From contig NC_049986.1 of assembly GCF_000003815.2 (NCBI RefSeq), positions 1,263,477-1,327,476 on the forward strand: a stretch of DNA of 64,000 nucleotides, in the 5' to 3' direction. A model generated the notes under the pieces. It did no database searches. It was not told the origin of the DNA and worked only from the letters and a program-made list of their open reading frames with translations. This document shows, in pieces, positions 1 to 64,000 of this stretch. Origin of the DNA: Branchiostoma floridae. Taxonomy: Eukaryota > Chordata > Leptocardii > Amphioxiformes > Branchiostomatidae. A program made the position numbers and the translations under genes. Within the stretch, counting starts at the first letter, position 1. Each line of letters starts with the position of its first letter.

Positions 1-291
1 ATAGGCAAACACTCCCTCCATCCAGCTGTCTCACACTGAGTATAACCCAAACCATTTTCAGCACAGGCAGCTACCCAGAGAAGCAAGAATAACAAAGCTG
101 TGTTCTCCTTCGCACCGCCTCTCACACACATTCCAGCTGTATATCCCAACATTTTATCCGAAGTACACTTACCTGCAGATCCGTGAGTTGTGAACTTCCC
201 CAGCGTTTTCGGTACATAACAAGATTTACGCCACCGGTGCAACGACGCGTGTGGACACAGTGCCGCTTTATTTGCTACTGGATTGACTACG

Positions 292-560
292 TAGTTTTAT
301 GTTTATATGAATTTAAAGCAGCAAGAAGGAATGCTTTTGTGTACAATATAATTGTTAGCGCAGGCAAATCTATTATTTGCCAAAAGAATGATTTTTAATG
401 GTATGTTTATATGGATTTAGAGCGCCGAAAAGGAATGCTTTGTTGTACAATATTATTGCAAGCGCTGGCAGATATATTATTTTCCAGAAGAATCAATGGT
501 TAGTTTTATGTTTATGTGTACATATAGCACCGAAAAAGAATGCTTTTTATCTTCGCCAAG
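292..560. repeat. Degenerate ~105-bp tandem repeat, 3 copies
   Basis: Three head-to-tail copies share the core aaaaggaatgcttt, then tgtacaatattattgcaagc, then a tttgccaaaagaa-like end. The same unit recurs four times at 2545-2935. Short open frames across it (183-607) follow the repeat and are not credible genes. Confidence 0.8.
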
Positions 561-606
561 AAGATTTTCTTTTTATGATCAGTTGTGCTATAGTGGACCA
601 GCTGTG

Positions 607-1129
607 ATGTGGGTGTTTATTGAGGTTGATAGCATAGTTCGAGACGTTGTGCATAAATCTTCATAATATCTAGTATCTGAGTAGCGGTTGCAGTACTAGG
701 AAGTGCACTTCGAACATGGCCCACCTGGCGTTTCCCTATGGTATTTCAGCGGACTGTATATGTTTGTGCTTTTGTTTCTTTGTTTGTTAACAACACGAGT
801 CCAGAATCGTAGGACGTTTCTTCAAGATGTATGATGGATTGGTAGGGTTGCATAAAAAATGATAATGGCCTTCTAGCGGCGTGTTACGGTACCGCAGTGG
901 GGTGGAGAAGTTGGAAGTACAACTACACCTACGTGCGAGTTTCATACTTTTATAAGTGGATATGTCTTGGGGCAGGGTGTTACTGTGAGAATAGTAAGCT
1001 GGAGCCCCTGGCGGCTTGTTTAGAACTGCAGTGGGCGGTTTTGTTGTTATCCGGTAGATAATAAGAATATATACACACATTGTTAAAGAGAAGACTGGCT
1101 GATATGTATATGTTTAAACATTCTTTCAT
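607..1129. other. Intergenic, no recognised feature
   Basis: I see no recognisable domain, exon pair or RNA gene. A 97-codon minus-strand frame (787-1080) has no family signature and is not called. Confidence 0.5.
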
Positions 1130-1665
1130 GAATCGTCTGTAGATAATGGCAAGTTAAGATTTTACCATAGTGTCAAATCTAAATACTCGATGGAAAACTA
1201 CTTGAATCATAATGAGTTTGATGAAAGATCCGCCATATGTAAAATAAGAATTTGTGCACACCAATTAAAAATAGAGAGGGGTCGTTATAGAAAGCTACCT
1301 GTCCACGATAGTTTATGTAAATGTTTCCTAATGGATGCAATGGAAAATGAAACCCACTTCATTAGTCAGTGCCCTCACTACGAGGCCAAAATAAACAAAA
1401 TCAAAATGTTGCCCTAATTTCATCCAGCTTGAGAGGTCAGCAAAAGACTACATTTTTACTTAAATCACAATACACACTTATTTTGCAGAAAGTCGGAGAA
1501 TTCATTAACCACTGCCTTCAAAGAAGAAGTCAAACCCTACAATAGTAAATTTAGCACCTTGTAGTAGATTAGAAACCAAATGTTATGTACTGAATGACTA
1601 CTATTACTATGAGAGTGTACGTGCAATTAGCCTTCGGGCATGATTTGGAAAATAAACTCAATCTA
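1130..1665 (+). pseudogene. Decayed LINE (non-LTR retrotransposon) 3' end
   Basis: Reading from about 1136 gives a frame with KLRFYHSVKSKY, then ICAHQLKIERGRYRKLP, then MENETHFISQCPHYE. This is the arrangement of the C-terminal zinc-knuckle region that follows reverse transcriptase in many animal LINE ORF2 proteins: RxxxHxLxIExGRY, C..C, ENExHF..CPxY. The frame stops at 1417. A shifted frame around 1490-1545 continues with VGEFINHCLQRRSQTLQ and a stop, the usual C-terminus. Downstream, gcaattagccttcgggcatg and aataaa (about 1622-1656) match the tail of a second remnant near 39500. The first Cys of the knuckle is degraded. It is 5'-truncated and inactive. Confidence 0.75.
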
Positions 1666-1960
1666 AGTATCTTTGGGAGGGAATAATTTGAGCAGATGGT
1701 GCTGGATGTGCATTGTAATTGTAATTGTACACACCTTAGTTTGTGATCAACATCAGTACAGACGTACAGTCAAGAATATGGAGGAATTATGAGGAAAAGG
1801 AGTAATTTAATTCAAATTTAGAAAATTAGATGATGACAGGTTTGCGATGGCAAATCCCTATAGTGTGTTATTTTTGTGGCACGTTGTTTGTTTGTTTGCG
1901 GGTGCCATCCACTTTTTGCACCCCTCTAAGTCACAAGTGTATATATGATGGGAAGGAACA
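1666..1960. other. Intergenic, no recognised feature
   Basis: AT-rich sequence without recognisable coding or structural signals. Confidence 0.4.
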
Positions 1961-1967
1961 GTGATTT

Positions 1968-2500
1968 AAGTTACTGTAAATGCAGAAACTTTCGTGGTGG
2001 GTTTATGTTCTTGATTTTCGCGGTGGCCACTTCACCACCATCACAAAACCACCGCGGATATTTCCCCTCTGTCTTCTACTTGTGCCGCCTATGGCTCCCC
2101 CTTCTAGGTTCATGTACGTACTATACACTGTAACAGCGTTGTAATGATGAAATATTTTAGGTACTTGCTACTTGACACATATTATCCATGTTATGTACTG
2201 TACTACACCGTGATAGAAATGTGGTATCCAGAGGGTTGGATAAGCGACATTTGATCTCACCAACACTGTCAAAGTAAAAACCGGACTGTTCTGTCCGTTA
2301 ATAGAGTTCTTTACCTTACAGAGTAACCAGTAAGTGGTTTCCGACTGAAGGTTCGTAGAGGCGCCCTTTTTAAGTATGTGACTATAGTACAGTAATGTAA
2401 ATGCATTTAAGTTCGCAGGATGGCGATGCCAAGAACTGAAAACCACCACGAACACTCCGTTTTCCCGCTAACGCAACGCGAAATTAAATCCATAGGCCCA
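1968..2500. repeat. MITE-like dispersed repeat with GCGGTGG/CCACCGCG ends
   Basis: The left part (tactgtaaatgcagaaactt, then ttcgtggtggg) is echoed by complementary accaccgcgg at about 2048 and by accaccacgaac and acgcgaaattaaat at 2440-2490. This is the look of a non-autonomous foldback transposon with internal disruption. Exact ends were not determined. Confidence 0.45.
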
Positions 2501-2544
2501 GCGAACTTAATACATTTTGCAAAGATATGGGTTTGTGGAACTCT

Positions 2545-2935
2545 ACTTAGTTTTATGTTTAGATGAATTTAGAGCACCGAAAAGGAATGCTTTTTTGTAC
2601 AATATTATTGCAAGCGCTGCCAAAACGATTATTTGCCAAAAGAATGAATACTTAATATCATGTTTATATGAATTTAGAGCAGCAATAAGGAATGCCTTTT
2701 TTGTCCAATATTATTGCAAGCGCTGCCAGATCTATCATTTTCAAGAGGAACGCCTAGTACTTAGTTTTATGTTTATATAAATTTAGAGCACCGAAAAGGA
2801 ATGCTACATTTTGTACAATATTATTGCAAGCGCCGATAAAACTATTATTTGCCAAAAGAAAGACTGCTTAATATTATCTTTATATGAATTTAGAGCAACG
2901 GTAAGGAATGCTTTTATGTACAATATTATCAAAAA
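2545..2935. repeat. ~107-bp tandem repeat, 4 copies
   Basis: Four copies of the unit seen at 292-560, with the aaggaatgct core near 2580, 2687, 2794 and 2902. The two arrays are in the same orientation 2.2 kb apart. Confidence 0.8.
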
Positions 2936-3375
2936 CGGGTGACGCAACAGATACCACCTGCGCCTAGATGGTGGGATTTTACATTTGCAGTTTGGGAGTG
3001 GCTGCGTTAGGAAAGACTCAGACTATACTTGTTGAATCAGTTGTAAAACTTACTTTTCTCCATATCTCTGATGTTTTGCACCCCATATGAAAGTGGCATC
3101 ATTGCTCGATAGCTGTTTTGAGCCTAAACAAGGGTTCTGATTAGGGGAGGTCTATCTGCGAACTAGCCGTTAATAAATCCTTGCAAAGTTTGATGAAAGT
3201 GGACAGAGTGGGCTAGCATCTGATTGCAAGTTTCTATGGCTTGAAGTTTTGGTTCTTGAGATAATGAAACATTTTTTCCTCAATTTTCCTACAGAATTAT
3301 ATGTAGTACTGGGTGGGAAAATGTAACTTTGTTGTCACCCCTACCCCCCCCCCCTACTTTTTCTGCTAATGGTAC

Positions 3376-3517
3376 AGTCAGCACCAAGGACGGGGACAAC
3401 AGCAGGCGGTGGCAGGAGTATTGGGGCCGATGTCTGGACCAGGAGGCTCCCACCTACGCGTTCGACCTTGTAGGCTACGTGTGTGAGGAGGCTAGCACAT
3501 GGCTTCTTCCCCAGGGT
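3376..3517 (+). CDS. Possible partial exon truncated by assembly gap
   Basis: A GC-rich block in AT-rich flanks stays open from about 3376 to the N gap and encodes STKDGDNSRRWQEYWGRC, then DQEAPTYAFDLVGYVCEE. It is preceded by ctttttctgctaatggtacag, a plausible branch point and acceptor. Base composition and frame favour a real exon, but I recognise no family and the 3' end lies in the gap, so this is a weak call. It could also be part of the foldback element whose arm starts at 3618. Confidence 0.3.
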
Positions 3518-3617
3518 NNNNNNNNNNNNNNNNNNNNNNNNNNNNNNNNNNNNNNNNNNNNNNNNNNNNNNNNNNNNNNNNNNNNNNNNNNNNNNNNNNN
3601 NNNNNNNNNNNNNNNNN
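3518..3617. other. Assembly gap (100 N)
   Basis: Run of N of round length, so size is probably nominal. It abuts the left arm of an inverted repeat (3618-3720), a structure that often breaks assemblies. Confidence 0.99.
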
Positions 3618-4492
3618 GATTTGATTATATGGATGACATCCGCGCTCGCACCAATTTTGGGCCATTTAAAAAAAAAGTTTTGGACCACACAGTAAATTGT
3701 GCAAAGCAGCTGTAAAATGAGCACAAATATTCCGTAGATTGAAAAAAAAGTATCAGAAAATCGATAACTGATGCCATAGAATACCAAAATAAATATCAAA
3801 AGTCAAAGAATAAGATGTGAAAGGACCGAAAGAAAGAAAAAAAGGATTTGGTAGGGGTTTGTACATGTACCAGTAAATTCACGATAGGTCCCGTTCAGGT
3901 CCAGAGGATCATTTCCAGGTGGACGTGAACCTGGACCTGATTGTCTGTGGAAACTTGAGAACTGATAATACTCAAAACAATGGTAATTGGTCAATTTTGC
4001 TACAAAGGAATCTCTACAGAGGATCATTGGACTACCACTGGCATTTTAAAATCCCATCTTCATGTAATAAAGGCTAACTGTCTCTGTGCCTTTGCCTGTA
4101 GAAACTTGGTACAAGTGACTATAACCTCTACTCACTTCGCTTTTGTTGTCTTTTTGGCCTGGTAAGACCCCAAACACCCGCCGACATAGTGTGTCCATTT
4201 TGCAATTGGCGAACCCCTTTCTTCTGATTTTTTTCAGGTCTGTTCATTTCAGATTTGTCCAAGAAGAAAAAAAATGTTTTGCACCCGTATGATGTACTGG
4301 TCGCAACATCTAACTGTTAGTATATCATACTATGTGTTTGTAGTCCTATGTTCAACCTTCCTGGCCACTTTGATTACATACTGAAGCCAACTTTTTTTTT
4401 TTTGGCCAAACTTTTTTTTTATTCGCTCGCTCGCATCAATTTTGGAGTTCCCGGAGGATGTCATCCATATAATAAAATCAACATGGCCTAAC
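3618..4492. mobile_element. Foldback/TIR element, ~0.9 kb, left end lost in gap
   Basis: The left arm (ttatatggatgacatccgcg, then a caccaattttggg core) is the reverse complement of the right arm at about 4420-4492 (gcatcaattttggagttccc, then ggatgtcatccatataataa). The right tip reads atggcctaa. The same tip and the same ATGGATGACATC subterminal block occur in the TIR element at 12502-13035 and in a single arm at 60600-60676, so these are one family. I see no transposase frame, so it is presumably non-autonomous. Confidence 0.65.
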
Positions 4493-4666
4493 TAATGTCG
4501 AGCTGTAGACCCTAGACAACAACGCCTCCTGGCGACTTGACTAACAAGCACACCCAATGTTATAAGCAAAATTTATGACTGCATGAAAATTGTGAATTTC
4601 CTTTACCTTAGGAAATCTGTACAAATTCGTATAGTAGGAGGACGCTAAACAGTTACTGTCGGAATC

Positions 4667-4983
4667 GTGCCAGGTACGCTACTACATACCGACAGCCGGT
4701 GTAACTGCATCAATGGTTGGTTCGGCAGGCACTGCTACATTCCCTGTCCCACTGGTCTGTACGGATGGAGATGTCGGCACGATCGTGGCTGTAAGAACAA
4801 CGCCACGTGCCAGTCTGACGTCTGCGAATCGCTCACGGTGACGATGCCGCGCGAAACGTTCTTGTCAGCGATTATGACATGACTAAACTTGCTGACTTTG
4901 ATTTGGCCCATGACGTGTACACAGCTACTGCTTACGTCTCCTCAGACCATGACAAATGGGCCGCCAAACTTTTGCCCCTGAAG
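4667..4983 (+). pseudogene. EGF-like / receptor tyrosine kinase pseudogene fragment
   Basis: Frame 1 (4667-4818) encodes a cysteine-rich EGF-type segment: CNCINGWFGRHCYIPCP, then GLYGWRCRHDRGCKNNATC. At about 4819 the homology jumps to another frame (4819-4983), which encodes a protein-kinase catalytic and activation segment. AHGDDAARNVLV corresponds to subdomain VIb (HRDxAARN), KLADFDLAHDVY to DFG, and KWAAKLLPLK leads to a TGA where tyrosine kinases have Trp-Met. HRD is now HGD and DFG is now DFD, and no N-lobe lies between the EGF segment and the loop. The AARN loop points to a tyrosine kinase. Juxtaposed ectodomain and kinase without intron, plus a frame change and a stop, indicate a rearranged or processed pseudogene. 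Confidence 0.7.
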
Positions 4984-5701
4984 TGAATGTCTCTAGCTAG
5001 AGTGGCTGGAGTCCTTCCAGAAATCCTCTAGAAACTTCCTACGACTGCCTTAGTCTTCCGTTTACACTGGAACTGGGACCCTGCAGACTTCTGCGGATTA
5101 ATAGTGCACTTCTCAACTACCATAAACATGCTGGAAACCTCTTTCGACTGCCCCAGTCTCTTCCGATCGTTGCAGACAACGCCATTGTTACAGGTTCATT
5201 AGATTGAATGAAGTCGAGACGATACGTGCAAATCACAATCCTTTTTTTATTTGCCACTTCTCTCCAAACGGCAAGATCTTCCCAGTCTCTCTCCTCTGGA
5301 TCTCCAATCAGACTCCCCGTCTGACCTACTTCCCTCAGTCTCCACTCCTATCTGAACAGGGGCTGGTTCACTAACCTTTTGGGGGGATACCTTACCAACT
5401 GCTTTTCTCATGTATAGCACTACTCTACTCTAAACTTACAACACATTCCCACGGCTCAGTGTTTTTTAAACAACGCTTCTAGTTCCAACCAAGTACCGGA
5501 CGTGACGATAGTAACTACTATGCTGTAATTCAGTTCCCGTTATTTTTGGACAGTGGAGCCATGTAGTGAGTACACGGCTGAATTAAGTAGCGGTAAATCA
5601 TAACCCACCTTTAAGTTTTTAAAGAAAAAAAATAATCGAGCTTAATATGTAATTTTTTTCTAATGTGTAAGAATATGTACATGTTATACTCACACAGTTA
5701 T
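4984..5701. other. Intergenic; short imperfect direct repeat
   Basis: Two related stretches (cctctagaaacttcctacga near 5029 and cctctttcgactgccccagt near 5139) repeat about 110 bp apart. Otherwise this is the 3' flank of the minus-strand zinc-finger gene. I see no clear AATAAA of the kind found in the other copies. Confidence 0.35.
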
Positions 5702-6865
5702 TTACACACTTTCACCGATGTGAGTTTTCATATGCGCACGAAGACTACGTGAATGACGATAGCTTTTGTTGCACTTTTCACACGTGTATGGTGTCTCGCC
5801 AGTGTGAGTCCGCATGTGACTCTTCAAATTCGACAACTGAATGAACTGTTTACTGCACTCCTCACACTTGTACGGTTTTTCACCAGTGTGTGTCCGTATG
5901 TGCCTCTTAAGATTAGTCAACTGACTGAACTGTTTGCTGCACTTCTCGCATCTGTACGGTTTTTCCCCTGTGTGAGTCCGTGTATGTCTTTTAAAATGAG
6001 TCGGGTCACTGAATTGCTTGTTGCACTCCTCACATGTGTACGGTTTCTCACCCGTGTGAGTCCGCATGTGTTTCTTTAGACTAGACAGTTTGGCAAACTG
6101 CTTGCTGCATGCCTCACATCTATACGGTTTCTCATCCGTGTGAGTTCTCATGTGATTTTGCAGGATACCAAGTCTACTGAACTGCTTGCAACATGCCTCA
6201 CACCTGTATGGGTTTTCCCCAGTGTGAGTCCGCACGTGAGCCTTCAGATGAGCTGCCTGACTGAAGCGCTTGTTGCAATATTCACACTCGTATGGTCTCT
6301 CACCGGTGTGAGTTCTCATGTAGTCCTCCACATTAGATTGTTGACTAAACCGTTTCCCACAATAATCACACTCGTATGGTCTCTCACCAGTGTGAGTATG
6401 CATATGTATTTTCAGGGTACCAAGCCTACTGAACTGCTTGCTGCATTCCTCACATCTATACGGTTTCTCACCCGTGTGAGCTCTCATGTGTATTTTTAGG
6501 ATATGAAGCCTACTGAACTTCTTGTAGCATGCCTCACACCTGTAAGGGTTTTCCCCTGTGTGAGTCCGCATGTGAGCCTTCAGATGGGATGACTGACTGA
6601 AGCACTTGTTGCAATATTCACACTCGTACGGTCTCTCACCGGTGTGAGTTCTCATGTGGTCTTTCAGATTACATAGCTTAATAAACCATTTCCCGCAATC
6701 ATCACGCTGGTATGGTCTCTCACCTGTGTGAGTTCGCAGGTGTTGATTTAGGCTACTTTTGAAGGGAAACTCCTTCTCACAATAGCTGCACTTGTGGGTA
6801 CGGGGAGAATCCTGTCCACCCTCTCCCTCCATTTGTTTCAGATGAGATCCGGCTGTGGTCGCCAT
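5702..6865 (-). CDS. C2H2 zinc-finger protein, 13 fingers
   Basis: The 387-residue protein has a short leader (MATTAGSHLKQMEGEGG) and then thirteen 28-residue fingers from about residue 24 to the C-terminus, joined by TGE[KR]P linkers. It is presumably a nuclear sequence-specific DNA-binding protein. No KRAB, BTB, SCAN or ZAD domain is present. Finger 2 has lost its first Cys (YQRDDC) and finger 6 its first His (EDYMRTH), so about 11 fingers should fold. The ATG at 6863-6865 is chosen because it matches MATP/MATT of the paralogues and lies 19 nt past a good acceptor (tcttgcag, exon starting 6884). A three-codon extension has no ATG. It is head to head with the 13598 gene. It uses more EY[CN] and GEN[P] variants than the others, so it is the most divergent copy. 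Confidence 0.92.
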   Translation of the reverse strand: MATTAGSHLKQMEGEGGQDSPRTHKCSYCEKEFPFKSSLNQHLRTHTGERPYQRDDCGKWFIKLCNLKDHMRTHTGERPYECEYCNKCFSQSSHLKAHMRTHTGENPYRCEACYKKFSRLHILKIHMRAHTGEKPYRCEECSKQFSRLGTLKIHMHTHTGERPYECDYCGKRFSQQSNVEDYMRTHTGERPYECEYCNKRFSQAAHLKAHVRTHTGENPYRCEACCKQFSRLGILQNHMRTHTDEKPYRCEACSKQFAKLSSLKKHMRTHTGEKPYTCEECNKQFSDPTHFKRHTRTHTGEKPYRCEKCSKQFSQLTNLKRHIRTHTGEKPYKCEECSKQFIQLSNLKSHMRTHTGETPYTCEKCNKSYRHSRSLRAHMKTHIGESV

Positions 6866-8064
6866 GTTGGTCAAACTCGAGATGCTGCAAGACTAAAGAA
6901 AAGAACCAACTAATTACCTCGATGCGACAAGATGAAAGTTTTAGCTTATCGACTGAAAAAAAACTATACCTGCTGTATTACATATAACCTGCCAATAAAA
7001 TGTTCCTCGACCGCTGATTTTCTGTAATTAACATAATCCAGGCACTACAGCAAATACATTAAACACAATAGCCAGTTGGAGGGGAAATTTGGGTATTTCC
7101 GGACACGCGCAGATGGCCTACTTTCAAAATGATTAGGTACCATTGGCAAAAGTGCCTGTAGAATTTTTTTCTTGGGATATTTTTGGATTTTGGAGGTGAA
7201 TATTACAGTTAAGGGTTGTAACCTATTTATTGTGTTGAAGAAACTGATTTTTAGCAATATTTGTGGTTGCAATAGGTTCTAAACATTAGGTGTTTGGTGT
7301 TGTTTAGAGGCAGTGAAAAGGGTTCAAAAGGTCACCATCTATGTTTTGATCCCGTATAACGTAACTATGACGTAATTTTTTCCTTGTTCTGTCGTCGAAT
7401 TACACTTTAGAGGCCAGACAACCATGCTAATGTTAGTTTTTCATGTTCTCAAACCCAGGTAGGTGACTTTTTACAGCCTCTTTCTACTAATGATTCCCAT
7501 TGTTAAGAATAGTCAATGTAAAGACCAAAATTTGCCCTGCAGGTGTTTGAGTACCGATAAAACAGGTTCGGAAGACTCTGTTTGATAACAACATACCCCA
7601 GGGGGAATAGCCACCTTGATTTGCATGGAGAGAGAAAATGGTAAGAATGTCCCGACAAAATCTATGAAGCGCAGAACAGTACATGTAGACTACAAGCCGG
7701 AATATAAACGTATAGAATGCTAGTCGTACGTGGGCATTAGACAAAAGATGTACAGGACAAAAAGAAGATATACCTGAGTACATGTATTACCTACTATGTG
7801 TAGTGACCTATATAGTGAGATTCGGCATACCAACCAAGTGACCCGATCAACCAGGCCAGCATGCTATCACTTACTATAACAGGCTCACTGTAGACAGCGT
7901 GTCGAATGATACTTCCCTCCCAGACTTCTTGCCAGTTGGAGCAGAGAAAAAGATGTTTTAGATATCATAAAATTTTATCCATGTAAGAAAATAGCAGTAA
8001 TATAGCAAATGAACGTTAAAAAACACAGTTAGCAATTTTCGTCAAAAATGCCTGTCAACGAACG

Positions 8065-8078
8065 ATTGCCATGGCAAC
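8065..8078. promoter_or_regulatory. RFX X-box-like palindrome in intron 1
   Basis: ATTGCCATGGCAAC is one mismatch from the palindromic X-box GTTGCCATGGCAAC. The paralogous positions at 12039 and 49234 carry perfect X-boxes. Binding by RFX factors is inferred from the established consensus. Confidence 0.45.
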
Positions 8079-8399
8079 ACGAAAATCAATGCGATTATGT
8101 CAGTGTGACCTTAAAGTTCGCCGGCTATTAAGTGAGGAGAAGAGTTCAATTTCCAGGGGAGTTTGGACACAGTACTACTAGGGTTCATTGACCCGGGCAG
8201 CAGGGTAAAATTAGGGCAGGAGTCCACAATGATCCGTACCCTGTAATTAGTCGGTCTGGTGGAGGCTATTTTTAACTGGGTGTCATCTGCAAGATGGTTC
8301 ATTGTATCATTTATGTCACAATATTACATTTCATTTATCCATTTCTTTATACGGGCACAAAAGTATCTTTCGAATATACATAGTTTTGAACTTCGTAGA

Positions 8400-8700
8400 G
8401 CAATCACAAAAATAATATTACTTTCCACTTGCTCTAAAGACTTTGCTACGCTCTGTTCGATAGATTAATTCAACAACATTCTGGGAGGCGATTACCCTTA
8501 CTGTGTACAAGTAGGCAAATATATCTACGAAAGTTTATACCGTAGGACTAATAGTGTTAATGACATCCTAGAGCCAATATATTGACTTATTCATAACCGT
8601 AGATATCCATATATGTCAGTTTAGTTGTACTGTTAATAGTCGTCATAGACCTTAAGAAAGTCGCTGTACTTTTGTCATGACAATAAAGATTTCTCTATTT
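8400..8700 (+). pseudogene. LINE ORF2 C-terminal fragment and 3' tail
   Basis: Encodes KDFATLCSID, stop, then FNNILGGDYPYCVQVGKYIY and ESLYRRTNSVND, the C-terminus following the LINE zinc knuckle. It ends in gacaataaagatttctctat. Copies on the opposite strand at 11395-11790 and 48486-48845 show that the insertion predates the duplications. Confidence 0.7.
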
Positions 8701-8944
8701 ATTCCTTGAGTTGTTTCATCTTCTTATATCATAACATTCAAATTATGGCCTGTTTTCAGGTGTCTCTGGACACACAATAATCTCCTTGCTGAGACATTCA
8801 CACAAAAGATTACTAGTATTTAGGTCAACGAAAAATAGAAGTATCCTTCTTCAGTCCATTTTTGTGTAGCGCAATGTCCTAAATGCTCCGCAGGGAGTTT
8901 ATATTAGGAAACGCCTACAAAACACATAAATACTTTAAGGTCTT

Positions 8945-9304
8945 ACCTGTGTTTCTACACGTAAAGTGGGACGACGATTCTGGCATGCAGCTTGAGCTTT
9001 GTCCTTCTGTCTTATCTATTACCAGGACGTGGATAGATAATAGGGGTCAAAGTTCATATTGTGGGCCTGGTTACCCATCAAACGTACATTTTATTTCAGA
9101 TACCATTAGGTAGGGATTCCTTGTTTTCTCAAGGTTTTGTACAATTGTATCGGTATTTATGATATCTATATAGCTGTTATAACACACCAACTTTGCAGCC
9201 ACATACTCAGACTCCGTTGAACCATGTCCCCTAAACGCATAATGGAATGCGCCACACAATTTATTTTTTCTTGCCAAGCAAGTATGCAAATGTGTAGCCA
9301 TTGG
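8945..9304 (-). promoter_or_regulatory. Candidate promoter and untranslated exon 1 of the 5.7-kb ZNF gene
   Basis: On the minus strand, CCAAT (9304-9300) and ATTTGCAT (9291-9284, an inverted octamer) precede a short exon ending aaacacag|gtaaga (exon end 8947). The same order and spacing occur upstream of the 13598 and 50213 genes. Splicing to the acceptor at 6885-6887 would make a 2.06-kb intron. The exon is inferred; the motifs are visible. Confidence 0.5.
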
Positions 9305-9474
9305 TGACGGGATTCAATATATTTGGGGTCTGCACGGTCTTTTACGTACTAGGCAGCCTATTTTTATTACCCGTAATTCGTAGGGAAATCATCTTATCTG
9401 CGTAATTCGTAGCTAGGCGACCAAATTTACCGTAATTGCTTTCCTTGACTTAGCGTAATACTTAGGGGAAACTT

Positions 9475-9720
9475 TTCAGCAGACAACGACCACAATAACC
9501 AGAATAGTGGACACTATATCTTTTGAAAGGTCAGCAGACAATGGAGAAAAATTGCTGTCAAAGTAGCATGGTTCAGTCATGACCAAGTAGGGAATTATTA
9601 CATAAATGCACCAAAATTCAAAGGTCAGTTGTTTTGTCACACGTTAAGAGCAGAATGACTGATTAAGGTTTCAATTTCACGATTTAGATTTCAAAATCTT
9701 CATATCATCCCGGCCCTGGT
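9475..9720 (+). repeat. Block shared with 47085-47335
   Basis: Direct copy of the sequence just left of locus B (cagacaac, then accacaataacca, then tggagaaaaattgct, then gcaccaaaat). It marks the left limit of the A/B segmental duplication. The next 600 bp (9721-10330) have no counterpart in locus B, where only about 120 bp separate the blocks. Confidence 0.8.
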
Positions 9721-10943
9721 ATTAGGATAATCCATTAGGATAATTAGGAGATCTTAAAGCTATGCTATGGAAGATTTGGACAATACAAAAACAATTCCCT
9801 GCCATTTCTTTACATAGTAAGCTAAATTTACTCTTTAGCATTGGATATCAAGACTCAGTGAGAGAAGTTGCAACATCCACGCATCATACAAACATGGACG
9901 TGATCTTCCTACATGGACCTCCATGCTTCCTAAGGAAACATGCCTACATCTGGCTTATCACTGTGTTGTGTGCCTGACTGAACAGCGGGGTGTATGATGA
10001 AAGTTTCGAATTCACCATAGTTTTTTTCTAAAACTTAATCTTTGCAAAAATTTTTGCAGTATTGGATGGAATGTAACCTCATCTTATTAATATCACAAAA
10101 TAGACGAAGTGCATGATTATATCCTATGAAAAAGTGAGAGAAAAAACGAATGTTTTCAAAGAAGAAGATCTTGCTTGTTTTCCCCTGTAGCCATACTGTA
10201 GTGTGATTAACTGATCACCCCACCCCCTAGCTAGGGTGCCTTCCATAGGCCTGGAAGTTGTTGTTTATAGCAAGGAGGGTGTAATCTAGGTGGTCATTGA
10301 AAAAAAATTACGTAGTATACCTCAACTTTTTACCATTCATATTTCATATCAGCCCGATCTTACCACAGTTGATATCAGCGAACTATAACTTGTATTTCTA
10401 TCGCGTCAGTTTAAGCAAAGTGTCAATGAGACAGACTCATTTCAATAACGTCACTTGATCATATGGTTATAATATGAAAGCTGTACATGAAAGATTGCTA
10501 TCATGGATTAAGATCAACTTTGGCAATTGCTGACTTAAAAAAAAATTGACGAAAGCTTTCGTGGTACAAAAACCGTCATTTCGGGTCCTGGCCTATAGAC
10601 TAAACCTGGGTACCAGTCAAGACATCAAATGGAGGGGTTTCAAACTCCCTTTCATAACCTCCTTGATGTGTGGAAGAGCCAGGATGAGGCTTGGTACGCA
10701 CACAAAGCTATAAGAGTCTGCATGGGGGGGGGGGGGGATAACCGACAACGATTTACACTGAATTCAGAAGAACCCCTTACGTATTACGCTAAATTAATGA
10801 AGGCAATAACGCTAAATTTTGTCGCCTCGCTACGAATTACGTAGATAAGATGCTTTTCCCTTCGAATTACGGGAAATAAAAAAAGTCTGCCTACGCCTTA
10901 CGTAAAAGACCATGCAGATCCTCATCTGTATCAAATCCTGTCA

Positions 10944-11117
10944 CCAATGGCTACACATTTGCATACTTGCTTGGCGAGAAAATATAAATTGAGGTAATCA
11001 GGCGTATAATATGAACTTTGACCCATATTATGTATCCCCGCCCAGATAATAGATAAGACGGAAGGACAAAGCTCAAGCTGCCAGAATAGTCGTCCCGCTT
11101 TACGTGTGAAAACACAG
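10944..11117 (+). promoter_or_regulatory. Candidate promoter and untranslated exon 1 of the 13.6-kb ZNF gene
   Basis: CCAAT (10944-10948) and ATTTGCAT (10957-10964) are followed by AT-rich gcgtataatatgaac and a short exon ending aaacacag|gtaagacc at 11117/11118. The acceptor is cattcctgcag at 13574-13584, giving a 2.47-kb intron. The module is conserved at 8945-9304 (-) and 48065-48238. Confidence 0.5.
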
Positions 11118-11394
11118 GTAAGACCTTAAAGTATCTTTGTGGAATGAAGAACTTTCTCTTCGACCATAACATGTTGATAATCTGTGGGCGTTTTCGAATA
11201 TAAACTCCATACGGAGCATTTAAGACAATGCGTTACACAAAAATTGACTGAAGAAGGATACTTCTATTTTTCGCTGACCTAAATACTAGTAATATTTTGT
11301 GTGAATGTTTTAGCAAGGAGGTTACTGTGTGTCAAGGGACACCAGAAAATAGGCAGCAACCTGATTGTTATGATATAATAAGATGAAACAAATC

Positions 11395-11790
11395 AAGGAA
11401 TAAGTAGAGAAATCTTTATCAACATGACAAAAGTACAGCGATTTTCGTAAGGTCTATAATAACTACTTACAGTACAATTAAACAGGCATACATGGGTATC
11501 TACAGGGATGAATAAGCAAGATATTGGGTCTAGCATGTCATTTACACTATTTATTTTACAGCGTAAACATTCGTGAACAGATTTACATTCTTGTACACAG
11601 TAAGGGTTATCGCCGCCCAGAATGTAGTTATATTTATCTATCGAACAGAGAGTAGCAAATTCTCTAGAACAAGCGGACAGAAATGGGAACAGTTCTATGC
11701 GTTCATATATTGTATCGTGAACAATCCATAACAGAGTGACTTTCGTCTTCGATCCCATTTGGGCAGAACGGAAAAAACCTCTGGTCACGG
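11395..11790 (-). pseudogene. LINE ORF2 C-terminal fragment (minus strand)
   Basis: The minus strand encodes FCPNGIEDESHSVMDCSRYN (the C..C / H / C zinc-knuckle pattern), then in another frame EFATLCSIDKYNYILGGDNP and VNDMLD. A multi-frame, 5'-truncated retrotransposon relic inside ZNF intron 1. Confidence 0.75.
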
Positions 11791-12038
11791 GGACTTAATG
11801 TGAAATAAATGATACAATGAGCCATCTTGCAGATGACACCCAGCTAAAAATAGCCTCCACCAGACCGACTAATTACAGGGTACGGATCATTGTGGACTCC
11901 TGCCCTAATTTTGCCCTGCTGCCCGGGTCAATGAACCCTAGTAGTACATTGGCAACTCCCCTGGAAACTGAACTCTTCTCCTCCCTTAATAGCCAGTCAA
12001 GTTTAAGGCCACACTGACTTAATCGCATTGATTTTCGT

Positions 12039-12052
12039 GTTGCCATGGCAAC
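12039..12052. promoter_or_regulatory. Perfect palindromic RFX X-box
   Basis: GTTGCCATGGCAAC fits the X-box consensus exactly. It lies in intron 1 of the 13.6-kb ZNF gene, with counterparts at 8065 and 49234. Confidence 0.5.
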
Positions 12053-12501
12053 CGTTTATTGACAGGTATCTTTTTTGGCGAAAATCGCTAACAATGTATT
12101 TTTCACGTTCATTTGCTATATTCTATATTCTATAATGAAAAAAAAATCTTACTGTATCTAAAGTATTTTTTCTGCTCCAACTGGTGTTACATCTAGCAAG
12201 AAGTCTGGGAGGGAAGTATCATTCGACACGCTGTCTACAGCGAACCCGTTATAGTATGTGATAGCATGCAGGCCTGGTTGATCGGGTCACTTGGCTTGTA
12301 TGCCGAATCTCACTATGTAGGTCACTACACATAGTATGTTTACAATACATGTACTCAGGCATATCAACTTTTTGCTCCGTACAGCTTTTGTCACGAATGC
12401 TCACGAAAAGCATTCTATGCGTTTATATTCCGGCTTGTAGTCTACAAGTACTGTCCTGCGTTTCATAGGTTTGTCTGGAAATTCTGACTTTTTTTCTCTT
12501 A

Positions 12502-13035
12502 AGGCCACAGCAAGTAAATTTTATGGATGACATCAGCGCGCGCATTAATTTTCGCCTGATTTCAGAAAAAAAAAGATTTTTTTTCTTCTGCAGGGATGGC
12601 CAACATGGCGATAAAGTACCAAAATGAGCAAATATATTGTATTGTAGCCTATAATTGTACTGGTAGAAGTGACACTTGCGAGGTACCAGACTGTAGTTGT
12701 AGAAATGAAACTTATTGGATAATTGTAAAAGTGACACCAACATGGAAGCCATGAGTGTGGTTACAAACTTTGTTGGTGATGCCAGTCTACCACACTAGTG
12801 TCACTTTTGCCACAACAGTACATGTCTTAAATATAGGAATGAATGCCTTGTTGGCTCTGATACCACGTTTTGTCCCTTTAATTCTTTTTACAACAGTCAT
12901 TACAACTTTATAGTGCCTATTTTTGAAAATGTAGACATCTTGTTTTTTTCACCCATCCTGTTTTTTTTCGCCCTATCGCACTATTTTTTGCAATCTGCAG
13001 ATGATGCCATCCATAAAATTTACTTGCTGTGGCCT
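12502..13035. mobile_element. 534-bp TIR element in ZNF intron 1
   Basis: Ends aggccacagcaagtaaattt and the complementary aaatttacttgctgtggcct, with subterminal ATGGATGACATC on the left and gatgccatccat on the right. Locus B reads ttctcttaatgcagatc straight through (about 49645), whereas here ttctctta precedes and aatgc follows the element. Locus B is therefore a pre-insertion site, with at most 1-2 bp duplicated. It encodes no protein I can recognise. Confidence 0.8.
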
Positions 13036-13597
13036 AATGCAAATCAGGTTGGCTAATCCTCCTGGGGTGTTTCGGTATCAAACAGAACCTTCCGAACCTG
13101 TTTTATCGGTACGCAAACACATGCAGGGCAAATTTTTGTTTTTAGACTGTCTATTCTTAACAATGGAAATCATGGTAGAAAGTTGCTGTCAAAATCACCT
13201 ACCTGCGTACTAGTTTTATAACATGAAAAACTTACATTGGCATGGTTGGCCGCTAAAGTGTAATTTGACGACAAAACAAGGTATAATATTACGGCAGAAT
13301 TACGTTATACGGGATCAAAAGATAGATGCCAAAACCTTTTGACCCCTTTTCACTGCCTGTGAACAACACCAAACACCTAACTTTTAGAACCTACTGCAAC
13401 CACAAATGTTCCTAAAAATCTGCAGTACTAATAATTGCAATGCGGTTTCAAACATGCAGAACACCATATCAGAAGTCCGTCTGTAAGATGGAGGCAATAA
13501 TTTTTATAAATGAACTTACAATTGCATGTGCTTGTCAGCTAAGTAGACTTTCCTAAATGTTGGGATTCATTTCCATTCCTGCAGTGTCTTTTTTAAC

Positions 13598-14275
13598 ATG
13601 GCGACTCCGGCTGTATATCATCTGGAAAAAGAGAAGGGAAGTAATGGACGTGGAGAGGATCTTCCGCGTACACACAAGTGTGGCGAGTGCGGAAAGGAGT
13701 TTCGTCGACTGAGTAATTTAAAGATACACATGCGTTCTTACACTGGCGAGAAACCGTTTAGATGTGAGGAGTGCGGCAAACAGTTTAGTCAGCTGGGTAA
13801 TCTGAAGAGACATATGAGAACCCACATCGGTGAGAGACCTTATAAGTGTGATAAGTGTAGCAAACAGTTAAGGGACCATGGCCATATGAAGAGTCATATG
13901 AGGACTCATACTAATGAGAAACCATTCAAATGTGACGAGTGCGGCAGACAGTTCAGTCAGCTAGATCATGTTAAGAGTCATATGCGGACTCACACCGGTG
14001 AGAAGCCCTATAGGTGCGATGAATGCAGCAAACAGTTTAGTGTGATGTGTAGTCTGAAGAAGCATATGCGGACTCACACTGGTGAGAAACCTTACAGATG
14101 TGAGAAGTGCGGCAGGCAGTTTAGTCGGCTTGATAACCTGAAGAGCCATGTGATGACACATACCGGTGAGAAACCCTACCAGTGTAAAGAATGCAGTAGG
14201 AGCTTCCGTACCTCAAGTAATCTCCGGAGGCACATGCGAACCCACAGTGATAGAAGTTCACAGCTACCGATTTGA
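13598..14275 (+). CDS. C2H2 zinc-finger protein, 7 fingers (locus A)
   Basis: The 225-residue protein has leader MATPAVYHLEKEKGS and then seven 28-residue C2H2 fingers from residue 26, ending HMRTHSDRSSQLPI. Finger 1 ends HMRSY, losing its last zinc-binding His; the locus B paralogue shares this. It is presumably a nuclear DNA-binding regulator and has no effector domain. The ATG lies 14 nt into the exon that follows acceptor cattcctgcag (AG at 13583-13584). Aligned to the 50213 protein it lacks two central fingers, and every aligned finger differs at one or more DNA-contact residues. A full-length LINE sits five bases after the stop, so its original 3' UTR and AATAAA (18568) are now 3.4 kb further away. 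Confidence 0.93.
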   Translation: MATPAVYHLEKEKGSNGRGEDLPRTHKCGECGKEFRRLSNLKIHMRSYTGEKPFRCEECGKQFSQLGNLKRHMRTHIGERPYKCDKCSKQLRDHGHMKSHMRTHTNEKPFKCDECGRQFSQLDHVKSHMRTHTGEKPYRCDECSKQFSVMCSLKKHMRTHTGEKPYRCEKCGRQFSRLDNLKSHVMTHTGEKPYQCKECSRSFRTSSNLRRHMRTHSDRSSQLPI

Positions 14276-14280
14276 GGTTT

Positions 14281-17200
14281 CGGCCGGCCAGGCACCCTAC
14301 GGGGATGATACCCTAGCTTGCATCCGTAGGGGCTGTGAAGGGGGTAACCCTGTTTCAGCCCTAGGAGCAAGTCGGCTTCGGCCCCTGGTCTTTTTATTTG
14401 GCTTGGGTTGACTGCCCAAGTCATCTTATCTCATATTGTCACATTACAATTACGAAAAGCCTCGAAATGGACTGATCTAATGGCGATGACCCTTGCAAGA
14501 ATTGACAAAGATTATGGAATTGTGATCCAATTTATGCTACCCTTTTTTGTGCTGTTCCTTATTTGTGGTGATATTCACCCGAACCCAGGTCCTCAGCAAA
14601 ATGAGCTCATTGTTCGATTCACAAACATTAGAGGTTTACGCACTAATCTGACATACCTTGAACACAATCTAGTTGCATCGCATCCTCATATATTTTGTAT
14701 ATCAGAAACCTTCTTAAGCAGTAAGGTCTATGATGAGCTATTGGTGATACCTGGTTACTCTGTCTTCAGAAGGGATAGACCCAATGACTCTGGTTGGGGT
14801 GGGTTAGTAGTGTACTGCAGTGAAGCTCTTACTGTTGCAAGAATGCCCGACTTTGAGAATCACTACTATGAATATATATGCCTTCAAGTGTCCTTGCCTG
14901 GCCGTAAGATTTTCATGTTTTGTGTCTACCGGCCCCCATCAGATGATGATTCTTTATTTGATGTGTTATCTGAGAATATTGACAATATCCAAGAGCTCCA
15001 CCCAAAATCAGAGATTATTGTCCTTGGGGACTTAAACTCTCACCACGAAGACTGGTTAGGCAGCGACAAGACTGACATGCATGGAGAATGTGCATATGAA
15101 TTTGCTATTCTGAACAATCTCCAACAACTCGTCGATGAACCTACTAGGCTTGGTACTGACGGCAAGTGCTCCAAACTGGACCTTTTTCTAACTACCTCTC
15201 CTGATAACCATGCTGTTACCGTCAGCGCGCCTCTTGGGTCCTCTGACCACTGCGTGGTAACTTCTGTGGCAAACTACAAACTTCCAACCCAGAGCAAACC
15301 TGGGAGACGTAAAACATGGTACTATGACAAAGCTGATTGGGACGGAATGCGCTCCTATCTGGCTGACACAAACTGGTCTACTCTCCTAAAAGGCAAAAGT
15401 GCTGATGCAGCATGGACCTGTGTGAGAGATGTGATTAGTGATACTATGGACATGTTCATTCCTTCCAAAATGACCAAACATTGCTTTTCTGACAAACCAT
15501 GGTTTAATGAAGATTGCAAACTAGCTGTTAAACAGAAACAAAATGCATTCAAAAGATGGCAAAACAACCGAACAATGGACTTCTGGACTTTGTATATTAA
15601 GTCAAAGGCAGAGTGCCAACGAGTTGTGCGCCGTGCTCGTGCGCAGTTTTCACTGCACTTACAACAGAACCTCAAGCATGCAGACAATAAGCAGTGGTGG
15701 AAGCTTGTCAAATCAGTAACTGACAGCAAGAAAACGTCTTCTGTCCCTCCATTAGTCAGTGAAGGCAAAACTTACAGTAAGGCGAAAGATAAAGCTGAGT
15801 TGCTGAATAAGACCTTCGCTGCAAATGCTCATCTTAACGACGCAGGGAAAAGCCCCCCGGTCCTGCCACCCAAAACAGATGAAAGTCATGAAACCATCTC
15901 ATCTCTGAAATTCTGGCCCAAAACAGTTCTTCGGAAACTACGTAACTTAGACACCACCAAGGCCAATGGGCCAGATGGAATATCGGCAAAGGTACTCAAG
16001 AAGTGCGGCCCGGAACTTGCCCCTGTTCTAGCCAAACTATTCCAAATCTCTCTTGACTCACAGACAGTTCCCTCCGACTGGAAAGCTGCCCAGGTGATAG
16101 CTGTTCCTAAAAAGGGAAACAAGAAAGATCCTTCCAACTATAGGCCCATATCCTTATTGCCGATAATATCCAAAGTTATGGAAAGTATTATGTGCGACCA
16201 CATCCGTAAACATCTCGATAGACACCAGCTTCTTTGTGACAGCCAGTATGGATTTCGAGAGAAGAGATCAACAATTGACATGCTTTCATATATTACTCAG
16301 TGGTGGAACAATGCTCTTGACACTCAGAAAGAAATTCGAGTCATTGCCCTGGATATTAAGAAAGCGTTTGATCGTGTTTGGCACCGCGGTCTACTGTCCA
16401 AGCTGATCTCCTTTGGTATCCACGGGGATCTGTACGGTTGGATCTCATCCTTCCTAGCCGACAGATGCCAATCAGTAGTACTGGATGGTTTTACCTCCTC
16501 ATCAATTCCAATAAGTGCCGGAGTCCCCCAGGGGAGTGTCTTGGGACCCCTTCTGTTCCTGATCTTTATAGATGATCTTGAACAACACTTAGTTAATGAC
16601 CTCCACCTATTCGCAGATGATTCAACACTACATGTGGTGATTAAAAGCCCTGGCCTAAGAAACACTTGTGCTTTGAGCTTACAACAGGATCTTGACTCGA
16701 TAGAAAAGTGGGCCTCCGACTGGTGCATAACATTCAATGCAGGTAAAACTGAGGAGATGATCATAAGTAGGAAACGGGACCTGACTCATCCTCCGCTGTT
16801 TTTCATGAATGAAGAACTGAAGCCTACTCAGAGCATAACTTTGCTTGGTGTCACTATCACCAATACTCTAACCTGGACCCCATTCATCAAAAGCCTTGCC
16901 ACAAAAACCGCAAGAAGGCTGTTTATCCTAGGACGCACCAGGGACCTTCTCCCTCTCCAAGCCCGGATAACAGTATACAAGGCATATATCCGCCCTCTAA
17001 TGGAATATGCGTCCCCCATATGGAGTGGCGCTGACACAACAGCTTTAAAGATGCTAGATAGACTTCAGAGCAAAGCTCTTCGTCAACTTCAGATTAGGGT
17101 CGACCCACAGAATGCCGGCATCTTCCCCTTGGACCACAGGAGGAAAGTAGCCAGTCTCTGCACCTTCTACCGGCACATCTTCCTACAACCTTCCCAGGAA

Positions 17201-17673
17201 CTTTCAGGAATCATGCCGACACGCGCAACCGGGACACGAGTAACCAGATCATCCACAAGAGCTCACCCTTACCTTGTTAAAGTACCGAGATCAAATACCC
17301 AACTTCACCTATCATCTTATGTACCACGAACTAGTAGACTCTGGAATTCACTTCCAGCATCAGTGTTTCCAGCAAGACCCGACATGAACATTTTCAAGAC
17401 AGCTGTTAACAAATTTCTTTTGAACTATAATTCTCAGAGCTAGCTTCATTGCATATGTATATAATTGTATATTTGAGTTGATGTAGACGCTTTTGGGATG
17501 TACATATGAGCTAATGTAAACGTTTTTGGATCACAATAATGTGCTTAATGTTCGAGGCTACTGTAATGTAAATGTGACGTATGACTGCTTTACTTTGTAT
17601 CGTATGGGCCGTATATCATCAGCATGATGTAAATATTCAGGTCCTTTTGTACTGATTAAAAAAAAAAAAAAAA
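14281..17673 (+). mobile_element. Full-length APE-type LINE (CR1/L2-like)
   Basis: The complete element has a GC-rich leader starting cggccggccaggcacc, one ORF (14480-17443), a ~200-bp 3' UTR and an A-rich tail preceded by ATTAAA (17655-17660). ggttt occurs directly before it (14276-14280) and directly after (17674-17678). The flank after the tail (taggcaccaggggga) continues the locus B sequence at about 51390, confirming both ends. Target-site duplication, poly(A) tail and intact ORF suggest recent insertion. Clade placement rests on APE plus RT architecture and is tentative. Confidence 0.93.
14480..17443 (+). CDS. LINE ORF2-like protein: 2A-like leader, APE endonuclease, reverse transcriptase
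   Basis: 987 residues from the first in-frame ATG (the frame is open upstream to 14408 without another ATG). A hydrophobic segment (FMLPFFVLFLIC, about 18-29) runs into DIHPNPGP (31-38), resembling the D-x-E-x-NPGP 2A motif with His for Glu. APE-type endonuclease follows: Asn in FTNIRGL (49), Glu in CISETFL (76), VYRPP, GDLNSHHEDW, and SDH (D256, H257). Reverse transcriptase has YRPISLLPIISKVMES, ALDIKKAFDRVW (D625), SAGVPQGSVLGPLLF, FADD (D713, D714) and LLGVTI. All catalytic residues are present with no stop or frameshift. Role: nick the target and reverse-transcribe its own RNA. No separate ORF1 is visible. Confidence 0.93.
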   Translation: MAMTLARIDKDYGIVIQFMLPFFVLFLICGDIHPNPGPQQNELIVRFTNIRGLRTNLTYLEHNLVASHPHIFCISETFLSSKVYDELLVIPGYSVFRRDRPNDSGWGGLVVYCSEALTVARMPDFENHYYEYICLQVSLPGRKIFMFCVYRPPSDDDSLFDVLSENIDNIQELHPKSEIIVLGDLNSHHEDWLGSDKTDMHGECAYEFAILNNLQQLVDEPTRLGTDGKCSKLDLFLTTSPDNHAVTVSAPLGSSDHCVVTSVANYKLPTQSKPGRRKTWYYDKADWDGMRSYLADTNWSTLLKGKSADAAWTCVRDVISDTMDMFIPSKMTKHCFSDKPWFNEDCKLAVKQKQNAFKRWQNNRTMDFWTLYIKSKAECQRVVRRARAQFSLHLQQNLKHADNKQWWKLVKSVTDSKKTSSVPPLVSEGKTYSKAKDKAELLNKTFAANAHLNDAGKSPPVLPPKTDESHETISSLKFWPKTVLRKLRNLDTTKANGPDGISAKVLKKCGPELAPVLAKLFQISLDSQTVPSDWKAAQVIAVPKKGNKKDPSNYRPISLLPIISKVMESIMCDHIRKHLDRHQLLCDSQYGFREKRSTIDMLSYITQWWNNALDTQKEIRVIALDIKKAFDRVWHRGLLSKLISFGIHGDLYGWISSFLADRCQSVVLDGFTSSSIPISAGVPQGSVLGPLLFLIFIDDLEQHLVNDLHLFADDSTLHVVIKSPGLRNTCALSLQQDLDSIEKWASDWCITFNAGKTEEMIISRKRDLTHPPLFFMNEELKPTQSITLLGVTITNTLTWTPFIKSLATKTARRLFILGRTRDLLPLQARITVYKAYIRPLMEYASPIWSGADTTALKMLDRLQSKALRQLQIRVDPQNAGIFPLDHRRKVASLCTFYRHIFLQPSQELSGIMPTRATGTRVTRSSTRAHPYLVKVPRSNTQLHLSSYVPRTSRLWNSLPASVFPARPDMNIFKTAVNKFLLNYNSQS

Positions 17674-17745
17674 GGTTTTAGGCACCAGGGGGAGAAGTAG
17701 CACAAAGGCAGCATGACAACGAGAAGCCACGAAACTAATCTGCTC

Positions 17746-17801
<56 letters not shown>

Positions 17802-18567
17802 GAATAACGCAGGTTCTATGCTTCGTCCTAGAATTTAATGTCTGGGCTGTTAAAAGAGACATTTACGTATACCATTGATCTGATTGCATTCATATTTTCT
17901 TAACCGAGATGGCGACAAAAACTTCAATGTGCTCTTTTTGTTAAATTTGGGAAAAGTGGTGGTTTCGGCATGGGGAAGATTTTTGCCAAATCAACCTTTG
18001 TAAAAATATCGAAAATTATGTGTATTTTCAATTTGTATGTAGTATTGAATACTAGAATGCCAGATCGCGAGGTAACTGTAATTAGGTGGTTAGAAAAATG
18101 TAGGCGTCTCTCTAGATTTTAGATATTTAAGTGTGGATAACAAAGCTACATGGTATGGGCTGGGACTGTTTATTGATTTAGAGTATATAACATGCATGCT
18201 TGTGTGTCATAGACTTACCATTAACCGCCTTTTTAAGATATTGTTATTACTGTTTGTTAGTTATTACGAGTTTGTTATTACTGTTTGTTAGTTATTACGA
18301 GTTTGTTATAGCTGTAATGTTAGATTACATTGACCGCTCTCTATATACATGTACAAGTGTACATGAAATTTGCTGTTGACATTATTAATCAGTATGTAAA
18401 CACGACATGTTTTTGTCGACCATATAACAACTGGAATTCCTCAAGAGAGTTTTTGGTTTGTAAATATGCCGTACCTTCAAATTTAACTCATCTCTGTCGA
18501 TGTTAGAATTTAGCTGTAATAGAAAATGTAACATGACATTGATCAACAGAATACCAGACATATCTTC
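17674..18567 (+). other. 3' flank of locus A ZNF, displaced by the LINE
   Basis: Co-linear with 51385-52810 of locus B once the 51524-52413 element is removed: gggctgtt, then ctgattgcattcatat, then taacatgacatt. It probably formed the ZNF 3' UTR before the LINE inserted. A 33-bp direct duplication (ttgttattactgtttgttag) lies at 18241-18306. Confidence 0.6.
17745..17801. repeat. (TA)n microsatellite
   Basis: About 57 bp of nearly pure TA with one central catata interruption. Absent at the matching position of locus B. Confidence 0.95.
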
Positions 18568-18573
18568 AATAAA
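18568..18573 (+). terminator. Polyadenylation signal, locus A ZNF
   Basis: AATAAA in cttcaataaaatgcaac. The same context occurs at 45995, 52814 and 58537 (+) and at 31452-31457 (-). Confidence 0.6.
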
Positions 18574-18738
18574 ATGCAACATGACTTAAAAGTACGGTTG
18601 GATTGGTATGTTTCTCGATCTCAGTGTCGCACATGTATGTAACGTTACCCTGGTTGGCAGAAAAGCATCGTAGCATACAGACGTCGACGTTTTCCCTGAA
18701 GGGGCTGCAGTGAGCCGAAACAAGGCAACTCTTGCCTG

Positions 18739-19052
18739 CACACCTGCCGCGGGACCTTCCCTTCCTAATCTCATCAAATGGGCTGACCAATGGGCGAGCG
18801 CACACCTGCCGCGGGACCTTCCCTTCCTAATCTCATCAAATGGGCTGACCAATGGGCGAGCGCACACCTGCCGCGGGACCTTCCCTTCCTAATCTCATCA
18901 AATGGGCTGACCAATGGGCGAGCGCACACCTGCCGCGGGACCTTCCCTTCCTAATAATCTCATCAAATGGGCTGACCAATGGGCGAGCGCACACTTGCCG
19001 CGGGACCTTCCCTTCATAATCTCATCCAACGGGCTAACCAATGGGCGAGCGC
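18739..19052 (+). repeat. 62-bp CCAAT minisatellite, 5 units
   Basis: Units start at 18739, 18801, 18863, 18925 and 18990 (unit four has a 3-bp insertion). Each contains cctgccgcgggaccttccc and gctgaccaatgggcgagcg, so each carries a CCAAT box and several CpGs. It is followed by caggtcaggtcgggaaatag. Related arrays at 46164, 52975 and 58704. Confidence 0.95.
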
Positions 19053-20250
19053 ACATGTCTTGGCCCAGGGCAGGTCAGGTCGGGAAATAGCCTGATGACT
19101 CATCCACGCCGTATGAACGCATTAGGTCTATATATAGCTACATATACATGGTGTTTACTGGAATTGTTTATTGGTTCCTTTCAAAATATTTAACATGTTG
19201 TGTGTTTTCTCAAACATAATGTGTTCGTATAACTATAAGTTACGAAGCTTGCATAAAATGTAACTAATTTTCGGCTATTAGATTTACCTTTCTCTGTATG
19301 CATGTTCACTATGCCAAAAATGGACTTTAAATCTTTTACACAGTTCTTTATAATTAGCTTCTAGTCATGTGTTTAAAATCAACGAAGTGATGTTCTTTAT
19401 CAAACATTACAATGTATTTTGTATGTAAATACTGTACATGTACTAGTTGTTTTATGATTACAGTAGTGTGTTCCAGTACAGTAGTATGTTTTGGATTCAT
19501 AAATGATAATCAGTTCGACTCATTTCTCTATGATGGCCTATAGTCTAATGTGCTTGTCAAAATGTAGCTCTGAATGACAGCTGGTACAGGTACTAGTTTT
19601 ACATCAAGCTGAAGAAGGTCGCTAAGAAAGAAATGTTGTAATAAGCCTTGTGTACAAGAATATGAAGCTCTTTTTGTTTCACTTTGTTTCATAGAGTGAT
19701 TGCAAGTATCAGGTTTCTCAAGTTGAAAGAAAATATGTCTCAGTGGTTATATGTATGTAGTCGTCTGTTTTTTTCCCGCGCTCAATTAGTTGGATTATGT
19801 GTACATATCCGGATCGACCCTCGGACACACTGACTTGTCAGGTGAATCCAAACACAAAGACTAACAGATTCCATTCACGTGCACATCCAATCCTCTTAGC
19901 CAACCAGTCTGTGTGAATTCCCCAAAGTTCTGTCAGGGGCAAAGAAGCAGACATTCGTATTGACTAAAGGTTTGGAAACATACTGATGGGCATTGAGGAA
20001 TGGTTAGAATTTTTTACGTTACATGTATCAAAAGCGACCCTTATTAATCACTACCGGTACTGCAGCTTGGCGCATACACTTATTGTTAGGTTGGCTGCAA
20101 TAATTACACCAACAGCTAGGGGTCCCCACTGTGCGTTAACATGTAGCCATCCGGTAAAACTAGTCTCTACCAGACTCCGGATCGCTGGAAAAATCGTAGA
20201 AATGGAACAAATCAGAGGAGTAAGCCGGCCAGAGGAATATAACCGGCCAG
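19053..20250. other. Intergenic; flank shared with 53200-53500
   Basis: The first ~400 bp match 53200-53560 (tatgaacgcattag, tctatatatagctac). The rest is AT-rich. At 20165 tctaccagactccggatcgc begins a motif that returns inverted after the gap (20878). Confidence 0.5.
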
Positions 20251-20724
20251 NNNNNNNNNNNNNNNNNNNNNNNNNNNNNNNNNNNNNNNNNNNNNNNNNN
20301 NNNNNNNNNNNNNNNNNNNNNNNNNNNNNNNNNNNNNNNNNNNNNNNNNNNNNNNNNNNNNNNNNNNNNNNNNNNNNNNNNNNNNNNNNNNNNNNNNNNN
20401 NNNNNNNNNNNNNNNNNNNNNNNNNNNNNNNNNNNNNNNNNNNNNNNNNNNNNNNNNNNNNNNNNNNNNNNNNNNNNNNNNNNNNNNNNNNNNNNNNNNN
20501 NNNNNNNNNNNNNNNNNNNNNNNNNNNNNNNNNNNNNNNNNNNNNNNNNNNNNNNNNNNNNNNNNNNNNNNNNNNNNNNNNNNNNNNNNNNNNNNNNNNN
20601 NNNNNNNNNNNNNNNNNNNNNNNNNNNNNNNNNNNNNNNNNNNNNNNNNNNNNNNNNNNNNNNNNNNNNNNNNNNNNNNNNNNNNNNNNNNNNNNNNNNN
20701 NNNNNNNNNNNNNNNNNNNNNNNN
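20251..20724. other. Assembly gap (474 N)
   Basis: Run of N. Inverted motifs flank it (ctaccagactccgg at 20167; ccggagtctggtag at 20881) and a 340-bp foldback adjoins its right edge. Confidence 0.99.
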
Positions 20725-20725
20725 T

Positions 20726-21065
20726 CATGAAGGTGTATTCGGTGTGACCGCTTCTATTGCGACATATACCATGCGACGTATGACATGCGTGACAGTATCT
20801 GAGTGTGTTTAGCCAATTTCAACTATTTTCCTCTTCTCTAAGCGGAAATAACCCAAATAGAAATACGTACTCCACAGCGATCCGGAGTCTGGTAGAGACT
20901 ACGGTAAAACCCCGACTACAACTATATCTATTTGCCTCATATCTGCTTCGAGAAGAAGAAAATAGTAGAAATTGGCAAAACACACACAGATACTGTCACG
21001 CATGTCATACGTCGCATGGTATACGTCGCCATAGAAGCGGACACACCGAATACACCTTCTTGAAA
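20726..21065. mobile_element. Foldback element with ~108-bp arms
   Basis: The left arm 20726-20832 (tcatgaaggtgtattcggtg, then atgcgacgtatgacatgcgt) is mirrored at 20957-21064 (acgcatgtcatacgtcgcat, then caccgaatacaccttcttga). It is probably a MITE, though an assembly inversion beside the gap is possible. Confidence 0.6.
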
Positions 21066-21400
21066 ATACACGTGAACAAAATACATAAGTGTACCTTCTC
21101 ATCATGTTCTGCGAAACGTTTTTCTCAGACCAATCTGAGCACAGTTATGAAAACAGGAAGTTTCCAGACTGGTTGCCAGATTACATTACGTGAGAGTATC
21201 CAGTGATATCTGCTCTTTCCTCAAACCAATCTTTTAAGTCTAAAACATGGAACTTTCAGATTAGTTCTCAAATAAAGGAACGTGACAGTATTCGCTGAGG
21301 TCTACTTTGTAATCCTCTCTACAGAGTTTAAAAATGAGTAAGAGACGTCGACTGGCTAATCTTTGTCCTGTAAATGGTGTATACAAAAATAAAAATATAA
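21040..21400 (+). repeat. Dispersed repeat shared with 29920-30260
   Basis: Blocks aaaatacacgtgaac, cagaccaatctgag, cagattacattacgtgag, tctctacagagtttaaaaa and ctgtaaatggtgtata occur in the same order at 29920-30260, with scattered substitutions. Confidence 0.8.
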
Positions 21401-21947
21401 AAATATCTAACGGTTGTATTTCTACATGTGCGTTAATGGAGAGCGTTTTATGATCCTAACATTACCAGACTGGGAATAATAAAAATGTATTTAATGTGGC
21501 TCTGCCTTAACTAGTTGTATGCTCTAAACCAGCCCCTGACGTGTCTAAGGCGTCTACAAAATTGTGCGTGGGTAGACAAGCAGACATATATATGCAATTT
21601 CATTTACTACTTTTCTGTCTGAGTAGATGTTTCAAATCAGGAGGTCTCCAAATTGGTTCTGTGATTACAATACGTGATGGTACTCAGCCTGTAGTCAACA
21701 GTGCAAGATATATAATCAGGCATGAGATACCGTCTTGAGCACGGCAGACATACGTACAGCATGTATGATACACACACGACGCTAATATATTTGCTGAAGA
21801 CAGTTTCAAGATCGCACAGTACTTACTTAACCTGCTTTTCAAGGCGATGCGGAGCCCTACATATATATATCTGAGCATTTGAAGCAAACTCGTGGCGTGT
21901 ACGTATCTCTTTCTGACCAGGTGGAACTGAGGACAACTCGTACAGAC

Positions 21948-23874
21948 ATGAAAGAAAGTGGACTGCTGTTGCTCCTTACTTTGATACGTCTGTGGTCAGG
22001 TTGTGCTTGCCGGCTACGTGTAGCATACACTATTTGTCATACTTCGGGACATCGATAGTTCACTGTTACAATACAAACCTTACGGCGATTCCTGACGACA
22101 TCCCGGCCAATGCTGACAGCTTTACCTTGTCCAGTTCATGTAGCATCGGGAACGTATCATATCTTCCACCACTACCGCGGCTGCGTGCCCTGGAACTATA
22201 TAGGAACTGTATAGATTATTTTTGCTGGATGTCTTTGCGTGCGCTGCCAAATTTAGAATCTCTTTGTCTCCCGGGAAACCGACTTCGGTACGTGAAGCTG
22301 GACACCGTCATTGAGCATCTCCCGAAGCTGAAAGAAGTTGACCTACGTTTCAACAAATTGGCGTCGTTCTCTGAGTACGAGCTCGGGCGGCCACAAGTCA
22401 TCGATACACTTATCAACGATAACCCATTTCACTGTGACTATGCCCTCAACTGGCTGATTGTCAAGATGGCGTGTTTACGGGACTGTAAGGGGAAAGAACG
22501 ACAGAACTCCTGTTGTTCTCGCTGTTCAGCTTGTTTTCTCGTCAGAAGCCTAAAAATGGGCGCTCATGTCTGCTCCAGTCCGCGTGAACTGAATAAGCTG
22601 CGTTTGTCCAACGCGCTCGTGACTGCCAAACTGACGGGCTGTGAGACACACCGCCCCACCACAGAACCTACAGCGATACCGGTGACTTCAGTCGTGTTTC
22701 CTTCAGATGGGACTCAGACCAAGCGTCAGCTGCAGCGCAACGAAACTTCTCTGTCCACGATGCAGACAGGCTCTGCACAGACCGCGACTTCTTCTCTGAA
22801 CGCCACGGACACGACGCGTCAAAACAACTACCAGTTTTGTACAACCCCGTCTCTGCAACTGGTACTTTCTTGGCTATAGCTATCGTACTCTGCCTCGTAC
22901 TCAGACGGTACTACGTTAAAATCAACAACTCCCCGGGAGCTGTCAATCACGGACACCAGCCTGTCAATCAAACTACACCACCGATAGTAAACCACGAATA
23001 TCCTACAGGAGCTTTGGATGGCGGGAATTCGGCAGTCATGGACGGAAGAGAAAGTACAGCATCAACAACAATCCACACTTACGAAAATCCTACAGGAGAT
23101 TTGTATGGCGGGAATTCGGCAGTCATGGACGGAAGAGAAAGTACAGCATCAACAACAATCCACACTTACGAAAATCCTACAGGAGATTTGGACAGCGGGA
23201 ATTCGGCAGCCATGGAAGAAAGAGAAAGTACAGCACCAACAACAAACCGCACTTACGAAAATCCTACAGGAGATTTGGATGGCGGGAATTCGGCAGTCAT
23301 GGACGGAAGAGAAAGTACAGCATCAACAACAATCCACACTTACGAAAATCCTACAGGAGATTTGGACAGCGGGAATTCAGCAGCCATGGACGGAAGAGAA
23401 AGTACAGCACCAACAACAAACCACACTTACGAAAATCCTACAGGAGATTTGTATGGCGGGAATTCGGCAGTCATGGACGGAAGAGAAAGTACAGCATCAA
23501 CAACAATCCACACTTACGAAAATCCTACAGGAGATTTGTATGGCGGGAATTCGGCAGTCATGGACGGAAGAGAAAGTACAGCATCAACAACAATCCACAC
23601 TTACGAAAATCCTACAGGAGATTTGGACAGCGGGAATTCGGCAGCCATGGAAGAAAGAGAAAGTACAGCACCAACAACAAACCACACTTACGAAAATCCT
23701 ACAGGAGATTTTGATGGCGGGAATTCGGCAGTCATGGACGGAAGAGAAAGTACAGCATCAACAACAATCTACACTTACGAAAATCCTACAGGAGATTTGG
23801 ACAGCGGGAATTCAGCAGCCATGGATGGAAGAGAAAGTACAGCACCAACAACAAGCATATACTCTATTGAATGA
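21948..23874 (+). CDS. LRR transmembrane receptor with repetitive tyrosine tail (two frame breaks)
   Basis: ATG at 21948 gives a signal peptide (MKESGLLLLLTLIRLWSGCA). The ectodomain continues in another frame (from about 21992): an LRR N-cap (CYNTNLTAIPDDIPAN), three or four LRRs (PRLRALELYRNCIDY, PNLESLCLPGNRLRYV, PKLKEVDLRFNKLASF), an LRR C-cap (NPFHCDYALNWLIVKMACL plus a Cys cluster) and a Ser/Thr stalk. At the TTTT run 22835-22838 the sense moves to a third frame with a membrane segment (GTFLAIAIVLCLVL), basic RRYYVK and a cytoplasmic tail of ten 29-residue repeats ending IYSIE. Both breaks would be repaired by one extra base, so they could be assembly errors, polymorphism or real lesions. 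It is a probable surface receptor signalling through tyrosine phosphorylation; ligand unknown. An acceptor-like tctctttctgaccag ends at 21920. Confidence 0.75.
22990..23859 (+). repeat. 87-bp coding tandem repeat, 10 units, in LRR receptor tail
   Basis: Unit consensus is TYENPTGDLDGGNSAVMDG followed by RESTASTTIH, 29 residues with no indels. Nine units carry YENP; the first has HEYP. Two types alternate: A (GGNSAV, TASTTI) and B (SGNSAA, TAPTTN), in the order A A B A B A A B A B. Each unit has an EcoRI site (gaattc) or one-base variant. Confidence 0.95.
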
Positions 23875-25200
23875 GATAGGGATGGGGGACAGGGGACAGT
23901 CACGAATGAAACACTAGAAAGGCCGACATTTGCTTAAGAGCAAATACAGCATATTTCAGCCATACCCCTTCCCACGCAACATTGGACTGTTCCAAATCAC
24001 CCCTGCGCAAAAATGGAACATCCTCTTAACAGTACATTATCCCCCAAAGTGGACTGGTATTGTGAATTGATTCCAGGTAAAGACAGAGCTTGCTTCTATT
24101 TTTCAGAAAATGACAATAATCACACCTTCCATTCAGAAAATTTTCATCATAACTGAAAATTGTTGAATGACTTCATCATGTAATGTCATTAACAATTTTC
24201 AGTACGATAACTAGGTGTAAGTTTAAAAAAGTATAAGCTCCTTGTGATGTGGGTACATTTATTATTGCAGTGAACTTTTTTTATTCAAGTAGGGCATACG
24301 ATTTAATAATTATCAAGCAGGTGCAGGTACTGTAGGAGCGTTTGTTTTCTTCAAGCTGTAAAACTGTTAAACTGTTTTACTTTGTATGCAATCAGCCATC
24401 GAGCCTATTCTTATTTTAGTTTAACAACTCAGTCCTGCCAGACCCGGAAGATACGATTGAACCTTGTTCGAGGATTTATTTTCGTCTGTCTGGTCAGTCT
24501 GTTCATACCCTGGCGCTGAGAGTGTTTTATTGGGCTGAAACTCTGGCAGTTTAAAGTTACTTACAATTTAAATGTTCAAAGTTTATGTCAAACAACAACA
24601 GCACTAGGAACACATACATTTGCTCTGGAGAAAATACAGCAATTTTCGCAAGTTCCAGTCCAGTGATAGAAATGTGGCCACTATAGACAGGTGGTCACTA
24701 TAGAGAAAAATGCTGATCTATTGACTAGGAGCCATACGTTACACATGATCAGTACACTGATCATTAATCATATAAACATTGCACAGGTAAGCCAATTGTT
24801 TAGATGTACAATTAAGTTCAAATAATTCTGAAGAGAAATATTGATGAGAAAATAATCATTCTCGCCACTGTCTAACTTATAATTACGTATCAAAACTAAA
24901 CGCAGATTTTCTAACTAACGCACCTTTCGCCGACTTCATCAAAGGACCGCCGGCTATCAATCAAACACGGCTGTTGATTAGACTTAGAGTTTCAAACAGT
25001 CATGTGCTGTGTGCCAGTTGACAGCGAACTTCATGCTACGTGATGTTTTACATTGCTTGGACCTTCTTTCCTACAGCGGTGCTTCTACAAAATATTTAGA
25101 CTGTAACACTGAGTCCCACATGTTTTATAGAATAGAATTTGACGCAGAACAGCGTTTTTTGCTGGGTATTTTTCTTGAAACATGTCCGTGGGAATATCAG
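23875..25200. other. Intergenic, no recognised gene
   Basis: 3' flank of the LRR gene, AT-rich, with no clear repeat or coding signature. It may include the LRR 3' UTR. Confidence 0.4.
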
Positions 25201-25216
25201 CGAGGCGGCGACGTAG

Positions 25217-26480
25217 GGATATCAGACCGTCAACAAAAGTCGCACGGCGGCTAACGGCGCAGCGAAGATACTAGCGCTATAAATAAGCGCTTCAACTAAG
25301 GATGGCAACCCGTACAATATTTTTGTATACTGTTGAGCTAAGTAAAGTTTGTTGTTTATGAGGTTTTAGTTGTCTTTGAAGCTTTGACCCGAAATATTTT
25401 AAAGTCAAACTGCTGAAGAGAAGTAAGTGACTGCTACGATTATCGTAGATATGGCCCTAAAAAAACTGATAAAAGAAGCCTTCTCAATAGTCTAAAATGC
25501 AAGAGCTTCCGGGGGGGTTTCGCCCACCTGGGTCTTCCCCCCCCCCCCCCCCCAACAGTGGCCCTGCCCCTGGACCCCGCCAGGGACATTCGGCGGCCCC
25601 TGGACCCCTGTCCGACGCTTTGAAAAAATCCTGGCGAGAAGTCTGTACGGCCTGAGTCTTCAAGTTAACGTATTGTGTGGTCCCGCTTATGAATATTAAT
25701 TAGCCTTCGCTTTCCTCTTCGCTGATTGGCTGAACCATTAATTGAATTAACTCTTCCTGCCGGCTAGACGCAGGTGCAGATGTCGGCTCTGTGGGGTGAA
25801 CGTTCGAAAGGTCATGGCATGGAGAACGAAAGAAAACCAATTTCCCCTAAAAAAAGTGCTGTGATTAAGCCTTATACAGTCCTTTATGCCAAAAATTTTA
25901 CTTGGATCATTTTACCAACTATCTTATGCCTATCTATACCAAATGTTACTCATACCAGGGTACAGGGGTGCAAAATATACCGTTATAAGACCGTCAACAA
26001 CAGTCGCACGGAGCTAACAGCGCAGCGAAAATACCATCGCTAGCGTTTCAACTTCGGATAACAAGTTATAAGTACTGTTGAACTCAGTAACGTTAAAGTT
26101 TGTTTTTAGTTGCCTTTGACGGTTTGACCTGAAATAGTGTTACGCTAAACTCCTGAAGAGAAGTTAAGTGACTGCTGCGATTATCATAGATATGCCCCTA
26201 AGAACTGATACAATATAAAGCCTTCTGAATAGTCTAAAATGCGAGAGCCTTAGGCGGGCTTCGCTCCCCCTGGCGGGAACACTGCTATATACGGGATCAT
26301 GAGGCCCCGCTTATGAATATTAATTAGCCTTTGGCCTCCTCTTCGCTGATTGGCTAGGTCTTTGATTCAATTAACTCTCCGGCTGACGCGCACAGTTGTG
26401 GCTCTGTGCGGGGTCACGAAAGGTCACGTCAGGAGGCCAAAAGAAAAAAATTTCCCCTCAGAAAAGTGCCAAAATTAATC
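25217..26480 (+). repeat. Tandem duplication, ~770-bp period, two copies
   Basis: The block from agaccgtcaacaaaagtcgc (25226) recurs from agaccgtcaacaacagtcgc (25988). Both contain aactgctgcgat-like sequence, then tatgaatattaattagcct and cttcgctgattggct (an ATTGG box near 25728 and 26350), then gaacg/gtcacg-aaaggtca. Copy 1 has a C homopolymer near 25540. Confidence 0.8.
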
Positions 26481-27290
26481 ATTTTAAAGTTGTTTATGTC
26501 AAAAATTTTACTTGAATCTTGTTACCAAGTATCTAATGCCTATCTATACCAAATTTCAGGTCATTTAATTGTAATACCAGGTTACAGGAGCCAAAAGTGT
26601 CCTTTTTTGGTCAAAAATTGGCCAAAAATCGCAAAAATAAGCATTTTCTTGGACTGTACACCAAAAGTGTTATTGAATTTATATGAAGGGATTATCAAGG
26701 CACATCTGTGTCAAATTTCAGCTCATTCGGTTGCAATACCAAGGTACAGGAGCCAAAAGTGTCCTTTTTTGGTCAAAAATTGGTCAAAAAATCGCAAAAA
26801 TAAGCATTTTGTTGTACTGTACACCAAAAGTGTTATCGAATTTATATAGGGGCATTATCAAGGCACATCTCTGTCAAATTTCAGCTCATTTGGTTGTAAT
26901 ACCAGGGTACAGGGGCCAAAAGTGTCTTTTTTTGGTCAAAAATTTGTCAAAAATCGCAAAAATAAGCATTTTGTTGTACTGTACACCAAAAGTGTTATCG
27001 AATTTATATGGGAGCATTATCAAGGCACATCTCTGTCAAATTTCAGCTCATTTGGTTGTAATACCAGGGTACAGGGGCCAAAATATACAGTTTTGGTCTA
27101 AAATTGACCAAAAAATCTCAATAAAATCATTTTAGAGGCAAATATGAAAAAACTGAGAAAAAAGCATCAAGGTATTGGCCCATTCTACCCCTGTGCCAAA
27201 TTTCAGGTCATTCGGTCCAGGAACGGCGGAGATGAATCACTTTGAAGATTTGACAGGAGAAAGAAAGAAAGAAAGAAAGAAACATTACGA
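26480..27290 (+). repeat. ~162-bp tandem repeat ending in (GAAA)n
   Basis: acaccaaaagtgttat recurs at 26658, 26821 and 26983. Each unit also carries caaatttcagctcatt, ataccagggtacagg and aaaatcgcaaaaataagc. The block ends with a (GAAA)n microsatellite at 27259-27285, typical of a retroposed tail. Open frames of up to 150 codons across it are repeat artefacts. Confidence 0.85.
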
Positions 27291-27337
27291 ATACAATATA
27301 TTTCACCATACTATGTATGGCTGAAATATAATAACCT

Positions 27338-27731
27338 ATGGCGTCGGCACCAAAGATAGACCATATCTACTCTACCGAAGAAGAGGTGGATACATGTACA
27401 ACAACAAACGAGCTCTACTCTATTGACGAACTTCAATGTTTGGATAATCGAACAGAAACACAGAAACAACAGCAACCAATCTACTCTACTGAAAGTTTGA
27501 CTGAACATCCGGCTGTCCCAGATTAGTCGAGCTCTACAAGGATTGACAGGACTCTACCATCTAGTCTGTACACGTCACCAACAGTCAACTCTGCAGGCAC
27601 AGATGGTGCATTGTAGTGACCTATACATGAACATAGCGCCAAAGCAGGACATACAGAACCCTTGGAGAGCTTCGGAAGAAAGGTTCCAGTACACCACCAG
27701 AATTATACTAACATGTACGAACGAAACATGA
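27338..27731 (+). pseudogene. Tyrosine-rich receptor tail remnant (LRR-type)
   Basis: Frames encode DHIYSTEEE, NELYSIDEL, QPIYSTES, then (other frames) SSLYTSP and DLYMNIAPKQ. The DNA around LYSIDE (caacaaacgagctctactct, then attga) resembles the very end of the LRR gene (caacaagcatatactctatt, then gaatga), so this looks like the tail of a paralogous receptor. Stops and frame changes interrupt it and no LRR or membrane exon is attached. It could instead be an isolated exon. Confidence 0.4.
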
Positions 27732-29080
27732 CATTTAGTGAGCACCAGGACAAAGAGCTTCTACAGAAACTCATCAAATTCCAATAGTAACAACCGAGAA
27801 TAAAGGACTAGAGCTTCTACACAAACAAAGGGCTTTGTGATCAAACACATATTGGACGCCGCCGCCTGTCACACATTGGGCCTCTGGGTTCAGGACTGCA
27901 AAAATAACACTTTGGAAGACCGGGATGTCTAGGTGGAAGGACCCTACGTAAATCTCAATCATAGACATTATTGCCATATAGAGAGAGAGCCAGTGTAGTT
28001 CTTACAGTACTGCGAACAGGTAACAACATACGGACAGTCATGGTATAAGCTATTCAACATTTATCAGACATATTTAGCACCAAGGACAGACCCAAAGTGA
28101 CCTACGACATGGCATTCCTTTAAAACGTCGCCTTTACAAGGTTAACTGAACCCAATTACAGCATACATGAATAGTATTCAGTGACTTTTCCTTTCTTCTG
28201 TTCAATGACAACATTAGTCTTTTCTTATCTTTAGCAAGCCTTTTCTGTTTCTTATTGATATAGTCTGTAGGCTATAGTGTCTCTTTTCCGAGCCTAGCAA
28301 CCTTTCTTACTTGATACACAATACTTTTACTTATGGCACGCCTGAAAAAGTGAGATTAATGATCACAAACTGTGACGTAATGTTTATTTTATTACACCAC
28401 ACTGATGTAACTGAGTCAAGTGTGTTTGTTGAGTGCTGTGAATGAAAACGTATTGTTTTGAGTAGGGCTCTGTTTAAAATTGGAGTTACTAATTAAAGAG
28501 ATTAGCGAAACGTGAAACTACATTTAGTGGCAATGGTTTTCTGTAATGGCAAAGTAACAGTTCTATATATCTAGAACGTTTAAGGTGATAGAAAACAAAC
28601 TGTCGATAGGGCATTCGTTTACACGGACGTAATCATACCCGACATGCAATTGCTTACCAACCTTTTCGACAGTAGGACAAGACAAGACAAAACATAATGG
28701 CTAGAATCGAGTGTTGTTTAATCACACGTTTACTTTTATCGCCATGGTGTTAAGGAGGAAGAGGAATGATTAATTGTATCCGTTATTATGAAAATGAATA
28801 GACTGCACGTTTCACAAAAGCCTACTGTATGTATTCTTTTACTAACGCTGCACTTAACAATCTTCGCAAAATTAATAGCAGTATACAAGAGAAAATCATA
28901 TTGAGTATGACTGGGGCATACATTGGCCACCTTTCTATGTGCTGCCACCATGCGGAACCTAACGGCGAAGCATAGGTTTGACTTATTTTGCACTGATCCA
29001 GTCTGATGGTGAAGAAGATGATAAAATTAACAGAAGGGACAAATGGGCGGGTGGCAACATGGAGGCATTCATATACGGAA
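27732..29080. other. Intergenic, no recognised feature
   Basis: No family-level coding signal on either strand. An 85-codon minus frame at 28736-28993 has no recognisable motif. Confidence 0.4.
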
Positions 29081-29085
29081 CAACT

Positions 29086-29350
29086 TAAAAGCGTCGACTT
29101 GCGAGACAGAACACAAGTGTTGATGTCAAGTGTCCACGGCAGCCTAAAAGTGTTCTTTTGTGCGACAGCCTAAGACTGTTAGCTGGTGGGACAGCCTAAA
29201 ATTGTTCATGGGGGGGACAGCTTAAGCATTTATGGAAAGTTGGGGGGGGGGGGCAAAAATAAAAGTGTTGATTGTTGGAACAACTGAAAAAAAGTTATTG
29301 ATGGATGACACACATTAAAGCGTCGAAATTCCAGGACAGAACAAAACAGA
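29086..29350. repeat. Degenerate 26-bp minisatellite
   Basis: gacagcctaaaa-type units recur at about 29138, 29164, 29190 and 29216 (cctaaaagtgtt, cctaagactgtt, cctaaaattgtt). It is bracketed by taaaagcgtcgactt / ttaaagcgtcgaaatt and includes a G12 run. Confidence 0.65.
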
Positions 29351-29689
29351 GATACTGACATTTCCCTCGATTACATGATCCATAAAATGGCGATAAGTTT
29401 TTAAAATTCGGTGGACACAGTTAGATCGCTTAATACTTTATAGTTATGCCACAAAATGTTTGTTCTTCCCAAGTGAGATTTCCCCCATATCATTAGATAG
29501 TGTTTGCTTTTAACATTCATAAAGCAGACCAGCCAATATGCTTACAGGCGCATGGGCCCATACCGCAAAGTGCAAATTACCGGTGATAGAAGAACTGCGT
29601 CTAATTCATAACGGAATTAAGTTCGAATGGGCAGATCGACAGCCCCCTGACATCTACGGCAATCCTGTTGCCAGTAATGATCATAGCGT

Positions 29690-29745
29690 TTGTCAGGGAC
29701 GTCCCTCGGATAGGATGATATATGGTGGTCCCGTTTCATAAGGAA
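29690..29745 (+). repeat. SINE core fragment
   Basis: gacgtccctcggataggatg, then gtggtcccgt, matches the body of the SINE at 30431-30470 (ccgtcccttggataggacgt, then ggaggtcccgt). Confidence 0.55.
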
Positions 29746-30269
29746 ACCTGGTGAGGCAGTATATCGAGCATGCGATACAAACAAAGCATATTAACATCAG
29801 ACTAGCATTCCCCCTTTTTGATGCATTTTTGTGTATATTTGTGTCCATTTATGTTTAAACAAATTGACAAGAACACGTTTAATCACTACATAAGAAGAGA
29901 GGCATACGTCGGCAAAGAAGAAGACACACCGAACGCACTGCTGAAAATACACGTGAACGAAATACAAGTGTTTATCTCATCATTGTTCTCCGATACGTTT
30001 TTCACAGACCAATCTGAGTATAGTTTAAAAAAAGGGCCATTCCAGACGGGTTGACAGATTACATTACGTGAGGGTATCCAGTGGTGTCTGCTCTTTCCTA
30101 AAACCAATCTTCCAAGTGTAAAATATGGAATTTTTAGATTGATTCTCAGATAAAAGAACACGACAGTATCCGTTGCTACTTCTCTACAGAGTTTAAAAAC
30201 GCTCGAGTAAGAGAGGTCGACTGACGAATCGTTGCCCTGTAAATGGTGTATATAAGAAATAAAAAGAGA

Positions 30270-30615
30270 TCGTGTGGCACAGCGACAGCGTGTTTACCTC
30301 GGGACCGAGAGGTCTCGAATTCGAATCCGGCTGCCATGTCACCGAACATGTGCGTTAGGAAAGAAACTCACTTTACACGACTTTCCTCACTTCAGTCAGG
30401 TAAAAAATGAGTACCTAGTTTCGGCTAGGGCCGTCCCTTGGATAGGACGTTAAATGGAGGTCCCGTGTCTGGTAATAGTCATACACGTAAAAGAACCCGC
30501 TGCACTTATCGAAAAGAGTAGGGGTCCTCCCGCGGTGTAAGTGGATCATACCATTCCGGATAAATGGGGTAGGGAATTTCCCGAGCAGTATCGTAACCAG
30601 TTCTTCGCCCAATGA
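30270..30615 (+). mobile_element. tRNA-derived SINE
   Basis: The head resembles a tRNA: A box tggcacagcgacagc (about 30275), B box aattcgaatcc (about 30318-30328). The body has the ggataggacgttaaatggag core seen in several marine-invertebrate SINEs, then acgtaaaagaaccc. RNA polymerase III transcription is inferred from the boxes. The 3' boundary is approximate. Confidence 0.7.
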
Positions 30616-30984
30616 GTCAGTTAGTTGAACTTGCTGAAGCTCGATGTTTCTGACTTAGGAGAAGAGATGCCTCCACCGTGAGCGTAGGTCAGTGCCTAGA
30701 AGTGGTCAATGGCCTTGCACTGAGCAAACTCGTTAAAAACAGGCACTTGCAACTAGCCTTGGCAGTTCAGTTACCAAACGATAGGCTGGAAACAAGGCGT
30801 TCTTACATTTCTTAAAGTGAGCGTTCGCCGAACTCCACAAAACGGTATAACTACCAACAAGCAACATGTGCAGTAACTATGGCTATGCATTCAGGTGCAA
30901 ACGTTTCATATTACGACAGGTCGTTTTTGGTCTGGTTATTTGCACAAGTAGACGAAACACCACGACAAGGCAGTTCCATGTACT

Positions 30985-31117
30985 CTCCAAGCAGAGGTTG
31001 GTGGAGAAGATTGTACCTTTTTTCTCATATCTCCCGTTCTGTCTGTTGATTGGGGTGTCCCGACATATGAGATATGAGAAAAGGGCCATAGTCTTCCCCA
31101 CCATCCTCTGTTTGGAG
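30985..31117. mobile_element. 133-bp palindromic MITE
   Basis: ctccaagcagaggttggtgg, then ctcatatct, is mirrored by agatatgag, then ccaccatcctctgtttggag. The arms are ~48 bp. CTCCAAGCAGA recurs at 35349, 39867, 44224 and, inverted, near 54223. Confidence 0.8.
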
Positions 31118-31439
31118 AACAGGTTTCATACAGTGTCCCGGTTTCTACTGTTAATAGGTATGTAAAAACGAGCGAGATCTTGTAACGTTTGTTTGTGTTG
31201 AAATCATATGGATTTATTATGTTGTCCAAAATGGAACTTATGTGGTCCCATTTTATGGTTCAGTACGTACACTATCGTGTTAGCAACCCTGATACTCATT
31301 GGCCCAAACCGTGATGATGAATACTAGAAACATCTAAATAAGGAAAACGTCCGTATACTGCGATGTCTTTCTGTCAGTCAGGGTACATACTGGTGCGTCA
31401 TTGAGATATAGAGACATACCAGTCCAACCATACTTTTGA

Positions 31440-32416
31440 GTCATGTTGCCTTTTATTGAAGACATGTTAGTTATTCCGTTGATAATATAGCACATATTCA
31501 TGTCACATGTTCTATTACAGCTAAGTTATCATATTGACAGAGATGAGTTCACGTTAAAATTACGTCATATTTACGAAAAAAATCTCTAGAGAAATTCCAG
31601 TTGTCAGGATGTCGAACAGACAGGAGGTGTCGTGTTTAGGTACTGATTAACGGTCTCAATGGCACATCTCGTGTACACGTAAACTAAATATATCTATCTA
31701 TAAGCAAGCGAGAAAGAGAGAGATAAAAGCGGTACAATGTAATATAACATTACAATACCAACAACCTTCAGGTTTCAAGGACAATATCTTACAATAAGGT
31801 CAATTGTATGTCTATACCAGACAAGTCTATACAGTTAATAACTAAACAGTCCCAGGCAATGTACATGTAAATACATTCTGTATGTTAGCCACACTCAAAT
31901 ATCCTAAAACTTAGGGAGACGCCTACATTCTTCTAACCACCTAACTACGATGACCAGGCGATCTAGTATTCAATACAATGTGAAATAAAGAAGAATGCAC
32001 ACCATTTTCAATGGTTCATTTGGCGGCAATCTTCCCCATGCATGTCGAAACCATGTGCACCACTATTCCTACATTTCAACAACAAAATTGAAGTTGCAGT
32101 CCCAACTTCAGTTAGTGTGATCTGAATGCAATCAAATCACGAGTCTTTCTGTCCTTAATTAAATGTCTTTCTAAACAGCCCGCTGTCATCAAATGCTATA
32201 ATGAAGCATCGGACTTGCGCCAGTGACTGAAACATACACGCGTAAGAATGTTGGTTCGTGGTCTCTGTTTGTACGTACTTGTTTCTTGCGGCCACCCTCA
32301 ACGCAGAACTTGCCTGTAACTATCATATCGGTAGCTTTAAACATTCATTGCTGTGGGTTCGCATGTGGCTCCGGAGATTGTCTGACTAGCGAAAGCTCTG
32401 AGTCTTACTGCATCCT
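31440..32416 (-). other. 3' region of the minus-strand ZNF with poly(A) signal
   Basis: Reverse-complement similarity to the 3' flanks of the plus-strand ZNFs, including TTTATT at 31452-31457 (AATAAA on the minus strand) and the acatgactcaaaagtatggt-like block at 31424-31445. No 62-bp minisatellite follows. At 32340-32430 the minus strand holds a decayed extra finger (YRCKGCSK, stop, LRSHMRTHSN). Confidence 0.6.
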
Positions 32417-33319
32417 TTACACCGGTAGGGCTTCACCAGTGTGAGTCCGCATATGGCTCTTCAGTTGACCCAACCTGCTGAACTGTCTGCTGCACTCCTT
32501 ACATCTGTAAGGTTTTTCACCGGTGTGGGTTTTTATATGTGTCTTCAGATTACTCAGCACACTAAAATGTCTGCTGCACTTCTCACATTTGTAAGGTTTC
32601 TCACCCGTGTGAATCCGCATGTGAATTTTCAGAGAACCGAGGACACTGAACTGTTTGCTGCATTCTTCACACTTATATGGTTTCTCCCCGGTATGAGTCT
32701 GCATGTGTGTTTTCAGTTTGTCCAGCTGACTGAACTGTCTGCCGCACTCCTCACATTTGTAAGGCTTCTCACCTGTGTGAGTCATTTTATGCTTCTTCAG
32801 ATTACCCTGCTGACTAAACTGTCTGCTGCATTCATCGCACCTATAGGGCTTCTGACTGGTATGAGTTCGCATGTGTCTCTTCAGATTACCAAGCCGACTG
32901 AACTGTTTGCTACATTCTTCGCACCTGTAACGCTTCCCACCGGTATGAGTCCTCATATGACTCTTCATATGGTCAAACTGACTAAACTGTCTGCCGCACT
33001 CTTCACATTTGTAAGGTTTATCACCGGTGTGAGTCTGCCTGTGCCTCTTTAAATGCCCCTGCTCACTAAACCGTTTGCTACACTTATCACACTTATACGG
33101 TCTCTCTCCAGTGTGGGTTCTCATATGTCTCTTCAGATTACCCAGCACACTAAACCGCCTGCTACACCCCTCACATCTAAATGGTCTCTCGCCAGTGTGA
33201 GTACGCACGTGTCTCTTCAAGTCATTCAGTTTGTGAAACTCCTTGTCGCACTGGCCACACTTGTGTGTGCGTGGAAGAGGCTCTTCTTGTTTCCGATGAG
33301 ATACAGCCGGGGTCGCCAT
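32417..33319 (-). CDS. C2H2 zinc-finger protein, 10 intact fingers
   Basis: The 300-residue protein has leader MATPAVSHRKQEEPLPRT and ten consecutive 28-residue C2H2 fingers, all with complete Cys2His2 sets, making it the cleanest copy in the cluster. It ends GEALPV where a one-base difference from the family GEKPY shifts the frame, so the family's terminal finger is lost and its remnant lies in the 3' flank. The ATG at 33317-33319 is chosen because a CAG acceptor (33343-33345, exon starting 33342) lies just upstream; the longer frame to 33370 would translate intron. Head to head with the 44815 locus. Candidate promoters are at 34707-34824 and 40562-40728. Presumed nuclear DNA-binding regulator. 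Confidence 0.93.
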   Translation of the reverse strand: MATPAVSHRKQEEPLPRTHKCGQCDKEFHKLNDLKRHVRTHTGERPFRCEGCSRRFSVLGNLKRHMRTHTGERPYKCDKCSKRFSEQGHLKRHRQTHTGDKPYKCEECGRQFSQFDHMKSHMRTHTGGKRYRCEECSKQFSRLGNLKRHMRTHTSQKPYRCDECSRQFSQQGNLKKHKMTHTGEKPYKCEECGRQFSQLDKLKTHMQTHTGEKPYKCEECSKQFSVLGSLKIHMRIHTGEKPYKCEKCSRHFSVLSNLKTHIKTHTGEKPYRCKECSRQFSRLGQLKSHMRTHTGEALPV

Positions 33320-33748
33320 GTTCGATAGGTCTTGTAGGGTCACTGCAGGGATGAAAATGAATTGAAACATTTAGGAAAAAACAGTTGATTTCTTAAAACA
33401 TGTAGTCCACTTAAACGACTCAGTTCTCGAGTACAAGCAACGTTAAGTATTACTAAGTTACTTGATGAAAATTTTTACTGCCTCCTTACAAACGCCAGGA
33501 TCCGTATGACAAGCAAAGCGGTCTTGTATGATTGAAAGTTCCTTGCAGTTAGCTTCCTTTGCAGACTTCTAGCAGTGCTGGCTGGGAGTGCAGAGATCTG
33601 TCACATTTCCTATCCTAGGCCCTGCCAAACTGTTTGTGGAAACGCAACATTTAAGTTTATGCCAATTGATATGCACGTGGAATGCTGTACAATGATCTTT
33701 TCCGTTTTTTTCCCCAAACTGCTATTTGTGTCTACCCTTTCCGTGGAT

Positions 33749-33917
33749 CGGTGGTTCAATAGTAGAAATTGGACAATTAGTCAATAGTACGCTTTGGGAT
33801 TCAGCCGACAAGAGAAGTAATTTCCTCACCGCGGGGCCTGGTAGAGGCTACCTCTAGCGGGCCGACTCTCCTAGCGTACTGTTGACTAATTGTCTAATTT
33901 CTACTATTAGACCACCG
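33749..33917. mobile_element. 169-bp foldback MITE
   Basis: cggtggttcaatagtagaaa, then ttagtcaatagtacgct, is mirrored by agcgtactgttgactaatt, then tctactattagaccaccg. The arms are ~44 bp around a gcctggtagaggc loop. Confidence 0.85.
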
Positions 33918-33919
33918 AC

Positions 33920-34473
33920 CTCGTAGCCTGGTTGAGGCTAACTTGAATTGTTTTTCATCCAAGACACAAGCCCTTGTCTATTTGAGACGATGACATCTTG
34001 TTGCTTGGTTGGTAGCATATGTCAACACTTTGACCTTTGTACATATGGCATCCGTGGAAGTTAGTCTCCGTGTTTCCAGCAGGTCAGGGCCTACACAGAC
34101 CAGCCACTCGGCTCACGGTTGTGCTATTAGGGATAATACGTACGGACCCAAAATGAATATTTACTACGCAAAGGTTGTGGTCAGGTATAACACCCCTACA
34201 ATGGGCCAGCATTTCTGAAATCGTGGAATGTGCAAATTTCAATGTGCGAATGCTTACAAGAATAGAGGTTTAGGTACTAAGTTTAATATTAGCCTAACTA
34301 GTTTGACTACTATATATCTGTGCGACGTGATTCAACCTACGCTATATGTGTATATGCTATATAAGTGAGAAAAACACTTTGCATCAGGTTTACAATTACA
34401 ATTACAGATACAGGACTGTGGATACAATGTGTCATGAGTAACCATGTCTAGTTACAAAACAGAGATAGCGGAT
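33920..34473. repeat. Inverted copy of ~55270-55700
   Basis: catatggcatccgtggaagt, gggcctacacagaccagcc, gcaaaggttgtggtcagg and aagaatagaggttt have reverse-complement counterparts at 55450-55640. Part of the upstream block of the minus ZNF, inverted relative to that of the 56.4-kb locus. Confidence 0.75.
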
Positions 34474-34712
34474 AATCAAAGTATTACACTACAAACTACA
34501 CAACCTTACATGCTACAGAGGGACTATCTAACACGTTAACATACCTGACTCCATAATCAAAGTATTACACTACAAACTACACAACCTTACATGCTACAGA
34601 GGGACTATCTAACACGTTCACATACCTGACTCCATAATCAAAGTATTACACTACAAACTACACAACCTTACATGCTACAGAGGGACTATCTAACACGTTC
34701 ACATACCTGACA
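34474..34712 (-). repeat. 81-bp tandem repeat, 3 units, each with a splice-donor-like site
   Basis: aatcaaagtattacactaca begins units at 34474, 34555 and 34636. On the minus strand each unit repeats gtcag|gtatgtgaacgtg, with exon-side ends at 34545, 34626 and 34707. The inverted counterpart is at 55010-55252. Confidence 0.9.
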
Positions 34713-34824
34713 CCAAGGTGTCGAACTGACTGAGCAGACAAGTGCACCTTCCAAGCTTAACTAACATAACAATAGAAGATCTACTTAGCCAATGAGAATT
34801 ATGCTCTCATTAGCTTCAACCAAT
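34705..34824 (-). promoter_or_regulatory. Candidate promoter and untranslated exon 1 of the 32.4-kb ZNF gene
   Basis: On the minus strand, cctgattgg (CCAAT on + at 34820-34824) precedes gttaagcttgg and ctgctcagtcagttcgacac, then gtcag|gtatgtg (exon end 34707). The same layout lies upstream of the 56.4-kb locus, there with a clear TATAAG. Splicing to 33343 would give a ~1.36-kb intron. Confidence 0.45.
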
Positions 34825-35149
34825 CAGGACTCAACTCTACTAATGTGTGCAAGCCCCACCTCCCGTACGGTCTAACCTATCAATAGCCCAAATTACATAC
34901 ATGTACAACAGTCAAAAGTCATGACCGCTTAGCATGTTCAAAATCTCTTGCTAGAGGAGAAGCACCAATAGTATGCAAGAAGAAGTGCCAAGTGCTCATG
35001 TCTAGCGGAACAATAGACATAAAACAAGGATGTCAACAACAACAGCAAAATCTCCGGGGTTAGGCAGTGTCGATTGATTCCCAATAATGTCACAATGGAA
35101 TGAACTCTCGCGAGATATCCACTTGCGTGAGTTCATTACATGTGATATG

Positions 35150-35340
35150 TAGGGGCATCTTCTCTGGATAGTTTTAAAGAACGCTTGCAGTTAGATGTGC
35201 ACAAGTTAGGTGTGACGGATCGTTCAGTGTAATATAACCAGCTGCTGCCGCGCCGCGTGCCTGCGAAGCTGGTGTGTTACGCCGAATGGCGGTTATACCG
35301 GCTATATAGATACAGATACAGATACAGATACAGATATAAC
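35150..35340 (+). pseudogene. LINE 3' end with (AGATAC)n tail
   Basis: Encodes SLDSFKERLQLDVHKLGVTD and RSV then stop, a typical LINE RT C-terminus, followed by cagctgctgccgcgccgcgt and an AGATAC microsatellite (35309-35340). 5'-truncated. Confidence 0.6.
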
Positions 35341-35491
35341 TCCCTTAATCTCCAAGCAGATCCTACGGTGCCATAAGATAGTATCAAAGCAGGCCAAGGA
35401 TTGTAGCCGGACAAGGGAGTCAAACGGGCACCTACGGGAAGTTTGATACTATACATTACGCACCGTGGATCTGGTTCGAGATTATAACTCC
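35337..35491. mobile_element. 155-bp MITE
   Basis: ataactcccttaatctccaa, then gatagtatcaaa, is mirrored by tttgatactatac, then gagattataactccct. It contains one CTCCAAGCAGA motif and is inserted at the LINE tail. Confidence 0.65.
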
Positions 35492-35507
35492 CTCTCATTC
35501 ACAAGTT

Positions 35508-35778
35508 AATCATGAGAAGCACGTCACCGGAACGTACTGCGCCTGCGCGAACCCTGGTGGTTTGGGGCTTGGTTTGGTCAACGTTGCATTGAAATACCGC
35601 TTGTTGCACAGTATATGTTAGAGACATGGTTTCATGTAAAACGTACACGGGATTTTACCCTTATATACGCACGTACTTTCTTAAATGCGGCCCTTTAGTA
35701 AACCGGGGGTTTAGCAAGGTTAAGCATGTCTATACTTTTCGCGCAGGCGCAGTACGTTCCGGTGACGTGCTATCATGA
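35508..35778. mobile_element. ~270-bp foldback element
   Basis: Arms tcatgagaagcacgtcaccg, then cgtactgcgcctgcgcgaa, are mirrored by ttcgcgcaggcgcagtacg, then cggtgacgtgctatcatga. Arm length is about 42 bp. Confidence 0.85.
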
Positions 35779-36099
35779 GCCACACGAGCAGGACTTTGCC
35801 TTGCCGAGCCCCTGAAGCGCTATACCCTATACCCGCCATGTGCAAGCCGGTGACATTTTACACTTCGGGGAACGTTTTTGGAAACGTATCTTGCCGGCAT
35901 CAAAAGACAGAGTAGTTTCCTATGGATATAGTGTCAGTAGTCTAGAAGGTACGCAGTACTGCGTAGCCGCTTTTTGGCGTGTTCTGCAAGATTCCCAATA
36001 ATATCACAATGGAATGAACTCTCGCGAGATCTCCACTCGCGTGAGTTCATGACATGTGATATAGAGCAGTGAGCACCAATCAGTCTTCCCTATCCTTAT

Positions 36100-37333
36100 G
36101 AGGTAGCAGAACACAGTTTTTCGCCTATGGGGATTTCTATAGTTAAGGACCCCAAAGTGAGGTGGTTCGACGACTAAAAAAATATACCAGGGTGCCAAAG
36201 TAATGAGCAAGAATTCAATATGTTGGAGTTCAGGGTAGAATCTACAAAATATGTGAAAATGAGCATAAGTTTGCCTGCTCGTTTTCCCAGAAAGAACACT
36301 TTGAAATGACCCCCAGCGGAGGTCACCATACTGCAGCCGACACACGGAAGTAGCGGGAACCGGATTCGTCCGCGAAATTCTACCCAGCCAAACAAACATC
36401 GTAACCCAACTCATATGGCCTCAAAACTTACATATTTCTCTACTATCCACCACAGTTTCCGACTCGCTGACGTGCACAGAAAAATTTCTATGGCTTTTCA
36501 AGAACTGCGAAGCCCTATTTTGTGCCCGACCTACTTCTGTCCACGGGGGTCGCCCATAAATACTGTGTTATGCGACCTTAAGCAAACTTAACCTTGGATT
36601 TTTTTTTCGCTCATACAATAAAACTAGTCAAGATACAAAGCCCTACCAAATTTTAGAACAGAAATCCAAATGGTTCCTGAGATATGGCCAACTTTGCACT
36701 TCGACGCCTAGCACAGGTGTCGGCCCCGTACAAGGGCTATCTGAGGGACCGCTAATTGGTCTCATTATCTCAACAAATCTAATATTCTGGCTGACTTTTT
36801 CTTCTACAATGTGCTTGCCAGACCTTATTCTAACGTTCTGAGTGATTGGGGTTGGGGTTTAGTCTTTTTTTCGGCGAAAAAAAGGGGGGGGGGGTAGAGC
36901 GGGTATTGGCTCACACTAAGTCCTATACTTAAGCATAGGGCGCGGTCATGGCGGCCGTTGCCATGGTAACGACGGGTCTGACGGTAACAAAAAATGTTAC
37001 AGTTCAAGTTAGCCGACATCAGTACCTAACATATCAGTCAAATTCAACGCTATTGTCCGTCCCTGGGGAATCCCCATTTTGGTTAAAGGTAGCAGAACAC
37101 AGTTTTTCGCCTATGGGGATTTCTATAGTTAAGGACCCCAAAGTGAGGTGGTTCGACGACTAAAAAAATATACCAGGGTGCAAAAGTAATGAACAAGAAT
37201 TCAATATGTTGGAGTTCAGGGTAGAATCTACAAAATATGTGAAAATGGCTTTTCAAGAACTGCGACGCCCTATTTTGTGCCCGACCTACTTCTGTCCACG
37301 GGGGTCGCCCATAAATACTGTGTTACGCGACCA
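36100..37333 (+). repeat. Direct duplication, copies ~0.98 kb apart
   Basis: 36102-36260 (aggtagcagaacacagtttt ... aaaatatgtgaaaatg) matches 37087-37245, and 36491-36575 (gcttttcaagaactgcga ... aatactgtgtta) matches 37247-37325. The first copy has ~230 extra bp (36260-36490), an insertion there or a deletion in the second. Confidence 0.85.
36957..36970. promoter_or_regulatory. Perfect RFX X-box palindrome
   Basis: GTTGCCATGGTAAC in a CpG-rich ggtcatggcggcc context. No adjacent gene start could be assigned. Confidence 0.4.
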
Positions 37334-37335
37334 TA

Positions 37336-37734
37336 ATACACCTTTCTCACGCGGCGGCCATGATAGATCTAAAACGAGTTCAATGTGGCAAACAAAAGGC
37401 TGTCCATCATAATTAGCAGTTCGACCAATGGTAGCCTGCCAATTAGGAAAACGACCAATAAGTGAATGGCTGCAAATTCGTTAAAAATTTGCATTATTAT
37501 GTTTTTATTTTGCATCTCTTAAGGGACTATGGGGTCAGTGTACACTACTCTAAATTGCTACATTTTTCGGTGCATAACACCTCTTGTAATATTTATTATT
37601 CTATCTTATATCTTGAAAATTTGTGTGGTTTGGGGGAAAACTAAATGGGACCAGATTTTAGAAATAAGTTTTGTCTGTTTGCCTCATTGACCTCTTCTTC
37701 GATCTATCATGGCCGCCGCGTGAGAAAGGTGTAT
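37336..37734. mobile_element. 399-bp TIR element
   Basis: Ends atacacctttctcacgcggc and the mirror gccgcgtgagaaaggtgtat. The arms extend 34 bp to gatagatc/gatctatc. No coding potential recognised. Confidence 0.88.
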
Positions 37735-38986
37735 ACATTTAATGGCAAAAAGAAGCTGTCAAAAGTCACCTACCTGACGTTTCGTCCTTGAAAAACTAAC
37801 ATTGAGAGGGTAGCCCGGCTTCTAAAATGTCCATTCTCAACTTTTCGGAACTTTCTGACCGCTGAAACACATGTGATTTGCATCCAAACGCAATCTGGTG
37901 ACCTTTGACCCCATCTGGCACTACAATGACAGCTACAAAACAAACTTCTTTCTAGTGTTCCAGGCACCCAAAACAGGCTTAAAAGTCTAGTTTTTCGACA
38001 TAATAAAAAACCTACAACCCTTACCTGTAGAATACAGCTTCAATATCCAAACATTTCCAAAGAAAAACACATCTTCTGTTACTTTTAAAAATCAATTTAG
38101 GGTCACTGCCCTATAACGCCCTCTATTCACAAGTGAATTCATGAGCCGGGCGGGGGGACACAGCCTAGCAAGAGTAGACTAATCTACAGTTCACGGTCAC
38201 GAAGGAACTGTAGGTTTCTAGTGTAGCCGCTTTTCACTAAAGGAATATCTCCGATCTGTGTGGATTATCCAAAGCCCCGAAGTGATACGCAACTGTATAG
38301 TTTGGTATAAACGGTCAAGGATTGCTAGGCAGGGCTTTACATATCATAGTTAGCATCTGCAATACTTTCCTGTTTAGGCATGCTTAACTGCCACCGAAGT
38401 AGTTTGTAGTGTCATTGTATTTCCGACAAGCATATGAAATGCGCCCAAAGAGTGTATTGCTCCTCGATCCTCATGTGGTACAACAGTCGGAATAAAACCT
38501 GGAGTCAGTTCAACTGTAGATGTCTTTTCTGTGTTATACCGGAACAACAGGGCACAACCCATGATATAAAGTTTCGGGGCAATTGTCACCTTTTCTGCTA
38601 AAAAAGACCCTGTTAGATGGAAGTTAGGAAGGGGAGCATGGGAACGTTCAGTCAGAAATTTTCAGCCCACTCACCCACCCACCCCTAATTAAGTTACGGG
38701 TAAGCATGGAATCTCGGATATCCACGGTGCCTCGGTCTTCTCACCCCAGTCCTTAACTCTCCACTGAGGCAACGTGAGTGGGAATATATTCCTTTTTTTT
38801 CTGACTATAAGAAAACAGACTTTTCCACGATTTAAGAAATATTTTTTCTTACTGAATTTTCTAGAAGCAAGACTATTTTTCTTACGGGTATCTCATAAAG
38901 TTCCACTAGAATGTTAGTCTTACAGTAAGATTCTTTTATAAATTTTCTTATGCCTATTCTTTTACTAAATATATAACATACATTCG
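37735..38986. other. Intergenic, no recognised gene
   Basis: Mixed repeat-like sequence. The short open frames here lack family signatures. Confidence 0.35.
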
Positions 38987-39181
38987 CATAATTCCACCAG
39001 GGGCCATTATACCGCCATCTCAAAAAACGTTGTTATAGAGGCCTTCTCAAGATTGTCACCTAAGCATCTGATTTGTATTACATTTAGGATATCTAACATT
39101 TGGTATTCAAGACAATCTTGGGAAGACCTCTATACTAGCGTTTTTTTGCGTGGCGGCATTATGGCACCTGGTGGAATTATG
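38987..39181. mobile_element. 195-bp palindromic MITE
   Basis: cataattccaccaggggcca, then ttcaagattgtc-like inner arm, is mirrored by gacaatcttgggaagacctc, then cacctggtggaattatg. Arms are ~70 bp, so RNA from it would form a near-perfect hairpin. Confidence 0.88.
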
Positions 39182-39485
39182 ATAGTCGATGTTACATATT
39201 GTCATTTGAAGCCTAGTTTTCAACAATCCTTTTTCTAACATGAAGATCAGAATTTTTTGTGCCTGTCTTTTTCAGTCTATCCAGCTATCCGCCGGCCGGA
39301 CAGTTCTGTCCAATGCCAATTACTAGTAACTTCTACTATAGCCATAGGCTTTCATTCCTAACTTGGCTAAAGTCCCCTATTTAATACTACATAGTATTTG
39401 GACAGGCAGGAGTCATATAGACACTAATCTAAAGTGACCAATTTACACTTCATAAATGGTACGGGCCACTACGATTACGGTGAAT

Positions 39486-39548
39486 TAAATTTTGTTTGTA
39501 CCTGCAATTGGCCCTCGGGCAAGAACTTTGACTTGCAATAAACATTCT
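39486..39548 (+). mobile_element. 5'-truncated LINE tail insertion (~60 bp)
   Basis: tgcaattggccctcgggcaa, then ttgcaataaacattc, resembles the LINE tail at 1617-1656. It is absent from the mirror arm (43440-43460), which reads from cggtgaa straight to aaatagctcgctacg, so it inserted after the arms duplicated. Confidence 0.7.
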
Positions 39549-40561
39549 TTTTCATAAATAGCTCGCTACGTCTCACGGAAAAAGGCATACAAAGTGAAAC
39601 CCTCTCTTATGGGTGTTTTTGAGGTTATCTATTCGTCTTTCTTGTGTTCCTTGTTTTTCTCTTTTTGCCTTCCCCCTATCAAGGAGAAATACAATATATG
39701 ACCAATGAGGTTATTCAGAGATAACCTCCTTGGTATGGCCGACCCAACACGTATACCCGAATTCCTTTGTTCGAGAATGTTTTGTCGAGTCAAAAGGTCA
39801 ATGGAAGAAGAGCCTATTGCATATTTCAGACAATGGCTTCTTGTTGCTTGGTAGCATAGGGATACTCTCCAAGCAGACGTTAGGCTCTGGTTGTTTTTGA
39901 CGTTATTTAAACGAGTTTTATCGGGCTTTCTTTTTTGCACCGTTTTTTTAGATGTCTCGCGGCCTATATAAACCCTACATGGTCCTACATTGTCAGCATG
40001 TGTGCCATCCTCCATAGTAACCGATGGCTTAATCTTTTTGCTTGTAAACCAAGGCACCCAAGATACTACATGGAATGTACGGATAGTTTAATCTCCCCGG
40101 GGTGAGTCACACACTAGTTTTTGCCCTTTGGATACTGACGGTACGCCAGATACGTTCTGCTCGGATGTAGATAGTTTTCTCACTTTCTACCGGTCAGTGA
40201 TTTTCAAACGTCGACACTATATTATATAAACATCGTGTCGAGGCAAATACACACCGTTTCCCTTTGTTAGCCTCTAGCCATAAGTCATAGAAAATACAAG
40301 AAATTTGTCACATAAACAGAAAACATATCAGACGGTCAAAACCTACAGTTAGAGATATAATCCTGATGTGTGTTATCTGTCTATTTGGCCCACTTCTAAT
40401 ATTTTTCAGCGACATGTGAAGCCTCAGGTAGAGGCTATTGCTTTGTACGTTATCGTGCAAATTAAACGGGTTGGCAGACTATTGTCCTTGGTCAGAAAAA
40501 AAACCGCCACCAAACAAGGGCAGTCGACAGGCTGGAGGATAAAGACAAAGACAACAATCTT

Positions 40562-40728
40562 ACCTTGTGAATACTGGCGGTAAAGAGTCCCTTTCCCATA
40601 GACAAAGAGATAGATGTAACTCTCTTACTTGGACTAGGCGCAGAAGTGTACGTGTCTGCTCCGAAAGCTTCAGACATTCCAGACAGACACGTTTGACTGT
40701 TATGCAAATCCGAAATGCTCTGACCAAT
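40562..40728 (-). promoter_or_regulatory. Octamer/CCAAT promoter module facing left
   Basis: Minus-strand order: ATTGG (40728-40724), ATTTGCAT (40709-40702), then an exon-like stretch ending ttcacaag|gtaagattg (exon end 40564). Mirror image of 42203-42378. It could serve the 32.4-kb minus ZNF at long range or be inactive. Confidence 0.4.
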
Positions 40729-40894
40729 CAGGACTCACATGAAGGCGCTCTTGATGTAACGTTAAGAAATACATGAAGTAAAACACCCATAAGAGCACAT
40801 CTCATTTTCCAAGTCACGAAATGTCCAAATCTGGGAGAATTATCAGCGGCCTTGCAGTGCAGATTGGGATATTTTGCCATACTGTAATCTTTCT

Positions 40895-40999
40895 ATGGAC
40901 CACAAGCGACCTCTATTAATTAATTACAGTACTGCACTTCTCCAATTCGAATGATGCTGCAGTACTGTAACCGATTAATAGAGGTCGCCTGTGATCCAT
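40895..40999. mobile_element. 105-bp palindromic MITE, copy 1
   Basis: atggaccacaagcgacctct mirrored by agaggtcgcctgtgatccat, with inner acagtactgca / tgcagtactgt. Equal-length copies at 53917-54021 and 59727-59831. Confidence 0.88.
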
Positions 41000-42179
41000 G
41001 TATCGAATGCGAATAAATTGATGATGAGTTATTTTCCTCACATACTTTAGTCTTAACCGTCGTCAGTTTTATTTTATACAAAGTAAAGAAAGAAATATTA
41101 TTGTAAAGATGGCTTTGTGGCGGTGAAACTATAAGAACTCAAAGACACGAATTTGAAAAGCACACTACATTGTACAAAGTTTCATATTTTGATATTTTGC
41201 ACCATGTGAGTCACATGATGAATAATATTGTTCCATTAGGAGGCAGGTTGCACGTTTGACCGCATGTACGTATACTTGGTATACCATTGTATTGTCTGAT
41301 GTCCAAATGTTTACCATATAAGCGGATGAACAGTCAAGAAACATCCGAAGTTGTCATAGGATATCGGATAAGGTCGTCTCAAAGCAGATGTTGTGAAAGA
41401 TGGTAAATGTTTTCCGGGTGACGGCCTGGCTTCCGTGACAGTCCCATACTCCGTATTACCAGATGGACAGTTTGAATAAATGACAAAATTTGTTACGGGA
41501 AAATGGATGATGTTTACATGTATTCTTAACCTACAAGATATGGTGTACACATTAATGTAGGAGGCGCTACTACAGGCGGCCATGGTGTTACACGGGCTCC
41601 ACGAGACTGTTATTAAAACGATCCTTTTTATGCCAACTATATGTCTAAAAAGTCATATTATATGTATACCAAAATGTTTGAACCTAGCTGAAAAGACCTC
41701 ATTGACTATAAGCATGATTTTCAAATTTTACATGTCGGACTACATACCCTATCATAGCCTCATCTGCAGTACCGTTTCCGTCGTCTCCTGAAAGTTTGGC
41801 TTACAACGACCGTCAAAATGCCAAATATATTCCGTCTTATCGGGAATGGGAAATCATGAAAGGTTATTTTACTTTATTTCGCTTAAGAGACCATTCAAAA
41901 TTAGGAATGATAACATTAAAGACATTTCACAAAGACACCATACCTGGTATTACGTCGCAAAGAACACGTTTCCTTCACAAGTTGGCAGTAGAAACGGTCG
42001 AAGAATAGATTCATGTCGAATAGACAATGACTCGTAAATGTTCACGTTCTGAAGAGCTACCACGTTAATTTTTCATTTATAGTATAGCCGACAGAAACTG
42101 CATGAAACCGCCCATTATTCTTACCACTGTGTACTAGTATTACGCAAGCACGATTGTCTGAAATAACATGAAGCCCTCA

Positions 42180-43675
42180 GTGTGTGTCAGAAACGAATCC
42201 TGATTGGCCAGAGCATTTAAGATTTGCATAACAGTCAATCGTGTCTGTCTGGAATGTCTGGAGCTTTCGGAGCAGACACGTACACACTTCTGCGTCTTAG
42301 TCCAAGCAAGACTCTTAGATAGTTACATCTATCTCTTTGTCCACGGGAAAGGGACTCGTTACCGCCAGTATTCACACGGTAAGGCTGCTGTCTTTGTTTC
42401 TATCTCCAGCCTGTCGACTGCCCTTGTTTGCTTATTGGTGGCTGTTTATTCTGGCCAAGGACAATACTGTACCAACCCGTTTCGTTCCGCATATTCAAAC
42501 GCGCACACAAAGGAATAGCCTCTGCCAGACTTTACATGTCGCCGGGAAATAGTAGAAATTGGCAATGACAAATAGGCAGATAACACATAATGTTAGATGT
42601 CTTTATACCTAGCTCGGTGTGTCTATTTGACAAAATTCTAGTATTTTCTTGTGACATGTGGAGCCTGGATAACAAGGCAAACAGTGTGTATTTGCCTCAG
42701 CACGATGTAATATAGGGTCTGACCTTTCAAATTCACGGAGCAGTTGTAAAGGCTATTGGGTGAAACTATCTTTTATCTCAGAGCATATCTACGTACATCC
42801 AAAAAAAGCTTGTTATAACCTTCTTGATATTTTTCTTGTTATAACCTCCTTGGCCGCTCGATCAGGCGTAAGTCAGTATCTAAAGGGCCAAACACTATTG
42901 TCTGACTCTATTAAACTCGCCCCGACCGGGAACCAGAGATTGAACTGTTTGTACATTCCACGACTGCAGCAATGTAGTAGCACACAACAAGCAAAAATAT
43001 TGAGTCAGTGGTAACTACGGAGGATGTAGCGTTTTATGCTCGACCGTAACCTCAGCTTGTAAAATATTTTTTTTTTTGCGGTCAGAACGTCCGAATTAGC
43101 CCTAGTACAGTCAAGTCGCTATGTGAATGGCCCTTGCTTCCCTGGATGTCATCTGTACAAAGGCTTGCGATATGCTACCAAGCAACAAAAAGACACTGTC
43201 TGAAATATGTAGGGGGCCTCTTCCTTTGCTTTGGCTGAATAAACCTTTTGATCATTATCAGACAAAGGAATAGGAGTATAAGTGTTGGGTCAGCTATACA
43301 TTGTGTTTCTCCTTGATAGGGGGAAAAGCGAAAAGAGAACAAAAAACAAGGACCATCAGAAAGACGAATAGATAGCCCCAAATAACGCCTAAAAGAGGGT
43401 TTCACTTTGTATGCCTTTTCCCGAGAGGCGTAGCGAGCTATTTGAGTTCACCGTTAATACAATAATCGTAGCGGCCTGTGCCAGTCATGAAATGTACATT
43501 GGTCACTTTATATTAGTCTCTACATGACTCCCGCCTGGCCGAATACTATATAGTAATATAGTAGATTTTGGCTAAGTTAGTAATAAAAGCCTAGTAGGAG
43601 TTAATTGGACTAGGAGTGAACTGTCCGGCCGGCGGGTACTAGTAGCTGATAGCTGGATAGACTACAAAAGACTGA
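42180..43675. repeat. Right arm of 4.4-kb palindrome
   Basis: Mirror of 39270-40790. It contains the right-facing octamer/CCAAT module and candidate exon 1 for the 44.8-kb ZNF locus. Confidence 0.88.
42203..42378 (+). promoter_or_regulatory. Candidate promoter and untranslated exon 1 of the 44.8-kb ZNF locus
   Basis: ATTGG (42203-42207) and ATTTGCAT (42222-42229) precede a stretch ending agtattcacacg|gtaaggctg at 42378/42379. With the acceptor tttccattcctgcag (AG at 44794-44795) the intron would be 2.4 kb. Confidence 0.45.
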
Positions 43676-44814
43676 CTGGAATCCCATTATTTGTCCCTAT
43701 TTTGCAAAATTCTTCTCTTTTTTTTTTCATCCAGCCGACTCGTCTGCTTGGAGGCTAACGTAAGATTATACGTAGAGCGTAACTTGTGATTCAAACTTTA
43801 TCGTTGAGTATTTTTTTTGGTATCATGTAGTCGAATGCCAGATCCCCTTACCCTAAAGTCGTAACGCAGCGGGCAGTTGTGTCGCGGAAAATTGATATAC
43901 CCGAACCTAGCGCCGTTGGTAAAAACTGTTCGTCTGACGTTCGATGAAGTTGTATTCGTATTCAAAATTCATAGGCGTTTATTACAAATTCATCAACTTG
44001 TAACCGCGTTGTCGAAAACCAGAACACATGTCAGCGCCCAGTTTTACCCATGACATGCATCATTATGTAAGATATGATGTCATTTGGTTTTACGAGTACC
44101 GCTAATCGTTGTCGACCTGTCTTAATTTACCGTTACGCGTTGCCTGCCCTCCCGTTAATTACCGTTAAGCGTTACGAGTACTCAGAGCCTCGTATAATAT
44201 ATACACTCTACATCTTATCAAATCTCCAAGCAGATGTTGGGGCGAAGGATTGTAATATTCTCTGACGGCCTAGGGCCTGGCTAGGAAATTTGACATTCGA
44301 GATTCACACAATCTGCTAATCTAAATCTAAAAATGTTTTCTAATTATTCTCTTACGAAGAATTAAGAAAAATACTCTCCCTAATCTTTGAAAACCAAAGA
44401 AAATCAACACCTTTCAAAGAAACACAACGCATTTCTTTTTTTTCAAGTAGCCTTCATTGTAGACTTAAAGCAGCCCTGGCGGTCGCAGGGGCTAAGGTTA
44501 TCTTGGCATTAGAGAATCTTAACCCATTAAGAACATCGTGAGCCAGCGCTCCCCCAAAATAAAAGCCAGCACTGCTAGAAGTCTACGAATGAGGCTAATT
44601 GTAAGGAGGCTTCAATCAGAAGATCCTTGAATCTTGTAAAAGCTCTTGCCGTCTGGAAGGAAGCAGATATATTTTTAAAAATAACATAATCACTTTAACA
44701 CTACTTGTGCTTAACAGCTGAGTAGTTTGATTGGACTGTGTCAAGAATCTAACCGTTTTTCCCCTAAATGTTAGGCTTTATTTCCATTCCTGCAGTGTCA
44801 GAGACCTACTCAAC

Positions 44815-45649
44815 ACGGCGACCCCGGCTGTATCTCATGTGGAAAAAGAGAAGGGAAGTAACGGACGTGGAGAGGATCTTCATGGTACACACAAGTGTGG
44901 CGAGTGCGACAAGGAGTTTCGTCGACTAGATGACTTTAAGAGACACATGCGTACTCACACGGGCGAGAAACCATTTAGATGTGAGGAGTGCAGCAGAAGG
45001 TTTAGACAGCTGGGTCATCTGAAGACACATATGCGGACTCATACCGGTGAGAAAACGTTATAAGTGCGATGAATGCGGCAAACAGTTTGGCGAGCTCGGT
45101 AGTCTCAAGAGGCATATAAGAACTCACACCGGTCAGAAACCATACAGATGTGAGAAGTGCAGCAAGCAGTTTAGTGAGCTGAGTAATATGAAGAAGCATA
45201 TACAGACTCACACCGGTGAGAAATCTTACAAATGTGAGGAGTGCGGCAAGCAGTTCAGTCAGTTTGGTCATCTGAAGAGTCATATACGGACTCATACCGG
45301 TGAGAAGTCCTATAGGTGCGATGAATGCAGCAAAAAGTTTAGTGTTCTTGGTGGTCTGAAGAGTCACATGCGGACTCATACAGGTGAGAAGCCGTATAGT
45401 TGTGATGAATGCAGCAAACAGTTCAGTGGGCTGTGTGATCTGAAGAGACATATCCGGACTCACACTGGCGAGAAAACTTACAGATGTGAGGAGTGCAGCA
45501 AGCAGTTCAGTCAACTGTGTAATCTGAAGATGCACATGCGAACCCACACCGGTCAGAAGTCATACAGATGTGAGAAGTGCAGTATGGAGTTTAGTGCGCT
45601 GGGTTCTATGAAGAAGCACATGCGGACTCACACCAGTAAGGGGCCCTAA
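44815..45649 (+). pseudogene. C2H2 zinc-finger gene, 9 fingers, start lost and frameshifted
   Basis: The family exon is recognisable: acceptor tttccattcctgcag, leader sequence identical to the family but starting ACG instead of ATG (44815-44817), then two fingers. An extra A in the run at 45052-45055 shifts the frame; without it the chain would read [14 protein letters not shown]. Seven further fingers follow in the second frame to TAA at 45647-45649, ending HMRTHTSKGP. All nine have full C2H2 sets, so decay is recent, or one lesion is an assembly error. An in-frame ATG at 44731 lies in the presumed intron. A short product from a downstream ATG is possible but unlikely. Confidence 0.85.
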
Positions 45650-45994
45650 ATTTGCGATGAATGCAACTCGGTTAACTGATGGATAAAATGTGAATCTACA
45701 CTGGAGAAGAACTGAAGAAGAACCTTACATATATCAGAAGTGAAACAGTTTACACAGACCCGCCTCTATATAAATGTAGTGACGTGTGCATCTGTAGAGG
45801 CTGTTGGGACCGATTATCAGTATGTAAACACGACACGTTATTGTCGACCTTCCGACAATTGGAATTTCTCAAGACATTTTTTTTTGTAGATATGCCGTAC
45901 CTTCAAATTGAACTTATCTCTTTTGTTGCTAGAGTTCAGCTGTAATAAAAAAATCTAACATAATATTGATGAACGGAATATCTGACATCTCTTT

Positions 45995-46000
45995 AATAAA
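45995..46000 (+). terminator. Polyadenylation signal
   Basis: AATAAA in tctctttaataaaatgcagc, in the context conserved at 18568, 52814 and 58537. Confidence 0.55.
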
Positions 46001-46163
46001 ATGCAGCATGCCTCAAAAGTATCGTTGGTTGGTATGTTTCTTGATCTCAGTGTTGCGTAATTGCACATGTATATGTACCAGGGTTGACAGATATAACATC
46101 GCAGCATACAGACGTTTTCCTTGAAGGGGCTGCGGTGTGCCAAAACAAGGCAACTCTTGCCTG

Positions 46164-46473
46164 CACACCTGCCGCGGGACCTTCCCTTCCTAATCTCATC
46201 AAATGGGCTGACCAATGGGCGAGCGCACACCTGCCGCGGGACCTTCCCTTCCTTATCTCATCAAATCGGCTGACCAATGGGCGAGCGCACACCTGCCGCG
46301 AGACCTTCCCTTCCTAATCTCATCAAATGGACTGACCAATGGGCGAGCGCACACCTGCCGCGGGACCTTCCCTTCCTAATCTCATCAGATGGGCTGACCA
46401 ATGGACGAGCGCACACCTGCCGCGGGACCTTCCCTTCCTAATCTCATCAAATCGGCTGACCAATGGGCGAGCG
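46164..46473 (+). repeat. 62-bp CCAAT minisatellite, 5 units
   Basis: Units start at 46164, 46226, 46288, 46350 and 46412. Same consensus as 18739-19052, with private changes (cctgccgcgagacc in unit 3, atcggctgacc in units 2 and 5). Followed by gggcacaggtcaggtcaggt. Confidence 0.95.
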
Positions 46474-46479
46474 CACACG

Positions 46480-47084
46480 CCTGGGCACAGGTCAGGTCAG
46501 GTCGCGCCGTATGAACGCATCAGATATCGGCGACCGCGTGCACGGGAGCCGGGCTAATTTTCGATGCTTCCTCCTTTTCTTTTTCGTTACTTAAGCCCCT
46601 CTAGGCTGGCTGAACCAAAAGATAACAACATACTATTAATAACAAAACAAAACAGGAAACTAGAAAGGTCGACATTTGCTCGTGAACAAATACAGCAAAT
46701 TTTAATCCATCTTCATCCCCAAGCAGAAATGTATCGGCATTGAATTGAATATTACTTAATTCCTTTTCCCAACCCCTACCTATTCACCAAACGTCATGCA
46801 AAACCTTCCGCAACATCTCGAGTTATACTGTCCACAAACACGCCAACACACACACTCGGCCCGCTGCAGTGCCGACGGAAAGTGCTAACGTTACACCAAC
46901 CATTTTAAAGAGATACAACATCTTGCCATAACCGCAAAGATAACCTTCATGGCGACGGTAATGATATCCAAATCTCAGATCATGGTACTAGTAAAGTTCA
47001 CCACCTCTGGAATAGCGATTGCGTCATTGGCGTGACGACCAAATTAAGCTGTTTCGTGGGCCAGTATATTTAATGTCAGAAAAG
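46480..47084. other. Intergenic; ZNF 3' flank
   Basis: Starts with cgcgccgtatgaacgcatca and gaccgcgtgcacgggagccg, shared with 59010-59060. The remainder is unrecognised. Confidence 0.4.
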
Positions 47085-48064
47085 TGGGCGTTTTCTGCAG
47101 ACAACTACCACAATAACCAATTTATTGGACAGTATATCTTTGTAAAGGTCAGAAGAGAATGGAGAAAAATTGCTGCCCAAGTAGCATGGTTCAGTGAACA
47201 AGTAGGACATGGTTACATAAATGCACCAAAATGCAAATGTCAGTTGTTTTGTCACACTTTAAGAACGAAATGACTGATTAAGGTCCGATTTCACGATTTA
47301 GATTTCAAAATTTTCATATCATCCCGGCCCTGTTAATAAAAATCGCCACTTTGAGCGATCAGTAATCCGGCAGGTCTTTAGACACACCTGTAGCTACTTT
47401 GGACCAGTCCGTACTCCACGCCTTCGGCAATCTCCAGCTGCAGGTGTTGGGGACCGTTCATATTTCATATCATTCCAATCTTACCACAGTTGATATCAGC
47501 GAACTATAACTAATATTTCTATCGCGTCAGTTTCAGCAAAGTGTCAATCAGACAGACCCGTTTCAATGACGTCACTTGGTCATATGATTATAATATGAAA
47601 GTTGCAATGGAAGATTGCTATCATGGATTAAGATCAACTTTGGCAATTGCTGACTTAAAAAAAAATTGACGAAAGCTTTCGTGGTACAAAAACCGTCATT
47701 TCGGGTCCTGGCCTATAGACTAAACCTGGGTACCAGTCAAGACATCAAATGGAGGGGTTTCAAACTCCCTTTCATAACCTCCTTGATGTGTGGAAGAGCC
47801 AGGATGAGGCTTGGTACGCACACAAAGCTATAAGAGTCTGCATGGGGGGGGGGGGATTCCCGACAACGATTTACACTGAATTCAGAAGTACCCCTTACGT
47901 ATTACGCTAAATTAATGAAGGCAATAACGCTAAATTTGGTCGCCTCGCTACGAATTTTTACGTAGATAAGATGCTTTTCCCTTCGAATTACGGAAAATAA
48001 AAAAAGTCTGCCTACGCCTTACGTAAAAGAGCATGCAGATCCTTATCTGTATCAAATCCTGTCA

Positions 48065-48238
48065 CCAATGGCTACACATTTGCATACTTGCTTGGCGAGA
48101 AAAGATAAATTGAGGTAATCAGGCGTACAACATGAACTTTGACCCATATTATGTATCCCCACCCCGATAATATATAAGACGGAAGGACAAAGCTCAAGCT
48201 GCCAGAATCGTCGTCCCACTTTACGTGTAGAAACACAG
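48065..48238 (+). promoter_or_regulatory. Candidate promoter and untranslated exon 1 of the 50.2-kb ZNF gene
   Basis: CCAAT (48065-48069), ATTTGCAT (48078-48085) and TATATAAG (48171-48178) precede a short exon ending gtagaaacacag|gtaagacc at 48238/48239. The acceptor ttttcattccacag ends at 50199. Locus A has the same layout but a weaker TATA. Confidence 0.55.
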
Positions 48239-48485
48239 GTAAGACCTTAAAGTATCTATGTGTTTCGTAGAATGAAGACCTTAGACTTCGACCACAATAC
48301 GTTGATAACTTGTACTATACGTTGTAGGCGTTTCCTAATATAAACTCCCTGTGTAGCATTTAAGACAATGCGTTACACAAAAATGGACTGAAGAAGGATA
48401 CTTCTATTTTACATTGACCTGAATACTAGTAATCTTTTGTGTGAATGTCTCCGCAAGGAGAGTATTGTGTGTCCAAGGACACCTG

Positions 48486-48845
48486 AAAACAGGTTTCGTT
48501 TGCTCTATAACAACTTCTTCCAGTACAACTAAACAGATTTATATGAATATCTACATGTATGAATAAGGCAACATATTCGTCTAGCATATCATTTGCACTA
48601 TTGGTTCTACGGTATAAACATTCGTAGATATATTTGTCTGTTTGTACGCAATAAAGGTTATCGCCTGCCAGAATGTAGTTGAATTTATCCAACGAACAGA
48701 GTGTAGCAAATTATTTCAAGCAAGCGGACAGAAATGCATGTGAACAGCTTAATGCGTTTATCATTATATTGCAAACAATCCATAACAAAATGACTTTCGT
48801 CTTCGATCCCATTTGGGCAGAATGGACAAAAGCTCTGGTCACGGG
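48486..48845 (-). pseudogene. LINE ORF2 C-terminal fragment (locus B copy)
   Basis: The minus strand encodes LDKFNYILAGDNLYCVQ and ECLYRRTNSANDMLDE in the order of the 11395-11790 fragment; cccatttgggcagaatgg on the plus strand is the complement of the zinc-knuckle codons. Confidence 0.7.
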
Positions 48846-49233
48846 TAATTTTAGTATCTTCTGGCCTCTACATTTAGTTTGCGACTATGGATTCTTTCTT
48901 ATCTTTGTGTTTGCTCTATGAAGTTCAAAACTGTGTATATTTGAAAGATACTTTTTGTCCGTATAAAGAAATGAATAAATGAAATGTAATAAGGTGACAT
49001 AAATGATACAATGAACCATCTTGCAGATGACACCCAGCTAAAATAGCCTTCACCAGACCGACTAATTACAGGGTACGGATCATTGTGGACTCCTGCCCTA
49101 ATTTCACCCTGCTGCCCGGGTCAATGTACCCTAGTAGTATAGTGGCAAAACTCTCCTGGAAATTGAACTATTCTCTTCCCTTCATAGCCAGCGAACTTTG
49201 AGGCCACACTGACTTAATCGCATTGATGTTCGT

Positions 49234-49247
49234 GTTGCCATGGTAAC
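49234..49247. promoter_or_regulatory. Perfect RFX X-box in ZNF intron 1
   Basis: GTTGCCATGGTAAC, orthologous in position to 12039-12052. C>T relative to that copy, but still matching the X-box consensus. Confidence 0.5.
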
Positions 49248-50212
49248 CGTTTTTTGATATTTTTTTGGCGAAAATGGCTTACAATGTATTTTTTACGTTC
49301 ATTTGCTATATTCTACAATTAAATCTTATGATATCAAATGTATTTTTTCTGCGCCAACTGGTGTTTCATCTAGCAAGATGTTTAGGAGGAAAGTATTATT
49401 TGACAGGCTGTCAACAGTGAGCCTGTTATAGTAAGTGATCGCATGCAGGCCTGGTTGATCGGGTCACTTAGTTGGTATGACACTATATAGGTGTCTATAT
49501 ACACATAGTAGGTAATACACGTAATCAGATATATCATCATTTTTGTCCTGTACAGCTTTTGTATAAAGCAATCTATTATTTCGGCGTGTAGTCTACATGT
49601 ACTGTCTTCGCTTCATATGTTTGTTTGGAAATTCAGACTTTTTTCTCTTAATGCAGATCTGTTTGTCAAATCCCCCTGCGGTGTTTCAATATCATACAGA
49701 ACATTCCGAACCTGTTTTATCGGTACGCAAACTGCTGCAGGGCAAAGTTCTGTTTTTAGACGGTCTATTCCTAACAATGGGTATCAGGGCAGAAAGTTGC
49801 TGTCAAAATCACCAACCCTAGTTTTAGAACATGAAAAACTCACATCGGCATGGTTGCCCGGCCTCTAAAGTGTAATTTGACGACAAAACAAGGTATAATA
49901 TTCCGGCAGCTAGAACTACGTTATACGGGATCAAAAGATAGATGGCAAAACCTTTTGACCCCTTTTCACTGCCTGTCAACAACACCAAACACCTAACTTT
50001 TAGAACCTACTGCAACCACAAATGTTCCTAAAAATCTGCAGTACTAATAATTGCAATGCGGTTTCAATCATGCAGAACACCATATCAGAAGTCCGTCTGT
50101 AAGAAGGCAGCAGTAATTTTCATAACTCAACTTAAAGTTGCGTGTGCTTGTCAGCTAAGTGGATTTTCCTAAATGTTGACATTCATTTTCATTCCACAGT
50201 GTCCTATATAAC

Positions 50213-51037
50213 ATGGCGACCCCGGCTGTATCTCATCTGGAAAAAGAGAAGGGAAGTAATGGACGTGGAGAGGATCTTTCGCGTACACACAAGTGTGGCG
50301 AGTGCGGCAAGGAGTTTCGTCGACTGAGTGGCTTAAAGAGACATATGCGTTCTTACACTTGCAAGAGACCGTTAAGATGTGGGAAGTGCAGCAAACAGTT
50401 TAGTTGGCTTTGTAATCTGAAGAGACATATGAGAACCCACACCGGTGAGAGACCTTATAAGTGTGACAAGTGTAGCAAACAGTTTAGTGACCAGGGCAAT
50501 ATGAAGAGTCATATGAGGACTCATACTGATGAGAAACCATTCAAATGTGAGGAGTGCGGAAATCAGTTTAGTAGGATGTATCATCTGAAGAGTCATATAC
50601 GGACTCACACCGGAGAGAAGCCCTATAAGTGCGAAGAATGCAGCAAACAGTTTAGTGTGTTGGGTGGTCTGAAGATACACATGCGGACACATACCGGAGA
50701 GAAGCCCTACAGGTGCGATGAATGCAGCAAACAGTTCAGTATGTTGGGTAATCTGAAGATACACATGCGGACAAATACCGGTGAGAAGCCCTATAGGTGC
50801 GATGAATGCAGCAAACAGTTCAGTAAGATGTGTAGTCTGCAGAAGCATATGCGGACTCACGCTGGTGAGAAACCTAACAGATGTGAGGAGTGCGGCAGGC
50901 AGTTTAGTCGGCTTGGTAACCTGAACAGCCAAGTGATGACTCATACCGGTCAGAAACCATGCCTGTGTAAAGAATGCAGTAGGAGCTTCCGTACCTCAAG
51001 TCATCTCCGGAGGCACATGCGAACCCACAGCGATTAA
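50213..51037 (+). CDS. C2H2 zinc-finger protein, 9 fingers (locus B)
   Basis: The 274-residue protein has leader MATPAVSHLEKEKGS and nine 28-residue fingers, ending RRHMRTHSD. Degenerate zinc sites: finger 1 (HMRSY), finger 6 (HMRTN) and finger 8 (NSQVMTH), leaving six complete. The ATG lies 14 nt past the acceptor ttttcattccacag. Fingers 5 and 6 (VLGGLKI and MLGNLKI helices) have no counterpart in the locus A protein; the other seven align one to one. Presumed nuclear DNA-binding regulator with no effector domain. Decayed extra fingers follow to about 51380, so the ancestral protein was probably longer. Poly(A) signal at 52814, beyond a DNA transposon. Confidence 0.93.
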   Translation: MATPAVSHLEKEKGSNGRGEDLSRTHKCGECGKEFRRLSGLKRHMRSYTCKRPLRCGKCSKQFSWLCNLKRHMRTHTGERPYKCDKCSKQFSDQGNMKSHMRTHTDEKPFKCEECGNQFSRMYHLKSHIRTHTGEKPYKCEECSKQFSVLGGLKIHMRTHTGEKPYRCDECSKQFSMLGNLKIHMRTNTGEKPYRCDECSKQFSKMCSLQKHMRTHAGEKPNRCEECGRQFSRLGNLNSQVMTHTGQKPCLCKECSRSFRTSSHLRRHMRTHSD

Positions 51038-51400
51038 AGTACACAGCTACCGATGTGAAGGCTACAGGCACCAGGGTGAAACCCTACCGTTGTGAAGGAT
51101 GTAGTAACACTTAGGACACATGTACGTGACTTAGAACTGTCAGTCAGACCATCTCCGGAGCCACAAGGCGAAGCGAACTCACAGCGATTAAACTTCACAG
51201 TAACCGATGTGGCGGTTTCATGCACGATTAAGGGTGAAACCCTACCGGTGTGACGAAACCTTACAGCTACCAGGGTGAAACCCTACCTTTGTGAGGAATG
51301 CAGTAAGACTTAGAACTTCTGTCAGTCAGACCATCTCCGAAGCCACGTGCGAACCCACAGTGATAGAAGTTCACAGCTACCGAATTATAGGTTTAAGGCA
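51038..51400 (+). pseudogene. Decayed terminal zinc fingers in 3' UTR
   Basis: Two successive remnants: gtgaaaccctaccg, then gaaggatgtagtaac, then tcagaccatctccggagcc; and gtgaaaccctacctttgtga, then gaatgcagtaagac, then gcgaacccacagtgatagaa. They correspond to YxCxxC and LRSHxRTHSD of the family's last finger, with stops and frame changes. Confidence 0.65.
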
Positions 51401-51523
51401 CCAGGGGGAAAAGCAGGACAATGATAGTTTGGCAAAGAGAAGCCAAGAAAATAATTTGGTCGTAGATATGGGAATGACGCAGGTTCGGTGCTACGCTATA
51501 GAATTTGATGATTGGGCTGTTTA

Positions 51524-52413
51524 TGCCTAGGTTACACATAGCCGAATTTGGCTCCCGATTCTCTCCCGACTATGGTTTAGGAGTGATTCGGGAGCTAGTC
51601 GGCTGTAGTCGGCTGGCGTTCGGCTGAGTCGGATGGCGTTCGGCTGGCGTTCGGCTGAGTCGGCTGGTGTTCGGCTGCTCCATCCGAATGTTTTGAAATG
51701 TTCAAAACATTCGGCTCTGAACGGCAACTCTGGAATGGGTCGGTTGGTGGTCGGCTGGTGTTCGGCACGGTCGGCTAGTGTTCGGTTGGTGTTCGGGAGT
51801 AAGTCAGCAGTCAAATTAAATCTTAACCACGCCATAAACATTGCTGATTTACTCCCAGCCTGCTTCAAACTTACCAATGATTCACCCCAAGACCTTAGAC
51901 AAATCTCTGCTAACTCATTCCCAAGCAAAAAGACTATTGCCAGAACGTAGACGAATCACTCCCGAACTTCACACGACCGACATCCAGCCAAAAACAAAAA
52001 GACCCATAAATGCCGCACTGGAGCTATATGTGATCTAAATTTGATCTCTTGGTGATGTTTACAAATAGAACAAAGGACATTCTTGATTAAAAACGAAAAT
52101 GAGCACTCTTTTGAAAATCGCTGATTATGTCTATTTCAAGTCGAGAGAGGGTCGGCAATCGGTTGGGGATTAGTCAGGAGTGATTCGGCAGTCTGCGGCT
52201 AGAGGTCGGGATGGTTGGTGATAGGTTAGTTAGCATTTGGGACATAGTCGGGAGTAAGTCATTTGCTGGTCGGGAGGTGTTCGGGACATGTTCGGCGCTA
52301 AAAAATAGGCGTGGCCTAAACTGGTCAGACTACTCCCGAACTACTGCCGACTTGGGTCGGCTAAGAGTCGGCTAGTGTTCGGGAGCCAAAGTCGGCTATG
52401 TGTAACCTAGGCA
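51524..52413. mobile_element. 890-bp TIR element with TCGGCTGG subterminal repeats
   Basis: Ends tgcctaggttacacatagcc and the mirror ggctatgtgtaacctaggca, continuing to ttggctcccga / tcgggagccaa. It is flanked by TA on both sides (a possible 2-bp target duplication). Both flanks hold many gtcggctggcgttcggctg-type units, denser at the left (51590-51800). Locus A lacks it (gggctgttaaaagag at about 17846). No transposase seen, so presumably non-autonomous. Confidence 0.88.
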
Positions 52414-52813
52414 TAACAGAGATATAAAGATATTTCTGTTTTACTATTGGTCTGATTGCATTCATATCTTCCTAACCTACGTGGACACTACAACAGTGTG
52501 TTCTTTGTGTTGAAATTTAGGAAATGTGTTGTTTTCGTTGTTTTTTAGTACCGTAATGTTAGATTGCACCGAACCCCCTTTATATATATGTAGTTTACAC
52601 GTGTACATCTAGAGGCTGTTGAGACCGTTATATAAACACGGCACTTTTTTGTCAATCTTCTAGTAACTGGAATTCCTCAAGAGATTTTTTCTTGTTTGTA
52701 AATATGCCTTACCTTCAAATTGAACTTATCTCTGACAATGTTAAAATTTAGCTGTGATAGAAAATATAACATGACATTATCTGTATGATCAACAGAATAT
52801 CTGACATATCATC

Positions 52814-52819
52814 AATAAA
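52814..52819 (+). terminator. Polyadenylation signal, locus B ZNF
   Basis: AATAAA in atcatcaataaaaagcaac, conserved in the cluster. Confidence 0.55.
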
Positions 52820-52974
52820 AAGCAACATGTCTCAAAATTATGGTTGGATTGGAATGTTTCTCGGCCTCAGTATCGCACATGTATGTACGCTCGTTGACAG
52901 AAAAAAAATACCGTACCATACAGACGTTTTCCTTAAAAGGCTGCGGTGTGCGGAAACAAGGCAACTCTTGCCTG

Positions 52975-53160
52975 CACACCTGCCGCGGGACCTTCCCTTT
53001 CTAATCTCATCAAATGGGCTGACCAATGGGCGAGCGCACACCTGCCGCGGGACCTTCCCTTCCTAATCTCATCAAATGGGCTGACCAATGGGCGAGCGCA
53101 CACCTGCCGCGGGACCTTCCCTTCCTAATCTCATCAAATGGGCTGACCAATGGGCGAGCG
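52975..53160 (+). repeat. 62-bp CCAAT minisatellite, 3 units
   Basis: Units start at 52975, 53037 and 53099; shortest of the four arrays. Followed at 53176-53200 by four GGTCA pentamers and GGTCG. Confidence 0.95.
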
Positions 53161-53499
53161 CCACGTCTGTGCATAGGTCAGGTCAGGTCAGGTCAGGTCG
53201 GGAAATAGCCCGATGACTCAACTGTGCCTTATGAACGCATTAGATCTATATATAGCTACATGTACATGTTGTGGACTAGAATAGTTTATTAGTTTCTTTT
53301 AAAGTATTTAACAAATTACTTGTATTGTCAAACGTAATGTGTTTCTGTAAGATACAAAGCTTGCATAAAATGTAACTAGTATTTAACTCTTCAAGTTACC
53401 TTCCTCTGTTGGCATGTTCAGTATGCCAAAAGTGAAATCTTATTCTTTTACACAGTTCTTTATAATTCACTTTCAGTCATTCAGAGAAGTAAATGTTCT

Positions 53500-53916
53500 T
53501 ATATTTCAGTGAAACTGCCTTTCAGTCACATGTACATGTATGTTGTGACTCATCTGGAGAAATAAATGAGAAGTGAAATATAGCAAAATATTATGATCGA
53601 AACTTTGTGTGTTTCCTTGTTTTTTACGCTTTTCACAAAGGCTCTTACAAAGATACAGCTTGACATGTTTTACAGCTCAGCTAATTCAATTACAGTAACC
53701 CACAGACGATGGACAGGTGTGATTAGATGTTCTACACATTCCATTCTCTTTTCCCACAAAAACAAATATATAAAATAATTAGTATCGTTGAGTTCTCGTA
53801 TTTTCACTGCCATTAAGTCATCTTTACACTTTCTTTCTTTACTTTGTGCAACATAAGACTGACGACGGTGAAGACAGAAGCAAAGAAAAACAACTCGACC
53901 TAACCACAGTTGGCAC
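53500..53916. other. Intergenic block shared with 59400-59726
   Basis: tgacatgttttacagctca, ttacagtaacccacag, gatggacaggtgtgattag and tctacacattcc recur at 59480-59570. Part (53800-53870) also appears inverted at 41040-41110. Confidence 0.65.
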
Positions 53917-54021
53917 ATGGATCATAAGCGACACCTATTAACCGTTTGCAATACTGCAACATTATTCACAATGGAGTGGTGCAGTACCTCACCTAATTAA
54001 TAGTGGTCGCTTGTGATCCAT
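53917..54021. mobile_element. 105-bp palindromic MITE, copy 2
   Basis: atggatcataagcgacacct mirrored by agtggtcgcttgtgatccat. Same length as the copies at 40895 and 59727. Confidence 0.88.
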
Positions 54022-54896
54022 CTAAAGATTCCAGAAGGACAGAATATCTCAGGCTTCTCAGCCCACACTACAATTACACCACATTTCACTGCGTGACTCA
54101 CTAAAACAACCCATTTAATTAATTGCTATTATTTCCATATTATTGAATCTAGCAGTTGTAAACTTCAGCGTAGACAGAGAACTGCTATAAAAGCATGTCC
54201 GTCACTCAGGAAGAATTACGATCCTTCAACCAACATCTGCTTTGACAGATTTTGGGTGAAGAGTCGTAATTCGACATGCGCTTTCAAATGACAACTTTAA
54301 CTTGACTGCTTGTTAACATAATCAATAAGAGTCTGTATATAGCTCTTGTTCTTGACCTTGAAGCTCAGCTATAACCACCTAGATACATTTGTACTAGGAA
54401 TCAATTATGGATAAAGCGCCCCAGCTGTTTGCTTTCTAAATCCGCCTTTTCTTTTGCTGAGAGTCTAGAATGAACGGTTGACTATGGTGCTTTCTTGTGA
54501 CCTTAAGTTTCACTAATGGTAAATAAATAGGTTTATTATCGGTGGAAATATAATCTCTTACCGACTTAAAATACTGACAAAAATTTTTGCAATTACATGT
54601 TATTATAGATACTATACAACTGCTGTTTAAACAATAGTGTGGCTACCTCTATCGTTCCGCACATTCATTCAGACGTGCATACACAAAGGAATATCCTCTA
54701 CCAGACTCAGCATGTCGCTGAAAAATAGTAGACATAGGTCAAATAGACTGATAATAGTCACTTATGTCATGTCGATAACTGTAGTTTGGGGCCATAACAT
54801 CCATGACCTTTGACTGTTGTATGTAATTTGGGCTATTGTTAGGTTAGACCATACGAGAGGTGGGCTTGCCTTCATTAACTCTTTAGTCGAGCCCTG
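54022..54896. other. Intergenic with small foldback
   Basis: gaagaattacgatccttcaa (54211) and gagtcgtaattcgac (54261) form a short inverted pair around an inverted CTCCAAGCAGA-type end. The stretch near 54690 (cctctaccagactcagcatg, then aaaaatagtaga) is a dispersed motif also at 20165 and 42520. Confidence 0.45.
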
Positions 54897-55016
54897 ATTG
54901 GTTAAGGTTAATGAGATCAGCCCTCTCATTGTCTATAAGTAGATATCCTATTGTTATGTTCGTTAAGCTTGGGAGATGCATTTGTCTGCTCAGTCACTTC
55001 GAGACCGTGGAGTCAG
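54897..55016 (+). promoter_or_regulatory. Candidate promoter and untranslated exon 1 of the 56.4-kb ZNF locus
   Basis: ATTGG (54897-54901) and TATAAG (54934-54939) are followed about 80 bp later by ccgtggagtcag|gtatgtgaac (exon end 55016). With the acceptor ttccattcctgcag (AG at 56413-56414) the intron is 1.4 kb. Inverted counterpart at 34705-34824. Confidence 0.5.
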
Positions 55017-55252
55017 GTATGTGAACGTGTTAGATAGTCCCTCTGTAGCATGTAAGGTTGTGTAGTTTGTAGTGTAATACTTTGATTATGGAGTCAGGTA
55101 TGTGAACGTGTTAGATAGTCCCTCTGTAGCATGTAAGGTTGTGTAATTTGTAGTGTAATACTTTGATTATGGAGTCAGGTATGTGAACGTGTTAGAAAGT
55201 CCCTCTGTAGCATGTAAGGTTGTGTAGTTTTTAGTGTAATACTTTGATTATC
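55010..55252 (+). repeat. 81-bp tandem repeat, 3 units, each with a splice-donor-like site
   Basis: ggagtcag|gtatgtgaacg recurs with exon-side ends at 55016, 55097 and 55178. Reverse complement of the array at 34474-34712, with the same copy number. Confidence 0.9.
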
Positions 55253-56433
55253 CGCTATCTCTGTATTGTGACTAGACTTGGTAACTCAGACTACATTGAA
55301 TCCGCACATCTGTATCTATAATTGCAAACCTGGTGTAAACTGTGTTGAAGTGCTTCGGATCATATACGTCAGTTTAGGATAAGTGAAATAGATACGGCTC
55401 ACAGATTGTAATCGAACTGGTTTGGCTGATATTGAATTTAGAACCCAAACCTCTATTCTTACATACCCACCTTTGTACATTCCACGTTTACAGAAATGCG
55501 GTACCATTTAGGATTGTTATGCCCGATTACAACCTCTGCGTAGAAAACTCTTTTGCGGTCCGTACGCGTATTTACCCAACTTCTAGGCCCTGGTCTGGCA
55601 ACACAGGGACTAGCTTCCCTGGATGTTATATGTATAAGGGCTTGCCATACCAAGCTTCAAAATGTCATTGTCTGAAATAAGCCCCCACAGTCATCAGATT
55701 GTAAACGAGATACATTTTGTATGTCAAAGGTAAAGGCCTCAAAAAAGGAAACAAATCCGGTCTTGACGTTGTTATGCAAATCGAACAATGGTAGAGACAA
55801 GGACTGTTTTCGTTTTCGGGGCCATTACCTTAGACATGCCGCACATGCGTTCTGATCTCTGTGAGAGAGATTATACGCAATTGACTCTTCCCTTGGCTGA
55901 CTGACCCTTTATTAATTTCTAAACAAAGTAATTGCCGGGCAAACATTTTCTCCAGGAAGGTTTAGGGTTCAAAAGAGTTAAGTGTTTTTGACGCCTCTTT
56001 GTATGCATCTCTGCGTTAGTAATGGAATGTGAAAAACAAACAAGGACCACTACAAAGGCGAACAAAACAAAGGATTCGGATTTAAATGCCTTTCACCGCG
56101 AGTCATAGAGCTAGATTTACTATCAATCACAGCAGCGGCTCGCTGCAATTGTCAGCAGCATTGTTTTCTTACGGCCGGGCCCAATCACAACTCTCTCCGA
56201 AATATAGAAGTCAACCCTGCTAGAAGTCTGCGAAGAAAAGTAGTTGCAAGGAGGTTTCAATCATGCAGAACATCATAACAGACCATGTCTATTGTAAGAA
56301 GGCAGCGATAATTTTCATAAACCAATAAGTTGTCAGCTGAGTCGTTTGTGTGGCCTGTGTCTAGAAATCAACCGTTTTCCCCCTAAAAGTTGCCATTCAT
56401 TTCCATTCCTGCAGTGTCAGAGACCTACTCAAC

Positions 56434-57254
56434 ATGGCGACCCCGGCTGTATCTCATCTGGTAAATGAGAAGGGAAGTAACGGACGTGGAGAAGATATTC
56501 CGCGTACACACAAGTGTGGCGAGTGCGGCAAGGAGTTTCGTCGACTGCGTGACTTGAAGGTACACATGCGGAGAGACCGTTTATGTGCGAGGATTGCGGC
56601 AAACATTTTAGTGTGCTGAGTCATCTGAAGAGACACATGCGGACTCATACCGGTGAGAAGCCGTATAGGTGCGATGAATGCAGCAAACAGTTCAGTGCGC
56701 TGTTTAATCTGAAGCAGCATATGAAGACTCATACTGGTGAGAAACCTTACAGATGTGAGGAGTGCAGCAGGCAGTTTAGTGAGCAGGGTTCTCTGAAGAA
56801 GCATGTGAGGACACACACTGGTGAACAACCGTACAAATGTGAGGAGTGCGGCAGACAGTTCAGTGAGCTAGGTAATCTGAAGAAGCATATAATGACTCAC
56901 ACAGGTGAAAAACCTCACAAGTGTGAGGAGTGCGGCAAACAGTTTAGTCAGCTTGGTGATCTGAAGAGCCACATACGGACACATACAAGTGAGAAGCCCT
57001 ACTTGTGTGATGAATGCAGCAAACAGTTTACTTACCAGAGTGGCCTGAAGAAACATATGCGGACTCATACCGGTGAAAAGCCATACAGATGTGAGGAGTG
57101 CGGCAGACAGTTCAGTGTGCTTGGCCACCTGAAGAGCCACATGCGGACTCATACCTGTGAGAAGCCATATAAGTGCGATGAATGCAGCAAACAGTTTAGT
57201 CATCATAGTAATCTGAAGAGACATATGATGAACCACAATGCCCTACAGATGTGA
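56434..57254 (+). pseudogene. C2H2 zinc-finger gene, 9 fingers, 13-nt deletion frameshift
   Basis: The first frame (56434-56619) gives leader MATPAVSHLVNEKGS and finger 1, then breaks at cacatgcgg|agagaccg, where the paralogues carry 13 more nucleotides (the codons for the HTG linker). From 56583 the second frame encodes eight more fingers, MCEDCGKHFS through KCDECSKQFSHHSN, ending HMMNHNALQM. Zinc sites are complete in the fingers. Further decayed fingers extend to about 57523, including CTLCNISFCQ and HLQSHKRTHS (57391-57465), so the original array was longer. Acceptor and start are family-typical. Probably a recent pseudogene; an assembly error cannot be excluded but is less likely with several lesions. 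Confidence 0.85.
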
Positions 57255-57630
57255 GGAATGACAGTGTTATGCGCTGGGTTATCTAACTAGGCATCATGCG
57301 GACTCACTCTGGCAAAAAGCATATGAGCAGTGAAGACAGTGCAACAGACAGGTTATCTAAAGAGCCACATATATGGGATTTATACTGGTGGAACCCTACA
57401 GGTGTACATTATGCAATATTAGCTTCTGCCAGTTAGACCATCTACAGAGCCACAAGCGAACCCACAGCAAAGTTCACAGCTGCCGGTGTGAAAGTTACGG
57501 ACACGTTCGACAGCAGGGAAAATCGGAAGCAGCGAACAGAAGCCACGAACCAACGTTCGTATGTGTATATAATTCACTGGCACTGATACAATATGTAGGC
57601 TTCGTTGTAGAATTTGTTGATTATACTTAG
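57255..57630 (+). pseudogene. Decayed C-terminal fingers of the 56.4-kb locus
   Basis: cctacagatgtgaggaatga and ctgggttatctaact keep the DNA pattern of a finger with broken frames. 57373-57630 is open and includes one finger (YRCTLCNISF, then HLQSHKRTH) followed by unrelated residues. Confidence 0.6.
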
Positions 57631-58536
57631 TATGTTGATATTTGAAGACAATTGCGTATTTTCGTAAACTGTTTGCGTACAGATTTCCCTAACTAATGTG
57701 GAGATAAGAAAGTTCAAGTTGCTGTTGGGGTCTTTGTTTAGGAATAGTGGTAGTTTTGACACGTAGAAGTTTTCTGCCAAATCAACCATTGAATTTTTTT
57801 TAGTTTCATATTTTGCTTTTGTATAGAATGCTAAAATGCAAGATTGCTAGGACATAGTTGTTTAGAATAATTCAGATGTATCTGCAGATTTATAATATTT
57901 GAGTAGCTACATGTACATGGTATGAACAGGAACTGTTTATTGTTTCTTTTTAGAGTAATACTATGAAACATGTAACGCTAGTTCACCTTTATTCGCAGCG
58001 TAACCTTTATCCGTTGTTTTTAACACCAGGGTATTTCGGGATATCAAGTTGACAGACGGAGGTCTCAAACTGCATTATAATTTTAAAAAATGCAATTTGA
58101 AACCAACGTTCATCAACGTGATATCCCTAAATATCCGATTTTTATGTACAACGGATATAGGTTACCCCGTGAATAAAAGTGAACTATCGTTACGTTTGTT
58201 TATCATAGACTTACCATGGACCTTCTTTGTAAAATATTGTCGTTAAAACTGCAAGTTTTTTTTGTACTGAAATGTTGGATTGACTCCCTATCTATATACT
58301 AGTATGAAGTTTGCACGTGTACATGAAATAGACTGTTGAGGCTGTTATACGGTATGTAAAAACGACATCTTCTATCTGGTCGACCTTCCAACAACTGATA
58401 ATGCTCTTGAGATTTTGTTAGTTTGCAAATGTACTTTCGAGTTGAACTTATCACTGCCAATGTTAGAATTTAGCTGTAATAGAATATGTGACTTGAAGAT
58501 GCGCTTTACTATCAACGGAATATCTGACATATCTTC
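57631..58536. other. ZNF 3' flank
   Basis: Similar to other ZNF 3' flanks (agctacatgtacatggtatg, then gtcgaccttccaacaactg). No separate gene recognised. Confidence 0.5.
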
Positions 58537-58542
58537 AATAAA
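58537..58542 (+). terminator. Polyadenylation signal
   Basis: AATAAA in tatcttcaataaaatgcaac, conserved in the cluster. Confidence 0.55.
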
Positions 58543-58703
58543 ATGCAACATGTCTCAAAAGTATGGTTGGATTGATATATTTATCAATCTCTGTGTCGCA
58601 CATGTAACGTTATGTACCCTCGTTGACAGAAAAAAATATCGCAGCAAACAGACGTTTTCCTTGAAGGAGCTGTGGTGTGCGGAAACAAGGCAACTCTTGC
58701 CTG

Positions 58704-58951
58704 CACACCTGCCGCGGGACCTTCCCTTCCTAATCTCATCAAATGGGCTGATCAATGGGCGAGCGCACACCTGCCGCGGGACCTTCCCTTCCTAATCTCA
58801 CCAAATGGGCTGACCAATGGGCGAGCGCACACCTGCCGCGGGACCTTCCTTTCCTCATCTCATCAAATGGGCTGACCAATGGACGAGCGCACACCTGCCG
58901 TGGGACCTCCCCTTCCTAATCTCATCAAATGGGCTGACCAATGGGCGAGCG
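58704..58951 (+). repeat. 62-bp CCAAT minisatellite, 4 units
   Basis: Units start at 58704, 58766, 58828 and 58890. Unit 1 has gctgatcaatggg (CCAAT lost); the others keep gctgaccaatgg. Followed by gggcacaggtcaggtcggga. Confidence 0.95.
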
Positions 58952-59726
58952 CCACGCCTGGGCACAGGTCAGGTCGGGAAATAGCCGGATGACCCGACGG
59001 CCAACTACGCTGTATGAACGCATCAGAGATCGGTGACCGCGTGCACGGGAGCCGGGCTCCCTTTTGACGCTTCCTCATTTTCTTTCCCATTACTTCAGTA
59101 GCTCAAACTTTCGTCAGGCCTGGCGGAGAAAAAAAAACATCATTATGTTATTGATAAAACAATAGTACTGTCGTTGATTTTTTTTCATAGCACATCAGTT
59201 TCTAGTTAAGTTTGTCTTTGACATCGACATATTACTAGCCGGTTGAATGAAATATTGCCCTATACATGTCTTAGGAACATGTTGTATCTTATATTCATGA
59301 AGTTAAAGGAATAGAAGGAGAAGTAAATATTCCTATATTTTAGAGAAATATAATTAATCATATGTATATTGTCGTGACTCATTTGGTGCAATATATGAGA
59401 AGTGCAATTTTTCAAAATAATCCGAAAAAAATTTAGTGAAGCTTTTTTTCTTACGCTTTACACGAAGACTCTTACAAAGATTTAGCTTTACATATTTTAC
59501 AGTTCACTTAACTCAATTACAGTAAGCCATAGTCGATAGACAGGTGTCATTAGGTGTTCTACACATTCCATTTAAGGTGTCCCTTTTGACATAAAAACAA
59601 ATAAAAAAATCATTTTCATTGCCATAAAGCCATATTTACACTTTCTTTACTTTGTATACATAAGACTGAAGACAATGAAGACTGAGGTATGTGAGAAAAA
59701 CACCTCGACCTAACCATTTGAAGTAC

Positions 59727-59831
59727 CGGGATCGAAAGCGACCCCTACTAATCGGTTGCAGTACTGCAGCGTCATTCACATTGAAGTCGTGCAGTACTGC
59801 AACTAATTACTAGGGGTCGCTTGTGATCCAT
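59727..59831. mobile_element. 105-bp palindromic MITE, copy 3
   Basis: gggatcgaaagcgaccccta mirrored by taggggtcgcttgtgatcca. Left tip degraded. Same flanks as copy 2, so it was probably inherited by duplication. Confidence 0.85.
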
Positions 59832-60599
59832 GTAAAAATACCAATAGGACAAACTATAATCTCAGACCATACTGCATGCAAGGACGCCATAATTCTCTCC
59901 GTGACTTCTACAATACCCCATTTAATTAATTTCTTCTATTTTCATATTTTTGAATCTAATTATAACCGTTGTGAACTTCAGCGCTCGGAGACAGCGAACA
60001 GCCAGAAAAGAAACAAGGTAGAATGGGTCACTACCCTGAGCCGTTTTTTTTTCCAACTGTATATTTTGGCCCTGGTATTGAGACCGAATGACGTAACGTT
60101 GTTAAAATTTTTTATAGATATATATCGTATATTTGGTCAAAGGATCCAAGTAAAAGTTTTGACATAAATCCGTTCAGTGGTTCAATATTTGATTTAACCC
60201 GGTTCTCTCAAAGTCCCGACGACCGTGCGGACGTTCACCCTTGCATGCACCTGGCATTACACTTACCTCATAATCTAATTTGACCGTAAGAACGTTCACC
60301 CTTACGCGCACCTGCAGATCGCGTAAGGTTCTGTGTAAAAATATCAAATCCATGATCAAATATAAGGCCATGTAGATTATAAATATGGTTGACATTTAGG
60401 CGTGCATCAAATATCGGTCGTTTCCAAAAAAGGAGCTTTCAACTATGCTTTAAATCGTTCAAAGTAGGTGCAAAATGAGTAAATATATGCTGCAGATAAA
60501 AAAGATATATCGAAAGACCGAGGTAAAAAAAGGAGATAAAACAATAAAATGAAGAATCTATTGTTCATCTGTTAAAACAATCTTCCAAACCACTTTTTT
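59832..60599. other. Intergenic; short direct repeat
   Basis: acgttcacccttgcatgcac (60231) and acgttcacccttacgcgcac (60293) repeat about 62 bp apart. No gene recognised. Confidence 0.4.
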
Positions 60600-60676
60600 G
60601 ACAAACTGTTTTATTCGCACGCATCAGTTTTGGGGTTCCCAGAGGATGTCAACCATATAATAAAATCAACGTGGCC
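60600..60676. mobile_element. Single arm of the AGGCC-TIR family
   Basis: gcatcagttttggggttccc, then ggatgtcaaccatataataa and cgtggccta match the right arm at 4420-4492. No left arm seen. Confidence 0.6.
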
Positions 60677-60893
60677 TACTGAGACGCGTCAGAATAGCAA
60701 ACAACTTGTACCTTATTACATTAAACTTTTGGCTTCCGATGATCCAGAGATACTCTGTCACCTGATAGGCTAGGCTAGGTTACACAAAACCTCCCTTAGA
60801 TGACGTTAGAAGAAGAAATTGTGGACGACCTACCTCGCCTCTGTTACCCAAAACGCTCACTGGACGACCCTTCAGTACCGGAGTTTTCTCCCC

Positions 60894-61101
60894 GACCGTC
60901 GAATTTGTCTCCGCAAACCGAATTTGTCTGTGTAACCGTCGAATTTTTTCGTGTAACCGTCGAATTTTTCTGTTTAACCGTGGAATGTTTCTGTGTAACC
61001 GTCGAATTTGTCTGTGTAACCGTCGAATTTTTCTGTGTAACTGTCGAATTTGCCTTTGCAACCGTCGAATCAATCTCCGCGACCATCGAAATTGTCCCTC
61101 C
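60894..61101. repeat. 21-bp minisatellite, ~10 units
   Basis: Consensus aaccgtcgaatttktctgtg (21 bp with the final t). One unit is 19 bp. Because 21 is a multiple of three, long frames open on both strands (TVEF-, NSTVTQ- and RQIRRLH-type repeats). Confidence 0.9.
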
Positions 61102-61295
61102 GGACGGTCGAAAACGTCTTTGCAACCTATGACGTAGATTGTCTCCCGTCATTATACAGTCTTTAAAACTGAGTTGAATCGATTCATCTGTAAAAAAACA
61201 TGTTGCATTTTACAGCATAATGAATGGAGCTGTTTTTAGGGGTAAAACACAGATTTAATGTTCATTTAATGCAAAACGCACAGGTGTGACAGGGT

Positions 61296-61452
61296 TTTCG
61301 CCCCCCCGTGATTTCGCCCCCCCGGGGGGGAAATCATTAGGGATTTGGCCCCCCCCCCCCCCCCCCGGGGCGAAATCACTAGCGATCTCGCCCTCCCCGG
61401 CTAGTGATCTCGCCCCCCTACCTCGCCCCCCTTTAGCGATTTCGCCCCTCCC
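61296..61452. repeat. C/G-homopolymer repeat with gatttcgcccc units
   Basis: Repeated tgatttcgccccc / ggggcgaaatca and gcgatctcgcccc blocks with C runs up to about 18. The runs make length unreliable and could form G-quadruplexes on the minus strand. Confidence 0.8.
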
Positions 61453-61619
61453 CCCAAAAAACGGGTATTTACATGACATTTTAGAAGTTGATTGGTATAA
61501 ATCACAAAATGCAGTTTCAGAATGATATAAGTACACGAGTTTGATACATAACTCCATTCGTAGTATCAATATTAACGTAATTACATGGTAATAAGATAGT
61601 TGAACTAATTGTTTCAGAC

Positions 61620-63113
61620 AAGGAGGGTTGGGTCCCTTGTATTCCCATCATTGCATATACCTGAGTCTTGACATAAGATGTATTTCATTGTATTCACCTG
61701 TCCTCAAGCAACCTATATATCTCCAATATAAGGTCTCTACCATGAAATGACCACAAAAGAACTATGTAATGTCTTTATTAATTATGCAAATATTAGGTAT
61801 TAATTAGAACTAGAGTTCCACGAACACATACCTTTGCCAAATAAACCAGGTTTGTTATGTAGAATGATGTCTGTAGACAAATGCGTTACTCATTTCATTT
61901 TCTTTATAATTAAATGCTTGGAGTTGGTTTATAAAATTTCGGCATTTATTATGCAAATTAGATCCCAATTTACAATTAATTGATATCAAATTGTATCAAG
62001 CATTACTTAAGCTATCAGCATACCAAAAATCATGATGATCCTTTGATCCATTCTTGACTTATTCTCTTTCAAAGTCTTTAAATACACCTCTTACTCTCTT
62101 CCCTCTTTCTCAGTTACATATGTGACAACTTTGATGAAAGTACTATAATGGAATGCAGTGGATTTATTAACTTTTCCTAATCAATTATGCAAATTAGCTG
62201 TTAACTTGCATAATAAGTATCACATTATATAAGTCTTCATTTAGGCTATCTACATGCCGAAAATCATGACGATCCGTCAACACGTTAATATTTTCTCATT
62301 AATTATGCAAAATTAATGAGATCATCATTTGCATGATAAATATGTATTGACATTTCTCTCTTTCTCAGCTACATATGTGACAAGTTTTAAAGCCCTATCA
62401 TGGAATGTAGTGAATTTATAAAATATCCTCATTAATTATGCAAATTAGCTGTTGATTTGCATAATTGTTATCTCATTATGTAGGTCTTCACTTACGCTAC
62501 CTACATACAAAAAAACATGATGATCCGTCAACATGTTCATATTTTCTCATTAATTATGCAAATGAGGTCATCATTTGCATAATTGATATCTGTCGACATT
62601 TCTCTCCTTCCCAGCTACATATGTGACAAGTTTGAAAGTCCTATCATGGAATGTAGTGGATTTATAATTTTTCCTCATTAATTATGCAAATTAGCTGCTG
62701 ATTTGCATAATTAGTATACCATTATGTAAGTCATCACTCATTCTATCTACATACCAAAAATCATGACGATCCGTCAACACGTTGTAGAGTTATTATCATC
62801 CAAAGTTTGAAAGGAAACCGGCGCCTGCAGTTCCAAAACAAAAGCCGCTAGGGGGCCCAAACTCACAGCACTTACTCTCTGCCTCAAGGGCTATCTACCA
62901 CTCAAAAATCATGATCACAGCATGTCCAGAACACGAGATATAAAAAATTGAGGTTCTGCTGCAGTACCTTAGCAAGCCGCTAGGGGGCCCATTATCGAAC
63001 CTGACCTTCGTTTTCCCGACCCCTACCCACCTACCAAATATTATCGGGATCCATCCAAGACTTCTTGAGTTATGCTATTAACAGACAGACAGACACACAG
63101 ACACACACACAGA
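61620..63113. repeat. ~250-bp tandem retroposon-like repeat rich in octamers
   Basis: acatatgtgacaa recurs at about 62116, 62364 and 62616. Each unit has ctcattaattatgcaaat and a mirrored atttgcataatt. The end (gccgctagggggccc, then ccatccaagacttcttgagt) runs into (acag)n at 63081-63113, like a LINE-mobilised 3' tail. Confidence 0.75.
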
Positions 63114-63689
63114 CTCACAAGCCCAAAACATAACCTTAGCCATTCTGGCAAAGGTAATAATAACGCACATTTTGGTATATGCACCTGGCCAAGGGATATC
63201 TTCACCTCCAAAATGACTGTTTTTTTTCTAGTATTTAGGAACTGATGCATTTACTAGTGTTTCTTAAGACTAGTACTTTACCAGTGTTTGTGTAGCATTT
63301 AGCAACAGCTATATCAACTTGCGCGTAGATAGTGTTTATAATGAGAAACTATTATTCACGTGTGTTTTTGTTAGTGCTTTGGAAATGTTTCCAGCACAAG
63401 AAAGAAAACACTGTGACAAATTGAAAACATATACCTGACGTATTCCGTACCATAGACGGTGTTTATACGTTCGCAGTAGCACTGTTTTTATGCCACCTCA
63501 GCTGCAAAAATTGTCTTTTTCACGTCAATGTCATGTTTGCACCGAACAATATAGTATCGACTTTCGAGGTATGACATCTTACGGTACGGTAATAAGATGC
63601 CATATAGGTACCAGGTAACACACCATATATGTTACTCCCCAGGTGTAGTATAGTACCAGGTAGCGCACCTGTAATATGTAGCAACCAGC

Positions 63690-64000
63690 TGCTCTTGGGG
63701 GGGGGGGGGGGGGCAAAAACCCTAAAGGGGGGCAAAAACCCTAGGGATCTCCCCCCCCGGGGGGGGGGGGGCAAAATCCCAGGGGGGGCGAAAACCCTTT
63801 CCCCCCGGAACAAAAATTTGGGTCTTCTTTTCCCCCTTTAGGGCAAAAACTATCCCCGGGAACCCATTCCCATTTCATTATGGGAAAATAAAAAACCGTT
63901 CCTACTTTTTGAAAAAAAAAAAAAAAGGTTAAGGCCCGTATGAAATCAATGTACAAAAGGGGTTTCAAGGGCCCAAAAAAAAGTTCCCCCTTTTAAAAAT
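63690..64000. other. Probable low-quality contig end
   Basis: G, C, A and T homopolymers of 6-18 bases appear at almost every step (ggggg-caaaa, ccccc-gggg, aaaaaaaa), unlike the rest of the window. Reading frames here should not be trusted. Confidence 0.7.

Follow-up and report, generated by a model that had tools for sequence, protein, structure and literature searches.

Does a stretch of amphioxus DNA in which an LRR ectodomain is followed by a membrane segment and a tandem array of tyrosine motifs encode a surface receptor that docks signalling adaptors, and does the number of those motifs matter? The stretch analysed, hereafter the window, comprises 64,000 nucleotides of the Branchiostoma floridae genome (C8:1263477-1327476), and the features of the receptor locus lie on its + strand. 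Ten tandem units of 29 residues (87 bp each), nine of them with TYENP, occupy 22996..23865 in frame 1 behind the membrane segment, and an earlier note made from the letters alone had their count and position right. TRF places the array at 22994-23854 with a period of 87, 9.9 copies, 92% matches, 0% indels and a score of 1484, which is not a chance result. The array opens with a degenerate H-E-Y-P-T-G ahead of the first T-Y-E-N-P, the Tyr codons of the nine motifs are at 23080, 23167, 23254, 23341, 23428, 23515, 23602, 23689 and 23776, an extra second tyrosine (LYGGN) is present in three units, and the tail ends in ...SIYSIE, with the final codons and the stop at 23866..23874. Unit types are ordered A A B A B, run two times, and since the array matches itself best at an offset of five units (98.4%, 7 mismatches in 426, as against 92.0-94.7% for the seven other offsets tried), a five-unit doubling was probably the last event leading to the present ten.

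The other two + strand frames of the array are likewise open along long stretches, the third frame receiving two stops from unit changes; the majority unit has no stop in any of the three frames, which held for just 0.11% of simple shuffles. When codon usage learned from five zinc-finger stretches of the window was scanned across the array, frame 1 was not favoured and frame 0 scored higher. Among interior units 2-9, 12 columns vary, spread 4:4:4 over the codon positions, and 2/12 of the changes are silent where 3.1 are expected, so that purifying selection is not visible inside the window array by either measure; the unchanged YENPTGD core is a weak signal, with P=0.028 for units 2-9 and P=0.28 once unit 1 is added. 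Selection that cannot be seen within the array is the expectation for young repeats or for a dead copy. The open frame that holds the array (22645-23871, frame 1) also gave a weak Pfam match to DUF6229 in two stretches (E=0.0011, 19.2 bits, below the cut-off of 25).

Upstream, the signal peptide MKESGLLLLLTLIRLWSGCAC starts with the ATG at 21948 (21948..22009, frame 0 mod 3), and the ectodomain, with its LRRNT, a short stack of LRRs and the LRRCT, follows at 22001..22642 in frame 2, together with a Ser/Thr-rich stalk (22643..22834, frame 2; 22/64 residues Ser/Thr). The membrane segment PVSATGTFLAIAIVLCLVL at 22846..22902 (Kyte-Doolittle mean of 2.28 over 19 residues) is in frame 1, the frame of the array, and leads through a basic RRYYVK into the juxtamembrane part (22903..22995). 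In the LRR frame, Pfam gave above-cut-off matches to LRR_8 (E=1.8e-7) and LRR_4 (E=3.9e-7), and the six families matching up to E=10 were all LRR. LRRC4B was the best solved relative by sequence (4.3e-13), LGR5 and the amphioxus VLR-like Bf66946 (1.8e-10) being found as well, and the LRRNT and LRRCT of LRRC4B could be aligned to the window ectodomain by sequence comparison. Judged from sequence, the locus appears to carry an LRR ectodomain with capping motifs and the signature of the LRR fold. The earlier note had also proposed that no TIR domain is present, and the 409-aa frame showed none at E values up to 10; between 23917 and 26358 the list of open frames has no entry of at least 100 aa. 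We accordingly rejected a Toll-like receptor.

As assembled, the signal peptide, the LRR part and the membrane-plus-repeat part of the window copy are in three different frames. Compared with the intact paralogue L009, there is a 4-nt deletion at about 22010, where the signal peptide meets the LRRNT, and a 2-nt gain at about 22812..22820, ahead of the membrane segment, the remaining gaps adding up to multiples of three. Within the window no single open frame connects the LRR part (21917-22876, frame 2) with the repeats, and thus the LRR-repeat junction is demonstrated not by the window itself but by its paralogues. Frame 2 could be connected to frame 1 by eleven unscored GT-AG pairs of at least 35 nt, whose donors fall within 22640-22849 and whose acceptors reach 22857 at most; rescue by a short intron was nevertheless rejected, as by eye no pyrimidine tract is seen at the acceptors and the paralogues have their open frames without splicing. 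Given that the breaks are not single-base homopolymer slips, we lean towards a real null copy rather than an assembly error, and a copy interrupted twice probably cannot make a full receptor. The window LRRCT has moreover lost a cysteine (HCDY, vs CDC in 8 aligned paralogues), and breaks, truncations or gap cuts affect 6/18 other close match rows, both of which speak against the rather unlikely alternative that the two breaks are assembly errors in an intact gene, an alternative to which the draft state of the sequence (two N runs in the window), a frame switch in one of the six zinc-finger arrays of the window and a tail frame open along the entire array lend some weight.

The whole genome (513,431,437 bases, 431 contigs) was searched. 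The array DNA gave 13 matches including the window itself, on contigs C8, C18, C13, C244, C7, C3 and C9, and the ectodomain search scored 150/1018 candidates, its match counts being lower bounds. With the window counted, at least 19 match rows reached 64% identity or more, and at least 11 of these are complete open frames, 532-676 codons between stops, that carry a MKVSGLLLLLTLTRLWS-type leader and run from signal peptide through LRR ectodomain, stalk and membrane segment to a tyrosine tail; the intact L009/L019 (587 codons) is on C8, about 720 kb from the window. The family is therefore one of type I LRR receptors, one open frame each. The LRR surface receptor that the earlier note had read from the window thus stands for the 11 complete paralogues, whose signal peptide, ectodomain and membrane segment share a frame, and falls short for the doubly interrupted window copy, where they do not; the frame breaks, the gene family and a second tail motif class (IYSxE) had been overlooked. 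Seven rows are broken, truncated or gap-cut (the window, L029, L031, L032, L033 and two C7 pieces), and L036, which has an open tail and its N-terminal half inside an assembly gap, was for that reason excluded from the tree, the ectodomain tests and the pair tests, as were L012a and L015b (cut ORFs) from the ectodomain alignment. In the tree the window and the 11 complete members form one clade (support 100/98), separate from the five more distant relatives included. The set of distant relatives comprises 12 loci with a frame (L034, L035, L037 and L039-L047; L038 gave none under the filter), and clusters of more distant LRR relatives were seen at C3:5.86-6.07 Mb, C12:11.40-11.43 Mb, C18:4.19-4.83 Mb and C15:16.44-16.46 Mb. 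No second copy of the ectodomain or tail was found within the window at E 0.01. Neither the viral nor the prokaryote sequence collections yielded a confirmed relative, a comparison with Rfam at gathering scores produced 0 matches, and the family is absent from the literature found, the coverage of which was partial.

In the 11 complete members the tail spans 200-340 residues and contains 7-15 tyrosines, and topology predicts that it is cytosolic. All 12 tail-bearing close members examined (the 11 complete ones and L036) have at least one Y-x-N-P: 8/12 have a single one (L020, L021, L022, L023, L025, L027, L028 and L030), and 4/12 have three to five (L019 with three, L026 and L036 with four, L024 with five), the nine of the window copy being the highest count seen. 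By eye, the motif is kept at the homologous juxtamembrane place in 10/12 and is missing from L019 (HEYPTG) and L022 (deleted), both of which have a YENP further on. The H at -2, the Y, the N at +2 and the P at +3 are found in 12/12 with silent codon changes, position +1 being E, D, G, S or A, and because the motif windows were picked by means of Y.NP, only the H and the presence in all members are independent of that choice. Among the 118 tail tyrosines of the 12 members (113 with full context), 32 are YxxP or YxN, 62 are hydrophobic-Y-[SACTN], mostly IYS-type, and 5 are both; at +3 there are 27 P and 47 E. Distal IYS-type units, 3-8 per tail, occur in 11/12 (L020-L028, L030 and L036), and by that count L019 has none, just the terminal IYSIE. 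The 12 more distant relatives have YxN in none and YxxP in three (L035, L041 and L046), although the missing motif says little when 5/12 have tails of 15 residues or fewer.

What might such tails do? Grb2-type SH2 domains prefer N at +2 and Crk-type SH2 domains P at +3, and Y-x-N-P has both. The suitability of YENP for the two adaptors, which the earlier note had put forward, is thus borne out at the level of the motif in 12/12 members, and it finds a parallel in the last 50 residues of human APP, which when phosphorylated at Tyr-682 (YENPTY) bind SH2 constructs of Grb2 and Crk as well as ShcA/B/C, Grb7, Nck, Abl, Lyn, Src and PLC-gamma (PMC2723102). In DCBLD2, which sets an avidity precedent among receptors, CRKL binding driven by Fyn and Abl is lost stepwise as YxxP tyrosines are removed, from the wild type to Y7F (PMC6029619), and the recognition of YxxP by the Crk SH2 domain is older than animals, phospho-YDVP peptides having bound a choanoflagellate Crk SH2 (PMC5043372). 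As for amphioxus LRR proteins, the tail of BbLcLRR has three tyrosines that Lck phosphorylates, one of them in HDYDDP (PMC8211107), a sequence that to our eye resembles the H-x-Y-[DE]-[DN]-P of the window family, and a Grb2 bait pulled out another LRR protein (PMC10199209). Taken together, the APP, DCBLD2, Crk/YxxP and amphioxus LRR precedents point to adaptor docking by Y-x-N-P tails as the best reading, and jointly with the view of the locus as an interrupted gene in a type I LRR receptor family that evolves by birth and death we consider it reasonably, though by no means securely, probable. In the proposed mechanism, the LRR part would bind a ligand and the receptors would cluster, Src- or Abl-type kinases would phosphorylate the tail tyrosines, each phospho-Y-x-N-P would dock a Grb2- or Crk-type SH2 adaptor, and the distal IYSxE tyrosines may be sites for other SH2 proteins or kinase substrates. 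Unequal exchange of the minisatellite type, together with gene conversion, could add or remove Y-x-N-P units and would thereby change docking valency.

The BbLcLRR precedent could also be read the other way, with inhibitory tails whose tyrosines recruit SHIP- or SHP-type phosphatases. In Jurkat cells BbLcLRR bound SHIP1 and, less, SHP1/2, all three tail tyrosines were required for inhibition, and its HDYDDP, counted as ITIM-like, has P at +3 as in YxNP (PMC8211107). We find this account improbable for the window family, since the ITIM core [ILVS]xYxx[ILV] fits just 1/118 tail tyrosines in the 12 members, and the APP tail phosphorylated at YENP, in the constructs reported, bound neither SHIP-2 nor p85 (PMC2723102). 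With Yxx[LI] at 4/118, an ITIM/ITAM receptor was rejected as a class. APP raises a further alternative, namely that YENP stays unphosphorylated and acts as an NPxY-type PTB or endocytic motif like YENPTY. YENPT is common to APP and the window units, and the Pfam APP C-terminus was matched at E=5 only (8.2 bits vs a cut-off of 27); the nine YENP units, however, read NPTG, so the tyrosine of NPxY is absent, the first motif of 7/12 relatives is YxNPE, and we rejected this reading, to which we attach hardly any credence.

YENP is spaced by 29 residues in L019, L024, L036 and the window, and L026 has a 25-residue unit, DHIYENPTGALDGHLSVNQNAPPIA, in four copies, each with YENP, which looks like a separate amplification of the motif. 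VNHGHQP heptads are expanded instead in L028 (20 heptad-like copies), L030 (5) and a C7 relative, and in the C7 and C3 receptors (L015, L016, L028 and L030) such heptads adjoin the membrane, with few tyrosines. These tyrosine-poor expansions indicate that tail repeats can grow without Y-x-N-P. The tail may also have moved between copies. The window copy is identical to L009 at 100/100 positions of 22900-22999 and differs at 1/96 of 23000-23099, homology stopping near 23913, and across 21900-22899 there are 3-24 mismatches per 100-nt block. By identity its ectodomain is closest to L020 (83%), while for its membrane/juxtamembrane part L009 is a 98% match, a pattern that fits an exchange of the tail module between copies.

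For the 55 pairs among the 11 complete members, median dN/dS was 0.45 in the ectodomain vs 0.84 in the tail, where repeat misalignment inflates the value, and it was higher in the tail for 51/55 pairs, in pairwise alignments with possibly misaligned repeat units. The medians were unchanged whether the ectodomain end was set by a fixed length or by the last LRRCT cysteine, and with the window included the ectodomain median was 0.465 (36 pairs). The median gapped fraction was 0.9% in the ectodomain vs 32% in the tail with the free end (1.7% in the ectodomain with the fixed end), and leader plus ectodomain measured 228-233 residues in 11/11 complete members. Since misaligned repeats raise tail dN/dS, the divergence of the tails is a lead and not proof. 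We raise as a tentative idea, somewhat short of probable, that the recognition half is constant and that the signalling half diversifies via coding minisatellites and gene conversion, in which case docking valency and the mix of Y-x-N-P and IYSxE would vary between individuals or paralogues.

Copy number could, on the other hand, be neutral, the array being an unstable coding minisatellite in which one Y-x-N-P is enough and extra copies have little effect. The unit differences without a purifying signal, the five-unit doubling, the single Y-x-N-P in 8/12 members and the heptads that expand without the motif are all consistent with this, and amphioxus minisatellites are unstable, a globin gene having 6 vs 3 units between haplotypes (PMC3087553). 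That the motif was multiplied in two unit designs, of 29 and 25 residues, and is missing from 0/12 tail-bearing members argues against it, and we regard neutrality as a serious contender, though not the outcome we expect. In view of the single motif in 8/12 members, the lack of a silent excess and the growth of tyrosine-poor heptads, the earlier note's proposal that recruitment scales with copy number is unproven. Intact paralogues keep at least one Y-x-N-P and vary in its number, so that the make-up of the tail may set signal strength.

Receptors with multiple YxxP are already known; among them, an LRR family whose tails are built from modular tandem tyrosine units would be new. DCBLD1 and DCBLD2 (8 and 7 intracellular YxxP) are likewise transmembrane proteins with several YxxP for an SH2 adaptor and a graded response (PMC6029619), but they have a discoidin/CUB/LCCL ectodomain instead of LRR, and the window family adds near-identical tandem units and an N at +2 (YxNP). 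Membership of the DCBLD family by descent was rejected, as no CUB, LCCL or discoidin domain was found and the Pfam matches of the LRR frame (E<=10) are all LRR. Choanoflagellate transmembrane proteins also have several cytosolic YxxP, ten in one of them, but 3/5 have SH2-like domains and the text consulted mentions no LRR (PMC5043372). The substrate domain of p130Cas/BCAR1 (15 YxxP) shares the serial YxxP docking for Crk (PMC5043372), in a focal-adhesion protein with SH3 and FAT-like domains rather than a receptor. BbLcLRR of Branchiostoma belcheri is, like the window family, an amphioxus LRR transmembrane receptor with tail tyrosines, but it has a WSC domain, is ITIM-like and inhibitory, and has no tandem tail repeats mentioned in the sections available (PMC8211107). 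APP shares the YENP core and SH2 docking once phosphorylated (PMC2723102); it is an unrelated protein with one YENPTY, which is also an NPxY motif. Bf66946, also from B. floridae, resembles the window ectodomain in its short LRRNT/LRR (E=1.8e-10) but was chosen among LRR proteins without other domains (PMC4731796). A VLR or VLR-like protein was rejected, given the tyrosine tail and the uniform leader-plus-ectodomain length (228-233 aa in 11/11).

Other elements were noted in the window. A MITE-like inverted repeat (20725-21063; 141-nt arms, 89% complementary, 57 nt apart) lies upstream of the receptor gene, and 21018-21395, which partly overlaps it, matches 29901-30265 at 80%. A LINE-type element at 14348-17437 has an open frame of 1030 residues in which endonuclease and reverse transcriptase domains are found, and the C2H2 zinc-finger array at 44896-45631, one of six, shifts frame between the second and third matched finger. 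A 62-bp tandem unit recurs in four separate arrays, each with three to five copies (18738-19055, 46163-46478, 52974-53161 and 58703-58960), and an 81-bp unit forms three-copy arrays at 34472-34715 and 55008-55251, with consensus sequences that by eye are apparently mutual reverse complements.

To our knowledge, the valency of phosphotyrosine scaffolds has been studied mostly with engineered mutants. Here a single genome holds paralogues whose similar ectodomains are joined to one, three, four or five motifs, or to nine in a broken copy, and so offers a natural series in which dose could be compared with output. A constant ectodomain with an evolving tail, if true, would be the reverse of the usual pattern of immune receptors, and if it is the tails rather than the ectodomains that evolve, these innate receptors would be tuned from inside.
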